Below are positions 1 through 64,000 of a stretch of 64,000 nt of DNA, piece by piece; positions within the stretch are counted from its first letter, which is position 1; each line of letters opens with the position of its first letter. Below the pieces are notes generated by a model. The model did not search any database. It worked only from the letters and a program-made list of their open reading frames with translations, and had not been told where the DNA came from. The translations under genes were made by a program, and so were the position numbers. Origin of the DNA: an uncultured Prevotellaceae bacterium (GTDB lineage: Bacteria; Bacteroidota; Bacteroidia; Bacteroidales; Bacteroidaceae); assembly GCA_946626595.1 (NCBI GenBank), contig CAMOUQ010000002.1, forward strand, positions 1-64,000, written 5' to 3'.

Positions 1-553
1 TGGTCTGGCGCTGGCGGGGCAGTTGGCGTTCAATCTGCATGATGTCGTCGGAGAAGCCCATGTCGAGCATGCGGTCGGCTTCGTCCAGGATGAAGAACGA
101 GGCGCGCGAGAGGTCGATGTTGCCCAGGGAGATGTGGCTGATGAGCCGTCCGGGGGTGGCGATGATGATGCTTGCGCCGGACTGGAATCCGCGTCGCTCC
201 TGCTCGTATCGGATGCCGTCGTTGCCTCCATAGACGGCGACGGAGCTGATGTCGTCGAGGTAGTAGGCGAAGCCTTGCATGGCTTGGTCGATTTGCTGTG
301 CCAGTTCGCGCGTGGGGGCCATGACGATGCAGTTAATGTGGTCGCTGGGGTAGTTGCCGTCGCTGAGCATGGAGAGCACGGGCAGCAGGTAGGCTGCGGT
401 CTTGCCGGTTCCCGTCTGGGCTACGCCTATGAGGTCGCGCCCCTGCAGTATGGGGGGTATGGCGTGTTCCTGGATGGGGGTGGTGTCGGTGAAGTTCATA
501 TCGTCGAGGGCGTCGAGTACGCCGTCGCATAGGTCTAAGTCGTAGAAGTCCAT
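1..553 (-). CDS. DEAD/DEAH-box RNA helicase, N-terminal part (runs off the window edge)
   Basis: Reverse-strand translation MDFYDLDLCDGVLDALDDMNFTDTTPIQEHAIPPILQGRDLIGVAQTGTGKTAAYLLPVL...APTRELAQQ...ATPGRLISH...ILDEADRMLDMGF has Q-motif, AQTGTGKT, PTRELA, TPGR and DEAD motifs. Not in the ORF track because it is open at the edge. Confidence 0.95.
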   Translation of the reverse strand, partial: MDFYDLDLCDGVLDALDDMNFTDTTPIQEHAIPPILQGRDLIGVAQTGTGKTAAYLLPVLSMLSDGNYPSDHINCIVMAPTRELAQQIDQAMQGFAYYLDDISSVAVYGGNDGIRYEQERRGFQSGASIIIATPGRLISHISLGNIDLSRASFFILDEADRMLDMGFSDDIMQIERQLPRQRQT

Positions 554-615
554 GTAGTATGATTGTGAAATAAGAATTAAGAATTAAATTGGGAGATTAA
601 TTAAAAATTAAGAAT

Positions 616-1722
616 TTATCGGGGTGCTCTTTTGTAGAGGTAGTAGGCTATGAAGGCGAAGACGATGTTGGGCAGCCAGACGGCAACGGCTGGGGGCATG
701 TTGGCGTTGACGGCAAAGCCGGCTGCCACGGCCTGGAAGAATACGTACGACAGGCTGAGCACGAGTCCCACGCCGAGGGAGAATCCCATGCCTCCCTTGC
801 GCTTGCGGCTGGAGAGGGAGACGCCGATGACCGTCATGATGAAGGCGGCAAAGGGGGATGCAAAGCGTTTGTGGTACTCGACCTGGTAGGGTTTGACGTT
901 GCCCGTTCCGCGTATCTTGGCGCGGCCGATGTATTCGAGCAACTGGCTGTTGGTCATGGTCTCCTGGAAGTATTTTGTGGAGAGGAAGTCGGAGGGTTCC
1001 ATGACGATGACCGAGTCGATGAGGTCGTGGTGGGTGATGATTTCGCGCATGCCGTGCATGTCGCGGATGGTGGCGTTGCGCACCTTCCAGTGGAAGCGTT
1101 CGCTGGAGAGGGTGTCGTAGGTGATGGTGGAGGCTGTGAGGTGCGACACGAGTTTCTTCTTTTCGAACTTGTCGAGCTGGAATCGGTAGCCCGTCTTGGT
1201 GGGTGCGTCGAAGTGTTCCACGAAGGCTATGACGCCGGTGTCCACCTGCATCTGCACGTTGTCGGCGTAGGTGGCATTCTTCTTTCGGCTCTTGAATTGG
1301 TTTTCGAATTCCAGTCGTTCTACGGAGCCTGGCGGTATGATTTCGGAGCCCAGATAGAAGCTGATGACGGCTATGACGGCTGCGCTTATCATGTAGGGGC
1401 GCATGAGCCGGCGCAGGCTGATGCCGGCACTGATGATGGCTATGATTTCGCTGTTGCCGGCCAGCTTGGAGGTGAAGAATATGACGGCTATGAAGACGAA
1501 GAGTGCCGAGAAGAGGTTGGCGTAGTAGGGCATGAAGTTGAGATAGTATCGGGCTATCTCGGGCCAGGGCGCACCGTTCTGGGTTATCTTGTCGATGTTG
1601 TCGTTGTAGTCGAACACTACGGCGACGGTGATGATGAGCAGCATGGAGAAGAAGTACGTGCCCAGGAACTTGCCTATGATGTACGTATCTATGCGCTTCA
1701 GGAATGGGGGACGGAGGCTCAA
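616..1722 (-). CDS. LptF/LptG (YjgP/YjgQ) family permease
   Basis: 368 aa; N-terminal LKRIDTYIIGKFLGTYFFSMLLIITVAVVFDYNDNIDKI and C-terminal TM segments typical of the LptF/G permeases. Confidence 0.88.
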   Translation of the reverse strand: MSLRPPFLKRIDTYIIGKFLGTYFFSMLLIITVAVVFDYNDNIDKITQNGAPWPEIARYYLNFMPYYANLFSALFVFIAVIFFTSKLAGNSEIIAIISAGISLRRLMRPYMISAAVIAVISFYLGSEIIPPGSVERLEFENQFKSRKKNATYADNVQMQVDTGVIAFVEHFDAPTKTGYRFQLDKFEKKKLVSHLTASTITYDTLSSERFHWKVRNATIRDMHGMREIITHHDLIDSVIVMEPSDFLSTKYFQETMTNSQLLEYIGRAKIRGTGNVKPYQVEYHKRFASPFAAFIMTVIGVSLSSRKRKGGMGFSLGVGLVLSLSYVFFQAVAAGFAVNANMPPAVAVWLPNIVFAFIAYYLYKRAPR

Positions 1723-1770
1723 AATGTTAAAATGTTAAAATGTTAAAAGGTTAAAGGGTTAAAAGGTTAG
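1721..1770. repeat. Degenerate 8-nt-period repeat, minus-strand consensus TTAACCTT/TTAACATT
   Basis: Minus strand reads CTAACCTT TTAACCCT TTAACCTT TTAACATT TTAACATT TTAACATT TTGAG; fills the tgt/LptG gap and includes the tgt stop codon. Confidence 0.85.
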
Positions 1771-2897
1771 AGGCGGTTGGTGACGCGGCGCATCATGATG
1801 CTCTTCCAGGTGGAGAATGTGCCGTCAAGAATGTGGCGGCGGGCTTCGCCTACGAGCCAGAGGTAGAAGGCGAGGTTGTGGAGGGTGGCTATTTCCAGTG
1901 CCAGGAGTTCCTGTGCCTTGAAGAGGTGGTGCAGATAGGCGCGTGTGTAGAAGGTGTCCACCGATGCGGTGCCGTTGGGGTCGATGGGTGAGAAGTCGTC
2001 GGCCCACTTCCGGTTGCGCAGGTTCATGATGCCTTCGGAGGTGAAGAGCATGGCATTGCGGCCGTTGCGTGTGGGCATGACGCAGTCGAACATGTCGACG
2101 CCGCGCTCTATGCCTTCGAGCAGGTTGGCCGGTGTGCCCACGCCCATGAGGTATCGGGGGCGGTCCTGGGGCAGAATGTCGTTGACCACTTCTATCATTT
2201 CGTACATGACGTCTGTGGGTTCGCCCACGGCCAGTCCGCCTATGGCGTTGCCGTCGGCCTCCTTGGCTGCGATGTATTCGGCCGACTGCTGGCGGAGGTC
2301 CTTGTAGGTGCAGCCTTGCACGATGGGGAAGAGGCTCTGCTGGTAGCCGTATTTGGGCTCGGTCTCTCGGAAGCGTTGTATGCAGCGGTCCAGCCATCGG
2401 TGGGTCAGTCCGAGGCTCTTTTTGGCGTAGGCGTAGTCGCTGGTGCCGGGTGGGCATTCGTCGAGGGCCATGATGATGTCGGCGCCGATGGAGCGTTCGA
2501 TGTCCATGACGCGCTCGGGTGAGAAGAAGTGGCGCGAGCCGTCGATGTGGCTTTGGAAGTAGCAGCCCTCCTCCTTCAGCTTGCGTATGCCGGTGAGGGA
2601 GAATACCTGGAAGCCGCCGGAGTCGGTCAGCATGGGGCGGTCCCAGTGGATGAAGCGGTGGAGGCCTCCGGCCTGTTCCAGTATGTCGGTGCCGGGTCGG
2701 AGGTAGAGGTGGTAGGTGTTGCCCAGGATAATCTGTGCCCCGACCTCTTCCTTGAGGTCGCGCTGCAGTACGCCCTTGACGCTGCCCACCGTGCCTACGG
2801 GCATGAATATGGGGGTTTCTATCTGTCCGTGGTCGGTGGTCAGGAGTCCAGCCCGGGCGTGGGTTTTATCGTCGGTCTTCAGTAGGTTGAATGTCAT
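1767..2897 (-). CDS. tgt: tRNA-guanine transglycosylase (queuine tRNA-ribosyltransferase)
   Basis: MTFNLLKTDDKTHARAGLLTTDHGQIETPIFMPVGTVGSVKG...LGNTYHLYLRPG...DSGGFQVFSL...GLAVGEP. Start moved to the internal ATG at 2897, 1 nt after the lon stop codon. Confidence 0.96.
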   Translation of the reverse strand: MTFNLLKTDDKTHARAGLLTTDHGQIETPIFMPVGTVGSVKGVLQRDLKEEVGAQIILGNTYHLYLRPGTDILEQAGGLHRFIHWDRPMLTDSGGFQVFSLTGIRKLKEEGCYFQSHIDGSRHFFSPERVMDIERSIGADIIMALDECPPGTSDYAYAKKSLGLTHRWLDRCIQRFRETEPKYGYQQSLFPIVQGCTYKDLRQQSAEYIAAKEADGNAIGGLAVGEPTDVMYEMIEVVNDILPQDRPRYLMGVGTPANLLEGIERGVDMFDCVMPTRNGRNAMLFTSEGIMNLRNRKWADDFSPIDPNGTASVDTFYTRAYLHHLFKAQELLALEIATLHNLAFYLWLVGEARRHILDGTFSTWKSIMMRRVTNRL

Positions 2898-2898
2898 C

Positions 2899-5349
2899 TT
2901 ACTTTTCTTTATTCTCGGTGATGTCAAAATTGACGGCGTCTTTCACTTTCTCCTGCAGGAGGGCATAGTCGAAGACCTCCTTGACGTCCTCGACGTAGTG
3001 GAACGATACGCCGTGGAGGTACATTTCGGGTATCTCCTCGATGTCCTTGCGGTTCTCGCGGCAGATGATGATTTCGCGTATGCCGGCGCGCTTGGCTGCC
3101 AGTATCTTTTCCTTGATGCCTCCCACGGGCAGTACGCGTCCGCGCAGTGTGATTTCGCCGGTCATGGCCAGATAGGGGCGCACCTTGCGCTGGGTCAGTG
3201 CCGAGGCCAGCGAGGTGGCCATGGTGATGCCGGCCGAGGGTCCGTCCTTGGGTGTGGCGCCTTCGGGCACGTGGAGGTGTATGTTCCAGTGTTCGAAGAT
3301 GCGTGCGTCGATGCCCAGTTGGTCGGTGTGTGCCTTGATGTACTCCAGGGCCAGCATGGCACTCTCCTTCATGACGTCGCCCAGGTTGCCGGTGATGGTC
3401 AGCTGTCCGCCCTTGCCTCGGCTCAGGCTGGTCTCGATGAAGAGTATCTCGCCGCCCACGCTGGTCCATGCCAGTCCGGTGACGACGCCTGCGTTGCTGT
3501 TGCCCTGGTAGATGTCGCGGTTGTAGGGTTCCTTGCCCAGGAGCTGGCGGGCGGTGTCGACGTTGATGGTGGTCACCTGCTCGGCGTCTTCCTTGGCTAT
3601 GCCGAGGGCCACCTTGCGGAAGAGTTTGTTGAGCTGCTTCTCCAGGTTGCGCACGCCGCTCTCGCGTGTGTAGTGTTCGATGACGTATTCTATGGCTGCC
3701 TTCTGCATCTTGATGTCGCGTCGCTGGCTGAGTCCGTGTGCCTCCTTGGCCTTCTTGATGAGGTGGCGGCGGGCTATTTCTATCTTCTCCTCGGTGCAGT
3801 AGCCGCCCACCTCGATGAGCTCCATGCGGTCGAGCAGCGGGCGGGGTATCTGGCTGACGTCGTTGGCTGTGGCTATGAACATGACCTTCGAGAGGTCGTA
3901 GTCCATGTCGAGGAAGTTGTCGTGGAAGGTGGCGTTCTGTTCGGGGTCGAGCACTTCGAGCAGGGCCGAGGATGGGTCGCCGTTCATGGTGCGTCCGCTG
4001 ATTTTGTCTATCTCGTCGAGTATGAAGACGGGGTTGTTGGAGCCGGCCTTGATGATGTTCTTCAGTATGCGTCCGGGCATGGCTCCGATGTAGGTGCGCC
4101 GGTGTCCGCGTATCTCGGCCTCGTCGTGCAGTCCGCCCAGGCTGGCCCTGACGTATTTGCGCTTCAGTGCCGATGCTATGCTGCGCCCCAGCGAGGTCTT
4201 GCCGACGCCCGGTGGGCCGTAGAGGCAGAGGATTGGCGACTTCATGTCGCCCCTGAGCTTCAGCACGGCCAGGTGCTCCAGTATGCGCTCCTTGACCTCC
4301 TGCATGCCGTAGTGGTCGGCGTCGAGCACGCGCTCGGCGTTCTGTATGTTCAGGTTGTCCTCGGTGTATTCCTCCCAGGGCAGCTGCAGTATGGTCTGCA
4401 GGTGGTTCAGCTCGATGTTGTAGTCGGGGCTCTGCGGGTTGATGCGCTCCAGCTTGGAGAGTCCGTCGAGGAAGGCCTCGCGGGCGTACTGTGGCATCTT
4501 CTTGGCCTCCATGCGCTGGCGCAGCTGTTCGGCGTCCTTGGTGGGGCTGGCTCCGCCCAGTTCGTCCTGTATGTTCTTAATCTCCTGTTGCAGGAACCAT
4601 TCGCGTTGCTGGCGGTTCACCTCCACGTGTGTCTGCTGCAGGATGCGGTTCTTCATGTCCACCAGTGTCTGTGCCGAGTTGATGCACTGTATGAGGCGTG
4701 CCGTGCGCTCCTTCACGATGGCCATCTCCAGCATGTCCTGCTTGTCCTCCTCCTGCAGGGGCAGGCAGGTGCAGAGGAAGTCGACCATGAAGACCTCGTT
4801 GGAGATGTTCATGACGGCAAACTTGGCCTCGTTGGGCAGGTCCTCGTTGGTCTCGATGTAGTGTATGGCTCGCTTTCGGCTGGTGTCGGCCAGGACGTGG
4901 AATTCGATGTCGTTCGTGTCGGGATAGAACTCGGTGAGCTGCTCCACGGTGGCCTTCATGTAGGGTTTGGTGGTCACGGTCTCGCCCAGGCGTATGCGGC
5001 ACGAGGCCTGCAGTATGACGCTCACCTGCCCGTCGGGCAGTTCGAACAGTTTCACCACGCGTGCCACCACGCCCGTTGGGTAGAGGTCGTCCCGGGTGGG
5101 GTTCTCGGTGGCGGGGTTCTTCTGGCAGAAGGCTCCGATGAGCGAGCCCGCCTCGTAGGCATGTCGCACCATCTTGAGCGAGCTTTTCCGCCTGACGGCC
5201 ACGGGCGACATGACGCATGGGAACATGGTGAGTCCCCTCAGTGGCAGTATGGGCAGTATGGGGGGTATGGGCTGCTCGGTGAGTTGTCGGATATCTCCCT
5301 CAAAATCGGCGATAAAGGAGAATGGATTTTGTATCTGTTCTTCGCTCAT
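2899..5349 (-). CDS. lon: ATP-dependent protease Lon
   Basis: 816 aa; Walker [16 protein letters not shown]; catalytic region [34 protein letters not shown]-like N-terminus. Confidence 0.97.
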
Positions 5350-5376
5350 TTTTACCTATATATAAATAAAAGTGTG

Positions 5377-5384
5377 CAAAGATA
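5377..5384 (-). promoter_or_regulatory. Bacteroidetes -7 element (TATCTTTG on minus strand) upstream of lon
   Basis: Plus strand CAAAGATA = minus TATCTTTG, 28 nt upstream of the lon ATG. Confidence 0.65.
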
Positions 5385-5496
5385 CGAAAAAGCCGTCAAA
5401 AAAGCAAATAAGTTTGCAAGTTTTCGGATAATAAACAATACACACGCCCACACAGAGGAATCTCGTCGACTGAGAAGTTGTGGCTTCAATGGGACA

Positions 5497-5767
5497 GGGG
5501 ACAAGGGGACAGGGGGACAAGCATTTTGGGCGCATACACCTAAATGGGTGTCCGCAGTTGATTACTTGTTTAATCGTTATATGTAAACTTATTTCTATAA
5601 TATATAAATGTTTTTATATATAAATATTCAGTCAATAATCTATTAAATATACTTAGATAAATTATATCTATATATAATAGTTTGAATAGTAATAATATGT
5701 ATAAAATTATCGTATAGAAAGAGGGGGCGGTCGTGCATTTTAGTTGTCCCCCTGTCCCCTTGTCCCC
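5497..5767. repeat. 24-bp perfect inverted repeat flanking a very AT-rich ~220-nt segment
   Basis: GGGGACAAGGGGACAGGGGGACAA at 5497-5520; exact reverse complement TTGTCCCCCTGTCCCCTTGTCCCC at 5744-5767. Confidence 0.8.
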
Positions 5768-5814
5768 CTTGTCACTACGCGAATGAGTATAGGGAAAGGC
5801 TGACAGGGACCGAA

Positions 5815-6012
5815 GAATAGTATAGCCAAGGTCGATACATCACGTTGTGACGGCTTACGCATAACGAAGCGCAGGCCATTGCTACACGAGGCGCAGGCCA
5901 TTGCTACACGAGGCGCAGACCGGGACATCACGATGCTCAGGCTATTGCAACACGAGGCATAGGCCAGCGCAACATGTAGCGGAAGCCAGGACAACACGAA
6001 TCTTAAATTCTC
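5815..6012. repeat. Degenerate tandem array, 22-nt period, about 9 units
   Basis: Contiguous 22-mers include ACATCACGTTGTGACGGCTTAC, GCATAACGAAGCGCAGGCCATT, GCTACACGAGGCGCAGGCCATT, GCTACACGAGGCGCAGACCGGG, ACATCACGATGCTCAGGCTATT, GCAACACGAGGCATAGGCCAGC, GCAACATGTAGCGGAAGCCAGG. Confidence 0.85.
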
Positions 6013-6065
6013 TAATTCTTGACGATAATTTTGGCACATTGCCCAAGATTTCGTACCTTCGCGGC

Positions 6066-6758
6066 ATGTTTCGGTTCAAGCAATTCACCATCCTGGACGA
6101 CCGCTGTGCCCACCGCGTGGGCACGGACGGCGTCTTGCTCGGGGCATGGGCCGATGTCTGTGGGGCACGTCGCATCCTGGACATCGGGACGGGCTCGGGG
6201 CTGGTGGCCCTGATGGCTGCACAGCGAAACCCCGTGGCCAGCGTGGTGGGCGTGGAGGTGGATGCCGCCTCGGCCCGGCAGGCACGGGAGAATGTCCTGC
6301 GGAGCCCATTCCGGGAGAGGGTGGTGATAGTGGAGGCTGATATCAGGGAATTTCGCACCGAAGAGTGTTTCGACTGCATCCTCTGCAATCCGCCCTTCTT
6401 CACCGAGGACACCCTGTCGCCCAATGCCCAGAGGGCGCGTGCACGGCATGCCGAGGGACTGCGTTTTGCCGACCTGCTGGCTGCCGCGTGTCGCCTGCTG
6501 TCGCCCAGGGGACGGTTTTATGTAATACTTCCATCGAATGCTGAAACTGAGTTTGTAAACCAGGCATTTATCAGCGGACTGCGGATGGTGCGCCGATGCC
6601 AGGTGCGCACCGTGCAGCGCAAGGCTCCGAAGCGCGTCATGATTGCCTTCTCGCGCGAGGGGACCATTGCCCTGGGCGGCGAGGAACTGCTGCTGCAGAA
6701 TGCCGACGGCAGTCGCAGCACCGAGTACTCCGATTTGACAAAAGATTTCTATCTCTGA
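6066..6758 (+). CDS. trmN6: tRNA1(Val) (adenine(37)-N6)-methyltransferase-like SAM methyltransferase
   Basis: MFRFKQFTILDDRCAHRVGTDGVLLGAWADVCGARRILDIGTGSGLVALMAAQRNP...CNPPFF motif. Start corrected to ATG 6066; the longer ORF from 5901 runs through the 22-nt array. Confidence 0.88.
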   Translation: MFRFKQFTILDDRCAHRVGTDGVLLGAWADVCGARRILDIGTGSGLVALMAAQRNPVASVVGVEVDAASARQARENVLRSPFRERVVIVEADIREFRTEECFDCILCNPPFFTEDTLSPNAQRARARHAEGLRFADLLAAACRLLSPRGRFYVILPSNAETEFVNQAFISGLRMVRRCQVRTVQRKAPKRVMIAFSREGTIALGGEELLLQNADGSRSTEYSDLTKDFYL

Positions 6759-6778
6759 CCGCCCGTCCGGGGGGCACT

Positions 6779-7816
6779 TCACTTCGCCTCGGGCTCGCTG
6801 AGCTCTCCGGCCAGCGACTGGCCCATCAGTCGGCGCACCTCGGCGCTGGGTAGGCCCTGGCCCAGGAGGTACATCAACTTCGTGGTGGCACACTCGATGG
6901 TCATGTCGCCACCGCTGACGACGCCTGCCTTGCGCAGTTGGTTGCCCGTCTCGTAGAGCCCCATTTCCACCCGTCCGGCATCGCACTGCGTGATGTTCAC
7001 CACCACGCGTCCGGCCTCCGTGGCACTGGCTATGGCATTCAGCAGCCAGGGCTGCTGCGGGGCGTTGCCCGAACCGTAGGTGCGCAGGATGATGCCCCGG
7101 ATGTCGGGCATCTCGAAGACGTGTTCGATGATTTGCGGCCGTATGCCCGGGAAGAGGGTGATGGCGATGACCGAGTTGTCGAGCTCGGTGTGTGGCCGGA
7201 AGGGCTGCAGCGGGTCGGGCCGCAGGATGGCCGTGGGGTGGAAGCAGACGTTGATGCCTATGGTGGCCAGTGGCGGGAAGTTGTAGGAGGCAAAGGCATC
7301 GAAGCGTTCGGCACTGGCCTTGGTGGAGCGGTTGCCGCGCAGGAGCTGGTTGCCGAAGCAGACGCACACCTCGGGTACCCGTGGGCGGCCCTGGGCGTCG
7401 CAGGCAGCGGCCAGTTCGATGGCGTTGATGAGGTTCTCCTTGCCGTCGGTGCGCAGCACGCCTATGGGCAGTTGGCTGCCCGTGAGTATGACGGGCTTGG
7501 CCAGGCCGCGGAGCATGAAGCTCAGTGCCGAGGCGGTGTAGGCCATCGTGTCGGTGCCGTGCAGGATGACGAAGCCGTCGACCTCGTGGTAGTGGCGGGC
7601 AATGATGTTCACCAGCTGTGCCCAGTGGGCGGGGCGCATGTCCGACGAGTCGATGGGGGGCTGGAACTGGTAGGAGCGAATCCGGTAGTCCAGTTCGGAG
7701 AGTTCGGGCACGTGGTGGCGGACATTGTCGAAGTCGAGTGGCTCCAGGGTGCCGGTCTGTGGGCTTTTCACCATTCCTATGGTGCCGCCGGTGTAGATGA
7801 GGAATACGGTGCGCAA
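6779..7816 (-). CDS. ansA: Type I L-asparaginase
   Basis: 345 aa (TTG start); VFLIYTGGTIGMVKSPQTG, GFVILHGTDTMAYTASALSFML. Confidence 0.93.
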   Translation of the reverse strand: MRTVFLIYTGGTIGMVKSPQTGTLEPLDFDNVRHHVPELSELDYRIRSYQFQPPIDSSDMRPAHWAQLVNIIARHYHEVDGFVILHGTDTMAYTASALSFMLRGLAKPVILTGSQLPIGVLRTDGKENLINAIELAAACDAQGRPRVPEVCVCFGNQLLRGNRSTKASAERFDAFASYNFPPLATIGINVCFHPTAILRPDPLQPFRPHTELDNSVIAITLFPGIRPQIIEHVFEMPDIRGIILRTYGSGNAPQQPWLLNAIASATEAGRVVVNITQCDAGRVEMGLYETGNQLRKAGVVSGGDMTIECATTKLMYLLGQGLPSAEVRRLMGQSLAGELSEPEAK

Positions 7817-7818
7817 GG

Positions 7819-7890
7819 GAAAATGAGAAATTTAGAAAATGAGAAATTTAGAAAATGAGAAAATGAGAAAATGAGAAAATGAGAAAGGGT
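7819..7890. repeat. 8-nt-period repeat, GAAAATGA/GAAATTTA
   Basis: GAAAATGA GAAATTTA GAAAATGA GAAATTTA then 4x GAAAATGA then GAAAGGGT; fills the gap between two minus-strand genes. Confidence 0.9.
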
Positions 7891-8480
7891 TAATTGGCCG
7901 TGCCGCCGGTTTCTTCCACCAGCAGGGGTTCGAAGTACATGCCGGGGTGCAGGGGCAGGATGCGGTATTCGGCATTCTCCATCTTCACTACGGAACGCAC
8001 ACTGACGCCGTAGAATACGGCCTGCAGGACGCGCAGGAAGAGGCCGTGGCTGACGGCGAGGATGCGCGAGGGTTCGGACGATGATGGCCGGATGGCGGCC
8101 ACGGTGCGGTTGAGGAAGTCGGCGGCGCGCTGGGCCAGCTGCTGCATGGTCTCGGCCGAGGGGTCCAGTGCCTGGCTTATCTTGATGTAGGGGCCGCCCG
8201 TGTGGATGCCGAAGTTGCGCTCGCGCAAGAGCGGTTCAGGCTCCACCTCCAGGCCGTGCGGCCGGGCTACGATGCGCGCCGTATCGAGGGCCCGCTGCAG
8301 GTCGCTGCTGACGATGCGCTCCAGGGGCTCGCGGCTCAGCCGGTCGCTCAGTTCCCAGGCCTGCCGGATGCCCTCGTCCGTCAGGTGCCCGGGCATCTGG
8401 CCTTGCAAGACGCGGCGCACGTTTTCCTCCGTCTGTCCGTGACGCGCTATATATAGTAATGTAGGTTCCAATGTTCGCAA
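7890..8480 (-). CDS. Histidine phosphatase (phosphoglycerate mutase-like) family protein
   Basis: 196 aa; LLYIARHGQTEENVRRVLQGQ..., SSDLQRALDTARIV, AVSHGLFLRVL. Confidence 0.93.
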   Translation of the reverse strand: MRTLEPTLLYIARHGQTEENVRRVLQGQMPGHLTDEGIRQAWELSDRLSREPLERIVSSDLQRALDTARIVARPHGLEVEPEPLLRERNFGIHTGGPYIKISQALDPSAETMQQLAQRAADFLNRTVAAIRPSSSEPSRILAVSHGLFLRVLQAVFYGVSVRSVVKMENAEYRILPLHPGMYFEPLLVEETGGTAN

Positions 8481-8558
8481 TCGCAGATTAAATGTGATTT
8501 GTGGTGCAAAATTAAGAAATAATTATGAATAATGAATGGCCAATTGTGAATTATTTCT

Positions 8559-8566
8559 TATCTTTG
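8559..8566 (+). promoter_or_regulatory. Bacteroidetes -7 element TATCTTTG upstream of the GH109-like gene
   Basis: TTTCTTATCTTTGCAAC, about 70 nt upstream of the ATG at 8637. Confidence 0.65.
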
Positions 8567-8636
8567 CAACGCGATTACACGGTCGCACGATGTTGACTAA
8601 CTAATTTTATTAACCAAAAACATAATTCTTCTTATC

Positions 8637-10199
8637 ATGAAAATGAACAGGAAATTTCTTTTCGCACTCCTCTGCCTGTGCCTGTCCGTGAGCGGAATGC
8701 TGGCGCAGAGCCTGTCTCCCAGCACCAAGTGGCACTGGGAGGAGGGTACCATCGTCGTTGACCAGCCTGCACGCCCCGTTGGCCAGCAAAACGTCTTGGG
8801 CCTGACTACCCCCAAACTGGATGTCGTCCGGGTGGCCTTCGTCGGCCTGGGCATGCGCGGCCCCGGTGCCGTTGCCCGTTTCTGCTACATCCCCGGTGTG
8901 CAGATCGTGGCCCTCTGCGATTATGAGGCCAAGCGCGCCGAAGGCTGCCAGAAGTATCTGCGCGAGGCCGGACTGCCCCCCGCAGCCATCTACAGCGGCG
9001 CCAAGGGCTACGAAGAACTCTGCAAGCGCCCCGACATCGACCTGGTGTACGTGGCCACCGACTGGGACCACCACTTCCCCGTGGCCAAGTGCGCACTGGA
9101 GAACGGCAAGCACACGGCCATCGAGGTGCCCTCGGCCATGAATCTGGAACAGTGCTGGGAGCTCATCAACCTCTCGGAGCAGAAGCGGCTGCACTGCATG
9201 ATCCTGGAAAACTGCTGCTACGACTGGTTCGAACTGCGCGCCCTCAATATGGCTCAGCATGGCGTCTTCGGCGAAGTGCTGCGCGCACAGGGTGCCTACA
9301 TCCACAACCTCGACGACTTCTGGGCATACTACTGGAAGAACCCCGACGGCAGCGACCCCCAGAACCTGCACTGGCGACTGAAGTATAACAAGGAGAACCG
9401 CGGCGACGTGTATGCCACACACGGACTGGGCCCCGTGGCTCAGGTGATGGACATACACCGCGGCGACCGTTTCACCACACTCGTGGCCATGGACACAAAG
9501 AGCTCGCACGGCAAGGAACTGGTGGAGAAGAGCACCGGACGCCCCTGCGCCGAATTCCGCAACGGCGACCACACCACCACCCTCATGCGCACCTACAACG
9601 GCAAGGTGGTGGAGATACAGCACAACGTCATGAGCCCCCAGCCCTACAACCGCCTCTATCAGCTCACCGGCACCAAGGGCTTCGCCAACAAGTATCCCAT
9701 CTCCGGCTACGCACTGGATGCCAGCCAGTTGAAGGCCTCAGGCCAGCAGCCCCAGGTGGACAACCTCTCGAGCCACTCCTTCCTGCCCGATGCCGAGCGC
9801 AAGGCCCTGGAGGAGAAGTATGAGCACCCCATCATCAAGAAGTACGGCAAGATGGCTGCCGAGGTAGGCGGACACGGCGGTATGGACTTCTTCATGGACG
9901 CCCGCTTGGTCTATTGCCTGCAGAATGGTCTGCCCCTCGATATGGACGTCTACGACCTGGCCGAATGGTGCTGCCTGGCCGAACTGGGCGCCCTCTCGAT
10001 GGACCACAACTGCGCTGCCGTAGCCTTCCCCGACTTCACGCGCGGCTACTGGGACGTGCTGCCCGGCTACAAGCACGCCTATGCCACACCCGAGGCTGAA
10101 GCCCAGCAGGAAGCCAAGGCCAAGGCCTTCACGGCTGAGCAGAAGAAGATGTGCGCCGAGAAGAAACTCTGGGAGAAATACGACAAGGCCAAGAAGTAA
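8637..10199 (+). CDS. Secreted Gfo/Idh/MocA-family oxidoreductase, GH109-like
   Basis: 520 aa; signal peptide; NAD-binding VRVAFVGLGMRGPGAVARFCYIPGVQIVALCD; HTAIEVPSAMNLEQCWELI; GH109-like context. Confidence 0.85.
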   Translation: MKMNRKFLFALLCLCLSVSGMLAQSLSPSTKWHWEEGTIVVDQPARPVGQQNVLGLTTPKLDVVRVAFVGLGMRGPGAVARFCYIPGVQIVALCDYEAKRAEGCQKYLREAGLPPAAIYSGAKGYEELCKRPDIDLVYVATDWDHHFPVAKCALENGKHTAIEVPSAMNLEQCWELINLSEQKRLHCMILENCCYDWFELRALNMAQHGVFGEVLRAQGAYIHNLDDFWAYYWKNPDGSDPQNLHWRLKYNKENRGDVYATHGLGPVAQVMDIHRGDRFTTLVAMDTKSSHGKELVEKSTGRPCAEFRNGDHTTTLMRTYNGKVVEIQHNVMSPQPYNRLYQLTGTKGFANKYPISGYALDASQLKASGQQPQVDNLSSHSFLPDAERKALEEKYEHPIIKKYGKMAAEVGGHGGMDFFMDARLVYCLQNGLPLDMDVYDLAEWCCLAELGALSMDHNCAAVAFPDFTRGYWDVLPGYKHAYATPEAEAQQEAKAKAFTAEQKKMCAEKKLWEKYDKAKK

Positions 10200-10225
10200 T
10201 TCTTGAACACATCACCGCACACAAG

Positions 10226-10272
10226 AGAGAGGGGCTGCGCCGGATATTCGGACACAGCCCCTTCTCTTTTTG
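10226..10272 (+). terminator. Rho-independent-like terminator after the GH109-like gene
   Basis: AGAGAGGGGCTG...CAGCCCCTTCTCTTTTT hairpin followed by a T run. Confidence 0.6.
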
Positions 10273-10276
10273 TTGC

Positions 10277-10365
10277 CTGTGCGCATGGTCAGAGGTCGCG
10301 CTCTCTGTGCATGGTCAGAGGCTGCTCTGTGCACATGGTCAGAGGTTGCTCTGTGCGCATGGCTC
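10277..10365. repeat. 4-copy tandem repeat, ~24-nt period (26/24/24), core CATGGTCAGAGG
   Basis: CATGG starts at 10284, 10310, 10334 and 10358, each copy associated with GTGC and GCTCT; lies between convergent genes. Confidence 0.85.
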
Positions 10366-13300
10366 AGTGTTTGTATAGTTTCACGGACTTGCCTCCCCGG
10401 CTGACGATGTTCACACCCGGCGACAAGTGCTGTCGGCGAATGCCGTCGAGGTCGAAGATGGTCGGCGAGGCATTGTCGGAGGCGGGCAGGGCAGTGACGC
10501 CTACGGTGCCCTCCAGTTCCTGTTGCAGGAGCTTCAGGTCGGAGGTGAAGCCCACGTAGCTGACTACGGAACGCCCCTCGGCATTGGTCGACGTCAGGCC
10601 GAACACCGTCTCGCCGGTCAGTTCGTAGCCCTTGTTCTCTTCAATGCTCCAGGCGACCATGATGCGTCCGTCCTTCAAGGTGCGCACGTCTGTGGGGTTG
10701 ACGATGTTCACCCAGGTCCCGTTGATGTGCCACAGCTGCGAGTCGCCCTTCGTCTTCGACACTTCCGAGGCTACGGCCACCAGATACTTCATACCAGGCT
10801 TCAGATATTTCTGTTCCCTGTAGCGGAGGGCTATGTTCTGTGCCCCGGTCTTGGTGATGGTGATGGTGTTGTCGCGACTGCTGTATTTGATGTCGGACGA
10901 GCCCAGGCGGTCGCTGACGCGATTGCGGTACCAGTCTACGGCCTTCCAGGTGTAGAGGTTCGTGGGGATAGCGGTCTCCACGTTCACGCTGGTCTGGTGA
11001 CGCATGCCGAATCCGTCGGTGTAGGTTACGCTGATGTCGGTCTGGCCTTCCGTTGTCCCGGCATGTATCAGTCCGTCGCGCACGTAGGCCACTTGCGGGT
11101 TGCTGCTCTCGCATTGCGCTTCGAGGGTGACGAACTGTGAGGTGCCGTCGGCAAGGGTAGCCTTGACGGATAAGGTGCGCGTCTGGCCCAGATAGAGCTT
11201 CACGCTGGAGGGCGTTGCCTGTATGCCGGTCGTGGGGCTGCCGGTTTCCGATACGACGAGGTTGTCGTTGTCTATCTTCACCGATACCTCAGTCCCGTCG
11301 TATTCCACATCGCGGCTGAAGCGTACCGATTGCCTGATGCCCAGGCCGACATTCTTCGCTGCATCCACCAGCACGATGCGGAACGTACGACTGCGGAGCA
11401 TGCCGTCGAACTCGCCACTGCGCCGTCCGATGGTGAGCGTCTGTGAAGCATCGTCCCAGGTGAAGGGTATCTCGCTGAAGCGTCCCTGTTCGTAATTGTA
11501 GTTGTCACGCTCGTCCTCGTAGAGCGTGAAACTGCCGTCGGCACCTGCATAGATGCGCACCTCCAGGTTGTTCCAGTCGTGCTGCTCGCTGTATTGCACA
11601 TCGGGCCCCCAGGGAATGATGGTGCCCTGGCGCACGTAGAGCGGCATGAGCGAAAGGTCGACGTCGCGCCGCACCTCCTGTCCGCCCTCGTATTTCTGTC
11701 CTGTCCAGACGTCGGTCCAGTTGTCGCCCTTTGGGAGGTAGACGCTCCGCTGCTCGGCCTGCGGCTGCAAGACGGGGGCTACGAGCAGGTCGCGGCCGAA
11801 CATAAACTCGTCCTTCAGTCCATGCGTGGCCACATCGGCAGGGTAGGCAATGCCCATGGCCCGCATGAAGGAGAATCCCTCGTCATACACGCGGCGGTCG
11901 GTGCTGTAGATGTAGGGGAGCAGGGCATAGCGCAGATTGATGTAGCGGTGGATGATGTCGTAGTAGCTTTCGCCCTCTTTGCCAAACTGGTAGATGGCAC
12001 GGTCGGTGCCCGACCCGTGGCTGCGCATGATGGTGCAGAAGGTGCCGAACTGAATCCAGCGGCAGTAGAGTTCGTTGTAGCTGTCCTGACCAGGCCCATG
12101 GAATGAACCGTTGAAGAAACCGCCGATGTCGCTGTTCCAGCTGGGTATGCCGCAGGCCGAATAGTTGAGGGCGGCTGGTATCTGCCTGGCCAGTGTCTCC
12201 CACGAAGAGGTGATGTCGCCGCTCCAAGTGCCGGCACCATAGCGCTGCATGCCGATGAATCCGGAGCGAGTCATGATCATCACGCGCTTGGCTTCCGTCA
12301 GTTCCGACTTCTGGGCACGGTGGCCGTCGTAGACACCGCTGGCATGCATCAGGGGGAAGACATTGCGCATGGAACGCCACGTGTGGGTGCTCTGTAGCGA
12401 AAGCGGATTCAGTGTAGTATTGTCCGCCTCGTCCTTATCCAGCACGATGAAGTCGTTGGTACGTTCCCAGTCTTCGCCACCTTGGTAATGGTCGGGCTCG
12501 GACGAATCCACCCAATAGGCATCCACGCCCTTGCTCACCAGTCCGTCGTAGAGGCACTTCCAGTAGTAGTCGCGTGCCGATTGCTGGTACGGGCTGTAGA
12601 TGGCTACGCCGGAGTTTGGGGGATAGGTAGCCGTGATGATGTCGTTGCCCATCTTCATCAGTTGGTTGTGGGCCTTGAAGTGGGCAAACTGCTTGGTGTC
12701 TGGTCCGAAGTTGGCCCAGAAGGAGATGAGCAGGTGGGCACCGTCCTGGTGCAGTCCGTCAATCATCTTGGGATAGTCGTTCTTGAACGTGGGGTTAAGA
12801 AATTCCATAGCGTTCCACTGGTTGGCATCGCCCCAGTACTGCCAGTCCTGCACGACGCAGTCGATGGGCACCTGACGCGAGCGATACTTCTGCAGCACGC
12901 CCAGTGTCTCCGTAGCGCTCTGGTAGCGCTCCTTGCTCTGGAAGTAGCCGAAGGTCCACAGGGGCACCATCGTGGCCCGTCCCGTCAGTTCGCGTATGCG
13001 CTGCACCACCTCGTCGCCATTTTCTGCGGAGCCCACCAGCAGATAATAGTCGACGGCGTGGGCTGCCTCGGTCTTGAACGTAGTGCCCGAGTTGTTGTCG
13101 ACGAAGTCGCACGGGCCGTACAAGTCCCAGTAGAGGCCATAGCCACGTGTGGAATGAAAGAACGGAATCCACACCGAAGTGTTGTTCTGCACCATGTGGC
13201 TGTAGCTTTGGTTGCGGTGATTGAGGTTGCCGTCCTGCACTTGCCCCAGTCCATAGATGGCCTCGTCCTTCACCAGTTGAAACGTCTGTGCGACGTTGTA

Positions 13301-13678
13301 CGGGTCTATGGTGTGCGAGGCGCGTTTGGAGAAGACGGCTTTTGAGCGTTCCTTGATGAGCACGCTGCCGTCGGGACGGAAAAAGGCAAGCAGGCCCGAC
13401 TGCTTGTTACAGGTTACCATCACGCGGTCGGTCAGCAGGGTGTCGATGCGGTTTCCTTCTCGCTTCGTGACGTTCACCGCCTGGGGCTCCATCGTCACCA
13501 CTACCTTGGGGTCGGACTTGCCCAGGGCGTCTGCCTTCTGGTACTTTGTCACCCGTACGATTTCGGGCGAATAAAAAGAAATCTCTGTCACGATGCCTCC
13601 GGCAGTGACCGAATAGTCCTGTGCCATCAGTGGCATCAGTGTTGCTGCCAATAGGCATGTCAGCATTACTTTCTTCAT
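10364..13678 (-). CDS. Glycoside hydrolase family 31 (alpha-glucosidase/alpha-xylosidase-like) with DUF5110-like region and C-terminal sorting-like tail
   Basis: 1104 aa; GLGQVQDGNLNHRNQ, DAYWVDSSEPD nucleophile region, WSGDITSSWETL acid/base region; C-terminus IFDLDGIRRQHLSPGVNIVSRGGKSVKLYKH. Confidence 0.92.
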   Translation of the reverse strand: MKKVMLTCLLAATLMPLMAQDYSVTAGGIVTEISFYSPEIVRVTKYQKADALGKSDPKVVVTMEPQAVNVTKREGNRIDTLLTDRVMVTCNKQSGLLAFFRPDGSVLIKERSKAVFSKRASHTIDPYNVAQTFQLVKDEAIYGLGQVQDGNLNHRNQSYSHMVQNNTSVWIPFFHSTRGYGLYWDLYGPCDFVDNNSGTTFKTEAAHAVDYYLLVGSAENGDEVVQRIRELTGRATMVPLWTFGYFQSKERYQSATETLGVLQKYRSRQVPIDCVVQDWQYWGDANQWNAMEFLNPTFKNDYPKMIDGLHQDGAHLLISFWANFGPDTKQFAHFKAHNQLMKMGNDIITATYPPNSGVAIYSPYQQSARDYYWKCLYDGLVSKGVDAYWVDSSEPDHYQGGEDWERTNDFIVLDKDEADNTTLNPLSLQSTHTWRSMRNVFPLMHASGVYDGHRAQKSELTEAKRVMIMTRSGFIGMQRYGAGTWSGDITSSWETLARQIPAALNYSACGIPSWNSDIGGFFNGSFHGPGQDSYNELYCRWIQFGTFCTIMRSHGSGTDRAIYQFGKEGESYYDIIHRYINLRYALLPYIYSTDRRVYDEGFSFMRAMGIAYPADVATHGLKDEFMFGRDLLVAPVLQPQAEQRSVYLPKGDNWTDVWTGQKYEGGQEVRRDVDLSLMPLYVRQGTIIPWGPDVQYSEQHDWNNLEVRIYAGADGSFTLYEDERDNYNYEQGRFSEIPFTWDDASQTLTIGRRSGEFDGMLRSRTFRIVLVDAAKNVGLGIRQSVRFSRDVEYDGTEVSVKIDNDNLVVSETGSPTTGIQATPSSVKLYLGQTRTLSVKATLADGTSQFVTLEAQCESSNPQVAYVRDGLIHAGTTEGQTDISVTYTDGFGMRHQTSVNVETAIPTNLYTWKAVDWYRNRVSDRLGSSDIKYSSRDNTITITKTGAQNIALRYREQKYLKPGMKYLVAVASEVSKTKGDSQLWHINGTWVNIVNPTDVRTLKDGRIMVAWSIEENKGYELTGETVFGLTSTNAEGRSVVSYVGFTSDLKLLQQELEGTVGVTALPASDNASPTIFDLDGIRRQHLSPGVNIVSRGGKSVKLYKH

Positions 13679-13692
13679 TTTTTAATAGTGAT

Positions 13693-16600
13693 TTATTTTA
13701 CAATGAGTTTCTTGCCATTATGAATGTAGATTCCCTTGCGGTGGAAGGTAGCTGGCACAGGCCTTCCGGAAAGGTCGTAGAATGTGGCGGTGCGCTGAAG
13801 CGACGGTTGCTCAGGGGCAATGTCTGACAGGGCATCGCTGAGGTCGGAGGTCAGCATGATGCTGCGGAACTCGTCGATCTCCTGCTGACTGACACCGAGT
13901 TTCTCTACGAAGAAGGTGTTGAACTTCTCCTTCACGGTCTTGCCACTCAGGCCGAGAATGACGTCGTACATCTCGTTTTGCTTTTCACGAACGCGCAATC
14001 CGCCCAGGGAGAAGGTTGTAAGTTCGTAGTTCTTGTTCGACTGGTCCTGCGGCACTCCGAGCAGGCCCTCGAGCAACATGGAAAGCAAACCCGTGCGATC
14101 GGCTCCCCAGATGCAGTGGAAATAGACGGCCTTGTGCTTGCGCAGATTCGTCATGATGAGGTCGAATTCCGACTTCCAATGGCTGTAGCTGTCCGTCGAA
14201 GAAAGGTTTTCGGGGAAGCAGTCGTTGCCGTTGGCGAAGTAGAAGGTCTTGGTGGCTGGCGTGAATCCGAAGACTGACGTGCCGGCCCCACCTTCGTAGT
14301 CGATGCGCAAGTCTATCTCGGCGTCTATGCCCAGCAAGCGCAGACGTTTGATGTCGGCAGCCGTTGCCGTATGGCCGCCGTTCAGTTCGCCGCCACGATA
14401 TATCAGTCCGTAGCGGACGTATGACCCGTCGGTCGTCTGCCAGCCTCCCAGGTCGCGTATGTTGCTGATGCTGGGGGCGTATATCATGCGCAGGTGGCCG
14501 TCGGTGTGGAAGCGCCCCTTGCCGACAAGGTTGTCGCCAACCTTCACTTCGTAGTAGTAAGTGCGTTGTGGCGTCAGGTTGGGGATGTAGAGCAGGCGTC
14601 TGTCAGTCAGTCGGGCGTTGAGCACCTGCGGCTGGCTCATGTCGGCATGCTCGGAGTAAGTGATTCGGTATCTTGTGCTGCTGGCGTCGGCAACGGGGAT
14701 GCCGACGTTGTTGGGCTGGTCGCGGCGTGCTGGCGGTGCCTGGTTATAGTTGCCGATGTGGCTGCTCGTAGTGATTTTGTAGTTCTCCAGGAGCAGGAAC
14801 CGACGTGCCTGGAGGTTTTCCAGGTTGACGGTGAGGTCCATGTTCATGGGGTCGCAAACGACAAACGTCAGTTGTTCGGCCTTCGTCACAGTCTTGCCGT
14901 CGACAGAGGCGTGTGTCCAGGAGTAACGGTCGGGGTCGGCGGTGATGCTTCCTCCGTCCCAGGGCAGTGGGGTGGTGTCGCCCTCCTTATTCCGGATGGC
15001 AGAGGCCGGAATGCGGAAGTCGGCGATGTCCTTGCCTGCCTCCGCTACACAGGGCTCTCCTGGATGAATGGTGGAGACGGGGTAGATGGTGGCTGTCTTG
15101 TCCAGGATGCTGCCAATGGCATAGAGGCGAAGCGAATCGCTGTTGCTGAGTTCAAAGGGAAGGCATAAGGGGGTCAGCCGACCGGCAGTGAGAGACTTGC
15201 GGATGCTGACGGTGGGCGTAGTGCCGTAGAGCAGTTGCAGATGGTCGGCCAGGAACATGTTGTCTGTCTTCTGGGTGGCTTTGATGCGGAAGCCTAATTC
15301 CAGTTTGCCGTCGGTCGTTAGGTCGGCCTCCACCACGACTTCATAGTCGCCCTGTTGAAATGCTTTTACGGTAGTTGACTCGTTCATGGGCAGACTGCGG
15401 CCGTCGATGGTGGCATATATGTCCGTCTGACTGGTGGCTGCGTGGCGTGCATCGTCGAAGATGCTGGGCACCTGCTGTTGTTTCTTCCCTATAAATATGT
15501 ATGCGAGCCTGTCGTCCGTTCCGCTTTCGTACTGCTCAAGTGCCGCACTCATGCTTGTCGGACGGTACAGTGCATTGGCACGGAACGTATAGTGACCGGC
15601 CGGCATGCCCTCGAGTGTTTGTGACAGAGCGGTGAGGGCGCTGGTGTTGGCGGCATGCTGCAGGCCTGGATTGGGAAGCAGGACGCTGAGGTCGAACTGC
15701 CCGGTAACGGTCTCTCCCGTCTTTACCAAATCGAGCAGCGCCGTGTGGATGCGAGCATTCTGCCGGGCTATTTCCTCGTCGGAGACGTCGTCGGCCATGA
15801 GTGTTGCCTGCACTTCGCTAAGTACGGCATCGTAGGCACTGCGATCCAGAGCCTGGTTGGCTATTTTCTCGTAGCGACTGATGGCGGACAGGCGGCGTTC
15901 CTTTTCGTAGTTCTCGGTCTTGCCGTAGTAGATGAGGTGGAAGTCGTCGGCACGGAACCAACTGCACGAACGCATGCCGATGGTGAGGTTCGGCTCGGAG
16001 GGCATGAGGTAGATGGTGACCTCGTAATACTCCTTGAATGTCGACTTTGACTGGGGAACGAAACTGGTCACATACTGGTTGCCATACAGTTCTACGGGCA
16101 TTTTGGCGCTTGCATAGTTGTTGCTCGAGGCCAATGCACGCAGGCGATATTCACCTGGCTCCATGTTGCCGAGCGTCTGTTCCACAAAGTGTTCGGGACT
16201 TCCGAGGACATAGCTGTCGCTATTAGTCCATGTGTTGAACAAGTAGTCGCCGACGGTGCCTTCGGTCGTATATTCGTTCTCGTTCTTCTTCGCTCCGACA
16301 TCCGTATTCCCGCTGGGATGACCTGCAGCCCAACCGTCGAGTGTGCCCGTTTCGAAGGATGGATTAGTAATCAGGTATGTCACGTCGCTCACGTCACCCC
16401 CCTCGCTTTGATAGTACAGTTCGAAGTTGTCGAAGCATGTCCATGTTCTCGATGTGCTGACGCTGCATCGCAGGCCGATGGTCAGATTGCCACGTGTAAG
16501 GTGGTTGACCGTGAGGTTGTTCCAGTACTTTCCATTGTTGAAGTACTTGTTGGCATCGTTCATGCTGTTGGGCATCCAATAGTTCTTCCCGCCGACGGAA

Positions 16601-17769
16601 TACTGTGTGCCGCCGATTACATTAGTAGTCTGTGCATCGCGACATACTAAGGCCAGAGGCAATTGTTCGCTATTGGCGTACAGGTATCCCTCCGATTGCT
16701 TGACGCTTCCGTTGAGGAAGGCTGTCATGGCCTTGTCGTTTGCGTCCTGACTGCGCTGGAAGCCCTGCACGCGCAACATGTATGTGCCCTGTGGGATGTC
16801 GGGTATTGTCTGGTGGAGGTTGTAACTCTTGGAATAGAACTCGGCATTGCCGAAGGTCTGGAATCCGGGCTCTGTACCGTCCCATCCTAAGGCATTGTTG
16901 TTGGAGAACGAGGAATTGATGAGCAGGGGAGTCACGTTCAGCTGATAGCCTTTGGCAAGAGTGACTTCGCGCAGGAACGTACATGCCGCCGAGCGCAGAT
17001 TCAGTACAGCATTGAGTATCTCTGCCTCTGACGTGGCCCCTTCCACTATGCCCTTAGCCATAGCCAATGCCTCCGATATGGCCTGAAGGCTGGCTTCGTC
17101 GCTTGCGATATTGGTTTTGTCGTCAATCATTCCCTGAAGCATCTTCTCCAGTGACGTGAAGGCTTGGAATGGGGTCGATATCTTCAAGGCTGTGAGTTCG
17201 TCGTAAAGCGAACCTTCGGCAAAACACTTCCAATAGTATTTGCCGGCCGACGAACTGTTGCCCATAGTGTAACTGATGTATTTATCGTTGCCCACACACT
17301 GGAACTGGAAACCTTTGCCCGCAGTGTATGTGATGCGCCACAGCCCAAGTCCGTCGCCGTCCTGACCGTAGACATGACTTTTGCCCGAAGGTGCACTCTC
17401 GCCAGAGAAGAAACACCATCCAGCACTGTTCAGATAGGGGGCTCCGCCTATGCCGTTGGGAAATGGTTCGTGCAGCCCGTTGAATATGCTGATGCGATAT
17501 ACTTTCTCGTCTTTGTAGGTTATCTGCTCTGCTTTTAGCAGGTAGTAATTGTCTTTGCCGCTACAAATGACCGACGATTCGCCCGGCGACAATACATTTT
17601 GCATGGTTCCCTTCGTCCAGTAGGGGCTCAGGTACTTACCATTGTCGCTGTAGGCCATAATGAAATACTGCGACGTCAGGTCGTCCACCCGTGTTAGCTC
17701 AACATCTTCGGCAGATGCTGATACTAAAGCCATTACGGCAAGCACGATTGTAAGGAAATGTTTCTTCAT
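13693..17769 (-). CDS. Large secreted multidomain protein with CBM-like modules, Fn3-like region, C-terminal Y_phosphatase3-type tyrosine phosphatase and T9SS-like tail
   Basis: 1358 aa; signal peptide; ISNIRDLGGWQTTDGSYVRYGLIYRGGEL plus active site HCIWGADRTG; C-terminus FYDLSGRPVPATFHRKGIYIHNGKKLIVK. Confidence 0.8.
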   Translation of the reverse strand: MKKHFLTIVLAVMALVSASAEDVELTRVDDLTSQYFIMAYSDNGKYLSPYWTKGTMQNVLSPGESSVICSGKDNYYLLKAEQITYKDEKVYRISIFNGLHEPFPNGIGGAPYLNSAGWCFFSGESAPSGKSHVYGQDGDGLGLWRITYTAGKGFQFQCVGNDKYISYTMGNSSSAGKYYWKCFAEGSLYDELTALKISTPFQAFTSLEKMLQGMIDDKTNIASDEASLQAISEALAMAKGIVEGATSEAEILNAVLNLRSAACTFLREVTLAKGYQLNVTPLLINSSFSNNNALGWDGTEPGFQTFGNAEFYSKSYNLHQTIPDIPQGTYMLRVQGFQRSQDANDKAMTAFLNGSVKQSEGYLYANSEQLPLALVCRDAQTTNVIGGTQYSVGGKNYWMPNSMNDANKYFNNGKYWNNLTVNHLTRGNLTIGLRCSVSTSRTWTCFDNFELYYQSEGGDVSDVTYLITNPSFETGTLDGWAAGHPSGNTDVGAKKNENEYTTEGTVGDYLFNTWTNSDSYVLGSPEHFVEQTLGNMEPGEYRLRALASSNNYASAKMPVELYGNQYVTSFVPQSKSTFKEYYEVTIYLMPSEPNLTIGMRSCSWFRADDFHLIYYGKTENYEKERRLSAISRYEKIANQALDRSAYDAVLSEVQATLMADDVSDEEIARQNARIHTALLDLVKTGETVTGQFDLSVLLPNPGLQHAANTSALTALSQTLEGMPAGHYTFRANALYRPTSMSAALEQYESGTDDRLAYIFIGKKQQQVPSIFDDARHAATSQTDIYATIDGRSLPMNESTTVKAFQQGDYEVVVEADLTTDGKLELGFRIKATQKTDNMFLADHLQLLYGTTPTVSIRKSLTAGRLTPLCLPFELSNSDSLRLYAIGSILDKTATIYPVSTIHPGEPCVAEAGKDIADFRIPASAIRNKEGDTTPLPWDGGSITADPDRYSWTHASVDGKTVTKAEQLTFVVCDPMNMDLTVNLENLQARRFLLLENYKITTSSHIGNYNQAPPARRDQPNNVGIPVADASSTRYRITYSEHADMSQPQVLNARLTDRRLLYIPNLTPQRTYYYEVKVGDNLVGKGRFHTDGHLRMIYAPSISNIRDLGGWQTTDGSYVRYGLIYRGGELNGGHTATAADIKRLRLLGIDAEIDLRIDYEGGAGTSVFGFTPATKTFYFANGNDCFPENLSSTDSYSHWKSEFDLIMTNLRKHKAVYFHCIWGADRTGLLSMLLEGLLGVPQDQSNKNYELTTFSLGGLRVREKQNEMYDVILGLSGKTVKEKFNTFFVEKLGVSQQEIDEFRSIMLTSDLSDALSDIAPEQPSLQRTATFYDLSGRPVPATFHRKGIYIHNGKKLIVK

Positions 17770-17847
17770 GGTATCCTGTATTATTATATATTGTAGTATT
17801 CAGTCCACAAAGTTATAGTAAAATAAAGGAATTTACAAATTTTTTCG

Positions 17848-17855
17848 TATCTTTG
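17848..17855 (+). promoter_or_regulatory. Bacteroidetes -7 element TATCTTTG
   Basis: TTTTTTCGTATCTTTGCCCC upstream of the ATG at 17881. Confidence 0.65.
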
Positions 17856-17880
17856 CCCCTCGTAAGAAACAAAAACAAAA

Positions 17881-18405
17881 ATGAACCCCAACGAAACGAA
17901 CAAGACGATATTTAGCCACAACGTGCTGGAGTTCGTGACCGTCGCCGTAGAGTTCTGCGCCTTTCTCGAAAAGTCGCAGGGACGTCCGCGACAGGATTTC
18001 CTCGACACACTGCTCAAACTGCTGCCCCTGCTCTACATGAAGGCGCAGCTCCTGCCCGAGGTCGACAGCCAGGGCGACTTCCTGCCACGCGGCAAGGTGA
18101 CGGAGGACGACTATAACTACGTCCGCCGCACCGTCTATGACATACTGCCCGACGAGGACCAGTATCTCGACGTATCATACGACCGCGATATGGAGACCGA
18201 CGAGACACAATGGCATTCCGTGTCGGAACATTTGGCCGACATTTATCAACCCGTGCGCAACTTCCTGGCCGTCTATCAGGATGGGGTGGAAGACTGCATG
18301 GCGGACGCCCTTTGGGCTCTGCGCGACAGCTTCGAACTCTACTGGGGCGAGGCCGCCGTGAGTGCACTGAAGCGACTGCACGTAATAAGGTATGCCGAAC
18401 GATGA
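17881..18405 (+). CDS. DUF5063 domain-containing protein
   Basis: 174 aa; overlaps the next gene by ATGA; family call from sequence recall. Confidence 0.7.
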   Translation: MNPNETNKTIFSHNVLEFVTVAVEFCAFLEKSQGRPRQDFLDTLLKLLPLLYMKAQLLPEVDSQGDFLPRGKVTEDDYNYVRRTVYDILPDEDQYLDVSYDRDMETDETQWHSVSEHLADIYQPVRNFLAVYQDGVEDCMADALWALRDSFELYWGEAAVSALKRLHVIRYAER

Positions 18406-19037
18406 AGGAATTCTGGGACAAATACGATAAGAAACGCATCAACGAGTTGCCCGTCGTCAGTTTCGGGGGACGCATCATCGTGGTGCAGTCCGAAGCCGAG
18501 GCCGACAAGGCCGTGCGCTATCTCCTGGCACAGCCCATACTGGGGTTTGACACCGAGACACGCCCCTCGTTCCGCCCCGGACCGATGAATCCCGTAGCCC
18601 TCCTGCAGGTCGCCACACAGGACACCTGTTTCCTGTTCCGCCTCTGCAACATGGGGCTGCCCGACAGCGTCGTGCGCTTGCTCTCAGACCGCGAGGTGCT
18701 GAAGGTGGCCCTCTCGTGGCGCGACGACATCGGCCAGCTGCAGCGCCGGCGCCGATTCCGTACGGGCTACTTCTTCGAACTGCAGGAGCACGTCAAGGAG
18801 TTCGGCATCGAGGACCTCAGCCTGCAGAAAATCTTTGCCAACGTCTTCGGACAGAAGATTTCGAAGAGCCAACAGCTGACCAACTGGGAGGCTGACGCAC
18901 TCACCGAGAAGCAGAAACTCTATGCGGCCACCGATGCTTGGGCCTGTCTGCGACTCTACGAGGAACTGAAGCAACTGAAACAAACTGGTGAATGGAAACT
19001 ACTGAAACATGAAGAACTTATATCTACTGAAAAATAA
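18402..19037 (+). CDS. 3'-5' exonuclease domain protein (RNase D-like)
   Basis: MKEFWDKYDKKRINELPVVSFGGRIIVVQSEAEADKAVRYLLAQPILGFDTETRPSF...; DxE motif FDTE; YAATDAWACLRLY. Start corrected to 18402. Confidence 0.88.
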   Translation: MKEFWDKYDKKRINELPVVSFGGRIIVVQSEAEADKAVRYLLAQPILGFDTETRPSFRPGPMNPVALLQVATQDTCFLFRLCNMGLPDSVVRLLSDREVLKVALSWRDDIGQLQRRRRFRTGYFFELQEHVKEFGIEDLSLQKIFANVFGQKISKSQQLTNWEADALTEKQKLYAATDAWACLRLYEELKQLKQTGEWKLLKHEELISTEK

Positions 19038-20187
19038 AGAGGAAAGCCTGCGCCGCTTCCATCCCTGGGTCTTCTCGGGTGCCGTACAGCGCATCGAGGG
19101 ACAGCCGCAGGAGGGAGAGCGCCTTCGCGTCTTGACCTCGCAAGGCGAGTTCATAGCCATCGGACATTGGCAGATAGGAAGCATCGCCGTGCGCGTGCTC
19201 ACCTTCGAGGACGAACCCATCGACCGTGCCTTCTGGGTCAGGCGCCTACGTTCGGCCTTGGATGTGCGCCGCACCATCGGATTGGCCGGCAACCCCAAGA
19301 ACGATACCTACCGACTGGTGCATGGCGAGGGCGATTCGCTGCCCGGACTGGTCATCGACATGTACGGCCGGACGGCAGTCATGCAGGCCCACAGCGTAGG
19401 CATGCACGTCGACCGCATGGAGATAGCCCAGGCTCTGAAAGAGGTGATGGGCGACGACCTGCAGAATATCTTCTACAAGAGCGAAACGACCTTGCCCTTC
19501 AAGGCAGGATTGGGGCAGGAGAACGGATTCCTCCTGGGCAGTACACCTGAGAATGTCGCTATGGAAAACGGCCTCCGCTTCCATATCGACTGGCTCAAGG
19601 GACAGAAGACTGGATTCTTTGTAGACCAGCGCGATAACCGCTCCCTGGTGGAGCAATACTCCAAGGGCCGTCGGGTGCTGAATATGTTCTGCTATACGGG
19701 CGGATTCAGCGTCTATGCCCTGCGAGGCGGAGCCCATCTGGTGCACTCCGTCGACAGCAGTCAGAAGGCTGTGGACCTGGTGAACGAGAACGTCGAACTG
19801 AACTTCCCGGGCGACCAGCGTCATCAGGCCTTTGCCGAAGATGCTTTCAAGTTCCTCGACCAGATGACGGAGCCCTACGACCTCGTCATACTCGACCCGC
19901 CAGCCTTTGCCAAGCATCGCGATGCCGTGCGACATGCTATCAAGGGATATACGAAACTCAATGCACGGGCTATGGAGAAGATGCCAGCAGGCAGCATCCT
20001 GTTCACCTTCTCTTGCTCGCAGGCCATTTCGAAAGAGCAGTTCCGCATGGCCGTCTTCACGGCAGCCACACTGGCCCATCGCCGGGTTCGCATCCTGCAT
20101 CAGTTGTACCAGCCAGCCGACCACCCCGTGAACATCTATCACCCCGAAGGCGAATACCTGAAGGGCCTCGTACTCTTTGTTGAATAA
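19009..20187 (+). CDS. rlmI: Class I SAM-dependent rRNA methyltransferase (RlmI-like, PUA N-terminus)
   Basis: 392 aa; RFHPWVFSGAVQRIEG PUA start; GRRVLNMFCYTGGFSVYALRGGA; LVILDPPAFAKHRDAV. Confidence 0.9.
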   Translation: MKNLYLLKNKEESLRRFHPWVFSGAVQRIEGQPQEGERLRVLTSQGEFIAIGHWQIGSIAVRVLTFEDEPIDRAFWVRRLRSALDVRRTIGLAGNPKNDTYRLVHGEGDSLPGLVIDMYGRTAVMQAHSVGMHVDRMEIAQALKEVMGDDLQNIFYKSETTLPFKAGLGQENGFLLGSTPENVAMENGLRFHIDWLKGQKTGFFVDQRDNRSLVEQYSKGRRVLNMFCYTGGFSVYALRGGAHLVHSVDSSQKAVDLVNENVELNFPGDQRHQAFAEDAFKFLDQMTEPYDLVILDPPAFAKHRDAVRHAIKGYTKLNARAMEKMPAGSILFTFSCSQAISKEQFRMAVFTAATLAHRRVRILHQLYQPADHPVNIYHPEGEYLKGLVLFVE

Positions 20188-20267
20188 CCCTAAAGCCCCT
20201 AAGGCCCCTAAAATAACTAAGGCCCCTAAAGCCCTTAAAATCACTAAAAACCTTAAACCCTAAAAAT
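20188..20267. repeat. Degenerate 9-nt-period repeat, consensus CCCTAARGC
   Basis: From the base after the stop: CCCTAAAGC CCCTAAGGC CCCTAAAAT AACTAAGGC CCCTAAAGC CCTTAAAAT CACTAAAAA CCTTAAACC CTAAAAAT, then ATG. Confidence 0.9.
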
Positions 20268-21542
20268 ATGAATCTGAAAATTCGTCTTACCATTCTAAAC
20301 TTTCTGGAGTTTGCCGTATGGGGAGCCTATCTGACCTCCATGGGTACTTATTTGGCCGGTGTGGGCCTTGGCTCAAACATCGGTTGGTTCTATTCTGTGC
20401 AGGGCATCGTCAGCATCTTCATGCCTGCCCTCATGGGCATTATGGCCGACCGCTGGATGGAGGGGCAGCGTGTGCTGAGCCTGTGCCATGCGCTGGCCGG
20501 TCTCTTCATGATAGGTGCTTCGACCTATGCCTATCAGTCGGGCGATGCCGTTCAGTTCAGCATACTCTTTGGGCTCTACACCTGTTCGGTGGCCTTCTTC
20601 ATGCCCACCATTGCACTCAGCTATTCGGTGGCCTATGCCGCCCTTGAGAAGGCAGGCTACGACACCGTCAAGGCCTTCCCGCCCATCCGTGTTTGGGGCA
20701 CCGTAGGCTTCATCGTGACCATGTGGGTGGTCGACCTCTTTGGTCTGCAGGCTACTCCTGGCCAGTGGATGGTCAGCGGCGCACTCAGTTTGGTCATGGC
20801 CGCTTATTCGCTGACCATGCCCCGTATGCCCATCAATCGGGACAGCAGTCAGCAGAAGACACTGGCCGAAGCCCTCGGTCTGAATGCCTTCAAGCTTTTC
20901 CTGAATCCCCGCATGGCCATGTTCTTCGGCTTTGCCATGCTGCTCGGCTTCTGCCTGCAGATTTCCAATGGCTATGCCAATCCCTTCATCACCAGCTTTG
21001 GTGGCATTGCCGAATATGCCGACACCTTTGGCGTGCAGCATGCCAACATCCTCATTTCCCTGTCGCAGATGAGCGAGACCCTCTGCATCCTGCTCATACC
21101 CTTCTTCCTGTCGCGCTTCGGCATCAAGAAGGTAGTGCTCATGGCCCTCTTGGGTTGGGTATTGCGTTTCGGCTTCTTTGCAGTGGGCAATCCCGGCAGT
21201 GGCGTGTGGCTGTTCATACTCTCGATGATAGTTTACGGCGTGGCCTTTGATTTCTTCAACATCAGCGGTTCGCTGTTTGTCAACCAGGAGACCGACGAGA
21301 GCATCCGTTCCAGTGCCCAGGGCCTGTTCATGATGATGACCAACGGCATTGGCGCCTTCGTAGGCACACTGGTGGCACAGGCCGTAATCAATAACTACGT
21401 CTTCACGCCCCAGGCCAATGGTGCCACAGGCGAAGCCGTCATTGCCGGTTGGCAGACCTGCTGGTACATCTTTGCAGGATATGCCCTCGTGGTGGCCGTC
21501 CTGTTTGCCCTGCTCTTCAAGGATAGTAAGGCCAAGGCTTAA
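20268..21542 (+). CDS. MFS nucleoside:H+ symporter family (NupG-like)
   Basis: 424 aa, ~12 TM; LRLTILNFLEFAVWGAYLTSMGTYL, GIMADRWMEGQRVLSLCHALAG. Confidence 0.85.
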   Translation: MNLKIRLTILNFLEFAVWGAYLTSMGTYLAGVGLGSNIGWFYSVQGIVSIFMPALMGIMADRWMEGQRVLSLCHALAGLFMIGASTYAYQSGDAVQFSILFGLYTCSVAFFMPTIALSYSVAYAALEKAGYDTVKAFPPIRVWGTVGFIVTMWVVDLFGLQATPGQWMVSGALSLVMAAYSLTMPRMPINRDSSQQKTLAEALGLNAFKLFLNPRMAMFFGFAMLLGFCLQISNGYANPFITSFGGIAEYADTFGVQHANILISLSQMSETLCILLIPFFLSRFGIKKVVLMALLGWVLRFGFFAVGNPGSGVWLFILSMIVYGVAFDFFNISGSLFVNQETDESIRSSAQGLFMMMTNGIGAFVGTLVAQAVINNYVFTPQANGATGEAVIAGWQTCWYIFAGYALVVAVLFALLFKDSKAKA

Positions 21543-21655
21543 ACAAAGCTCCGAAAGGCACTAAGGACCTTAAAGTCCCTAAGGCCCTTAAAAATGTCCC
21601 TAAGGCCTTAAGCCCTTAAAGCCCCTAAGGCCCTTAGAGCCCCTAAAGAATAATA
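21543..21655. repeat. Degenerate 9-nt-period repeat, CCTAAGGCC/CTTAAAGCC (one phase slip)
   Basis: CGAAAGGCA CTAAGGACC TTAAAGTCC CTAAGGCCC TTAAAAATG ... CCTTAAGCC CTTAAAGCC CCTAAGGCC CTTAGAGCC CCTAAAGAA; fills the MFS/rsmE gap. Confidence 0.88.
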
Positions 21656-21658
21656 ACA

Positions 21659-22390
21659 ATGAAAGAGGAACGATACTTCTACCAACCAGACATCCACCTT
21701 GGTGAACTTACCAAGGATGACACCCAACATGCCATCCGCGTACTGCGCATGAAGGAGGGCGACGAACTGTGGCTTATGGATGGCAGAGGCGTGTTCTACC
21801 GGGCAGAGATTAGTGTGGCTTCCAACCATCGGTGTGCCTATTGCATCCTGGACACCCTGCCACAGGAGCGTGCCTGGCGCGGACACCTTCATCTGGCTAT
21901 GGCGCCGACCAAACTGAACGACCGTACGGAGTGGTTTGCCGAGAAGGCCACCGAAGTGGGGGTGGACGAACTCTCGTTCCTCGACTGCCAGTTCTCGGAG
22001 CGGCACGCCCTGAAGACGGAGCGCATCGACAAAATCGTAGTCGCGGCCATGAAGCAGAGCCGCAAGGCCTGGAAACCTATGGTCAACGAGATGCAAAGTT
22101 TTCGTTCTTTCATCGAGGCGGAGCGCAACGGGCAGAAGTTCATCTGCCATTGCTACGAAGAGACTGACCTGGGGCAGGGCAGAGCGAAGCCCTTCCTCCT
22201 GGATGTACTGAAGCCGGGCGAGGACGCCACCGTGCTGATAGGTCCCGAAGGCGATTTCTCCATCGAGGAAGTCCGTATGGCCGAGTCCTGTGGTTGGAAG
22301 AGTGTCACTCTGGGCCGCAGTCGGTTGCGTACCGAGACGGCCGCCCTGGTGGCCACCCACCTGATGCACATCACGAATCAAGTATTGTAG
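21659..22390 (+). CDS. rsmE: 16S rRNA (uracil(1498)-N3)-methyltransferase
   Basis: 243 aa; HAIRVLRMKEGDELWLMDGRG, IGPEGDFSIEEV, LGRSRLRTETAALVA. Confidence 0.94.
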   Translation: MKEERYFYQPDIHLGELTKDDTQHAIRVLRMKEGDELWLMDGRGVFYRAEISVASNHRCAYCILDTLPQERAWRGHLHLAMAPTKLNDRTEWFAEKATEVGVDELSFLDCQFSERHALKTERIDKIVVAAMKQSRKAWKPMVNEMQSFRSFIEAERNGQKFICHCYEETDLGQGRAKPFLLDVLKPGEDATVLIGPEGDFSIEEVRMAESCGWKSVTLGRSRLRTETAALVATHLMHITNQVL

Positions 22391-22425
22391 GTTTTAATCT
22401 TGCAAGTAATAATATATATAAAGGT

Positions 22426-23835
22426 ATGAAGAAATATGGAATCATAGTTGCTCTGATAGCAGCAATTGCCGCCGGCATAGGCGGTTGGTGGCTGTTACGA
22501 GGCAGCAACGACAATGCGGCCTCTTCCTTGCCCGCCAATGTCACGATGGTGGGCCGTGTCGACTTCAAGTCGCTTGCCCTTGGCTACGGCCTTTCGTGGG
22601 ACGAAGTGAAGGAACTCATTGCCAGCAAGAACGATAAGGAAGACACAGGCATCGACTTCTCGTCCAATGCCTATCTGTTTGCCTCGCAAGGCTATTTTGG
22701 TGCCATCGTTCCGCTGGGCGATGCTGACGATTTCGAGGCTTTCCTCCGTCGCGAGGGCGAGACCATCGAGACGCAGCGCGGCCTGAAATGGAGCGTGCTG
22801 AACGGGAACATGCTGCTGGCCTTCAGCGACGACCGCGCCATGTTCATGGGCCCAGCCTTAGGAGCCGAACTCGACAACCTGCGCAACACGCTGGCCACCT
22901 GCATCCGACAAAAGGAAACCGAGAGCGGCAAGCAGTCGCGCCTGTACAAACTGGCTACGGAGCGCAAGGAACCTATCGGCCTGGCCACCAATTTCACTAC
23001 TTTGCCCGAGGTAAAGCTCCTGCGCGAGATACCCTGGCTGAAGGTGAAACTCCCCCTGGACGCCCTGAACCTGTCGGCCGGAGTTACTCTCAAGAAGGAA
23101 CGCTTCAGCCTGTCGGCCGCACTGGACACTGAGGACAAGAAGACCGAGAAGATGCTGAATCGTGCCGATGACATATTCTCGAAGGTCAATGGCGACCTGC
23201 TTGCCACCACGCCGGCCAATCCGCTCTTTCACATGATGATAGGCCTGGACGGCGAGGACCTGCTGACACTGCTCCGCGAGAATGATGCCATACGTACGGC
23301 CTTGCTGATGGCCAACGCCCTCATCGACCTGGACATGATCGTGAAGAGCATCGACGGAGACGTTTCGCTCACGCTCATGGGCGACAGCCAGCATCCCGAT
23401 CTTTTGTTCCAGGCCCAATTGGAAAATGACAAATTCATGCGCAACGTCACCTCGTGGAACGACGATATGACGCGCATGGCCGGCCTGCAGTTCTATGCCC
23501 GCGACGAGCACAACGCCATCTGTCGCATGAAGAGCGGCACCGACTTCTATTTCTCCACAGCCGACAAGCGCCTGCGCATCTCCAACAACGAGGCAACCGC
23601 TACGGCCACTGCCCACAACGACGTCGCCTGGGCCATAAGAGACGACGCCCGCAAGAACATACTCTATGCTACGCTCGACCTGAGCAGTGCCCGTTCGGTA
23701 GGCCCGGTCTCGACGTCGAGGCTGTCTACCTACTTCTCGCGAGTTACCCTCTCTGCGCCCGACCTCTGGCATCTCGACCTGAACTTCGACATAGCCGAAG
23801 GCGTAGACCTGCTTAAAGAATTAAAGAAAGAATAA
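22426..23835 (+). CDS. DUF4836-family membrane-anchored protein
   Basis: MKKYGIIVALIAAIAAGIGGWWLLRGSNDNAASSLPANVTMVGRVDFKSLALGYGL...; start corrected to ATG 22426. Confidence 0.75.
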   Translation: MKKYGIIVALIAAIAAGIGGWWLLRGSNDNAASSLPANVTMVGRVDFKSLALGYGLSWDEVKELIASKNDKEDTGIDFSSNAYLFASQGYFGAIVPLGDADDFEAFLRREGETIETQRGLKWSVLNGNMLLAFSDDRAMFMGPALGAELDNLRNTLATCIRQKETESGKQSRLYKLATERKEPIGLATNFTTLPEVKLLREIPWLKVKLPLDALNLSAGVTLKKERFSLSAALDTEDKKTEKMLNRADDIFSKVNGDLLATTPANPLFHMMIGLDGEDLLTLLRENDAIRTALLMANALIDLDMIVKSIDGDVSLTLMGDSQHPDLLFQAQLENDKFMRNVTSWNDDMTRMAGLQFYARDEHNAICRMKSGTDFYFSTADKRLRISNNEATATATAHNDVAWAIRDDARKNILYATLDLSSARSVGPVSTSRLSTYFSRVTLSAPDLWHLDLNFDIAEGVDLLKELKKE

Positions 23836-23836
23836 C

Positions 23837-24481
23837 ATGAATACGATTAGACTGGAACATACTTTCCCCGAAGTCTTTGCCAACCGCAGCGACCTGTCAA
23901 GCGAGGTATGGCAACAAGACATCACTTTCCAGAAAGGTCATCTCTACCTCGTGGAGGCCAGCAGCGGCACAGGCAAGTCGTCGCTCTGCAGTTTCCTCTA
24001 CGGCTACCGCCACGATTATCAGGGCATCATCACCTTCGACGGCCAGAACATCCGCAACCTGAAGGTGGCCGACTGGACACGCCTGCGCCAGCGCCACCTC
24101 TCACTGATGTGGCAGGAACTGCGCCTCTTCCCCGAGCTGACAGCTATGGAGAACGTCCTCATCAAGAACCGCCTGACCGGCTTCAAAGCGAAGAAGGACA
24201 TCCGCCGATGGTTCGACGAACTGGGCATTGCCGACAAGGAGAACGCCCGACTGGGCCAGATGAGCTTCGGCCAACAGCAGCGCGTGGCCATGATGCGCGC
24301 TCTGGTGCAGCCCTTCGACTTTCTCATGGTGGACGAACCCATCAGTCACCTCGACGACCAAAATGCCCGCACGATGGCCGACATCATGATGGAGGAGGCC
24401 ACACGTCAGGGTGCCGGAGTCATCGTCACCAGCATCGGCAAACACATCGACATGAATTATGACCAAATACTGAAATTATGA
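23837..24481 (+). CDS. ABC transporter ATP-binding protein
   Basis: 214 aa; Walker A EASSGTGKSSLCSF, signature MSFGQQQRVAMMRAL, FLMVDEPISHLDD. Confidence 0.93.
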   Translation: MNTIRLEHTFPEVFANRSDLSSEVWQQDITFQKGHLYLVEASSGTGKSSLCSFLYGYRHDYQGIITFDGQNIRNLKVADWTRLRQRHLSLMWQELRLFPELTAMENVLIKNRLTGFKAKKDIRRWFDELGIADKENARLGQMSFGQQQRVAMMRALVQPFDFLMVDEPISHLDDQNARTMADIMMEEATRQGAGVIVTSIGKHIDMNYDQILKL

Positions 24482-25662
24482 CCCTCATCTGGAAACTACT
24501 TCGTCAGCATATCTCCGCCCTGCAACTGCTGGGCTTCTTCGTGGCCAACCTGCTGGGCATGCTCATCGTACTGCTCGCCCTGCAGTTCTATCGCGACGTA
24601 CGTCCCATCTTCTCTCAGGAAGACGGCATCATCAACAACGACTATCTCATCCTATCCAAGCGCATCTCCACCATGGGGCTTGCCTCCACGTCGTTCTCCG
24701 AGCGCGAGCTGGACGACATACGCAGCCAGTCCTTCACCAAGAGCATCGGAGCCTTCACGGCCAGCCAGTACAAGGTGGCTTGCTCTATGGGCATCGAGGG
24801 CGTAGCAAACTTCGGCACGCAGATGTACTTCGAGAGTGTGCCCGACCAGTTTGTCGACACCGACAGAAGTCAGTGGCACTATCAGGAGGGCAGCGACCTG
24901 GTGCCCATCATCCTGCCGCGCAGCTACCTGGCCATCTACAACTTCGGCTTTGCACAGAGCCGTTCGCTGCCTAAGCTGTCGGAAAGCGTCATCTCGATGC
25001 TCGATATGGTCGTAGTGCTGCGTGGCAACGGACAGGAACGCCGGATGCGTGGCAAGATTGTGGGCTTCACCAACCGCCTGCAGACCATCCTCGTTCCCGA
25101 ATCCTTCATGAAGTGGAGCAACAGCCAGTTTGCCCCCGAGAGCGACACCGCCCCCACGCGACTCATCGTGGAAGTGAATAATCCCACCGACGAACGCATC
25201 ACTCAGTACGTGCAGGAACATGGCTTGGACATCGACGAGGACAAGCTGAAGGCCGGCAAGACCACCTATTTCCTGAAGGTCATGAGCGGCATTGTCATGG
25301 GAGTCGGATTGCTAATCTCAGCCCTCTCGTTCTTCATACTGATGCTCAGCATCTACCTTCTGGTGCAGAAGAACACCCAGAAGCTCCAGAACCTCCTGCT
25401 CATCGGCTACAGTCCGCTTCGCGTCAGCCTTCCCTACCAGTTGCTTACCATCGGCATGAACGCCCTTGTCCTTGTGCTGGCGCTCGGCCTGCTCTGGTGG
25501 CTGCGCGGCTATTACATGAATCTCCTTTGGGCTATGTTCCCCACCATCCAGGAGACCTCCATGTGGCCGGCCCTGGCGCTGGGCGTCGTACTCTTCCTTA
25601 TCGTTTCTGTCCTGAATGCCATAGCCGTTCGCCGCAAGGTAATGGCCATCTGGCACGGATAA
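24478..25662 (+). CDS. FtsX-like ABC transporter permease
   Basis: 394 aa; overlaps the ATPase gene by 4 nt; N-terminal TM, large extracytoplasmic domain, three C-terminal TM. Confidence 0.85.
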   Translation: MTLIWKLLRQHISALQLLGFFVANLLGMLIVLLALQFYRDVRPIFSQEDGIINNDYLILSKRISTMGLASTSFSERELDDIRSQSFTKSIGAFTASQYKVACSMGIEGVANFGTQMYFESVPDQFVDTDRSQWHYQEGSDLVPIILPRSYLAIYNFGFAQSRSLPKLSESVISMLDMVVVLRGNGQERRMRGKIVGFTNRLQTILVPESFMKWSNSQFAPESDTAPTRLIVEVNNPTDERITQYVQEHGLDIDEDKLKAGKTTYFLKVMSGIVMGVGLLISALSFFILMLSIYLLVQKNTQKLQNLLLIGYSPLRVSLPYQLLTIGMNALVLVLALGLLWWLRGYYMNLLWAMFPTIQETSMWPALALGVVLFLIVSVLNAIAVRRKVMAIWHG

Positions 25663-25678
25663 GTATTGCCCACCTTAG

Positions 25679-25738
25679 TACAATAATATAGCAGAGGCCA
25701 GTGCAACGTATTGCACTGGCCTCTGCTATACTATTGTA
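25679..25738. terminator. 28-bp near-perfect hairpin (1 mismatch, 4-nt loop) between convergent genes
   Basis: TACAATAATATAGCAGAGGCCAGTGCAA - CGTA - TTGCACTGGCCTCTGCTATACTATTGTA. Confidence 0.75.
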
Positions 25739-25835
25739 TCGCTCACTGCTACGTATTGTAGCTGTCTTTGCTACGTGTTGTAACGGGCTTTGCTACGTAT
25801 TGTAGCGGCCTTTACATCTCGATGTGCGCTACAGT
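25681..25835. repeat. Degenerate tandem array, 22-nt period (one 23-nt unit), about 7 units
   Basis: GCAACGTATTGCACTGGCCTCT, GCTATACTATTGTATCGCTCACT, GCTACGTATTGTAGCTGTCTTT, GCTACGTGTTGTAACGGGCTTT, GCTACGTATTGTAGCGGCCTTT, ACATCTCGATGTGCGCTACAGT. Confidence 0.88.
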
Positions 25836-27265
25836 GTCTGCTGTATGCCCTGTTCGCGGTGGCAGAGGCGAACGGTGATGCCGTACTTCTGGTGGAGATG
25901 TTCGGCCAGATGCTGTGCGCTGTAGACGCTGCGGTGCTGGCCGCCGGTGCATCCGAAGGAGAACATGAGGTCGGTGAATCCGCGCTGCAGATAACGCTCG
26001 ACATGGGCATCGGCCAGGCGATAGACGCTGTCGAGGAAGGTCAGTATCTCACCGTCGTCTTCCAGAAAACGGATGACAGGTTCGTCGAGACCGGTCAGTT
26101 GCTTATACGGTTCGTAGCGACCGGGGTTGTGCGTGCTGCGGCAGTCGAATACGTAGCCACCGCCGTTGCCGCTCTCGTCCTCGGGAATGCCTTTCTTGTA
26201 CGAGAAGCTGAAGATGCGTACAACCAATTTCTTTTCCTCCGACTTGCTGCCGACGGTCTCAGCCTTCGGTTTCCGACTGACCATGTCGCTGAGCACCTGA
26301 GCCAGGTGAGGGTAGGGGCAGGCCCCTTCGGCCAGCAGCTGGCGCAGGTTGTCGAGGGCAGGTGGGATGCTGTCGATGAAATGTTTCTTCCGTTCGAAAT
26401 ACCCTCGGAAGCCATAGGCGCCAAGCACCTGCAACAGGCGGAAGAGCACGAACAGACGCAGCCTTCGGCGAAACTCCTGTTCGTCAACCTCCGTGTAGCG
26501 ACGGAGCGACTGGAGGTAGACATCGATGAGCTGCTCCCGTAGGTCTTTGGGGTAGCGTGCCGAAGCCTGCCAAAGGAAGGAGGCAAGGTCGTACTGCAAC
26601 GGACCGCGGCGCCCACCCTGGAAGTCGATGAACCAAGGACGGCCCTCGGCATCGAGCATGACGTTGCGTGCCTGGAAGTCGCGATAGAGGAACGTCTGCC
26701 CCTTGGACGCTGTGATGTCGGCAGCCATCTGTCGGAAGTCCTCTTCGAGACGCAACTCATGGAAGTCGACGGGCTGGGTCTTCAGGAAGCAGTATTTGAA
26801 GTAGTTGAGGTCGAACATGACGTTCGTTTCGTCCATTTCGGCCTGCGGGTAGCACTGCGAGAAGTCCAGCCCTTCGGCGCCGCGCATCTGCATGTCGGGC
26901 AGCAGGGCAATGGTGCGGCACAGCAGTTCGCACTCGCGGGCATCGTAGCGTCCTCCCGATTCCCTGCCTTGCCGTATGGCATCGAAAAGGGAACGTCCGC
27001 CCAGGTCCTGCTGCAGGTAGCGCAGTTCGTCGTCGCTCACGGCCACCACCTCGGGCACGGGCAACGCCTTCTCGCGGAAGTGTCGCGAAAGGTAGATGAA
27101 GGCATGATTCTCTTCCTTCGAGGTCCCCACCACACCTATCAGCGTGGCGCCCTCGGAATCGGTCAGTCGGAAATACTGCCGGTTGCTGCCACTGCCCGTG
27201 ATGGCCTGGCATTGAGCCGGCTGGTGGCCGGTGGCGCTATGGTAAAGTTGTATGAGTTGTTCCAT
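25829..27265 (-). CDS. Fusion of aminoglycoside-phosphotransferase-like sugar kinase (AmgK-like) with RapZ C-terminal-like domain
   Basis: 478 aa; N-terminus ITGSGSNRQYFRLTDSEG...FLYRDFQARNVMLDAEGRPWFIDFQGGRRGPLQYDLASFLWQ; C-terminus VRIFSFSYKKGIPEDESGNGGGYVFDCRSTHNPGRYEPYKQLTGLDEPV...DLMFSFGCTGGQHRSVYSAQHLAEHL. Confidence 0.92.
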   Translation of the reverse strand: MEQLIQLYHSATGHQPAQCQAITGSGSNRQYFRLTDSEGATLIGVVGTSKEENHAFIYLSRHFREKALPVPEVVAVSDDELRYLQQDLGGRSLFDAIRQGRESGGRYDARECELLCRTIALLPDMQMRGAEGLDFSQCYPQAEMDETNVMFDLNYFKYCFLKTQPVDFHELRLEEDFRQMAADITASKGQTFLYRDFQARNVMLDAEGRPWFIDFQGGRRGPLQYDLASFLWQASARYPKDLREQLIDVYLQSLRRYTEVDEQEFRRRLRLFVLFRLLQVLGAYGFRGYFERKKHFIDSIPPALDNLRQLLAEGACPYPHLAQVLSDMVSRKPKAETVGSKSEEKKLVVRIFSFSYKKGIPEDESGNGGGYVFDCRSTHNPGRYEPYKQLTGLDEPVIRFLEDDGEILTFLDSVYRLADAHVERYLQRGFTDLMFSFGCTGGQHRSVYSAQHLAEHLHQKYGITVRLCHREQGIQQTL

Positions 27266-27268
27266 CTT

Positions 27269-27640
27269 TTATTCCATGAAGACGAAGTAGACGGCCAGTA
27301 TGAGGCAGAAGAAGGCTGCGAAGTGGTTCCAGTGGAACGACTCGCTGTTGAAGAACACGACCGTGAAGCCCGTGAACACCATCAGCGAGATGACCTCCTG
27401 TATGACCTTGAGCTGCATGAGGCTGAAGTCGCCGCCGTTGCCGGCGTATCCGAATCGGTTGGCAGGCACCTGGCACGAATATTCGGCCAAGGCCAGGAGC
27501 CAGCTCAGCAGGATGACGACGTAGAGGGGCGTGTTCTCCGAGAGAATTTTCATTTGCTGCAGCTTCAGGTGACCATACCATGCAAAGGTCATGAAAACAT
27601 TCGAGACGATGAGCAGGAGTATCGTGTAAATTCCGTTCAT
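27269..27640 (-). CDS. DMT family protein (DUF486)
   Basis: 123 aa; SNVFMTFAWYGHLK, small 4-TM protein. Confidence 0.85.
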   Translation of the reverse strand: MNGIYTILLLIVSNVFMTFAWYGHLKLQQMKILSENTPLYVVILLSWLLALAEYSCQVPANRFGYAGNGGDFSLMQLKVIQEVISLMVFTGFTVVFFNSESFHWNHFAAFFCLILAVYFVFME

Positions 27641-27677
27641 AGGTGGCGTTGACTTGATTTCTGATTAATGACGGCTG

Positions 27678-27685
27678 CAAAGGTA
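27678..27685 (-). promoter_or_regulatory. Bacteroidetes -7 element (TACCTTTG on minus)
   Basis: CAAAGGTA on plus, upstream of the DUF486 gene. Confidence 0.6.
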
Positions 27686-27780
27686 CGAAAATATCCTCAT
27701 ATCGTCAACGATATAGTCAACTTCTTCAGCAAAGCGCAGAAAGAAATGAAGATTTATTTTGAACTTCAGTCACTTTGTAT

Positions 27781-27788
27781 TATCTTTG
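27781..27788 (+). promoter_or_regulatory. Bacteroidetes -7 element TATCTTTG
   Basis: GTATTATCTTTGCAAGCG, 23 nt before the ATG at 27811. Confidence 0.65.
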
Positions 27789-27810
27789 CAAGCGAAAAAT
27801 GAAATAGCGT

Positions 27811-28158
27811 ATGAGCAGAATATATTCGGTCTGGGATTTCATCCGCCGCCACAAGTTCATCGTAGTGGCCGCATTCTTCATTGTAATGATAGGTTTCGTG
27901 GACGAAGACAGTTTCTACAACCGCTACCAGCGCAAGCAGGAGATTGCCGCACTGCGTGCTGAGATGAATCGCTACCAGAACCGTTATGAGAACGACACCA
28001 AGGCACTGAACGACCTGCAGTCGAGCAGGGAGGCAGTGGTCAGGGTGGCACGCGAGGAATACTTCATGAAGTATCCCGACGAGGACATTTTCGTGGTGAT
28101 GGATGCCCAAAAGGAATCCGAAAACAATGAAACGGATGAGACGCCTCTCGAAGACTGA
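27811..28158 (+). CDS. Septum formation initiator family (FtsB/DivIC-like)
   Basis: 115 aa; N-terminal TM, coiled coil RYQRKQEIAALRAEMNRYQNRYENDTKALNDLQ, VVRVAREEYFMKYPDEDIFVV. Confidence 0.85.
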   Translation: MSRIYSVWDFIRRHKFIVVAAFFIVMIGFVDEDSFYNRYQRKQEIAALRAEMNRYQNRYENDTKALNDLQSSREAVVRVAREEYFMKYPDEDIFVVMDAQKESENNETDETPLED

Positions 28159-28507
28159 GAACCTGTTGTTCTGCATCGGAGCCCTGATGATGGTGGCCGG
28201 TGCTGCGGCGTTCCTGTTCGATGGCCGGGTGGCCTCAGTCGTCTTTGCCGTGGGTGTCCTGCTCTTTGGCTGCATGCAGCTGCGCATGGTTTATGAGGGG
28301 CGCAACTTTGTGATAGCCCGCCTGCGTCGCCAGCAGCTGTTCGGCTCGGCCATGTTGGTTTTGGCCGCAGTGGCCATGGTGGCCCAGACGTTTTTCCACT
28401 ATAATGTGATGCGCTATAACGAGTGGGTGGTATGTTTGCTCATCGGTGCCGTCATTCAGCTGTACACGGCATTCCGCATACCGAACGAATTGGAGAAGGA
28501 GAAATGA
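28127..28507 (+). CDS. Small integral membrane protein, unknown function
   Basis: MKRMRRLSKTENLLFCIGALMMVAGAAAFLF...; four predicted TM; overlaps the 3' end of the upstream gene. Confidence 0.7.
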   Translation: MKRMRRLSKTENLLFCIGALMMVAGAAAFLFDGRVASVVFAVGVLLFGCMQLRMVYEGRNFVIARLRRQQLFGSAMLVLAAVAMVAQTFFHYNVMRYNEWVVCLLIGAVIQLYTAFRIPNELEKEK

Positions 28508-29208
28508 AGAAGGTTTACTCGATTATAAGTTTTGCTTTTGCCTGCCTATTTGCAGCATCGTGTTCCGACCACTATCTGGTCGATGGTTCGACCACGGTTC
28601 ACGGTATGGAGGGCAAGATGCTCTACCTCAAGGTCTATGACAACAAGGACCTGAAGACTATCGACTCGTGCAACGTCATGCACGGCAAGTTCTCGTTCCG
28701 CGGGAATGTCGACAGCACCATGATGGCCAACCTCTTCCTGGGCAACCAGAGCCTGATGCCCATCGTCCTGGAGGGCGAAGGCGTTTCGCTGAAGATAGAC
28801 GAGATGGCGCAAAGCGTCACCGGCAGTCCGCTGAACGATTCGCTCTACGCATTCATCCAGCGCAAGACCCAGATAGACAACCAACTGGCCGAACTGCCAC
28901 GAATGGAAGGGCGGATGGTGATGGACGGCATGGAACACGAAGAGGTGATGGCACGGCTGCAGGCTATGGCGCATGATCTGAACCTGCAAAGCGACCAATT
29001 GGTGTCGAACTTCATCAAACGCAACTATAACAACGTGCTTGGCCCGGGCGTCTTCATGATTATGACCTCGGAACTGGCCTATCCCGTGCTCACGCCTCAG
29101 ATCGAGGCCCTGCTGATAGGCGCTCCGTCGTACTTCCTCAATCATCCCTATGTGAAGGAATACCTGCGAGTGGCCAACGAGAATATGGAGAAACTGCAAC
29201 AGCAATAG
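28504..29208 (+). CDS. DUF4369 domain-containing lipoprotein
   Basis: MKKVYSIISFAFACLFAASCSDHYLVDGS lipobox; start corrected to 28504. Confidence 0.8.
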   Translation: MKKVYSIISFAFACLFAASCSDHYLVDGSTTVHGMEGKMLYLKVYDNKDLKTIDSCNVMHGKFSFRGNVDSTMMANLFLGNQSLMPIVLEGEGVSLKIDEMAQSVTGSPLNDSLYAFIQRKTQIDNQLAELPRMEGRMVMDGMEHEEVMARLQAMAHDLNLQSDQLVSNFIKRNYNNVLGPGVFMIMTSELAYPVLTPQIEALLIGAPSYFLNHPYVKEYLRVANENMEKLQQQ

Positions 29209-31218
<2,010 letters not shown>

Positions 31219-31232
31219 CTATATATTAAGGT

Positions 31233-32114
31233 ATGAAAGAGCACAAATTCCAGGGCTTGGGTATTGCCCTGATAACACCGTTCCAGACAGACGGGAGTGT
31301 CGACTACGACGCCCTCATGTCGCTAATCGACTATCAGATCAAGGGAGGCATCGACTTCCTGTGTGTGCTGGGCACCACGGCCGAAACGCCTTGCCTGACA
31401 GCCGAAGAGAAACGCACCATCAAGGAGCGCGTGGTGAAGCACGTACGTGGCCGGGTGCCCCTGCTGATGGGCTGTGGCGGCAACAATACGGCAGCCGTAG
31501 TCGAGGAATTCCGACAGACCGACTGGACAGGCATCGACGGTATACTGAGCGTGTGCCCCATGTACAACAAACCTACGCAGGAGGGACTCTACCAACACTT
31601 TCGTGCCCTCTCCGAAGCCAGTCCGCTGCCCTTGGTGCTCTACAATGTGCCTGGCCGGACAGGTGTGAACATGACTGCCGGCACAACGTTGCGCCTGGCA
31701 CACGACTTCGACAACATCGTTGCCATCAAGGAGGCCAGCGGCAAGATTGATCAGATAAAGGAAATACTGGAGAAGAAGCCGAAGGGCTTCGATGTTCTGT
31801 CGGGCGACGACAGCCTCACTCTGTCCATCATGAAGGCAGGCGGTGCAGGCATCATCAGTGTCGTGGGCAATGCCATCCCGCAACGCTTCGGGCAGATGGT
31901 GCATCTGATGCAGGAAGGCCGCCTGGCCGAGGCCACCATCATCAACGACGAACTCTTCGAACTCTATAGTCTGATGTTCATCGACGGCAATCCCGCCGGT
32001 GTGAAGGCAGCACTCAGCGACATGGGGCACATACAGAATCGTCTGCGCCTGCCCCTTGTGCCTGTATCGGAGCGCACGGGCAACCGCATCGCCGAGATTA
32101 TCCGAGGCCTATAA
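31233..32114 (+). CDS. dapA: 4-hydroxy-tetrahydrodipicolinate synthase
   Basis: 293 aa; FLCVLGTTAETPCLTAEEK, LYNVPGRTGVNM, IVAIKEASG. Confidence 0.96.
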   Translation: MKEHKFQGLGIALITPFQTDGSVDYDALMSLIDYQIKGGIDFLCVLGTTAETPCLTAEEKRTIKERVVKHVRGRVPLLMGCGGNNTAAVVEEFRQTDWTGIDGILSVCPMYNKPTQEGLYQHFRALSEASPLPLVLYNVPGRTGVNMTAGTTLRLAHDFDNIVAIKEASGKIDQIKEILEKKPKGFDVLSGDDSLTLSIMKAGGAGIISVVGNAIPQRFGQMVHLMQEGRLAEATIINDELFELYSLMFIDGNPAGVKAALSDMGHIQNRLRLPLVPVSERTGNRIAEIIRGL

Positions 32115-32820
32115 GATTCTTGACAACTTCGCCGCCAATGACCAATCCGGCGGCAGGCGGAACAAAAGCGTTCGAGGCAGGTATGCTTAGGCGCTTTTCG
32201 TTTTTCTGTGCGTCGTCATTCGGTTCGACGGGGCGCATGGGAATCTCCTCGCTGAAGACCACCTTCACATGGTAAATGCCCTCGCGTCGCAGCGTCTGCC
32301 GCATGACTTTGGCCAATGGGTCGACACTCGTCTTCGACAGGTCGGCCACACGGAAGCCACTCGGATTCAGTTTGTTGGCAGCACCCATCGAGCAAATGAT
32401 GGGCACGCCCAGACGGTGGCAGCGTCTCACCAGTTCCAGCTTAGCCTGCACCGTGTCGATGCAGTCCACCACGTAGTCGAACTGCGCAAGGTCCACCTCG
32501 TCGGCACATTCCGGCAGGTAGAACATGCGGTGGGGCACGACCGTACACTCGGGATTGATGTCGCGGATGCGGTCGGCAGCCACGTCCACCTTGTATTGTC
32601 CCAGTGTGGAGTGCAGGGCCACAATCTGGCGATTGATGTTCGTCACGTTCACCTGGTCGTTGTCGAACAGTTCCAGGTGGCCCACGCCGCTGCGCGCCAA
32701 AACTTCTGTGGCATAGCCACCTACGCCACCGATGCCGAACACCGCCACGCGGCATCCCTTCAGTCGCTCGATGGCATCGTTGCCAAAGAGCATTCGTGTT
32801 CTGCTAAATTGGTCTTCCAT
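32098..32820 (-). CDS. tcdA: tRNA threonylcarbamoyladenosine dehydratase (E1-like, TcdA)
   Basis: 240 aa; VAVFGIGGVGGYATEVLARSGVGHLELFDNDQVNVTNINRQIVALHSTLGQYKVDV; convergent 17-nt overlap with dapA. Confidence 0.92.
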   Translation of the reverse strand: MEDQFSRTRMLFGNDAIERLKGCRVAVFGIGGVGGYATEVLARSGVGHLELFDNDQVNVTNINRQIVALHSTLGQYKVDVAADRIRDINPECTVVPHRMFYLPECADEVDLAQFDYVVDCIDTVQAKLELVRRCHRLGVPIICSMGAANKLNPSGFRVADLSKTSVDPLAKVMRQTLRREGIYHVKVVFSEEIPMRPVEPNDDAQKNEKRLSIPASNAFVPPAAGLVIGGEVVKNLIGLG

Positions 32821-32824
32821 GCCT

Positions 32825-32832
32825 GCAAAGGT
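32825..32832 (-). promoter_or_regulatory. Bacteroidetes -7 element (TACCTTTG on minus) for tcdA
   Basis: CAAAGGTA on plus, immediately upstream of the tcdA start. Confidence 0.6.
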
Positions 32833-32886
32833 ACAAATTAATTCACAATTATTACAAATTGTAAGTCATAATTCATATTTATTTCG

Positions 32887-32894
32887 TACCTTTG
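32887..32894 (+). promoter_or_regulatory. Bacteroidetes -7 element TACCTTTG
   Basis: ATTTCGTACCTTTGTCGG, upstream of the ATG at 32916. Confidence 0.6.
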
Positions 32895-32915
32895 TCGGAA
32901 ATATTGATTACGCAT

Positions 32916-34115
32916 ATGCCAAAGATATCTGTACGTGGGCACGAAATGCCCGAGTCGCCTATACGCAAACTGGCTCCGCTGGCCTATGCCGCCAAGGACC
33001 GTGGCGTGCATGTTTACCACCTGAATATCGGTCAGCCCGACCTGCCAACGCCCAAGTCGGCGCTCAATGCCATACGCAACATCGACCGCAAGATTCTGGA
33101 GTATTCACCCTCGCAGGGCTACCTCAGCTATCGCAAGAAGTTGGTGGACTACTATCGGAAGTACAACATCGACGTCACACCCGATGACATCATCATCACC
33201 TCGGGCGGTTCGGAGGCCGTATTGTTCTCCTTCCTGGCCTGCCTGAATCCGGGCGACGAAATCATTGTGCCCGAACCGGCCTATGCCAACTATATGGCCT
33301 TTGCCATATCGGCCGGTGCCGTCATTCGCACCATAGCCACCACCATCGAGGAAGGCTTCTCGCTGCCCAAGGTGGAGAAGTTCGAGGAGCTCATCAACGA
33401 GCGCACCCGAGCCATACTCATCTGCAACCCCAACAACCCTACGGGCTATCTCTATACACGCCGCGAGATGAACCAAATCCGCGACCTCGTGAAGAAGTAC
33501 GACCTCTATCTCTTCTCCGACGAAGTCTATCGCGAGTTCATCTACACAGGGTCGCCCTACATCTCGGCCTGCCATCTGGAGGGCATCGAGCAGAACGTCA
33601 TCCTCATCGACAGCGTATCGAAGCGCTACTCCGAATGCGGCATACGCATCGGTGCCCTGGTGACGAAGAACCAGGAGGTGAGGAAGGCCGTCATGAAGTT
33701 CTGCCAGGCGCGTCTCAGTCCGCCACTTATCGGACAGATTGCAGCCGAGGCTTCGCTGGACGAGCCTGAGGAGTACAGCCGCGAGATATACGACGAATAC
33801 GTAGAGCGACGCAAGTGCCTCATCGATGGCCTTAACCGCATACCAGGCGTCTACAGCCCCATCCCCATGGGAGCCTTCTACACGGTGGCCCGCCTGCCGG
33901 TGGACGATGCCGAGAAGTTCTGTGCCTGGTGCCTGAGCGAGTTCCAGTACGAGGGCGAGACCGTCATGATGGCCCCAGCCGCAGGTTTCTACACCACTCC
34001 GGGTGCAGGGCGCGACCAGGTTCGCCTGGCCTACGTGCTGAAGAAGCGCGACCTCACCCGTGCGCTCTTCGTCCTGCAGAAGGCCCTCGAAGCCTATCCC
34101 GGCCGTCGCGATTAG
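32916..34115 (+). CDS. Class I/II PLP-dependent aminotransferase
   Basis: MPKISVRGHEMPESPIRKLAPLAYAAKDRGVHVYHLNIGQPDLPTPKSALNAI; PLP lysine region SVSKRYSECGIRIG. Confidence 0.92.
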   Translation: MPKISVRGHEMPESPIRKLAPLAYAAKDRGVHVYHLNIGQPDLPTPKSALNAIRNIDRKILEYSPSQGYLSYRKKLVDYYRKYNIDVTPDDIIITSGGSEAVLFSFLACLNPGDEIIVPEPAYANYMAFAISAGAVIRTIATTIEEGFSLPKVEKFEELINERTRAILICNPNNPTGYLYTRREMNQIRDLVKKYDLYLFSDEVYREFIYTGSPYISACHLEGIEQNVILIDSVSKRYSECGIRIGALVTKNQEVRKAVMKFCQARLSPPLIGQIAAEASLDEPEEYSREIYDEYVERRKCLIDGLNRIPGVYSPIPMGAFYTVARLPVDDAEKFCAWCLSEFQYEGETVMMAPAAGFYTTPGAGRDQVRLAYVLKKRDLTRALFVLQKALEAYPGRRD

Positions 34116-34120
34116 CTCCC

Positions 34121-34184
34121 TTAACCCTTTAACATTTTAACCTTTTAACATTTTAACTCTTTAACCTTTTAACCCTTTTTGACC
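34121..34184. repeat. 8-nt-period repeat TTAACCTT family
   Basis: TTAACCCT TTAACATT TTAACCTT TTAACATT TTAACTCT TTAACCTT TTAACCCT TTTTGACC. Confidence 0.92.
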
Positions 34185-35426
34185 CACACTTGGTTCATAG
34201 CCCGCAGGCTCTACAGTCAGGGCGGCAATAGTCGCCGTGCATCCCGTTCGGCCATCGTCATTGCGACGGCCGGTGTTGCATTGGGCATTGCCATCATGAT
34301 CATATCCATCTCCGTCGTGCTTGGATTCAAGCATGAGGTGCAGCGCAAGGTCACCGGCATCGGCAGTCACATACAGATTGTCAACTACCAGTCGCTCTAT
34401 GACACCGAGTCGCTCCCCATCGTCATCAGCGACAAGTTGCTCCACAACCTGCGCCACGTGAAGGGCGTCAGCAGTGCCCACCGCTACTGCACCAAGACCG
34501 GAATGCTGAAGACCGACGAAGCCTTCCAGGGCGTCATGTTCAAGGGAATCGATGCCGACTACGACCTCACCTTCCTGCGCAACAGTCTGGTGGGTGGCGA
34601 GATAGACCAGCCTTTCTCAGCCACAGCGTCGACAGACCGACTGGTCATATCCAAGACCCTTGCCCAGCAACTCCACCTCAGTGTGGGCAGCCGCCTCTAC
34701 GCCTACTTCTTCGATGAGACCCTGCGTGCCCGCCGATTCACGGTGGCCGCCATCTACGAGACCAACCTGACGGAGTACGACTCGCGGCTGGTCTTCTGCG
34801 ACATGCACACCATCCATCGCCTTCTGGACTACGAGGCCGACCAGTCGAGTGGGGCAGAGGTTTGCCTCTCCGGTATGGACTATCTGCCCATGGTCTCTGA
34901 GCGTGTGCAGCGCACCGTCAATCATCAGCAGGACCGATACGGCGCACCCTATTCGTCGCCCACCATTCGCGACCAGTACCCCCACATATTTGCCTGGCTC
35001 GACCTTCTCGACCTCAATGTCATCGTCATACTGGTCCTCATGCTGGCCGTAGCCGGATTCACCACCATCAGCGGACTGCTCATCATCATCCTCGAGCGTA
35101 CCCAGTTCATCGGTGTCATGAAGGCCCTGGGCGCAGCCAATCGCCCCCTGCGCCACATTTTCCTTTGGTATGCCCTGATGCTCGTGGTTCGCGGACTGCT
35201 TGTGGGCAACCTTCTGGGCATAGGTCTGTGCCTCGTGCAGCAACACTTCGGGCTGGTGCATCTGGATGCCGCCACCTACTATGTCGACCGCGTCCCCGTG
35301 CTCATCTCGTGGTCGTGGGTCCTCATCATCAACGTCGGCACCCTCCTGCTTTCCACCCTTGCCCTTCTGCTCCCCACGCTGCTTGTCAGCCGCATCCGTC
35401 CGGCTCGCGCCATCCGGTGGGAATAA
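34179..35426 (+). CDS. LolC/E-type ABC transporter permease
   Basis: 415 aa (TTG start, adjoining the repeat); FIARRLYSQGGNSRRASRSAIVIATAGVALGIAIMIISISVVLGFKHEVQRKVTGIGSHIQI. Confidence 0.9.
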   Translation: MTHTWFIARRLYSQGGNSRRASRSAIVIATAGVALGIAIMIISISVVLGFKHEVQRKVTGIGSHIQIVNYQSLYDTESLPIVISDKLLHNLRHVKGVSSAHRYCTKTGMLKTDEAFQGVMFKGIDADYDLTFLRNSLVGGEIDQPFSATASTDRLVISKTLAQQLHLSVGSRLYAYFFDETLRARRFTVAAIYETNLTEYDSRLVFCDMHTIHRLLDYEADQSSGAEVCLSGMDYLPMVSERVQRTVNHQQDRYGAPYSSPTIRDQYPHIFAWLDLLDLNVIVILVLMLAVAGFTTISGLLIIILERTQFIGVMKALGAANRPLRHIFLWYALMLVVRGLLVGNLLGIGLCLVQQHFGLVHLDAATYYVDRVPVLISWSWVLIINVGTLLLSTLALLLPTLLVSRIRPARAIRWE

Positions 35427-35443
35427 GTTCCTTGTTGTATAAC

Positions 35444-35663
35444 CTAACTTAACCTATAGCCGTAAGTTACCGAACTTATGGCTGCATGTTGCCGAACCTA
35501 TGGGCGCATGTTGCCGAACCTATGGGCGCATGTTAACTTAACCTTCGGCCATTGCTTCGTATCGTCTGGTTTTAGTCCCTACGTCGATTGAGCTCAGACG
35601 ACGTATTGTCTGGCCTCAAACGACGTATTGTCTAAGCTCAAACGACGTATCGTCTCGGCGCAG
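35444..35663. repeat. Degenerate tandem array, 22-nt period, 9-10 units in unbroken phase
   Basis: From 35466: GTTACCGAACTTATGGCTGCAT, 2x GTTGCCGAACCTATGGGCGCAT, GTTAACTTAACCTTCGGCCATT, GCTTCGTATCGTCTGGTTTTAG, TCCCTACGTCGATTGAGCTCAG, ACGACGTATTGTCTGGCCTCAA, ACGACGTATTGTCTAAGCTCAA, ACGACGTATCGTCTCGGCGCAG. Confidence 0.9.
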
Positions 35664-35785
35664 ACAATATTAGGGCATTTATCATTGCGTCCGAATAAAT
35701 TGGTTAAATCCCTCACTTATTCGTATCTTAAACCTTCGGTTTTAGTCACTCTTGGTCGAAAATGCTCAAACATGTTTGGCATTTT

Positions 35786-35806
35786 CCTCACTTATTCGTA
35801 TCTTTG
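35786..35806 (+). promoter_or_regulatory. Promoter-like CCTCACTTATTCGTATCTTTG upstream of GSIII
   Basis: Contains the TATCTTTG -7 element; the first 19 nt are duplicated at 35711-35729. Confidence 0.65.
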
Positions 35807-35843
35807 CACGCGAAAATAAAGGTATTAGCAGATAAGTGGCAAT

Positions 35844-38036
35844 ATGTCTTCAACACTCAGATTCCAAGTAGTTGGCGAGGCCTTCAAGAAAAGGCCCATA
35901 GAAGTCCCTAACCGAGAGGACCGTCCGAGCGAGTTCTTTGCCAAGTATGTATTCAACAGGCAGAAGATGTTTAAGTATCTGCCTACCCAGGTGTACGAAC
36001 GCATGCTCGACGTCATGGAGAACGGCACGCAACTGGACTTGCAGACGGCAGACGCCGTGGCCGCAGGCATGAAGCGCTGGGCCATGGAGCTGGGTGTGAC
36101 GCATTGCACCCACTGGTTCCAACCCCTGACCGAAGGCACGGCGGAGAAGCACGACGGATTCGTGGAGCACGACGGCAAGGGAGGCATGATAGAGGAGTTT
36201 ACGGGTAAGGCCCTTGTACAACAGGAGCCCGACGCATCCAGTTTCCCCTCGGGCGGCATACGCAGCACCTTCGAGGCGCGTGGCTACTCGGCCTGGGACC
36301 CCGCAAGTCCCGTCTTCGTGATGGGCGACACGCTGATGATACCCACCGTCTTCATCTCCTACACAGGCGAAGCACTCGACTACAAAGCACCCCTGAAGAA
36401 GTCGCTGAAGGCCGTCGACAAGGCCGCTACGGCTGTGGCCCAGCTGTTCTATGACGACGTCACCAAGGTGGTGTCGAATCTGGGTTGGGAGCAGGAGTAC
36501 TTCCTGGTGGACGAGGACCTCTATGCGGCTCGGCCCGACCTGCTGATGACGGGGCGCACCCTGATGGGGCACGACTCGGCCAAGAACCAGCAGATGGACG
36601 ACCACTACTTCGGCAGCATTCCGCGGCGTGTGGCTGCCTTCATGAAGGACTTGGAGATACAAGCCCTCGAGTTGGGCATACCCTGCAAGACGCGTCACAA
36701 CGAGGTGGCTCCGAACCAGTTCGAACTGGCCCCCATCTTCGAGGAGACAAACCTGGCCGTCGACCACAACATGCTGTTGATGTCGCTGATGCGGCGCGTA
36801 GCTCGCACGCATGGCTTCCGCTGCCTGCTCCACGAGAAGCCCTTTGCAGGCATCAACGGTAGCGGCAAGCATTGCAACTGGAGCCTGTCGACCAATACGG
36901 GCGTTCTGCTGCACGGACCTGGCAAGACACCGATGGAAAACCTGCGCTTCATCACCTTCATCGTGGAGACACTGATGGCCGTTTATCGGCACAACGGACT
37001 GCTGAAGGGCAGCATCATATCGGCCACCAATGCCCACCGACTGGGAGCGCACGAGGCTCCGCCAGCCATCATATCCAGCTTCCTGGGCAAGCAGCTGAAC
37101 GACCTGCTCTCGGCTCTGGAGGACAGCGACGACGACCAACTCTTCAACCTGAAGGGAAAGAAGGCTCTGACGCTGGACATCCCCCAGATACCCGAACTGC
37201 TGCTGGACAACACCGATCGCAACCGTACTTCGCCCTTCGCCTTCACTGGTAACCGTTTCGAGTTCCGTGCCGTGGGCAGTCAGGCCAACTGTGCTGCAGC
37301 CATGATTGTGGTAAACACGGCTATGGCAGAGGCTCTGACAGACTTCAAGGAGCGCGTGGACAGCTTGATGGCGCAGGGCGTGGACAAGGTGAAGGCCATC
37401 GTCAGCGTAGTGCGCGACGACATAAAGACCTGCAAACCCATCCGATTCGAGGGCAACGGATACTCCGACGAATGGAAGCAGGAGGCTGCTCGCCGCGGTC
37501 TGGACGTCGAGCAGAGTGCTCCGAAGATGTTCATGCAGTATCTGGCTCCCTCGAGCATCGAGATGTTCGAGAAGATGAGCGTGCTGAACCATGCCGAACT
37601 GGTGGCACGCACGGAAATCAAGCTGGAGACGTACATCAAGAAGATACAGATAGAGGCGCGCATCTTCGGCGACCTCTGCCTGAACCACATCATACCAGTG
37701 GCCACGCGCTACCAGAGCCAGTTGATTGACAACGTGCACAAGGTGAGCGACATCTTCTCGTCGGAGGAGGCTCATCAGCTGAATCATAACAACCTGAAAC
37801 TCATCAAACAAATCAGTGAGCATTCGACCTTTATTACAGAGAATGTGGAACTGCTGACCGATGCCCGCAGGGTGGCCAACCGCATAGAGAATATCGAGGA
37901 AAAGGCCATTGCCTATCACGACACAGTGGCTCCGCTGCTGGAGAAAATTCGCTATCATGTGGACAAACTGGAACTCATCGTCGATGACGAACTGTGGCCC
38001 CTGCCGAAGTATAGGGAAATGCTCTTCATTCGATAG
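35844..38036 (+). CDS. glnN: Type III glutamine synthetase
   Basis: 730 aa; VFNRQKMFKYLP, THWFQPLTEGTAEKHDGF, FPSGGIRSTFEARGYSAWDP, KTRHNEVAPNQFELAP. Confidence 0.96.
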   Translation: MSSTLRFQVVGEAFKKRPIEVPNREDRPSEFFAKYVFNRQKMFKYLPTQVYERMLDVMENGTQLDLQTADAVAAGMKRWAMELGVTHCTHWFQPLTEGTAEKHDGFVEHDGKGGMIEEFTGKALVQQEPDASSFPSGGIRSTFEARGYSAWDPASPVFVMGDTLMIPTVFISYTGEALDYKAPLKKSLKAVDKAATAVAQLFYDDVTKVVSNLGWEQEYFLVDEDLYAARPDLLMTGRTLMGHDSAKNQQMDDHYFGSIPRRVAAFMKDLEIQALELGIPCKTRHNEVAPNQFELAPIFEETNLAVDHNMLLMSLMRRVARTHGFRCLLHEKPFAGINGSGKHCNWSLSTNTGVLLHGPGKTPMENLRFITFIVETLMAVYRHNGLLKGSIISATNAHRLGAHEAPPAIISSFLGKQLNDLLSALEDSDDDQLFNLKGKKALTLDIPQIPELLLDNTDRNRTSPFAFTGNRFEFRAVGSQANCAAAMIVVNTAMAEALTDFKERVDSLMAQGVDKVKAIVSVVRDDIKTCKPIRFEGNGYSDEWKQEAARRGLDVEQSAPKMFMQYLAPSSIEMFEKMSVLNHAELVARTEIKLETYIKKIQIEARIFGDLCLNHIIPVATRYQSQLIDNVHKVSDIFSSEEAHQLNHNNLKLIKQISEHSTFITENVELLTDARRVANRIENIEEKAIAYHDTVAPLLEKIRYHVDKLELIVDDELWPLPKYREMLFIR

Positions 38037-38091
38037 GGCGCCACGCATGTCTTAACTTTGGCAACACTGAGATGAGGAAAAACTGAATAAT

Positions 38092-38682
38092 ATGGCAGAA
38101 AACATATATCCGATATACGACCGCATGCTCTCGCGCGAGGAACGCGAACGACAACTGGGACAGCGAGGCATGATGGTTTGGTTCACTGGCCTGAGCGGCA
38201 GCGGCAAGTCGACCGTAGCCTTGGGCGTTGAGCGCGAACTGGCAGCCCGTGGGTTGCTTTGCCGCATTCTGGATGGCGACAACATACGTGCCGGCATCAA
38301 TTCGAACCTGGGCTTCAGCGAGGAAGACCGTCGCGAGAACATTCGCCGCATTGCCGAGGTGGGCAAACTGTTCGTGGAGACCGGCATCGTGACGCTGGCC
38401 TGCTTCGTCAGTCCTACTGAGGAAATCCGTCAGATGGCCCGCAACATCATTGGCGAGAAGGACTTCTACGAGGTCTACGTCAGCACCCCACTGGAGGAGT
38501 GCGAACGTCGCGACGTAAAGGGTCTGTATGCACGGGCCAGAAGGGGAGAGGTGCGCGACTTCACGGGCATCAGCGCTCCCTTCGAGGCTCCCCGCTGTCC
38601 GTCGCTCAGCATCGATACCAGCAAACTGAAACTGGAGGATAGCGTCAATGCAGTTCTCCGACTGATTATGGATAAACAATAA
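38092..38682 (+). CDS. cysC: Adenylylsulfate kinase
   Basis: 196 aa; VWFTGLSGSGKSTVALGVERELAARGLLCRILDGDNIRAGINSNLGFSEEDRRENIRR. Confidence 0.96.
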   Translation: MAENIYPIYDRMLSREERERQLGQRGMMVWFTGLSGSGKSTVALGVERELAARGLLCRILDGDNIRAGINSNLGFSEEDRRENIRRIAEVGKLFVETGIVTLACFVSPTEEIRQMARNIIGEKDFYEVYVSTPLEECERRDVKGLYARARRGEVRDFTGISAPFEAPRCPSLSIDTSKLKLEDSVNAVLRLIMDKQ

Positions 38683-38697
38683 AAATAGATAAGCAAG

Positions 38698-39603
38698 ATG
38701 AATTATAACCTTTCACATTTGCAGGAACTGGAGACCGAGAGTATCCACATCATCCGAGAGGTGGCAGCCGAATTCGAGAATCCAGTGATGCTCTACAGCA
38801 TAGGTAAAGACTCGAGCGTCATGGTGCGATTGGCTGAGAAGGCCTTTGCACCAGGCAAGGTGCCTTTCCCCCTGATGCACATCGACTCGAAATGGAAGTT
38901 CCGCGAGATGATTGAATTCCGCGACGCATACGCCAAGAAGTATGGCTGGAACCTGATAGTGGAGTCGAACATGGAGGCATTCAAAGCTGGTGTTGGCCCC
39001 TTCACGCACGGAAGCAAGGTGCACACCGACCTGATGAAGACGAAGGCACTGCTCGACGCACTGAATAAGTACAAGTTTGATGCAGCATTCGGCGGAGCCC
39101 GTCGCGACGAGGAAAAGAGCCGTGCCAAGGAGAGAATATTCTCCTTCCGCGACAAGTTCAACCAGTGGGACCCCAAGAACCAGCGTCCCGAATTGTGGGA
39201 CATCTACAACAGTCGCGTCCACAAGGGCGAATCTATCAGAGTCTTCCCCCTGTCGAACTGGACGGAGCTGGACATCTGGCAATACATCCGACTGGAGAAC
39301 ATTCCCATCGTACCGCTGTACTACGCCAAGGAACGTCCTTGCGTGGAGATTGACGGCAACATCATCATGGCCGACGACGACCGCCTGCCGAAGGAATTGG
39401 TACCGAAGATTCGGAACCGCATGGTTCGCTTCCGCACGCTGGGCTGCTGGCCACTGACGGGTGCCGTGGAATCGACAGCCACGACCATTGAGGAAATCGT
39501 CGAGGAGATGATGACCACCACGAAAAGCGAACGCACTACGCGCGTCATCGACTTCGACCAGGAGGCCTCGATGGAGCAAAAGAAGAGGGAAGGATATTTC
39601 TAA
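38698..39603 (+). CDS. cysD: Sulfate adenylyltransferase subunit 2
   Basis: 301 aa; [56 protein letters not shown]. Confidence 0.97.
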
Positions 39604-41057
39604 TGGATAAAGGACAATTGATAATGGAAGATAAGAAATTGGATATAAAGGCATTCCTTGATGCCGACGAGAAGAAGGATCTGCTGCGACTGCTGACGGC
39701 AGGCAGCGTGGACGACGGAAAGAGCACACTGATAGGCCGACTGCTGTTTGACTCGAAGAAATTGTACGAAGACCAGTTGCAGGCCTTGGAGCGTGATTCG
39801 AAGCGCGTGGGAAATGCCGGAGCAGGGGAGATTGACTATGCCCTGCTGCTGGACGGACTGAAAGCCGAGCGCGAAGAGGGTATCACCATCGATGTGGCCT
39901 ATCGCTATTTCTCCACCAACCAACGTAAGTTCATCATTGCCGACACACCGGGACACGAGCAATACACACGCAACATGATTACGGGTGGCTCCACTGCCAA
40001 CCTGGCTATTATATTGGTAGACGCGCGCGCGGGAGTAATCACGCAGACTCGCCGTCACACCTTCCTGGTGTCGCTGTTGGGCATCAAGCACATCGTGCTG
40101 GCCGTGAACAAGATGGACCTGGTGGATTTCTCGCAGGAGGTGTTCGAAAAGATTAAAGGCGAATACCTGGCTCTGACCAACCAACTTGGCATTGAGGACG
40201 TTACCTGTTTCCCTATCTCTGCCAAACTGGGAGACAATGTGGTAGAAAAGAGCGAACACACACCTTGGTATGATGGTCCGGACTTGCTCGACTTCCTGGA
40301 GACGGTGCCCATACATCGCGACCGCAACATGACGAATTTCCGCTATCCTGTGCAGTACGTATTGCGGCCCAATCTGGACTTCCGTGGGTTCTGCGGCAAG
40401 ATAGCAAGCGGCATCATCCGCAAGGGAGACGAAATCGTAGCGCTACCCTCGATGAAGCACAGCCGGGTGAAGAGCATTGTCACCTACGACGGAGAACTGG
40501 ACGAAGCCTTCTGCCCGCAGAGTGTGACACTATGCCTGGAGGACGAGATTGACATCTCGCGTGGCGAAATGATTGTTCACCCCGACGACCTGCCCCACAT
40601 CGGCCGCTCGTTTGAGACAATGTTGGTGTGGATGGACGAGGAACCGATGGACAGGGGGAAGCAGTTCTTCCTGAAGCACAATACGAACACTACGCGTGCA
40701 AGCATCGACTCCGTCTCGTATCGCGTGGATGTGAACACGATGGAGCGACTGGAGGGAAAGGACTTCCGCCTGAACGAAATCGGTTGTGTGAACATCACCA
40801 CGGCCAAGACACTCTTTTTCGACAGCTACAAGGATAACCGTGCAACGGGTGCCTTCATCCTTATCGACCCGATTACGAACAACACCTCGGCCGTGGGCAT
40901 GATTATTCGCCCGCTTGAAGAGGGAGAAACAAACGTTGCTGAGGTTCCCACGCTCGACCTGCCCAAACTGGGCATAACGACGGAACACTACGAGGCCATC
41001 GAAAAGGCTGTCAAGGAGTTGGAGCGTCAGGGATTGGAAGTGAAAATAATAAAGTAA
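39603..41057 (+). CDS. cysN: Sulfate adenylyltransferase subunit 1 (GTPase)
   Basis: 484 aa; [38 protein letters not shown]; true start may be a few codons downstream. Confidence 0.96.
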
Positions 41058-41059
41058 CT

Positions 41060-42181
41060 ATGGGACTCATAGAATTTAGCAAACTGCCAGTCAACACCTT
41101 GGTAGGTGCCGACTGGAAAACGTTCAAGGCTGTCACCGAAGGACAGCACGTTGCCAAGGAGAAGCGGACGAAGTTCCTGCTGACGAAGGCCATCTGCCGA
41201 CTGTTGAGCTTGGCCGTGCCCTTGCAGGAGCGGCGCTATCGCAAACTGTTGGCCGACCAGCCTCTGGAGCACGACCCTGTCTTCATACTCGGACATTGGC
41301 GTAGCGGCACCACTTTCGTGCACAACATCCTGGCGCAAGACCCACGCTTCGGCTATACCACAACATACCAAACTGTATTCCCACACTACATGATGGCCAT
41401 GCAGGGTCTGTTCAAGCCCGTGATGGGCTGGCTGATGCCCAGCCACAGGCCCACGGATAACATGGAACTGGCACCGGACCTGCCCCAGGAGGAAGAGTTT
41501 GCCCTGCAGAATACTTGCCCCGTGTCGTACTACCTTTTTTGGTTCTATCCGGAGCGCATGCAGGAGTATTGCGACCGCTACCTGACGATGAAGAAGGCTA
41601 CGCCGGAGGAAATCAAGGACTTCAAGGAGAAGTTTGAGAAGATGGTGAAAATATCGATGTGGAACTCGCGCTATGGCGTGAAGGATGCCCAGTATCTGTC
41701 GAAGAATCCTCCGCATACGGGCAAGGTGAAGACGTTGGTGGAGATGTATCCCAATGCCAAATTCATCTATCTCATGCGCAATCCCTATACGGTGTTCGAA
41801 TCGAGCCGTTCGTTCTTCACCAACACCATCGCGCCGCTGGAATTGCATAGCATCCCCCTGGACCAGATGGAGAAGAACATCTTGCGCAATTACATGGAGC
41901 TGTATCACGCTTATCAGGAGCAGAAGAAATACATTCCAGAGGGCAATCTGATGGAAGTGCGATTCGAAGACATCGAGCAGGATGCCATGGGACTGGCCGA
42001 ACGCATGTATCGCGAACTCTCGCTGCCTGGTTGGGAAAATGCAAAGCCGCACATCGAGAAGTACATCAACGGCAAGAAAGGCTATAAGAAGAACCAGTAC
42101 CAATATGACCCACGAACCGTGCAACTCGTCAACGATGCTTGGGGGCAAGTGCTCGACGAATGGGGATACGATAGGTTATAA
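41060..42181 (+). CDS. PAPS-dependent sulfotransferase family protein
   Basis: 373 aa; 5'-PSB-like FILGHWRSGTTFVHNILAQDP and 3'-PB-like KFIYLMRNPYTVFESSRSFF; 2 nt after cysN. Confidence 0.9.
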   Translation: MGLIEFSKLPVNTLVGADWKTFKAVTEGQHVAKEKRTKFLLTKAICRLLSLAVPLQERRYRKLLADQPLEHDPVFILGHWRSGTTFVHNILAQDPRFGYTTTYQTVFPHYMMAMQGLFKPVMGWLMPSHRPTDNMELAPDLPQEEEFALQNTCPVSYYLFWFYPERMQEYCDRYLTMKKATPEEIKDFKEKFEKMVKISMWNSRYGVKDAQYLSKNPPHTGKVKTLVEMYPNAKFIYLMRNPYTVFESSRSFFTNTIAPLELHSIPLDQMEKNILRNYMELYHAYQEQKKYIPEGNLMEVRFEDIEQDAMGLAERMYRELSLPGWENAKPHIEKYINGKKGYKKNQYQYDPRTVQLVNDAWGQVLDEWGYDRL

Positions 42182-42221
42182 TATAGATTGTAAGAGAAAC
42201 CTGTCTGACAAAGAGAATAAG

Positions 42222-42257
42222 TAAAGGGTATGTCCACGGTTTGGGACATACCCTTTA
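42222..42257 (+). terminator. Hairpin terminator after the sulfation operon
   Basis: TAAAGGGTATGTCC - ACGGTTTG - GGACATACCCTTTA, followed by an AT-rich run. Confidence 0.75.
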
Positions 42258-42296
42258 TATTTATCAGCACTGCGCCGCCTTTGATGCAGGATGGGT

Positions 42297-43745
42297 TTAT
42301 TGACTGAACTTGCTGTAGACGACTTGCATCTGCAGCTGAGTGTTGCCACCCACGAGGCGTATGCTGCCCAGACTGATGTCGTGGCCTACGCTGACCTGCT
42401 GGCTGCCGGTGGCTGTTGAGCTTGAGTTGGTGCTTGTGACCACAGGTATCAGCACCACCTTGTTCCAGTCGCGGTTTTCAGGCAATTGAGCCCAATCGTC
42501 CTCGCTGATGCCCATCTCCTTGGCTCCAGCCATTTTCTCGTGCTTGCAGTAGGCCAGCAGTCGGCTGATGTTGTTGAACGTATAGCTGTTGTAGGTGGAG
42601 TTGAACGATGTGGTGTAGCTGGTGCGACCGTCGGCCACACTGCGCTTGCGGAAGAATCGGTACATATCGCGCTTCCTTACCATCAGCAGTTCTGACGGCG
42701 TGCCAAACTGTTTGTCGTCCTGCGACTTATTGTATCGGACGAGTGTAATGGTGGCTTTGCTGATGCTGTCCGTAGCATGCTGTCCGGCAAAGAGGTCGTC
42801 GATGGGGAAAGTCATTTCGGTACAGATGCCTGCAGGCGTTTTCAGATAGGTGCACGTAGGATTGGCGATGAGCGTATCTACGTTTTCGTTGTCGAAGTGT
42901 GTGCTCTGTATCACCTCCGGGGTAGCGGCAAAGCGGGTCAGAGCCTCGTATGTGGTATCCTGTTCGGCATCGTAATAGCGATAAAAGATGTTCATCGTAC
43001 CAACGTATACGGAGAGCATGGTGCCCTTGCCGCCCGAAGTGCGGAAATAGAGCCCTGGGAAGACGTTGCGTATGAAACGATGCGAGTTGGCGAAATCGTC
43101 GGAGTTGGCATAGTAGTGCTCCAACAGGCGCTGTCCCAGTTCGCGAGGCAATACGATGCGCACATTGTTGTCGTAGCTGCTGCCTGATAGTGTGGTCTCC
43201 GATTCGTTGTAATCCTTTGGGGTAAAGACGCGTGAGGCGAGTGGGGTAGCGTTGGCCGGAAGATATTGTCTCAGGTCGACGTCGGTGTAGTAGGTACTAT
43301 CTTCAGACAGGATGTTGCTGCGGTCGAGTTCGTACACATGCAGTTTCATCGGGTTGTTTTCATCGCCATAGTAGCTGTCGAAGAAGAGGCGAACCTCGCA
43401 CGAGTCACATTGTACGATGCCTTTCGTGGGCACTCCGTCTACGTCACCTACCATATTCTCGCGCAAAGGCAGATTATAGTCTTCGAAGCAATAGAACTGA
43501 GCAGCAAAGTCGGCGGTGATGTCGGTTCCCGTCTCCAAATCGGTGACGCATCCCAGGTAGTTCTTTGAACTGTTGGCAACGACGGAATCGAGTTTCAACG
43601 AGCGTGTCGTAACGTTGAACACGTCCGTGGAATTGGTTATTACGTCGCCAGAAGAGTAGATACCAAGTGTATCGGTGGTGTCGTCGCAGGCAGCAAATGA
43701 AAGCATTGCGAGCGACGACAGCAGGTATGTGAAAGTTTTGTTCAT
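42297..43745 (-). CDS. DUF4270-family lipoprotein
   Basis: 482 aa; MNKTFTYLLSSLAMLSFAACDDTTDTLGIYSSG lipobox; GSS/N-rich C-terminal region. Confidence 0.78.
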   Translation of the reverse strand: MNKTFTYLLSSLAMLSFAACDDTTDTLGIYSSGDVITNSTDVFNVTTRSLKLDSVVANSSKNYLGCVTDLETGTDITADFAAQFYCFEDYNLPLRENMVGDVDGVPTKGIVQCDSCEVRLFFDSYYGDENNPMKLHVYELDRSNILSEDSTYYTDVDLRQYLPANATPLASRVFTPKDYNESETTLSGSSYDNNVRIVLPRELGQRLLEHYYANSDDFANSHRFIRNVFPGLYFRTSGGKGTMLSVYVGTMNIFYRYYDAEQDTTYEALTRFAATPEVIQSTHFDNENVDTLIANPTCTYLKTPAGICTEMTFPIDDLFAGQHATDSISKATITLVRYNKSQDDKQFGTPSELLMVRKRDMYRFFRKRSVADGRTSYTTSFNSTYNSYTFNNISRLLAYCKHEKMAGAKEMGISEDDWAQLPENRDWNKVVLIPVVTSTNSSSTATGSQQVSVGHDISLGSIRLVGGNTQLQMQVVYSKFSQ

Positions 43746-43776
43746 GTGTAGCGTTGCGTTTGTATTAACGTAGGCT

Positions 43777-44598
43777 TTAGTCTTCGGCCTTTGCCGAGCG
43801 GTCTTTGTTCCAGACTTCGTCGAAGAAGTTCAGATAGTTTTCCTCGGTGGGAGCAGTCTCCATGATCAGCTTGCCTTGTTCGCGTGCATAGGCTTCAATC
43901 TCGGGATTGGGGGAGAGGAACGTGACACCATCGGAGAACTTAACTGCCAGCTTGATGACATCGGTGGGTGTGAGGTTGTTGCCCAACTCGCTGAAGCATT
44001 CGCCGTTGGCCTGGCGATACTCCATAATCTCCCCTGCGCGATCGCCAGTGGGCAGTGTAAGCTGGCTCGGAGCCACGGTGTAAACTACGCGGCAGTCGCG
44101 GAAACAAGGTTCCTCGGCATAGGCCATCTTCAGGTAGACGGGTGCCAAGGCCGATATCCATCCGTGGCAATGAACGATGTTGGGCGTCCATCGCATCTTC
44201 TTCACGGTCTCGATGACGCTGCGTGCATAGAATGCCGAGCGGGCAAAGTTGTCGGTGTACTCTTTGCCTTCGCGGTCATGTTCTGCCAGGCGCTTTCCGA
44301 AGAAGTCGTCATCGTCGATGAAGTAGACTTGCATGCGTGTCCCCACGATGCTGGCAACCTTGATGATAAGTTGGTAGTCGGTGTCGTCGACAACCAAGTT
44401 CATGCCCGAAATACGCTGAACAGGATGCAATTGGTTCCTGCGCTCGTTGATGTTGCCCCACTTGGGCATAAAAATACGTGCTTCGCGCCCAGACTCTATC
44501 GTAGTGTTGGGCACATTGTAACCAAGATTGGTCAGTTCCGAATCCGGCACGTAGGGGCTGATTTCTTGCGTCACAAAAAGTATCTTCTCTGCTGTCAT
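43777..44598 (-). CDS. Glycogen/starch synthase-like protein, N-terminal GT5 domain only
   Basis: TAEKILFVTQEISPYVPDSELTNLGYNVPNTTIESGREARIFMPKWGNINERRNQLH...NIVHCHGWISALAPVYLK; ~273 aa; start at ATG 44598. Confidence 0.8.
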   Translation of the reverse strand: MTAEKILFVTQEISPYVPDSELTNLGYNVPNTTIESGREARIFMPKWGNINERRNQLHPVQRISGMNLVVDDTDYQLIIKVASIVGTRMQVYFIDDDDFFGKRLAEHDREGKEYTDNFARSAFYARSVIETVKKMRWTPNIVHCHGWISALAPVYLKMAYAEEPCFRDCRVVYTVAPSQLTLPTGDRAGEIMEYRQANGECFSELGNNLTPTDVIKLAVKFSDGVTFLSPNPEIEAYAREQGKLIMETAPTEENYLNFFDEVWNKDRSAKAED

Positions 44599-44774
44599 CT
44601 CATCAAAGTATAAAATTCGGTACAAAGTTACAAAAAATTCGTTACATTGTCCCCCTCGGAGGGCGATTATTGTATATTTTTTGTTAATTTAAGTGATTTA
44701 TTCGCTTTTTTGTTTCATTATCTCAATATTTATGCGTTATTTTGCACCGCTTAACAGAAAGACTATTCAGAATA

Positions 44775-45626
44775 GTGAAACAGATTTCCACGATTGCCGA
44801 GTTGCGAAGCGAACTGAACTGCCTCCGTGAGCAAGGCAAAACGATAGGACTTGTCCCCACGATGGGGGCCTTACATGCAGGGCATGCATCATTGGTTCGC
44901 CGCAGTGTAGAGGAGAACGATGTGACGGTAGTCAGCATCTTCCTCAATCCTACCCAGTTTAACGATAAGACCGACCTGGCCAAGTATCCTCGCACATTGG
45001 ATGCCGACTGCAGGTTGCTTGAAGAATGTGGCGCCACGATAGCTTTTGCTCCGTCGGTAGACGAGATTTACCCTGAGCCCGATACGCGCCAGTTCAGCTA
45101 TCCGCCTACAGACAGCGTCATGGAGGGTGCTTTCCGTCCAGGCCACTTCAACGGCGTATGCCAGATTGTGAGCAAGCTGTTTGCCATGACGGAGCCCGAC
45201 CGCGCCTATTTCGGCGAGAAGGATTTCCAGCAGATTGCCGTCATACGCCGCATGGCAGACGACCTGGGCTTCAAGTTGCAGATTGTGCCTTGTCCTGTGA
45301 TTCGCGAACAGAGCGGATTGGCCATGAGCAGCCGCAATACGCTGCTGACGCCCGAGGAACGTGAGACAGCTGCAGCCATCTATCAGACGCTGCGTACGAG
45401 CCGCGAATGGGTGAATGAGATGACCGTAGAGGAAGTGCATGACAAGGTGGTGGCCGACATTAATGCCGTAGAGGGACTGCAGGTTCAGTACTACAGCATC
45501 GTGGACGGTCGTTCGCTGGCCGACGTCGGCAGTTGGGACGAAAGCGATGATATCGTGGGCTGCATCACCGTATTCTGCGGCAGTCAGCCTATCCGTCTGA
45601 TTGACCACGTACGATACAAAGGTTGA
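44775..45626 (+). CDS. panC: Pantothenate synthetase (GTG start)
   Basis: [53 protein letters not shown]-type motif [25 protein letters not shown]. Confidence 0.95.
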
Positions 45627-45631
45627 GAGCC

Positions 45632-45976
45632 ATGATGATAGAAGTTCTGAAATCAAAGTTACACTGCGTCCGTGTGACTGAGGCCAACCTCAACTATATG
45701 GGTTCCATCACCATCGACGAGGATTTGATGGATGCTGCCGGCCTGATAGCAGGGGAGCGCGTATACATCGTCAACAACAATAACGGTGAACGTTTCGACA
45801 CCTACATCATCACTGGGCCGCGTGGCTCTGGCTGCATCTGTCTGAATGGTGCTGCTGCCCGTAAAGTCCAGGTGGGGGATGTTGTCATCATCATGTCGTA
45901 TGCGACGATGGACTTTGAGGAGGCCAAGACGTTTAAGCCTCAAGTGGTGTTCCCTGAGAATAACCGAGTGAAATAG
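45632..45976 (+). CDS. panD: Aspartate 1-decarboxylase
   Basis: [38 protein letters not shown] (GSI cleavage site). Confidence 0.96.
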
Positions 45977-46032
45977 CAGGTGAATAACAGCGTAAAATAG
46001 CTGCAAACGACTGCTTACATTTTACTATAGAA

Positions 46033-46097
46033 TACACGCATTTACACAAATTGTTGGCTTCTGATGTAGTCCAATAAGAATTGTGTAAATGCGTGTA
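46033..46097. repeat. 17-bp perfect inverted repeat with 31-nt loop
   Basis: TACACGCATTTACACAA (46033-46049) / TTGTGTAAATGCGTGTA (46081-46097). Confidence 0.85.
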
Positions 46098-46118
46098 ATT
46101 CGTAGATAAGGCCACTGT

Positions 46119-46176
46119 CGGCTGTGGCTTATCGGGTCATAGTCCGGCCCGGCTGTGGCTTATCGGGTCATAGTCC
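46119..46176. repeat. 27-bp direct duplication covering the 3' end of the downstream minus-strand CDS
   Basis: CGGCTGTGGCTTATCGGGTCATAGTCC at 46119-46145 and 46150-46176. Confidence 0.9.
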
Positions 46177-46804
46177 AGCCGAGCTTCAAGCCGTTGTAGT
46201 TGCCCAGGAGATTGCTGAGTGTGCTGGTGTAAGAGGTTGCGCTGGCCAGGACATTCATGGCACTCATGAGTTTGTCGGCATCGAACATCATATACAATTC
46301 GTTGCCCATGACGTTGACGGTGGGCTTGATGGTGGTGACGCCGAATGCGCCTGTGATGGTCATGAGGCTCGATTTGGCATCATAGGTGTAGGTGCCAGGG
46401 AACGACTTTCCGCTGCGAACCAGCGTGCACGAACCGTCGTTGTTGAAGGTCAATGTCGTCTTGCCGGCCTGGAAACCCAGTTTCTTGAGTTGCTTGTCGA
46501 GTGTGCTCTCGATTTTGCTGCTTGCTACCGACGAACCGATTTGTGCCAGAATGTTTTGGCTCTCGAAGGCAATCTTCGGTTTTGAGTAGGTCCATGTGCC
46601 GACGATTGAGTTCTTGGTTGTGGTGTTGCCCAGGATGGATGACATGAGTGTGCCCAGCACGCTGGTGCCAGCCTGTGCCAGTGCACCGGTCTGATTGGTG
46701 TTGCCTGTGGGCAGCGCACCCGTTGTCCCCGTGGTGCCGAAGCCACATCCTGCAAACAAAAGCGAAGCCGATACGAGGGCTGCCGCAATGAAATTCTTCT
46801 TCAT
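46160..46804 (-). CDS. DUF4923-family lipoprotein
   Basis: 214 aa; MKKNFIAAALVSASLLFAGCGFG lipobox; SIVGTWTYSKPKIAFESQNIL...FNNDGSCTLV. Confidence 0.8.
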   Translation of the reverse strand: MKKNFIAAALVSASLLFAGCGFGTTGTTGALPTGNTNQTGALAQAGTSVLGTLMSSILGNTTTKNSIVGTWTYSKPKIAFESQNILAQIGSSVASSKIESTLDKQLKKLGFQAGKTTLTFNNDGSCTLVRSGKSFPGTYTYDAKSSLMTITGAFGVTTIKPTVNVMGNELYMMFDADKLMSAMNVLASATSYTSTLSNLLGNYNGLKLGWTMTR

Positions 46805-46815
46805 AATGTTTTGAT

Positions 46816-47721
46816 TTAGTGTTTATTGAATAAATTAGTAAAATCAGTCGGGTAGGGGGTCTCGAACTCCATCCGCTGCCCTGTGACGGGATGGTAGAGG
46901 AAGAGGCGATAGGCATGCAGGCAGAGGCGGTGTATGGGATTCTGTGTGCTGCCATATTTGTCGTCTCCGCACACCGGATGGCCGAGGTCGGCCATGTGGA
47001 CGCGTATCTGATTCTTGCGCCCAGTTTCCAGTCTTAGCTCCACAAGTGAGTATTTCTCTGAGCGTTGCAGGACACGGAAATGCGTGATGGCCAGTTTTCC
47101 ACCGTTGTCCGTGGGACTGCTGAAGGTGACACATGCCTTGTTGTCCTTGAGCCACGATTCCACGGTGCCGCCTTCCTGTTGCACCTCGCCACCGACTACG
47201 GTTATGTATCTGCGGTCAAACACGCGTCCTTTCCAGTCGTTCTCCAGCGACAGAGCTGCCTCGATGGTCTTGGCATAGACCATCAAGCCCGATGTCTCGC
47301 GGTCCAGGCGATGTACGACGTGGGCATGGCATTTGAAGTGTCGTCTGTGGAAGTATTCGTCGAGAATCGTCTTCACGCAGAATTGTCCACCTGTGGAGGC
47401 GGCAGACAGTATGCCAGGTTGCTTCTCGATGACAATGATGTCCTTGTCTTCATAGACGATGCGCAGCCAGCGGCTTTCCAGCTCGGTCTTGCGGCGATGC
47501 TTGCTGACGCGGACGACCATGCCAGGTTCCAGTGCGAAATCGTAGCGAGTCACCAGTTGGCGGTCCACCGTGATGCCGTGTCCCTGCAGGATGTCCTTGG
47601 CCTTGTTGCGACTGATGCCGCTCATTTCCTTCATGAGGAAATCGAGCAGGGGCATGGGTTCTCTCACGGTTATCTCGTTGTACTTCGATGCTGCGTATTG
47701 TTCGCCTGTCAGATTCTTCAT
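46816..47721 (-). CDS. RluA-family pseudouridine synthase
   Basis: 301 aa; VVHRLDRETSGLMVYAKT; S4-like N-terminus; LETGRKNQIRVHMADLGHPVCGDDKYG. Confidence 0.94.
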   Translation of the reverse strand: MKNLTGEQYAASKYNEITVREPMPLLDFLMKEMSGISRNKAKDILQGHGITVDRQLVTRYDFALEPGMVVRVSKHRRKTELESRWLRIVYEDKDIIVIEKQPGILSAASTGGQFCVKTILDEYFHRRHFKCHAHVVHRLDRETSGLMVYAKTIEAALSLENDWKGRVFDRRYITVVGGEVQQEGGTVESWLKDNKACVTFSSPTDNGGKLAITHFRVLQRSEKYSLVELRLETGRKNQIRVHMADLGHPVCGDDKYGSTQNPIHRLCLHAYRLFLYHPVTGQRMEFETPYPTDFTNLFNKH

Positions 47722-47778
47722 TTATAAATATGGTATAACCAATTAAACATAACGTATATTCTAATAAAATATATAGCT

Positions 47779-48375
47779 TTACTGAATTTCGACCGTAACG
47801 CCGCGTATAAGTTCAAGTCGCGTCTTCAATTGTGATGCTTCGCTTTGGCGGATTTGCAGCTGTAACTGGCAGGTCATCTCGAAATTCTGACTGAGGATGC
47901 GTGGGTTCATTTCCTTGACGACACGCATGACGTCGTTCATCAGTGGATACTCGAACATGGCGGCCATGGTGACATCTACGGTGCGTTCCTCGACGATGGC
48001 TTCGTCCAGGGCCATGATGGTTGCTTGTTTGTAGGCATTTTGCAATCCGCTGGTGCCCAGCTTGATGCCGCCGAAGTAACGGACCACAATGACGAGTGTA
48101 TTCGTGAGTTCCCGTTTGTTCAGTTGTCCGAGAATTGGTTTTCCGGCCGTTCCTGAAGGTTCTCCGTGGTCTACGGCACGGAATTGGTTGCGCAGATGTC
48201 CGATGACGTATGCGTAGCAAACATGGCGTGCGTCGTAGTATTCCCGTTCGTACTGGCTGACCAATTGCTTCACCTCGTCGGTGTTCTCCACATGAAAGGC
48301 GAAAGCGAGGAACTTGCTACGTTTCTCGCTATATTCGCCTTTAGAAGGTTCCGTTATGGTCAGGTATGCATCCAC
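47779..48375 (-). CDS. YigZ/IMPACT-family protein
   Basis: KRSKFLAFAFHVENTDEVKQLVSQYEREYYDARHVCYAYVIG...DHGEPSGTAGKPIL; a GTG start at 48375 avoids overlap with the upstream gene. Confidence 0.85.
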   Translation of the reverse strand: MDAYLTITEPSKGEYSEKRSKFLAFAFHVENTDEVKQLVSQYEREYYDARHVCYAYVIGHLRNQFRAVDHGEPSGTAGKPILGQLNKRELTNTLVIVVRYFGGIKLGTSGLQNAYKQATIMALDEAIVEERTVDVTMAAMFEYPLMNDVMRVVKEMNPRILSQNFEMTCQLQLQIRQSEASQLKTRLELIRGVTVEIQ

Positions 48376-48389
48376 CTGGTATGTGCCTA

Positions 48390-49637
48390 TCAGTCCAGTT
48401 TGTGCACGACTATGCCGCTGCGCAGTTTCGGCTCGAACCATGTAGCCTTGGGCGGCATGATCTTGCCGTTGTCGGCGATGTTCATGATTTCGTCCATCGA
48501 GACTGGGTACAGGGCCAGGGCCATCTTCATCTCGCCTGAGTCGACGCGACGTTCCAATTCCTCGTAGCCTCGCAGGCCACCTACGAAGTCGATGCGTTTG
48601 TCGCCCCGTAAGTCGGTGATTCCGAGCAGTTTGTCGAGTATTATATTACTGCTTACGCTAACGTCCAGTCCGCCTATCGGGTCGCTGTCGTCGGCCAATC
48701 CGTCGTGCAGTGTGAGCTGGTACCAGTAGCCATCCAGATAGAGGGCAAACTGATGTTTGCGGCTGGGATGGCGACGTTCCTTGCCACAGCATTCGATGTC
48801 GAAGTCCTCGGCCAGCGCAGCCAGGAATTCCTCGGGTGTACGTCCGTTGAGATCGCTGACGACGCGGTTGTAGTCCAGGATGGTGAGTTGCGAGGCGGGG
48901 AAACAAACTGCCATGAAATAGTTGTACTCCTCGTCGCCGCGATGGTTGGGGTTCTGCTTGGCCTTTTCTGCGCCCACCAGGGCTGCTGCTGCCGAGCGGT
49001 GATGGCCGTCGGCTATATACAGATAAGGTATACGCGCAAAGGTTTCGGTGATGGTCTGTATGTCGGCCTTGTCCTTGACGAGCCACAGGCGATGGCGGAA
49101 TCCGTCGATGGGGGCCACGAAGTCGTACTCCGGCTGGCCCTGTGCGTAGCGTGCTACCAGGCTGTCTATCACCTCGTTGTCTTTGTATGCGAAGAATACG
49201 GGCTCCATGTTGGCATTGGTGGCGCGGACGTGTTTCATGCGGTCCTCTTCTTTGTCGCGGCGTGTGAGCTCGTGTTTCTTGATAACGCCGGACATGTAGT
49301 CCTCGACGAGTGCGCCTACGACGAGTCCGAACTGCGTCTTCTGGTTCATCGTCTGGGCGTAGATGTAGTACATCTCTTGTTCGTCCTGCACGAGCCAGCC
49401 GTTGTCCTGGAACTTCTTGAAGTTCTTGGTTGCCTGCTCATAGACGCGAGGGTCGAATTCGCTGGTGCCGACGGGGAAATCGATTTCGGGCTTGATGATG
49501 TGGTAGAGGCTCTTTTCGTTGTTGCCGGCCTCTGCCCTCGCCTCTTCGCTGTCCAGCACGTCGTAGGGGCGGCTTTCCACTTGTTCCACAAGTTCGCGTG
49601 GCGGACGTAGTCCACGGAAGGGTTTTATAGTAGCCAT
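48390..49637 (-). CDS. DUF1015 family protein
   Basis: 415 aa; IKPFRGLRPPRELVEQVESRPYDVLDSEEARAEA; YIADGHHRSAAA. Confidence 0.92.
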   Translation of the reverse strand: MATIKPFRGLRPPRELVEQVESRPYDVLDSEEARAEAGNNEKSLYHIIKPEIDFPVGTSEFDPRVYEQATKNFKKFQDNGWLVQDEQEMYYIYAQTMNQKTQFGLVVGALVEDYMSGVIKKHELTRRDKEEDRMKHVRATNANMEPVFFAYKDNEVIDSLVARYAQGQPEYDFVAPIDGFRHRLWLVKDKADIQTITETFARIPYLYIADGHHRSAAAALVGAEKAKQNPNHRGDEEYNYFMAVCFPASQLTILDYNRVVSDLNGRTPEEFLAALAEDFDIECCGKERRHPSRKHQFALYLDGYWYQLTLHDGLADDSDPIGGLDVSVSSNIILDKLLGITDLRGDKRIDFVGGLRGYEELERRVDSGEMKMALALYPVSMDEIMNIADNGKIMPPKATWFEPKLRSGIVVHKLD

Positions 49638-49645
49638 AGTTGTAA

Positions 49646-50566
49646 TCAGTTTACTTTAAACTTCGTGATGCCTTGTTCCAGGAAGGCCACAATCTGGTTG
49701 GCAGCAGCGATGCCTGCATTGACGTTGGCCTCTGCCGTCTGTGCGCCCATCTTCTTGGGTGTGGCAAAGTAGCGGCCTGGGGCAGCAGCCTGGAAGTCGG
49801 CGTCCTGGTCGGGCTTGATGTCGGTGAGATACTTCAGGTCGGTGCGCTCGGCGAACAGTTTCACCAGGCCGGGCTCGTCGATGACTTCCTTGCGTGCCGT
49901 GTTCACCAGGATGCCGCCTTTCTTCATGCGTCCCACGAGGTCGTAGTTGATGCTCTGGCGCGTCTCGGGGGTGGCAGGGATGTGCAGCGATACGATGTCG
50001 CACTGGTCGAAGAGTTGCTCCTGGCAGTCGGCAGCCTCTACCCCAGCCTGCTGGATGACTTCCTTCGGGCAGAAGGCGTCGTAGGCCATTACCTGCATGC
50101 CGAATCCCTTGGCTATGCGGGCCACGTTGCGTCCCACGTTGCCGAAGGCCAGTATGCCCAGTTTCTTGCCCAGCAGTTCGGTGCCGCTGGTGCCGTTGAA
50201 GAAGTTGCGCACGCCGTAGACGAGCATGCCGAAGACCAGTTCGGCCACGGAGTTGGCGTTCTGTCCGGGTGTGTTCATGGCCACCACGTTGTGTGCCGTG
50301 CAGGCCTCGAGGTCGAGGTTGTCATAGCCTGCGCCTGCGCGCACTACGATTTTCAGTTGCTTGGCGGCCTCGAGCACCTGGACGTCCACCTTGTCCGAAC
50401 GGACGATGAGTGCGTCGGCATCCTTCACGGCCTCCAGCAGTTGTGCCTTTTCGGTGTATTTCTCCAGCAGGGCCAGCTGGTAGCCGGCCTTGTCCGTAAC
50501 CTCACGTATGCCATCCACGGCAACCTTGCTGAATGGCTTTTCTGTTGCAATTAATACTTTTGCCAT
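49646..50566 (-). CDS. serA: D-3-phosphoglycerate dehydrogenase-like (no ACT domain)
   Basis: 306 aa; VVRAGAGYDNLDLEACTAHNVVAMNTPGQNANSVAEL; GILAFGNVGRNVARIAKGFGMQV. Confidence 0.9.
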   Translation of the reverse strand: MAKVLIATEKPFSKVAVDGIREVTDKAGYQLALLEKYTEKAQLLEAVKDADALIVRSDKVDVQVLEAAKQLKIVVRAGAGYDNLDLEACTAHNVVAMNTPGQNANSVAELVFGMLVYGVRNFFNGTSGTELLGKKLGILAFGNVGRNVARIAKGFGMQVMAYDAFCPKEVIQQAGVEAADCQEQLFDQCDIVSLHIPATPETRQSINYDLVGRMKKGGILVNTARKEVIDEPGLVKLFAERTDLKYLTDIKPDQDADFQAAAPGRYFATPKKMGAQTAEANVNAGIAAANQIVAFLEQGITKFKVN

Positions 50567-50569
50567 GAC

Positions 50570-51637
50570 TTAGTGCTGTTTTTCAAATTCTTGCATGCAT
50601 GCGACCAGTGCGTTCACGCCTTCCATGTCCATGGCGTTGTAGCACGATGCGCGGAAGCCGCCGACTGAGCGGTGGCCCTTGATGCCCACCATGCCGCGCT
50701 CGGTGGCGAACTGCATGAAGTCGGCCTCCAGTTCCTTGTACTCGTCGTTCATGACGAAGCAGAGGTTCATCACCGAACGGTCCTCTTCGGCCACGGTACC
50801 GCGGAAGAGCTTGTTGCGGTCTATTTCTCCGTAGAGCACCTTGGCGCGCTCCAGTGCCCGGCGTTCCATTTCCTTCACACCGCCGCACTTCTTGATCCAC
50901 TTCAGGGTCTGCAGTGCGCAGTAGATGGGCACCGTGGGCGGTGTGTTGAACATGGAGCCGCCCTTGATGTGGGTGCGATAGTCGAGCATGGTGGGTATGG
51001 GGCGTGTGACCTTGCCCAGGCAGTCGTCCTTGACGATGACGAAGGTGACGCCGGCCATGGAGAGGTTCTTCTGGGCTCCGCCGTAGATGATGTTGTACTT
51101 CGACACGTCTATGGGGCGCGAGAATATGTCGGAGCTCATGTCAGCCACCATGGGCACGGGGCTGTCCAGTTCCTTGCGGATTTCGGTTCCGTAGATGGTA
51201 TTGTTGGTGGTGATGTGGAAGTAGTCGGCATCGGCCGGTACGACGAAGTCCTTGGGGATGTACGAGTATGTGCTCTCAGCCGAAGAGGCCACCTCGACGG
51301 TCTCGCCGAAGAGCTTGGCCTCGGCCAGTGCCTTCTTTGCCCAGACGCCTGTGTTGAGGTATGCAGCCTTCTTCTCCAGCAGGTTGTAGGGCACCATGCA
51401 GAACTGCAGGCTGGCGCCGCCGCCGAGGAACAGTACCGAGTAGCCCTCGGGTATGTCGAGCAGCTCCTTGAACAGGGCAACTGCCTCGTCCACGACGGGC
51501 TGGAATTTCTTGGCGCGATGGCTCATTTCCATTAATGACAGACCGCTTCCCTCGAAGTCGAGGCAGGCAGCGGCTGTGGCCTCCATGACCTCGCGGGGGA
51601 GCTTGGAGGGGCCGGCATTGAAATTGTACTTCTTCAT
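50570..51637 (-). CDS. serC: Phosphoserine aminotransferase
   Basis: 355 aa; [63 protein letters not shown]. Confidence 0.96.
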
Positions 51638-51678
51638 AGTTCTTATTATAGTTAAATAGTCTGTTTTCTAAAACACTG

Positions 51679-51686
51679 CAAAGATA
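51679..51686 (-). promoter_or_regulatory. Bacteroidetes -7 element (TATCTTTG on minus) for serC
   Basis: CAAAGATA on plus, about 40 nt upstream of serC. Confidence 0.6.
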
Positions 51687-51910
51687 AGCAAAATCGGGCT
51701 AAATACAAAATATTATGCCATCAAAATAAGATTTTCGTCAGAATTTGTTTGTGGCGAATTGGCAAGTGCCTCAGGCGGAATCCTTTAGCCTTTCCACCTT
51801 CCGTTTCAAGCGAAACTCGAATTCGTCATTTATTTTGCGCTCAGAAACTCAGCATCTCAGTTTTATAGAGAGCACGCACATGTAATGAGAAAAAAATGTA
51901 AGCAAAATAT

Positions 51911-51943
51911 TTAACTATATATAATAATATTATATATAGTTAA
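51911..51943. repeat. 33-nt AT palindrome (15-bp arms, 3-nt centre)
   Basis: TTAACTATATATAAT-AAT-ATTATATATAGTTAA. Confidence 0.85.
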
Positions 51944-52148
51944 CTTCAATTTATCACCAATGTACTAGCTCATGAGAAAACTGAATACTGAGCACTGAGC
52001 TTTAAGACATTGACGAGAGGCTTCCGCACAAATACCCAAAAGGGAAGTTAAACGACTGGTTTTCAACTCTGTACAAAGGCATTTAAAAACATTTTGCACC
52101 AAAACGAAAATAATGGATAAAATATTTGCCCAGGACAGAAGAAAATCG

Positions 52149-52156
52149 TATCTTTG
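52149..52156 (+). promoter_or_regulatory. Bacteroidetes -7 element TATCTTTG for the pectin locus
   Basis: AAAATCGTATCTTTGTAGTG upstream of 52277. Confidence 0.6.
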
Positions 52157-52276
52157 TAGTGATGTTACAAATCCCAAGATATTATCACCCGAAACGTATG
52201 AATAATAATACGTGTGCACGCGCATTACTAAACACTTCTATTTCTATCCTCTTCTAAAAACGATACCCAAACGACT

Positions 52277-54688
52277 ATGAAAAAGACAATTCTGCTATGC
52301 CTCATGTTGCTGGCGACTCTCATTGCATCGACTGCCGACGCCCAGAAGCAACCCGATGTCTGGCCCAACGGCGAACCGATGGACCAGTGGTTTGCCGATA
52401 CGGCCAAGGTCAATTCCCAGCTGCTGGGACGCCGATACGTCGTCACCCGACATGGCGTGCGCAGCAAGTGTCCCGACGTGCAGACCAAGGCCCTGCAGGC
52501 CGTCATCGACCAGGCTGCCCATGAGGGCGGCGGCATAGTCGTCATACCCAAGGGCACCTTCCTGACGGGGTCGCTCTTCTTCCGTCCGGGCACGCATCTG
52601 CACCTCGAGAAGGGTGCCGTGCTGAAGGGCTCGCAGTCGATTGCCGACTATCCCGTCGTAGAGACGCGCATCGAGGGACAGACGTGCAAGTACTTTGCCG
52701 CACTGGTCAATGCCGACCACGTCGACGGATTCACCATCACCGGCCCTGGCACCATCGACGGCAGCGGCAAATCCTTCTGGCAGGCCTTCTGGATTCGTCG
52801 CTCGTGGAACCCCGAATGCACCAACAAGGACGAGCAGCGTCCGCGCCTCACCTTTATCTCTAACTCCAGCAACGTAACCCTGCAGGATGTCAGGCTGATA
52901 AACTCTCCGTTTTGGACCAATCACATATACAAGTGCGACCACGTCCGATTCCTCGACCTCTACATCTATTCCTCCACCACCGACATCAAGGGACCCTCCA
53001 CCGACGCCATCGACATCGATGCCTGTCACGACGTGGTGGTGCGCGGCTGCTACATGAACGTCAACGACGATGCCGTGGTCCTGAAGGGCGGCAAGGGCAC
53101 CTTCGCCGACCAGGCACCCGAGAACGGACCTTGCTACAACATACTCGTGGAGCGCTGTCACTATGGGACGGTGCACGGCTGCATCACGGTGGGTTCGGAG
53201 AGCCTGCACGACTGGAACATCGTCATGCGCAACTGCGTGGCCGACGACACGCGCAACGTCCTCTGGCTGAAGATGCGCCCCGACACGCCCCAGCACTACG
53301 AGTGGATGCGCATCGAGGGCCTGTCGGGCCGATGCCGCAACTTCCTGCTCGTGCGCCCCTGGACGCAGTTCTACGCCAAGGGCAATCGCGACGACATGCC
53401 CCTGTCGCGATGCAACGACATCGCATTCAGCAACATCAGCATGCAATGCGAGCAGTTCCTCCACGTCGAGGGGTCGGACAAGTACAGCCTGCGCAATTTC
53501 TCTTTCTCCGACATTGCCTGCACGGAGAAGCACACCTCCACCCGTCGCCCCTTGCCCATCATCAACTGCCGCGTGGAGAACGTCGTCATCAACAGCCAGC
53601 CCTATTCGCCACATTCGTCAGCCCAAGGCGACAGCATCATCCAGGTGGCACGCCAGGCCAACGCATACTTCATGCAGCACAACCCCGACCCCACCGTCGA
53701 ATCCTTTGTCCACAACAAACGACGCCCCAGCCACATCTGGACGCGCGGCGTCTACTACGAAGGCCTCATGGCCCTCTACGACGTCTGTCGCGACAGCACA
53801 TACCTCGACTATACCGACCGCTGGGCCAACCACCATCGCTGGGCGCCGTGCGGCAATATGCGCACTACGCATGCCGACAACCAATGTTGCATGCAGACCT
53901 ACCTGGAACGCTATCGCATGACCCACGACCAGCGCATGCTGCAGGCCGTCCGGCACAATCTCGACCACCAGATGCAGACGCAACGCGTGAGCTACTGGAC
54001 GTGGATAGATGCCATACAGATGGCCATGCCCGTGTATGCACAGATGTACGGGACGACGGGCGAGCGAAGCTACATCGACTATGCCATGCGGGCCTACCAG
54101 TGGTGCAGGAACGAGTGCGGAGGAGGCCTCTATAATAAGGAAGAAGGCCTGTGGTGGAGAGACAAGGACTTCGTGCCACCCTACAAGGAAAAGGACGGAG
54201 CCAACTGCTACTGGAGCCGCGGCAACGGGTGGGTGTATGCAGCACTGGTCAGGGTGATGGACGAACTGTCGCCCGACGACCCCTACTTCGCCCAACTGCA
54301 TGCCGACTACATGTCGATGAGCCGTGCCTTGTTGGCCTGTCAGCGCGAGGATGGCTTCTGGAACGTCAGCCTTGCCTCGCCCACGACCTTCGGCGGCAAG
54401 GAACTGACGGGCACCTCCCTCTTCCTCTACGGCATGGCCTGGGGCATACGCCGTGGCTATCTCCAGGACGAGGCCTACCTCCTGGCCTGCGACAGGGCCT
54501 GGCAGGGTATGGCTCGCGAAGCAGTGCATGCCAACGGATTCCTCGGCTGGGTGCAGGGCACAGGCAAACAGCCCTCCGACGGGCAGCCTCTCTCCTACTC
54601 TCGCGTGCCTGACTTCGAAGACTACGGACTCGGATGCTTCCTCCTTGGGGCGGTGGAGTATTATAAGGTTAAAAAGTTAAAAAGTTAA
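52277..54688 (+). CDS. Secreted bifunctional GH28 (polygalacturonase-like) - GH105 (unsaturated uronyl hydrolase-like) fusion
   Basis: 803 aa; N-half GGGIVVIPKGTFLTGSLFFRPGTHLHLEKGAVLKGS, STDAIDIDACHDVVVRGCYMNVNDDAVVLKGGKG, HGCITVGSE; C-half DNQCCMQTYLERY, WSRGNGWVYAALVRVMDEL, GTSLFLYGMAWGIRRGYL. Confidence 0.9.
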   Translation: MKKTILLCLMLLATLIASTADAQKQPDVWPNGEPMDQWFADTAKVNSQLLGRRYVVTRHGVRSKCPDVQTKALQAVIDQAAHEGGGIVVIPKGTFLTGSLFFRPGTHLHLEKGAVLKGSQSIADYPVVETRIEGQTCKYFAALVNADHVDGFTITGPGTIDGSGKSFWQAFWIRRSWNPECTNKDEQRPRLTFISNSSNVTLQDVRLINSPFWTNHIYKCDHVRFLDLYIYSSTTDIKGPSTDAIDIDACHDVVVRGCYMNVNDDAVVLKGGKGTFADQAPENGPCYNILVERCHYGTVHGCITVGSESLHDWNIVMRNCVADDTRNVLWLKMRPDTPQHYEWMRIEGLSGRCRNFLLVRPWTQFYAKGNRDDMPLSRCNDIAFSNISMQCEQFLHVEGSDKYSLRNFSFSDIACTEKHTSTRRPLPIINCRVENVVINSQPYSPHSSAQGDSIIQVARQANAYFMQHNPDPTVESFVHNKRRPSHIWTRGVYYEGLMALYDVCRDSTYLDYTDRWANHHRWAPCGNMRTTHADNQCCMQTYLERYRMTHDQRMLQAVRHNLDHQMQTQRVSYWTWIDAIQMAMPVYAQMYGTTGERSYIDYAMRAYQWCRNECGGGLYNKEEGLWWRDKDFVPPYKEKDGANCYWSRGNGWVYAALVRVMDELSPDDPYFAQLHADYMSMSRALLACQREDGFWNVSLASPTTFGGKELTGTSLFLYGMAWGIRRGYLQDEAYLLACDRAWQGMAREAVHANGFLGWVQGTGKQPSDGQPLSYSRVPDFEDYGLGCFLLGAVEYYKVKKLKS

Positions 54689-54710
54689 AAGGTTAAAATG
54701 TTAAAAGGTT
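54663..54710. repeat. 8-nt-period repeat TTAAAAGG/TTAAAATG/TTAAAAAG
   Basis: AAGG TTAAAAAG TTAAAAAG TTAAAAGG TTAAAATG TTAAAAGG TTCTTG; first units encode the KVKKLKS* C-terminus of the GH28-GH105 protein. Confidence 0.9.
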
Positions 54711-54774
54711 CTTGCTACGCAAGCGGCAGAGCCGAGCGAACAGGTTAAAAGATTCGAGCAAAAAAGTTTATAGA

Positions 54775-57348
54775 GTGAAACGCATAGCGATATATTGCAT
54801 ATTGATTGTCGCCTGGGGACTGACCGCAATGGCGCAGTCGTGGCCCGAGGCTGGGACGGAGACAAAGGCCGGAGTGCGCTGGTGGTGGCTGGGCTCGGCT
54901 CTCAGCGAGGCCGACATGCAGTGGAGCCTACGGCAGTATGCCCAGGCCGGCATCGGCACCGTGGAGATTACCCCCATATATGGCGTACAGGGCAACGAAG
55001 CCAACGAACTGTCTTTCCTCTCTCCACCCTGGATGAGGATGTTGCAAGCCGTGGAGGACGAGGCACGGGAAAGGGGCATTCTGGTCGACATGAACTGTGG
55101 CACGGGGTGGCCCTTCGGAGGTCCCACTACGCTCATCGAAGAGGCAGCCTGCAAAGCCGTTTTCCTCGTGGATACCGTCCTCGCCGGACATGCTCCCGTC
55201 CGACAGCTCGACAGCAGGGAACAGCCCTTCGCTCGTCTGCTTTGCGAGCGGCGCCATCCGCTGACCGAAGGCCGGCAACTCGTCATTCGCCTCTACATGA
55301 GCCGTACGCGCCAGATGGTGAAACGTGCTGCACCAGGTGGCGAAGGGTACGTCATCGACCACTTCGACCGACAGGCTGTCCGCCACTATCTGGAACGCTT
55401 CGACAAGGCCTTTGCCAACAACGCCACCACCCTGCCCCACAGTTTCTTCAACGACAGCTATGAGGTGTATGGCGCCAACTGGACGCCCACGTTGCTCTCC
55501 GAATTTCGTCGGCGCCGGGGCTATGCCCTGGAGGACCGCCTGCCACAATTGCTTGGCCTACAGGACGATGGCAACCAAACGCTGAGCGACTATCGCGAGA
55601 CGCTGAGCGACCTCTTGCTGGAGAACTTCACCCAGCAGTGGACCGCCTGGGCCCATGCCCACAACGCACTCACGCGCAACCAGGCTCACGGTTCGCCTGC
55701 CAACCTGCTCGACATCTATGCGGCTGTCGACATACCAGAGATCGAGGGCTTCGGCCTCTCCTCGTTTGGCATCAAGGGCCTGCGCACGGACCATGGCTAC
55801 ACACGCAAGAACGACAGCGACGTATCGATGCTCAAGTATGCCTCCTCCGCAGCCCACGTCATGGGACGCCCACATGTGTCCAGCGAGACCTTCACCTGGC
55901 TCACCGAACACTTCCGCACCTCACTCTCGCAGATGAAGCCCGACCTCGACCTGATGTTCACCTGCGGCGTCAACCGGATGTTCTTCCACGGAACGTGCTA
56001 CTCGCCGCCCTCTGCCCCCTGGCCAGGGTGGAAATTCTATGCTTCGGTGGACATGAGCCCCACGAACAGCATCTGGCGCGACGCACCCTACCTGATGCAA
56101 TATATCGAGCGCTGCCAGAGTTTCCTGCAGATGGGACAAACTGACAACGACTTCCTGGTCTACCTGCCCGTGCGCGACATGTGGCGACAGCGCCTCGCAC
56201 CAGGCGAACGAGGCCTCCTCATGCAGTTCGACATCCACAGCATGGCCCGCAAGGCTCCACAGTTCATCCGCAGCATTCAGCGCATCGACAGCCTGGGCTA
56301 CGACTGCGACTACATCAGCGACCGACAGCTGCAACGCGTCCGCGTCGTCGACGGGCAACTACTGACCGAGGGAGGCACACGCTATCGCGGACTGATTATC
56401 CCCAGCGGCACCACCATCGACGAACGTCTCCGTTCCACACTCTCTGCCATCACCTCACAGGCCGCCCACCTTGTCATCTACGGAGAGGACGATGCCCAGA
56501 TGTCGCGCCTGGCAAAGGCTGAACCCATGCGCTCGCAGCTCCATCTGCGTGCCATCCGTCGGCAGAACGATTCTGGCCATCACTACTTCATTGCCAACCT
56601 TACTCCTGCGGACGTCGAAGCCTTCGTACCCCTGGCTGTAGGCTATGCCGCTGCCACTTGGTTCAATCCCATGGACGGCAGCACACGACCTGCCACCATC
56701 GACAGCGGCAGACTCCACATTCGCCTCCGTTCTGGCGAAAGCCGCATCCTGCTGACGCAGGAAACAGGACAGAGGCCTGCGCTCGATGCCAGCCACGCAT
56801 CTGGTCTCATCATGGTCCATGCTCCGTCCTACGTCCCCCAGTGCATCGACCTGACCGCTCGCCCATGGACACTTTCATTCCTCTCCTCTGCCCCAAAGGT
56901 GGACAAGACTTTCCGTCTGCCCCGACTACAGACGTGGGAAACCTTGGACGACGACTCCGTGCGTGCCACGATGGGGACAGGCGTATACACCACCACCTTC
57001 AGCATGAAAGTTCGCGATGCAGAGGGAGCGTGGAATATAGAGTTGGGAGACGTGCGCGAGAGTGCCCGTGTGTACCTGAATGGCAAGTACCTGGGATGTG
57101 CCTGGGCTGCACCCTTCTCACTCTCTTGCCAGGATGCTCTCCGCAAGGGAAAGAACACGTTACGCATAGAGGTCACCAACTTGCCTGCCAACCGCATTGC
57201 AGAACTCGACCGCCAGAACTATCCTTGGCGACGCATGAAGGAAATCAACGTCGTCGACATCAACTACAAGTCCACAAAATACAACCGCTGGACACCAGTG
57301 CCCAGCGGTTTGAACTCGGAAGTAAAACTTGTAAGAGGCGATGACTGA
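54775..57348 (+). CDS. Secreted GH106 alpha-L-rhamnosidase-like protein (probable GTG start)
   Basis: Signal peptide VKRIAIYCILIVAWGLTAMAQS; RWWWLGSALSEADMQWSLRQYAQAGIGTVEITPIYG; DMNCGTGWPFGGPTT; C-terminal galactose-binding-like fold. Confidence 0.86.
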   Translation: MKRIAIYCILIVAWGLTAMAQSWPEAGTETKAGVRWWWLGSALSEADMQWSLRQYAQAGIGTVEITPIYGVQGNEANELSFLSPPWMRMLQAVEDEARERGILVDMNCGTGWPFGGPTTLIEEAACKAVFLVDTVLAGHAPVRQLDSREQPFARLLCERRHPLTEGRQLVIRLYMSRTRQMVKRAAPGGEGYVIDHFDRQAVRHYLERFDKAFANNATTLPHSFFNDSYEVYGANWTPTLLSEFRRRRGYALEDRLPQLLGLQDDGNQTLSDYRETLSDLLLENFTQQWTAWAHAHNALTRNQAHGSPANLLDIYAAVDIPEIEGFGLSSFGIKGLRTDHGYTRKNDSDVSMLKYASSAAHVMGRPHVSSETFTWLTEHFRTSLSQMKPDLDLMFTCGVNRMFFHGTCYSPPSAPWPGWKFYASVDMSPTNSIWRDAPYLMQYIERCQSFLQMGQTDNDFLVYLPVRDMWRQRLAPGERGLLMQFDIHSMARKAPQFIRSIQRIDSLGYDCDYISDRQLQRVRVVDGQLLTEGGTRYRGLIIPSGTTIDERLRSTLSAITSQAAHLVIYGEDDAQMSRLAKAEPMRSQLHLRAIRRQNDSGHHYFIANLTPADVEAFVPLAVGYAAATWFNPMDGSTRPATIDSGRLHIRLRSGESRILLTQETGQRPALDASHASGLIMVHAPSYVPQCIDLTARPWTLSFLSSAPKVDKTFRLPRLQTWETLDDDSVRATMGTGVYTTTFSMKVRDAEGAWNIELGDVRESARVYLNGKYLGCAWAAPFSLSCQDALRKGKNTLRIEVTNLPANRIAELDRQNYPWRRMKEINVVDINYKSTKYNRWTPVPSGLNSEVKLVRGDD

Positions 57349-57357
57349 AAGATGCCA

Positions 57358-59583
57358 TCAACGCACCAGCTTGCGGGTCTCTATGCGGCCGTCTTCCGTA
57401 GAACTGCGTTGCAGATAGATGCCACGAACGGGTGGTGACGACAGACGGTGGCCCTGCAGGTCGTAGTAGCCAGTGGCTTGTGCTCTAGCTTGTAAGGGCG
57501 CAACAGGGGTAACCTGCTGGATGTCGGCCTCCACGAAAGTAAATATCATGTCGGAGCGATCCAATGTGCCCGAGCCCCAGAACCAGTCGTCAGGAAACTT
57601 GCGTGCCCTGATTTGCATGTTGCTGCTGGAGGGACTGTTGATGCGATACATCGATACGGCCGTCTTCAGCCCCGACTGCGAGGGAGACTGGTTGCCCGTA
57701 TAGTTGATGGTGAGAACGGCAGGCGTGTCGGAGGTACCAATGCGGTCGGCCGAGGCTATGGTACGGTTGGCGGCAGAGATATATTTGTCCGTCCCTACAT
57801 TGCGGAACGAGAAACCCTCGCCCATTGGCTGTATGTCCCACATCAGAGCCGTATCGTCCCACCGATATTCCTCAGTCGAACCCAGCGTTCCGTTGCTGTT
57901 GAAGCAGAGATACTTGGGATTTCCGGCTATGGTGGTGCCAGAGTTGAAGGGCACGGTAGCATAGTTCAGAATGCGATAATACTTGCCTTCCTTGGGCGTG
58001 AAGGTTGACGTGCCTGCAGGTGTGCCACCACCAGGACGCATGTATTCGTCGTTTACGGCCACTACGGCCGAATAGGCCGATTCGCCCTCCTCCACCAGCG
58101 TCTTCAGACGGAAGAAATAGAGCTTCCCTTCCGTGAGGTTGCGCACTACGGCATAGGCATAAGAGGGACGCAGGCGCTGTATCTCCACGAATTCCTTACC
58201 GTCCTCCGACATTTCCAACACGTTGGCCACAGCCTCCGGCTCGTTGTTTGTCCAGTTGATTCTGGCCGTTGTCGGGTTCAGCAGGGTGGCCGTCACATCG
58301 GTTGGATACATCACGAAGGCCGTCTTACAGGCCAGACTGTTGATGTAGTGTTCGATGTTCGTATACCCACCCCCCAGCGTTTTCGCTGTGGCATCGTTCT
58401 TCGAAGGGTCGAGTCCGTTCTCGCGTTCCCATGCGTCACTCATGCCATCGCGGTCGTTGTCCTCGACGGGAGTGCCGCCAGCCACCTTGCCAATGCCGCC
58501 CACGTCCTCCTCGTTAGCGATGAAGGCTCCCTTCGTGCCTAACGAGGTCAGTTGACTGATGAGACGTCGATCGTGGATGTCCCTGACACGTGAGGCTCCC
58601 ACGTGGTCCACGATTTCGTAGTAAGCCTCTTCGGCTGTCTGCAGGTTCATGGGGCCGTTGCACTTCAGCGTGGGCTCACTCATGGGCGTGGCGCTATTGT
58701 GGTCGGTTATGAGAGTGCCGTTCAGCTTTCCGTCTTTGTTGCCGTCGTAGTAGTTGCCGGTACTGTAGAGATGGTCGGTCGCTGTCCAGTCGTCGAAGTA
58801 TTTGTCGCCTGTGGTGTTCGGTCCGGCTATGAAGTAGTTGTTCATCACGTCCTGATAGTTGTCGCCTGCCGAGTGTCCGCCTATGATGCCCATGGCATAG
58901 TTGTAGACGACGTTGTTGTAGTATTGCAGGTAGCACTTCATCTTGGGGTTTCGGCTCTTGTTGTCAATCCAAAGGCAGTGGCTGATGGTCCAGTTGCGCG
59001 TGCCGTCGGTAATGCTGCCGAAGCGCTGCGGCTCTATGCCCTCGGATATGATGCAGTTTTGCCAAGTGATGTTGTTGGCATCCTTGATGTGGACGTCGTC
59101 CCACGGTCCCCACGATATGCTGCAATGGTCCAGAATGACGTTGCTGCAGTTGTCCAGCGTCAGCGTACATTTACTCTGGTTCACACTCTTTCCCCCTCGC
59201 ATGCGCAGATAGCGGATGATAATGTTGGAATTGCCAGAGGCTATGACGCGTCCGCCGTAGACGGTAATGCCCTCGCCAGGCGCAGTCTGCCCGGCTATGG
59301 TGATATTGCTGGCAATCGTTATGGCCTTGTTGGTGATATCTATCACGCCACCAACGTCGAAGACGACTATACGTCCCGACTTGCTTACGGCATCGGCCAA
59401 CGAACCTGCCCCCTCTGCATTCAGATTAGTGACATGCACCACTGTCCCAGCTCGTCCGCCTGTGGCGAATGCGCCAAAGCCTTCTGCCCCAGGGAATGCA
59501 AGTTGCTGGGCATGAAGGGGAATGAGTGGCAGAAGAAAGAAGAGAACATTAGAAACTCGTCTCCAGAAAAGGGAATCTTTCAT
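57358..59583 (-). CDS. Secreted PL1-family pectate lyase with T9SS-like C-terminal tail
   Basis: AFPGAEGFGAFATGGRAGTVVHVTNLNAEGAGSLADAV; DHCSISWGPWDDVHI; C-terminus GYYDLQGHRLSSPPVRGIYLQ...; start probably M at 59583. Confidence 0.9.
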   Translation of the reverse strand: MKDSLFWRRVSNVLFFLLPLIPLHAQQLAFPGAEGFGAFATGGRAGTVVHVTNLNAEGAGSLADAVSKSGRIVVFDVGGVIDITNKAITIASNITIAGQTAPGEGITVYGGRVIASGNSNIIIRYLRMRGGKSVNQSKCTLTLDNCSNVILDHCSISWGPWDDVHIKDANNITWQNCIISEGIEPQRFGSITDGTRNWTISHCLWIDNKSRNPKMKCYLQYYNNVVYNYAMGIIGGHSAGDNYQDVMNNYFIAGPNTTGDKYFDDWTATDHLYSTGNYYDGNKDGKLNGTLITDHNSATPMSEPTLKCNGPMNLQTAEEAYYEIVDHVGASRVRDIHDRRLISQLTSLGTKGAFIANEEDVGGIGKVAGGTPVEDNDRDGMSDAWERENGLDPSKNDATAKTLGGGYTNIEHYINSLACKTAFVMYPTDVTATLLNPTTARINWTNNEPEAVANVLEMSEDGKEFVEIQRLRPSYAYAVVRNLTEGKLYFFRLKTLVEEGESAYSAVVAVNDEYMRPGGGTPAGTSTFTPKEGKYYRILNYATVPFNSGTTIAGNPKYLCFNSNGTLGSTEEYRWDDTALMWDIQPMGEGFSFRNVGTDKYISAANRTIASADRIGTSDTPAVLTINYTGNQSPSQSGLKTAVSMYRINSPSSSNMQIRARKFPDDWFWGSGTLDRSDMIFTFVEADIQQVTPVAPLQARAQATGYYDLQGHRLSSPPVRGIYLQRSSTEDGRIETRKLVR

Positions 59584-59603
59584 CATGCAACGTTTTATTA
59601 TGC

Positions 59604-59632
59604 AGAAGGGCACCTCTGCGAAGTGCCCTTCT
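59604..59632 (-). terminator. Hairpin downstream of the DUF4332 gene
   Basis: AGAAGGGCAC - CTCTGCGAA - GTGCCCTTCT. Confidence 0.55.
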
Positions 59633-59650
59633 TATGGTCAAAAAAATAAT

Positions 59651-60058
59651 TTAGTATTCCATCACTGCAGGCAGTTCTTTGGCCTGCTCCACCATCTTCT
59701 CCACCTCGCTGACAGCAGGAACGCGACGCACGAGATGCTTCTCGGCGTTCACCTCCTCTAATTTGGCCTGCAGGTTGGCAGGAACACGATGCTTCAATTC
59801 CTTCACAGTGTCCACTCCGGCAGCTTCCAACAACTCCGAGAACTGTGGACCGACGCCATTGATGCGCATCAGGTCGCAATGGTTTGTCCAGGTAAGGATG
59901 AGTTTGGGTGAAATGCCTGTGGCTTCAGCCAGTTCGGCACGTCCGGCAGGTTTTGCACACTTCGCCAAAAGGGCATCGGTGCTCTCAACCCCAGCAGCAA
60001 TAAGTTTCTCGGCATACACAGCACCGATACCTTCCACATCAACAATCTTGTAGTTCAT
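59651..60058 (-). CDS. DUF4332 (helix-hairpin-helix-like) protein
   Basis: MNYKIVDVEGIGAVYAEKLIAAGVESTDALLAKC...INGVGPQFSELLEAAGVDTVKEL; start at ATG 60058. Confidence 0.85.
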   Translation of the reverse strand: MNYKIVDVEGIGAVYAEKLIAAGVESTDALLAKCAKPAGRAELAEATGISPKLILTWTNHCDLMRINGVGPQFSELLEAAGVDTVKELKHRVPANLQAKLEEVNAEKHLVRRVPAVSEVEKMVEQAKELPAVMEY

Positions 60059-60107
60059 AGCATACGTTTTTAGGGTTAAACAATAAGTTGACGCTACGAA
60101 ATTACAA

Positions 60108-60151
60108 AAAAAAGAAATCCCCTCCAAGCGATGAAGGGGATTTTCTTTTTG
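60108..60151. terminator. Hairpin terminator downstream of rpmA
   Basis: AAAAGAAATCCCCT ... AGGGGATTTTCTTTTT. Confidence 0.65.
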
Positions 60152-60168
60152 TTCTGAGTGTGTTCTAC

Positions 60169-60426
60169 TTATGCTTCAGGCATAACGCTAACGGTGGAGC
60201 GGTCGCGGCGACCCTTCTTGAACGTTACGATTCCGTCCTTCAGGGCATACAGGGTATTGTCCTTACCCATAGCCACACCTTCGCCTGCATAGTGGCGTGT
60301 GCCACGCTGACGGACGATGATGTTGCCGGCGATGCACTTCTCACCACCGAAAATCTTAACACCTAATCTTTGGGCAGCGCTCTCGCGGCCGTTCTTAGAA
60401 CTACCTACACCTTTTTTATGTGCCAT
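60169..60426 (-). CDS. rpmA: 50S ribosomal protein L27
   Basis: [62 protein letters not shown]. Confidence 0.98.
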
Positions 60427-60449
60427 ACGTTTGTCCTCCTAATTAATTG

Positions 60450-60767
60450 TTAAGCAATAACTTCCTTGATAGTCAGCTCTGTGAACTGCTGACGATGACC
60501 ATTGAGCTTACGATAGCCCTTGCGACGCTTCTTGTGGAAGACGAGCACCTTGTCGCCCTTTACCAGGGGACTTACTACCTCGGCTACAACCTTAGCACCC
60601 TCGATGGCGGGAGCACCTACGGTGATGGCACCGTCGTTGTCTACCAACAACACTCTCTCAAACTCAACAGTCTGGCCAGCCTCTGCACCCACGATGTGGT
60701 GTACAAACAGTTTCTTGCCGGCTTCCGTGCGGAACTGTTGACCGTTAATCTCTACGATTGCGTACAT
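60450..60767 (-). CDS. rplU: 50S ribosomal protein L21
   Basis: [25 protein letters not shown]...[19 protein letters not shown]. Confidence 0.98.
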
Positions 60768-60854
60768 TATTTAATAATTATTTAACGGGTTTCACCGCAG
60801 GGCGGAACCATCTCGTGGTCCTCTTATTCGAGCCTGTGCGGCATAAATCGGCTG

Positions 60855-60862
60855 CAAAGATA
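60855..60862 (-). promoter_or_regulatory. Bacteroidetes -7 element (TATCTTTG on minus) for rplU-rpmA
   Basis: CAAAGATA on plus, ~88 nt upstream of the rplU ATG. Confidence 0.6.
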
Positions 60863-60989
60863 CTACTTTTCTTTTATCTGACCAAATATTTCCATGCTTT
60901 TTTGCTTCGTCATTCAGTAACTATAGACAAAGCCATGGTTGTTGTCTGCACTCCGGCACTACTTTATCATCGCCATGGGCACAGTCGTC

Positions 60990-62849
60990 CTATGCTCTCT
61001 CGCTCAGTTCAAGCCAGCGCATTTCTTTCTCATCGAGTTCCTGCTGCAAGAGTGGCAGACGCTTGGACATCGCCGTAATGTTGTCCACAGAAGCTGTGCC
61101 CCCAGACAACGCTTGGACGATTTCGGCCTTTTCCTGTTCCAGGGACTCGATATCCTTTCCAAGTTGCTCAAACTCGCGCTTCTCATTGAATGACAGGCGC
61201 TGGCGGCGCGTGGGAGGATTAGGAGCATTGGAGGCTGTGGGGTCTTTAGGTTCTTTAAGGTCTTTAGGGGCATTAAGGGCCTTAGAGTCCTTAGGGGATT
61301 TTGATTCTTTGGGCTGCAGGCGTTCCCACTCGCGGTACTGGGTATAGTTTCCAGGAAAGTCTTTGACCACACCATTGCCGTGGAACACAAGCAGGTGGTC
61401 GACCACCTTATCCATGAAGTAGCGATCGTGGCTGACCACAATGACGCACCCCCGAAAGTCTGCAAGATATTCTTCAAGGATTTGAAGCGTGAGAATGTCG
61501 AGGTCATTGGTGGGTTCGTCAAGGACCAGGAAGTTAGGATTCGTCATCAGCACTTGGCAGAGATGCAGACGGCGCTGTTCGCCTCCAGAGAGTTTATAAA
61601 TGTAGTTTTGTTGTTGTTCGGGTGAGAACATGAAATGCTGCAGGAATTGCATGGCGGTGAGATGACGCCCCTGGCCAAGGTCGACGTATTCGGCCGTACG
61701 GCGAATTGCATCTATGACCTTCATCTGCTGGTCGAACTGCATACCCTCCTGGGAAAAGTAGCCGAAGCGAACTGTTTCTCCTACAACGAAACGCCCAGAA
61801 TCGGGTTGCACAAGTCCGAGAAGCATCTTCACAAAGGTGCTCTTGCCAGTGCCGTTGGCTCCGACGATGCCCATCTTCTCAAAGCGCGAAAAGTTATAGT
61901 AGAAGTCCTTGAGGATGATTTTGCGGCCTTCTTCGCCACGCTCAGGATATGCCTTGCTGACATACTGCGCCTCGAAGATTTTGGAGCCGATATAAGTCGA
62001 GTTGAGTTGCAATCGCATGCGTTTCTCCTCCTGGCGCTGTTTGGCAATCTTCTCCAGTTCGAAGAAGGCCTCCTCACGATATCGAGCCTTGTGCCCACGA
62101 GCCTGCGGCATGCGGCGCATCCAGTCCAACTCCGTGCGGTAAAGGTTCTGTGCACGGGCTACTTGTGCCGTAGTGGCCTCTACCCTCTCCTGCCGTTTCT
62201 CCAGATAGTAGGCATAGTTGCCCCGATAGGTATAGAGCGTCTGGTTGTCGAGTTCGAGAATGACGGTGCAGACGCGGTCGAGGAAGTAGCGATCGTGAGT
62301 TACCATGAGCAGTGTCATGCAAGAGCGTGAGAGATACTTCTCCAGCCATTCTATCATCTCCAAGTCGAGATGGTTGGTCGGTTCATCCAGGATGAGCATG
62401 TCCGGCTGAATGGTCAGTACATTGGCCAGCGCCACACGTTTCAGTTGGCCTCCGGAGAGTTCGGACAGGTGCTGGTTGAGGTCCGTGATACGGAGTTTCG
62501 TCAGCACCTGATCGCTTCGCAGCTGATACTCAGCCGCCTGTTCTGGGGGCATGGAGGCCAGGTCGAGGTGCCAGTAACTGGCCTCGCGCACGGTCATGTG
62601 CATGGGATAATGAGGTATCTGTTCCAAATACCCCACCCTGATGCCGTTGCGATAGACAACGGTACCCGAGTCGGGACTATCCTTGCCTGAGAGGATGTTC
62701 AGCAGCGTGGTCTTGCCCGTTCCGTTCTGGGCAATAAGGCCTACATGTTGCCGTTCGGCTATACCGAAACTCACGTCGCTGAAGAGCACACGGTCGCCCA
62801 CGCTGCGGGTGAGTCCGCTTACCTGTAAATAGGGATTCTGTTGCGCCAC
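60990..62849 (-). CDS. ABC-F family ATPase (Uup-like)
   Basis: 619 aa; two ABC domains (GLIAQNGTGKTTLLN; GIVGANGTGKSTFVKM), LSGGQLKRVALA and LSGGEQRRLHLC; C-terminal coiled coil joined by a repetitive linker. Confidence 0.95.
   Translation of the reverse strand: MAQQNPYLQVSGLTRSVGDRVLFSDVSFGIAERQHVGLIAQNGTGKTTLLNILSGKDSPDSGTVVYRNGIRVGYLEQIPHYPMHMTVREASYWHLDLASMPPEQAAEYQLRSDQVLTKLRITDLNQHLSELSGGQLKRVALANVLTIQPDMLILDEPTNHLDLEMIEWLEKYLSRSCMTLLMVTHDRYFLDRVCTVILELDNQTLYTYRGNYAYYLEKRQERVEATTAQVARAQNLYRTELDWMRRMPQARGHKARYREEAFFELEKIAKQRQEEKRMRLQLNSTYIGSKIFEAQYVSKAYPERGEEGRKIILKDFYYNFSRFEKMGIVGANGTGKSTFVKMLLGLVQPDSGRFVVGETVRFGYFSQEGMQFDQQMKVIDAIRRTAEYVDLGQGRHLTAMQFLQHFMFSPEQQQNYIYKLSGGEQRRLHLCQVLMTNPNFLVLDEPTNDLDILTLQILEEYLADFRGCVIVVSHDRYFMDKVVDHLLVFHGNGVVKDFPGNYTQYREWERLQPKESKSPKDSKALNAPKDLKEPKDPTASNAPNPPTRRQRLSFNEKREFEQLGKDIESLEQEKAEIVQALSGGTASVDNITAMSKRLPLLQQELDEKEMRWLELSERA
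61212..61313 (-). repeat. In-frame 9-nt-period repeat within the ABC-F gene
   Basis: Minus strand CCCAAAGAA TCAAAATCC CCTAAGGAC TCTAAGGCC CTTAATGCC CCTAAAGAC CTTAAAGAA CCTAAAGAC CCCACAGCC TCCAATGCT CCTAATCCT; encodes PKESKSPKDSKALNAPKDLKEPKDPTASNAPNP. Confidence 0.92.
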
Positions 62850-62918
62850 AAATTGATGTTTTTCTTGATTTTCGGCACGAAATTAGTCTTTTTATTTGGA
62901 AAAACAAAGAAAACTTCA

Positions 62919-62926
62919 TATCTTTG
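62919..62926 (+). promoter_or_regulatory. Bacteroidetes -7 element TATCTTTG for rho
   Basis: CTTCATATCTTTGCACTC upstream of the ATG at 63013. Confidence 0.65.
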
Positions 62927-63012
62927 CACTCAGAAATAGAAAGAACACACCGTTACTTTCCTTTTTTTCCAAAGATTATCATTTTACATTCTACACTTTA
63001 CATCATTATTAC

Positions 63013-64000
63013 ATGCATACCAAGAGTGAACTCGAAAGCATGACTCCCGAACAACTTGTGGAGCTTGGACTGAGCATTGGTGCTCAGATGTCGAACGACA
63101 AAATGTCCCTTATATACAATATAATAGATAAAGAAGCTACGCTGCCCTCAGATGCGCCTGCATCGGAGAAACCCAAGCGCGGACGCCCAAAGAAGGCGAA
63201 GGAAGAGCCGACCCTTTTCCCTGAAAGCGAAACAACCACGCCCAAACAGAAAACGACAGAGAAGGCTGCTGAGAAGAAAGCAGAGAAGACCGAGAAAGCC
63301 GACGCACCTGCCGCCGAAAAGCCCAAACGCGGACGCCCAAAGAAGAGCGGAGCTGCTGAAAATGTAGCAACCAAGGCACCTGCCGAAGAGCAGACGGTAA
63401 GTACCGAATCGGAACCAGCCGAAAGCGTGAAGGCCGAGGAACCCAAGAAAACTCGTGGACGAAAGAAACAGCAGGAAGAAGCCACTGTTGCCGAGAATAC
63501 GGAACAGAAGGAAGCCGACGAGGTGGAAACCTTCTTCAAACGCAACGAGCCCGACTTCATCATCACCAAGGACCTCCCCGCTGTTGAGTCTACTCCGATT
63601 CAGCCAGAACCGAAGGCTGCCGAAGGAGCAACGCCATCAGCCGAAAAGCAAGGTCGTGGCCGCCAAGCCGAATCCAAGGACCAGGATACGTTCCTTCGAT
63701 ACGATTTTGGTGATTCCCTGAAGGGTGAAGGTGTGCTGGAAGTGATGCCAGAGGGATTCGGATTCCTGCGTTCGAGCGACTACAACTATCTGGCCTCGCC
63801 TGACGACATTTATGTCAGCCAGCAGATGGTCAAGACACTGGGACTGAAGACCGGCGACGTTGTAGAAGGTCCTGTTCGTCCACCTCGCGAAGGCGAGAAA
63901 TATTTCCCTCTGATAAAGGTGAACAGCATCAACGGATGCGACCCCAGCATTGCGCGAGACCGCAGTCCTTTCGAGCACCTCACACCCCTTTTCCCTGATG
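63013..64000 (+). CDS. rho: Transcription termination factor Rho (N-terminal part, runs off the window) with long charged insertion
   Basis: [23 protein letters not shown]...; lysine/glutamate-rich insert with two KPKRGRPKK motifs; then [83 protein letters not shown]. Confidence 0.95.

Follow-up and report, generated by a model that had tools for sequence, protein, structure and literature searches.

The nearest published element to the repeat arrays described here is BrickBuilt of Porphyromonas gingivalis, a minisatellite/MITE made of spacerless, intergenic 23-nt tandem repeats (consensus AGAYCATARTATCCTCTCRTRTG) that is found at ~19 loci per genome with a leader, a tail and small terminal inverted repeats (PMC4596501). 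PINSR of Prevotella intermedia is a 188-bp intergenic repeat of ~180 copies with no terminal inverted repeats (PMC4755523). In the literature that we searched, which was mostly non-subscription, no description of 22-bp-phased dyad arrays was found, and an earlier description is possible. Plasmid iterons such as those of R6K (22 bp) are also tandem sites, repeated roughly every two helical turns and bound by the initiator, and ParR/parC centromere repeats comprise about four to five contiguous sites of 11-20 bp on which the protein forms a superhelix.

Here we analysed a 64,000-nucleotide window of an uncultured Prevotellaceae genome, in which a degenerate tandem array lies between the divergent genes lon and trmN6 (Table 1). 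Autocorrelation of positions 5815-6012 was 0.602 at period 22 and ~0.59 at 44 and 66, compared with 0.256 (sd 0.033) at period 22 in dinucleotide shuffles, of which 0 of 2000 were as high; the top shuffle value across all periods from 5 to 59 was 0.407. The tandem array is thus real, with phase agreement on autocorrelation far above random, and Tandem Repeats Finder called 5864-5974 as a period-22 repeat, with a 66-nt super-period across 5860-6000. A sequence-only reading had counted about nine contiguous 22-mers; a position matrix refined on the arrays of its sequence family (family A) recognises eight of these, the two terminal ones being degenerate, and does not accept 5815-5836 as a unit. 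The strict 22-nt phase that it had described is borne out by autocorrelation and by core spacing, unrelated units included, and its exclusion of CRISPR stands, as the array is built of 10-bp cores and 12-bp linkers, and the linkers often recur inside arrays, whereas CRISPR repeats measure about 23-47 nt and alternate with unique spacers of like length. BLAST against 40 relatives, plasmids and phages returned no direct homologues of the array.

Table 1 Arrays, cores and neighbouring genes (window positions, except where an L handle precedes the number)
Feature	Position	Strand	Details
lon, ATP-dependent protease	2899..5349	-	left, divergent neighbour; Lon_C, LON_substr_bdg, AAA domains
lon/trmN6 array, family A	5837..6012	+	eight 22-bp units, consensus ~RCWWCRCGADGC-N10; TRF, autocorrelation, position matrix
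Unit starts, lon/trmN6 array	5837, 5859, 5881, 5903, 5925, 5947, 5969, 5991
Dyad cores, lon/trmN6 array	5838..6001		relaxed CVWYRYRWBG at 5838, 5882, 5904, 5926, 5948, 5970; 22-bp phase
Degenerate cores, lon/trmN6 array	5860, 5992
trmN6-like methyltransferase	6066..6758	+	right neighbour of lon/trmN6 array; MTS domain
Second family-A array	25732..25824	-	unit ACAACACGTAGCAAAGCCCGTT; cores 25749, 25771, 25793, 25815
22-bp array, different sequence family	35451..35534		AACCTATGGGCGCATGTTGCCG; third array's intergenic region
Third array	35555..35674		core and phase as lon/trmN6 array; units CGACGTATTG / CGACGTATCG
Cores, third array	35555, 35577, 35599, 35621, 35643, 35665
Family C elements	L034 1433, L016 4040, L010 14131, L027 5978
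Further family C elements	L038 15864, L019 15451, L044 19087, L035 2911

The array ends ~20 bp upstream of a likely Bacteroidetes-type trmN6 promoter (TTTTGG ... TACCTTCG; ~6032-6059), called by eye, and the array may influence trmN6. In two sister species (L100 and L107) the lon/trmN6 gap measures ~100 bp and the array is absent, while other arrays were found beyond trmN6; the nearest relative, G642, falls outside this comparison as its contig starts downstream of trmN6. The flanks of the array match those of no other family-A array. Within the lon-to-array interval, an inverted pair of GGGGACAAGGGGACAG-type repeats (5487-5521 and 5745-5773) encloses ~290 bp of AT-rich DNA and looks like a MITE or a large stem. 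Intergenic 8-nt tandem repeats (GAAAATGA, AAAAGGTT, TTAACCTT) occur at 1721-1769, 7819-7886, 34121-34178 and 54668-54710 of the window and recur genome-wide and in relatives. A search of Rfam 15 gave no match above gathering score in the window or at the arrays.

It had also been proposed from the letters that three arrays of the window form a shared family, and this is upheld. Positions 25732-25813 scored 28.1 on the minus strand against the family-A position matrix (shuffled maximum 13.4), which places that array in family A with the lon/trmN6 array; the unit quoted as its last (25814-25835) is in phase, with a core at 25815, and the third array (35593-35655 in the earlier reading) shares the core and the phase. 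The profile further matches L014, L028 and L054 in the source genome, and family A includes these three together with the lon/trmN6 array and the array at 25732, which is on the opposite strand. Three-core matches with at most two mismatches numbered seven in the window versus 0.02 expected and fell in two of the three arrays, and the remaining array carries single cores in register. A palindrome with arms of ~19-21 bp (ATAGCAGAGGCCAGTGCAA; 25690-25732) abuts the second array.

Such arrays are abundant in the source genome (1.196 Mb), where one detector found 43 tandem arrays at period 21, 22 or 23, compared with 40 summed over the remaining periods from 12 to 59 and 0-2 at each period neighbouring 21-23. 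The same contrast is seen in G069, with 19 arrays at period 22 versus six at every other period from 12 to 59 combined, while the detector returned none at 21-23 in 200 kb of E. coli K-12 and none at any period in block-shuffled source sequence. Arrays of period 21-23 split into several sequence families. Among these, family C consists of dispersed palindromic elements in which long terminal inverted repeats (GCGAGGAAAAGTTCCGCC) flank 21-nt units; their total length is nearly constant, and they are MITE-like.

Families A, B and E have one self-complementary core, C-V-W-Y-R-Y-R-W-B-G (CVWYRYRWBG), which all three window arrays carry. In the intergenic DNA of the source genome, pairs of cores are separated by 22 bp in 17 regions, by 44 bp in 10 and by 66 bp in 7, compared with 0-3 at the remaining distances up to 70 bp. 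For units identical at no more than 12 of 22 positions the counts were 9, 8 and 6 at these three distances versus 0-1 elsewhere, and therefore the phase survives across unrelated sequence. Mixed arrays also occur, with L047 passing through families B, E and D in succession and L014 through A and then a B-like sequence. Since the core was picked by eye from the source genome alone, we tested it on other genomes. The exact three-core pattern matched 20 of 60 other genus members (21 of 61 including the source genome), with 196 matches in G069, 125 in G071 and 92 in G009, versus 0-3 among genus members for the reversed core pattern that served as control. It was found family-wide in 29 of 301 genomes and 10 of 30 genera (nine besides that of the source), and in 2 of 294 other genomes of an order-wide sample. 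Core pairs in G069 numbered 56 at 22 bp, 33 at 44 bp and 19 at 66 bp, with at most 2 at other distances. This core pattern is absent from 40 of the 60 other genus members, and the core differs by species (CAACRYGTTG in G069; CCACACGAGG in G042; CCACRYGTGG and CGAYGCRTCG in G053). Three genomes (G147, G418 and G476) have 48-162 matches to the reversed core pattern in 22-bp phase; the control is not neutral there, and these genomes probably bear arrays of their own, built on some other core.

In intergenic DNA the distances between dyad centres are 11, 22, 33 and 44 bp, with flat profiles in coding and shuffled DNA; an initial detector without loops, which was later refined, gave mainly the 11-bp peak. 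A unit thus contains a pair of dyad axes with 11 bp between them. Of four genomes, three have a linker profile that is itself dyad-symmetric (r 0.70-0.91, p <= 0.0015), the fourth being G053 (r 0.37, p 0.05), and within single arrays dyad symmetry is significant in some families only. As it is not significant for the lon/trmN6 array taken alone (p 0.14), our argument rests on the spacing of the cores. Pairing within the core is not conserved in G000, where positions 2-9 are complementary in 59% of cases, or in G042, where positions 3-8 are complementary in 26%, which fits half-sites better than stems.

Among the sister species G069, G071 and G009, six orthologous comparisons could be made in which both genomes have the array. 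Identity was 216 of 230 in cores (94%; 224 of 230 when a core flip is allowed) and 115 of 204 in linkers (56%), the latter below that of the flanks (~84%), and all 17 orthologous linkers were 12 nt long. Phase was kept in the compared arrays and so was unit number, barring gains, losses and breaks at two further sites: one (A3) has an array in G069 only, and at the other (A4) the G009 array stops exactly at a core edge. At one orthologous site three of three linkers were replaced together (TCTTTCCMAWCW to AAACCGYCGACW), leaving cores and length unchanged. With cores and spacing kept and linkers diverging beyond their flanks, core and phase are constrained and linkers free. We infer selection on core and phase together with rapid recombinational renewal of linkers, and the in-phase replacement of units suggests that arrays seem to be renewed through unit-to-unit recombination. 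A neutral minisatellite, in which slippage or unequal exchange multiplies a palindromic 22-mer that then spreads passively, with its spacing a relic of duplication, would explain the array-wide linker replacement typical of concerted evolution, the gain or loss of arrays between sister species (A3), and the likeness of adjacent linkers in G069 (7.5 of 12 positions versus 5.0 of 12 for random linkers); P. gingivalis also has known 23-nt minisatellites (PMC4596501). However, neutral linkers should change no faster than their flanks and should accumulate indels, whereas the linkers seen here are less conserved than both flanks and cores and 0 of 17 changed in length. The phase also spans units of unrelated sequence, and periods of 21-23 are common to unrelated families, which leaves passive duplication unlikely.

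The spacing, the constraint on the dyad core, the free linkers, the two axes and the poor conservation of stems together favour a stacked dimeric protein. We propose that the arrays could be clustered operator-like sites, at which dimers of a sequence-specific DNA-binding protein would stack every two turns, a proposal whose chances of being right we regard as close to evenly balanced. One dimer would read the near-palindromic core of each 22-bp unit, neighbouring dimers would meet at the weaker dyad axis 11 bp off in the linker, and cooperative binding of dimers stacked at two-turn steps could yield a short filament of ~4-5 dimers. The resulting nucleoprotein patch may act at transcription-unit boundaries or organise the nucleoid. 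Protein contact, which the sequence-only reading had raised, gains indirect support from the phase across unrelated units, the free linkers and the two dyad axes; its further suggestion that each unit presents the same DNA face is only roughly true across 4-5 units. In relaxed B-DNA 22 bp make 2.1 turns, a drift of ~34 degrees per unit. This drift and the dyad p value of 0.14 at the lon/trmN6 array speak against a bound protein, as do the good RNA folding of arrays (mean z between -3 and -6 across the main genomes) and the co-variation of core positions 2 and 9 in G053 and G000, which is also expected of a stem. Species-specific and often missing cores would likewise be unusual for a housekeeping nucleoid protein.

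Cores flip blockwise between CAACACGTTG and CAACGTGTTG, and hardly any single-step intermediates occur in G069. This pattern, the inter-species breakpoint exactly at a core edge (A4) and the free mixing of half-sites in family B could reflect arrays of recombination sites, at whose cores a site-specific recombinase shuffles or flips the 12-bp linkers. Homologous recombination or conversion between units accounts for the same facts, though, no recombinase is implicated and unit number is mostly constant, and we find this model very improbable.

Noncoding arrays of seven genomes number 38 in tandem, 19 in convergent and 7 in divergent gaps, where gap length alone would predict ~33, 11 and 19 (gene calls came from a script of ours, and for G042 and G053 the pieces used were selected for holding arrays). 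The divergent lon/trmN6 gap is therefore atypical, its array belonging to a rare class while the majority sit near gene 3' ends. In G069, 10 of 10 tandem arrays are 17-137 nt past the upstream stop codon with the next gene start 89-479 nt away, and arrays are frequent in convergent gaps; tandem-gap arrays of G069 and G042 taken together lie 7-137 nt past stop codons. One 22-bp array (L155 1405-1698) stops just short of a cobalamin riboswitch. Tandem RNA hairpins that act as terminators or stabilisers at transcript 3' ends would suit these positions, the folding scores, the T-run after half of the G069 arrays and the riboswitch directly after one array. Yet T-runs are at the level of control stretches in G000 (0-6%) and G042, nested linkers are non-complementary, the stem is interrupted by the cores found in G000 and G042, core orientation is independent of transcription, and no transcript ends in the divergent gap of the lon/trmN6 array. 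This makes hairpins at transcript ends rather improbable. One long selected hairpin was ruled out by the non-complementary nested linkers, and an intrinsic terminator was rejected as a general reading, T-runs following only half of the arrays in G069 and occurring in G000 and G042 about as often as in the controls.

Arrays that are palindromic, intergenic, dispersed, species-variable and close to gene 3' ends, as extragenic REP/RAYT palindromes are, could also be selfish palindromes of the REP/BIME kind, or a MITE that is mobilised in trans. Some copies do ride a larger dispersed element, since L028 (85-495) and L054 (8990-9385) have ~100 bp in common on both sides, in inverted orientation, and family C has the long terminal inverted repeats noted above. 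Nevertheless, G069 (97% complete, 196 matches) lacks a Y1/RAYT transposase; the Y1 tyrosine transposase is equally absent from G071, G009 and G073, with a sub-cut-off match only in G000. The flanks of G069 arrays have no common leader, tail or inverted repeats and no left-right pairs, so every array there stands alone, and a fixed 22-bp phase is foreign to REPs. We accordingly hold a selfish or mobilised origin to be quite improbable.

Beyond the clustered operator-like sites themselves, we suggest, with considerable doubt, an undescribed class of Bacteroidales chromosomal nucleoprotein element: 22-bp-phased dyad arrays that lie, dozens to a genome, at transcription-unit boundaries. Their core would track a putative DNA-binding protein while the two-turn geometry stays fixed and recombination at the cores swaps the linkers. 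Unrelated dyads fixed at exactly 22 bp indicate selection on geometry and not on sequence. A protein that reads this geometry, should there be one, would be a new DNA-organising or boundary factor of fast-changing specificity, with a logic comparable to that of fast-evolving satellite-binding systems. The hosts, a bacterium of the rumen together with its relatives, belong to a family of gut bacteria that are abundant and mostly uncultured, and a species-specific core such as CAACRYGTTG is a ready bait that makes the protein question directly testable.

In their strict two-turn spacing of sites the arrays are iteron-like, but iterons are direct repeats at one origin, whereas the present arrays consist of dyads and occupy dozens of places on the chromosome; ParR/parC likewise occupies a single site per plasmid. 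PINSR is similarly amplified and intergenic in a related genus, and the accessible part of its account presents a single 188-bp sequence and reports no 22-bp architecture (PMC4755523). REP/BIME elements with their RAYTs (GTAG/CGTC REPs) are short multicopy extragenic palindromes enriched near 3' ends as well (PMC3733652), and the present arrays differ in strict 22-bp phase, free linkers and the lack of a RAYT in G069. BrickBuilt comes closest, with degenerate intergenic repeats in Bacteroidales and partly conserved positions within units. Its 23-nt repeat AGAYCATARTATCCTCTCRTRTG is not the unit of the present arrays, RCWWCRCGADGC-N10 being unrelated and CVWYRYRWBG a misfit, and whereas BrickBuilt is one 23-nt repeat family with a leader and a tail, the present arrays comprise many families with unshared flanks in G069, a period of 22, variable linkers and a family-wide spread.

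Follow-up and report, generated by a model that had tools for sequence, protein, structure and literature searches.

The 64,000-nt stretch of DNA analyzed here (the window) comes from the draft genome of a gut bacterium, 2.54 Mb in 162 contigs and 78% complete (the own genome, G000). Two short tandem arrays lie in the gap between a lolE-like gene and a glutamine synthetase gene, and the features that bear on them are as follows.

1721-1769, 7819-7886, 20188-20268, 21561-21648, 34121-34178 and 54668-54710: gaps with 8- or 9-nt tandem repeats.
5864..5974, no strand: further 22-nt array, unit ACGAGGCGCAGGCCATTGCAAC (TRF, lag scan).
25732..25813, no strand: further 22-nt array, unit TATTGTAACGGTCTTTGCTACG, in a gap between convergent genes (TRF, lag scan, gene calls).
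34179..35426, plus strand: gene for a lolE-like lipoprotein-release permease (NCBIfam lolCE, 5e-50, under the curated cut-off).
35451..35534, no strand: left sub-array, period 22, 3.8 copies, 85% match, unit AACCTATGGCCGCATGTTGCCG (TRF, lag scan); it corresponds to the GTTGCCGAACCTATGGGCGCAT subfamily of an earlier, sequence-only reading of this DNA.
35535..35592, no strand: inter-array stretch of ~58 nt, non-repeating except for part of a right-family unit around 35554-35575 and a GAGCTC joint that begins at 35590.
35593..35655, minus strand: right sub-array, period 22, 2.9 copies, 87% match (TRF), recognizable up to 35663; reverse complement of the dispersed GAGCTCAGACAATA plus CGTCGAT(G/T).
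35776..35811, plus strand: probable glnN promoter, TTGGCA, 17 bp, TATCTT, with a Bacteroidetes-like TATCTTTG (sequence scan).
35844..38036, plus strand: gene for a glutamine synthetase of 730 aa that resembles GlnN/GSIII in its length and relatives.

The catalytic part of the glutamine synthetase matches the NCBIfam GlnA and GS models below cut-off, and tblastn returns 590 relatives of the protein. The left sub-array starts 24 bp past the stop codon of the lolE-like gene, and TRF reports both sub-arrays as free of indels. The sequence-only reading had taken the whole block for nine units of 198 nt in unbroken phase. The data instead resolve it into two separate arrays. Identity at lag 22 falls to 4–10 of 22 positions between ~35533 and 35577; in the register of that reading, the slices at 35532 and 35576 agree with every other slice at 4–11 of 22, which is background level, and only the slice at 35554 joins the right-hand set (12–14 of 22). 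No register between the left and right sub-arrays stands out, with the proposed one scoring 0.40 and others 0.42 and 0.40. The two subfamilies quoted in the reading are real but unrelated to each other in sequence, and its description of the array as the longest holds for the combined block and not for any single array. The locus thus holds a pair of minisatellite sub-arrays, both intergenic, which happen to occupy the lolE–glnN gap.

At the threshold used, a lag scan of the 64-kb window detects four arrays at lag 22 and none at lags 19–21 or 23. Simulated with a third-order Markov model, 366 kb of the own genome yields zero arrays at lags between 5 and 60, and the real arrays are therefore far above chance. 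Rfam covariance models give no match at gathering score within the window. The short intergenic gaps of the window are otherwise largely filled by 8- or 9-nt tandem repeats, such as TTAACCTT, GAAAATGA and CCCTAAAGC, and these make up another repeat class alongside the 22-nt arrays.

The right sub-array is one member of a family dispersed through the own genome. Its 14-nt core GAGCTCAGACAATA, with at most one mismatch, occurs 75 times, and the reversed control does not occur at all. Grouped by position, these motifs fall into ~35 intergenic loci flanked by unrelated genes, several of them at contig ends. A right-family array lies no more than 200 bp from a contig end in C8, C9, C11, C22, C48, C56, C82, C86, C142 and C161; since contigs break near these arrays, the assembly probably underestimates their number. 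The left family is far sparser: BLAST detects weak relatives at three other places in the own genome and nothing in 60 relatives. Of these three, the one on C38 is an intergenic array built of another unit, and no obvious array is seen in the stretches read at the remaining two.

Units of the right family consist of a palindromic joint, GAGCTC, followed by 16 nt (AGACAATACGTCGATG) in the 22-nt units or by 17 nt (AGACAATACTAAGGTTG) in the 23-nt units. They occur in either orientation, and in the own-genome arrays that were read both orientations are mixed inside single arrays. The parsed steps number 21 of 22 nt and 38 of 23 nt, and the two lengths are mixed within seven arrays. Strict 22-nt phasing in the own genome is ruled out by this mixing, even inside one array, which also argues against helical precision at the level of a single base there. 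With genes called by a codon-usage gene caller written for the analysis, none of the 22 parsed loci overlaps a gene. The neighboring gene ends are 3′ in 19 cases and 5′ in 18, so that there is no preference for either in the own genome. Divergent gaps contain no arrays in the samples from the own genome (0 of 34) and from G012 (0 of 20); other own-genome loci and G025 do have some.

Among the congeners, the right family is nearly absent. Its core motif is present at 0–4 copies in each of 40 congeners, and its 80-nt consensus finds one weak match, in G021, and nothing else; the exception is G061, which carries one array of the 23-nt type. By these searches, the family appears to be found almost only in this species. 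A TRF survey of seven congeners (42–340 kb apiece) nevertheless reveals period 21–23 families with unrelated units in six, the seventh, G001, being the smallest sample. Unit sequences unrelated to one another have a period of 22 bp in G012, G014, G021 and G025 and of 23 bp in G017 and G061. Periods of 21–23 stand out in the congeners, with 19, 20 and ≥25 rare.

The spacing is best seen in G025, where the palindrome CGCACCRYGGTGCG, with at most one mismatch, occurs 1038 times (control, 12; other congeners, 0–16). In 200 kb of this genome, the 42 nearest-neighbor spacings of up to 70 bp are 22 bp in 36 cases, 44 bp in five and 36 bp in one, with none at 21 or 23, and the copies of the palindrome carry 29 different 8-nt linkers. 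Within the same distance, all spacings are 23 bp in G061 (8 of 8) and G017 (7 of 7), the main motifs give 22 bp 11 times and 44 bp three times in G012, and nine and four times in G014, and G021 has spacings of 22 or 44 bp. A looser G014 motif gives other spacings too, because it overlaps itself. The reversed control motif gives no spacings of up to 70 bp. It is this spacing rule that we find of interest: as judged from draft genomes, with families sampled on a small number of contigs, most sampled congeners have a family of their own with a fixed 22- or 23-bp step. The earlier proposal that length is held while sequence diverges thus survives as a property of the class across the genus, but not for this locus or for the own genome, where 22- and 23-nt steps are mixed.

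Palindromic units are strong in some families only, namely those of G061, G017 and part of G025. In an array-level permutation test, four of six arrays in G061 and five of ten in G017 are palindromic at p ≤ 0.05. The two sub-arrays of the window give p = 0.49 and 0.22, and a single test on the consensus unit of the right sub-array gives p = 0.03. We therefore reject a universal palindrome rule, given that significance is confined to some species and, in the window, to that one consensus-unit test.

In several species the arrays have a leader at one end. The leader is polar, with an AT-rich end followed by 20–34 nt of alternating purine and pyrimidine that is not conserved in sequence, and the array comes next. 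In 430 kb of the own genome, five of the six alternating tracts of at least 20 nt adjoin the leader motif GTTAGGTTGGGGCTC, either in exact form or, by visual inspection, as a variant. A tract with GTTAGGTTGGGGCTC is found at six own-genome loci and variants at others, and the copy upstream of glnN is leaderless. The same layout with different units is seen in G021, G061 and G014. By one fixed criterion for arrays, tracts have an adjoining lag-22/23 array in 12 of 16 cases in G014, 5 of 7 in G061, 2 of 3 in G021 and 2 of 6 in the own genome, and in these four genomes the array is always on one side of the tract only. The G014 and G061 loci were picked for having tracts, not arrays, and the thresholds for tract and array were chosen after looking at the data. 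As a null, 50 of 2120 random positions have an array at any lag beside them; these positions are mostly coding, which makes the null generous to the association. Tracts of at least 24 nt number 109 in G021 and 36 in G014, counted as overlapping matches, and some congeners have none. G025 is one of these, so not every family of the class has a leader. Of 78 further genomes in the order, including one in the same family, 65 have no tract by an automated tally; in four others whose tracts were read, these are mostly simple AT or TG repeats, and two more genomes have 32 and 38 matches. Such Z-DNA-prone sequence is as a rule suppressed in prokaryotic genomes (PMC4060949).

The closest known element is BrickBuilt, a minisatellite/MITE of Porphyromonas gingivalis that has 23-nt tandem units without spacers, is always intergenic, occurs at 19 loci, carries a leader at one end and has no BLASTn match outside its species (PMC4596501). 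Both are found in Bacteroidales and share intergenic tandem units of 22–23 nt and dispersal within one species; some of the arrays described here also have a leader at one end. However, the leader and tail of BrickBuilt extend up to ~300 nt with IS5-type terminal inverted repeats (PMC4596501), whereas the leader here is a 20–34-nt purine/pyrimidine tract and sister species have unrelated units with nearly the same step. On reading the flanks of own-genome arrays, no terminal inverted repeats were noticed. Plasmid iterons, for example the 22-bp iterons of R6K, are direct repeats of ~22 bp, or two helical turns. The arrays described here have a like period, suited to cooperative binding on one face, but are chromosomal and dispersed beside unrelated genes. 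Rep_3 (PF01051) has no match in G000, G014, G017, G021, G025 or G061, and is present in 7 of 41 genomes of the genus. The literature, in which subscription journals were sparsely covered, yielded BrickBuilt and the REP families and no description of this architecture.

On balance, we favor the view that these dispersed, nearly species-specific intergenic arrays, with their fixed step, variable linkers and associated leader, are a lineage-specific class of leader-array elements, and that the right sub-array upstream of glnN is a leaderless copy of one family. An element of the class would consist of the polar leader and then a few units stepping 22 or 23 bp, each species having its own unit sequences, often as inverted half-sites around short linkers. 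With a step of about two helical turns, the inverted half-sites would put neighboring sites on the same face of the DNA. The step may be held since a dimeric DNA-binding protein, or a hairpin-processing enzyme, engages these neighboring sites, and we infer cooperative binding by a dimeric protein on one face. Conversion between loci, or propagation as non-autonomous repeats, could explain how the elements spread. Several points count against the leader-array class: the sub-arrays upstream of glnN have no leader and units that are not significantly palindromic, palindromes are strong in some families only, the own genome mixes 22 and 23 nt, G025 lacks the leader tract, length could be kept inside an array by tandem duplication, and no protein, enzyme or mobility event has been identified for the class.

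More tentatively, it is possible that this genus of Bacteroidales holds an undescribed class of elements in which a Z-DNA-prone leader is joined to an array whose sequence is replaced between species while its two-helical-turn step is kept. A fast-evolving partner protein, able to read both the spacing and the palindrome particular to each species, would be implied, and the elements would resemble a bacterial version of satellite DNA that diverges rapidly. If the pattern holds, the genus swaps the sequence of an abundant intergenic repeat, with up to ~1000 near-matches in one genome, between species with the step kept at 22 or 23 bp. If true, it would offer a bacterial test case for selection on spacing independent of sequence, and for the protein or process responsible, and would place a Z-DNA-prone tract in a defined element.

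A simpler account is that the arrays are neutral minisatellites, which grow by slippage, inherit their unit length and spread occasionally by recombination, the shared 22–23 bp coming from the replication machinery and not from selection. Indeed, unit length could be kept by simple inheritance through tandem duplication; the arrays are just two to seven units long, young arrays are expected to be indel-free, and the same genomes are rich in intergenic arrays of 7, 8 and 9 nt. We consider this account doubtful all the same, given the concentration of congener periods at 21–23 and the spacings in G025, which hold at exactly 22 across fully diverged linkers. Nor does plain slippage predict the association with a leader.

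It is less likely that the unit acts in RNA as a hairpin, with the array serving as a transcription terminator or as a stabilizer of mRNA 3′ ends. The window region does fold better than shuffled sequence (RNA z = −4.75, DNA z = −5.1), and in G025 a T4 run lies within 40 bp to the right of 24 of 30 clusters (T4 background, 11%), an A4 run to the left of 14 of 30. G025 arrays thus often end in T-runs, and termination may be a use of the arrays in that genome. However, a sequence scan finds no terminator-like site in the region of the two sub-arrays, the own genome has no 3′-end bias, the G025 motifs are also in 6 of 13 divergent gaps, and the G061 palindrome AAGATTAGTAATCTT, by inspection, would form a weak, AU-rich RNA hairpin.

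The sequence-only reading had suggested a regulatory or insulating role for the array at glnN, in which phased units would bind a glnN regulator, or a nucleoid protein shielding its promoter. The position, 190–390 bp upstream of the start codon and ahead of a plausible promoter, would suit such a role, and two of 19 congeners likewise have a period-22 array within 500 bp upstream of glnN. But those two arrays are unrelated in sequence, and no such array is found upstream of glnN in the other 17 congeners or in any of 79 other species. The lolE-like gene precedes glnN at none of 80 public glnN loci from named genomes, some of which are short on that side. With neither neighborhood nor array conserved, and with right-hand units at ~35 unrelated loci, we reject glnN-specific regulation as very improbable; for a copy of a dispersed leader-array element, any effect on glnN would be incidental.

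Least plausible of all is a REP/BIME or CGTC-tagged REP family whose mobility depends on a tyrosine (Y1, RAYT) transposase. Such families resemble the present ones in being intergenic, high in copy number and variable by species, in forming composite arrays of alternating orientation and, for some families here, in their palindromes (PMC3733652, PMC2817692), and CGTC-tagged REPs are reported from Bacteroidetes with no known transposase (PMC3733652), but here the step is 22–23 bp with variable linkers of fixed length, no invariant 4-nt tag is established, congener units are wholly different in sequence, and Y1_Tnp (PF01797) gives nothing over cut-off in G000, which is 78% complete and has a match below cut-off, or in G012, G014, G017, G021 and G025. 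Neither RAYT/REP nor Rep_3/iteron machinery is found, then, in the genomes searched. Judged on spacers alone, a CRISPR array (unique spacers of at least 25 nt) is also rejected, as linkers are 8 nt where defined (G025) and the own-genome arrays have no long spacers.

Finally, the surroundings of glnN hold other repeats. Several other Prevotellaceae (L079, L070, L062, L081 and L085) have period-22 arrays of unrelated sequence a short way downstream of the gene. The region of the probable glnN promoter, ~35709-35820, is itself a promoter-like repeat found dispersed across the genus, with several copies in many congeners. The repeat there is AAATGCTCAAACATGTTTGGCATTTTCCTCACTTATTCGTATCTTTGC, with a second copy of CCTCACTTATTCGTATCTT upstream, and the same double layout is seen at L091 16420-16530, ahead of a secreted-protein-like gene.
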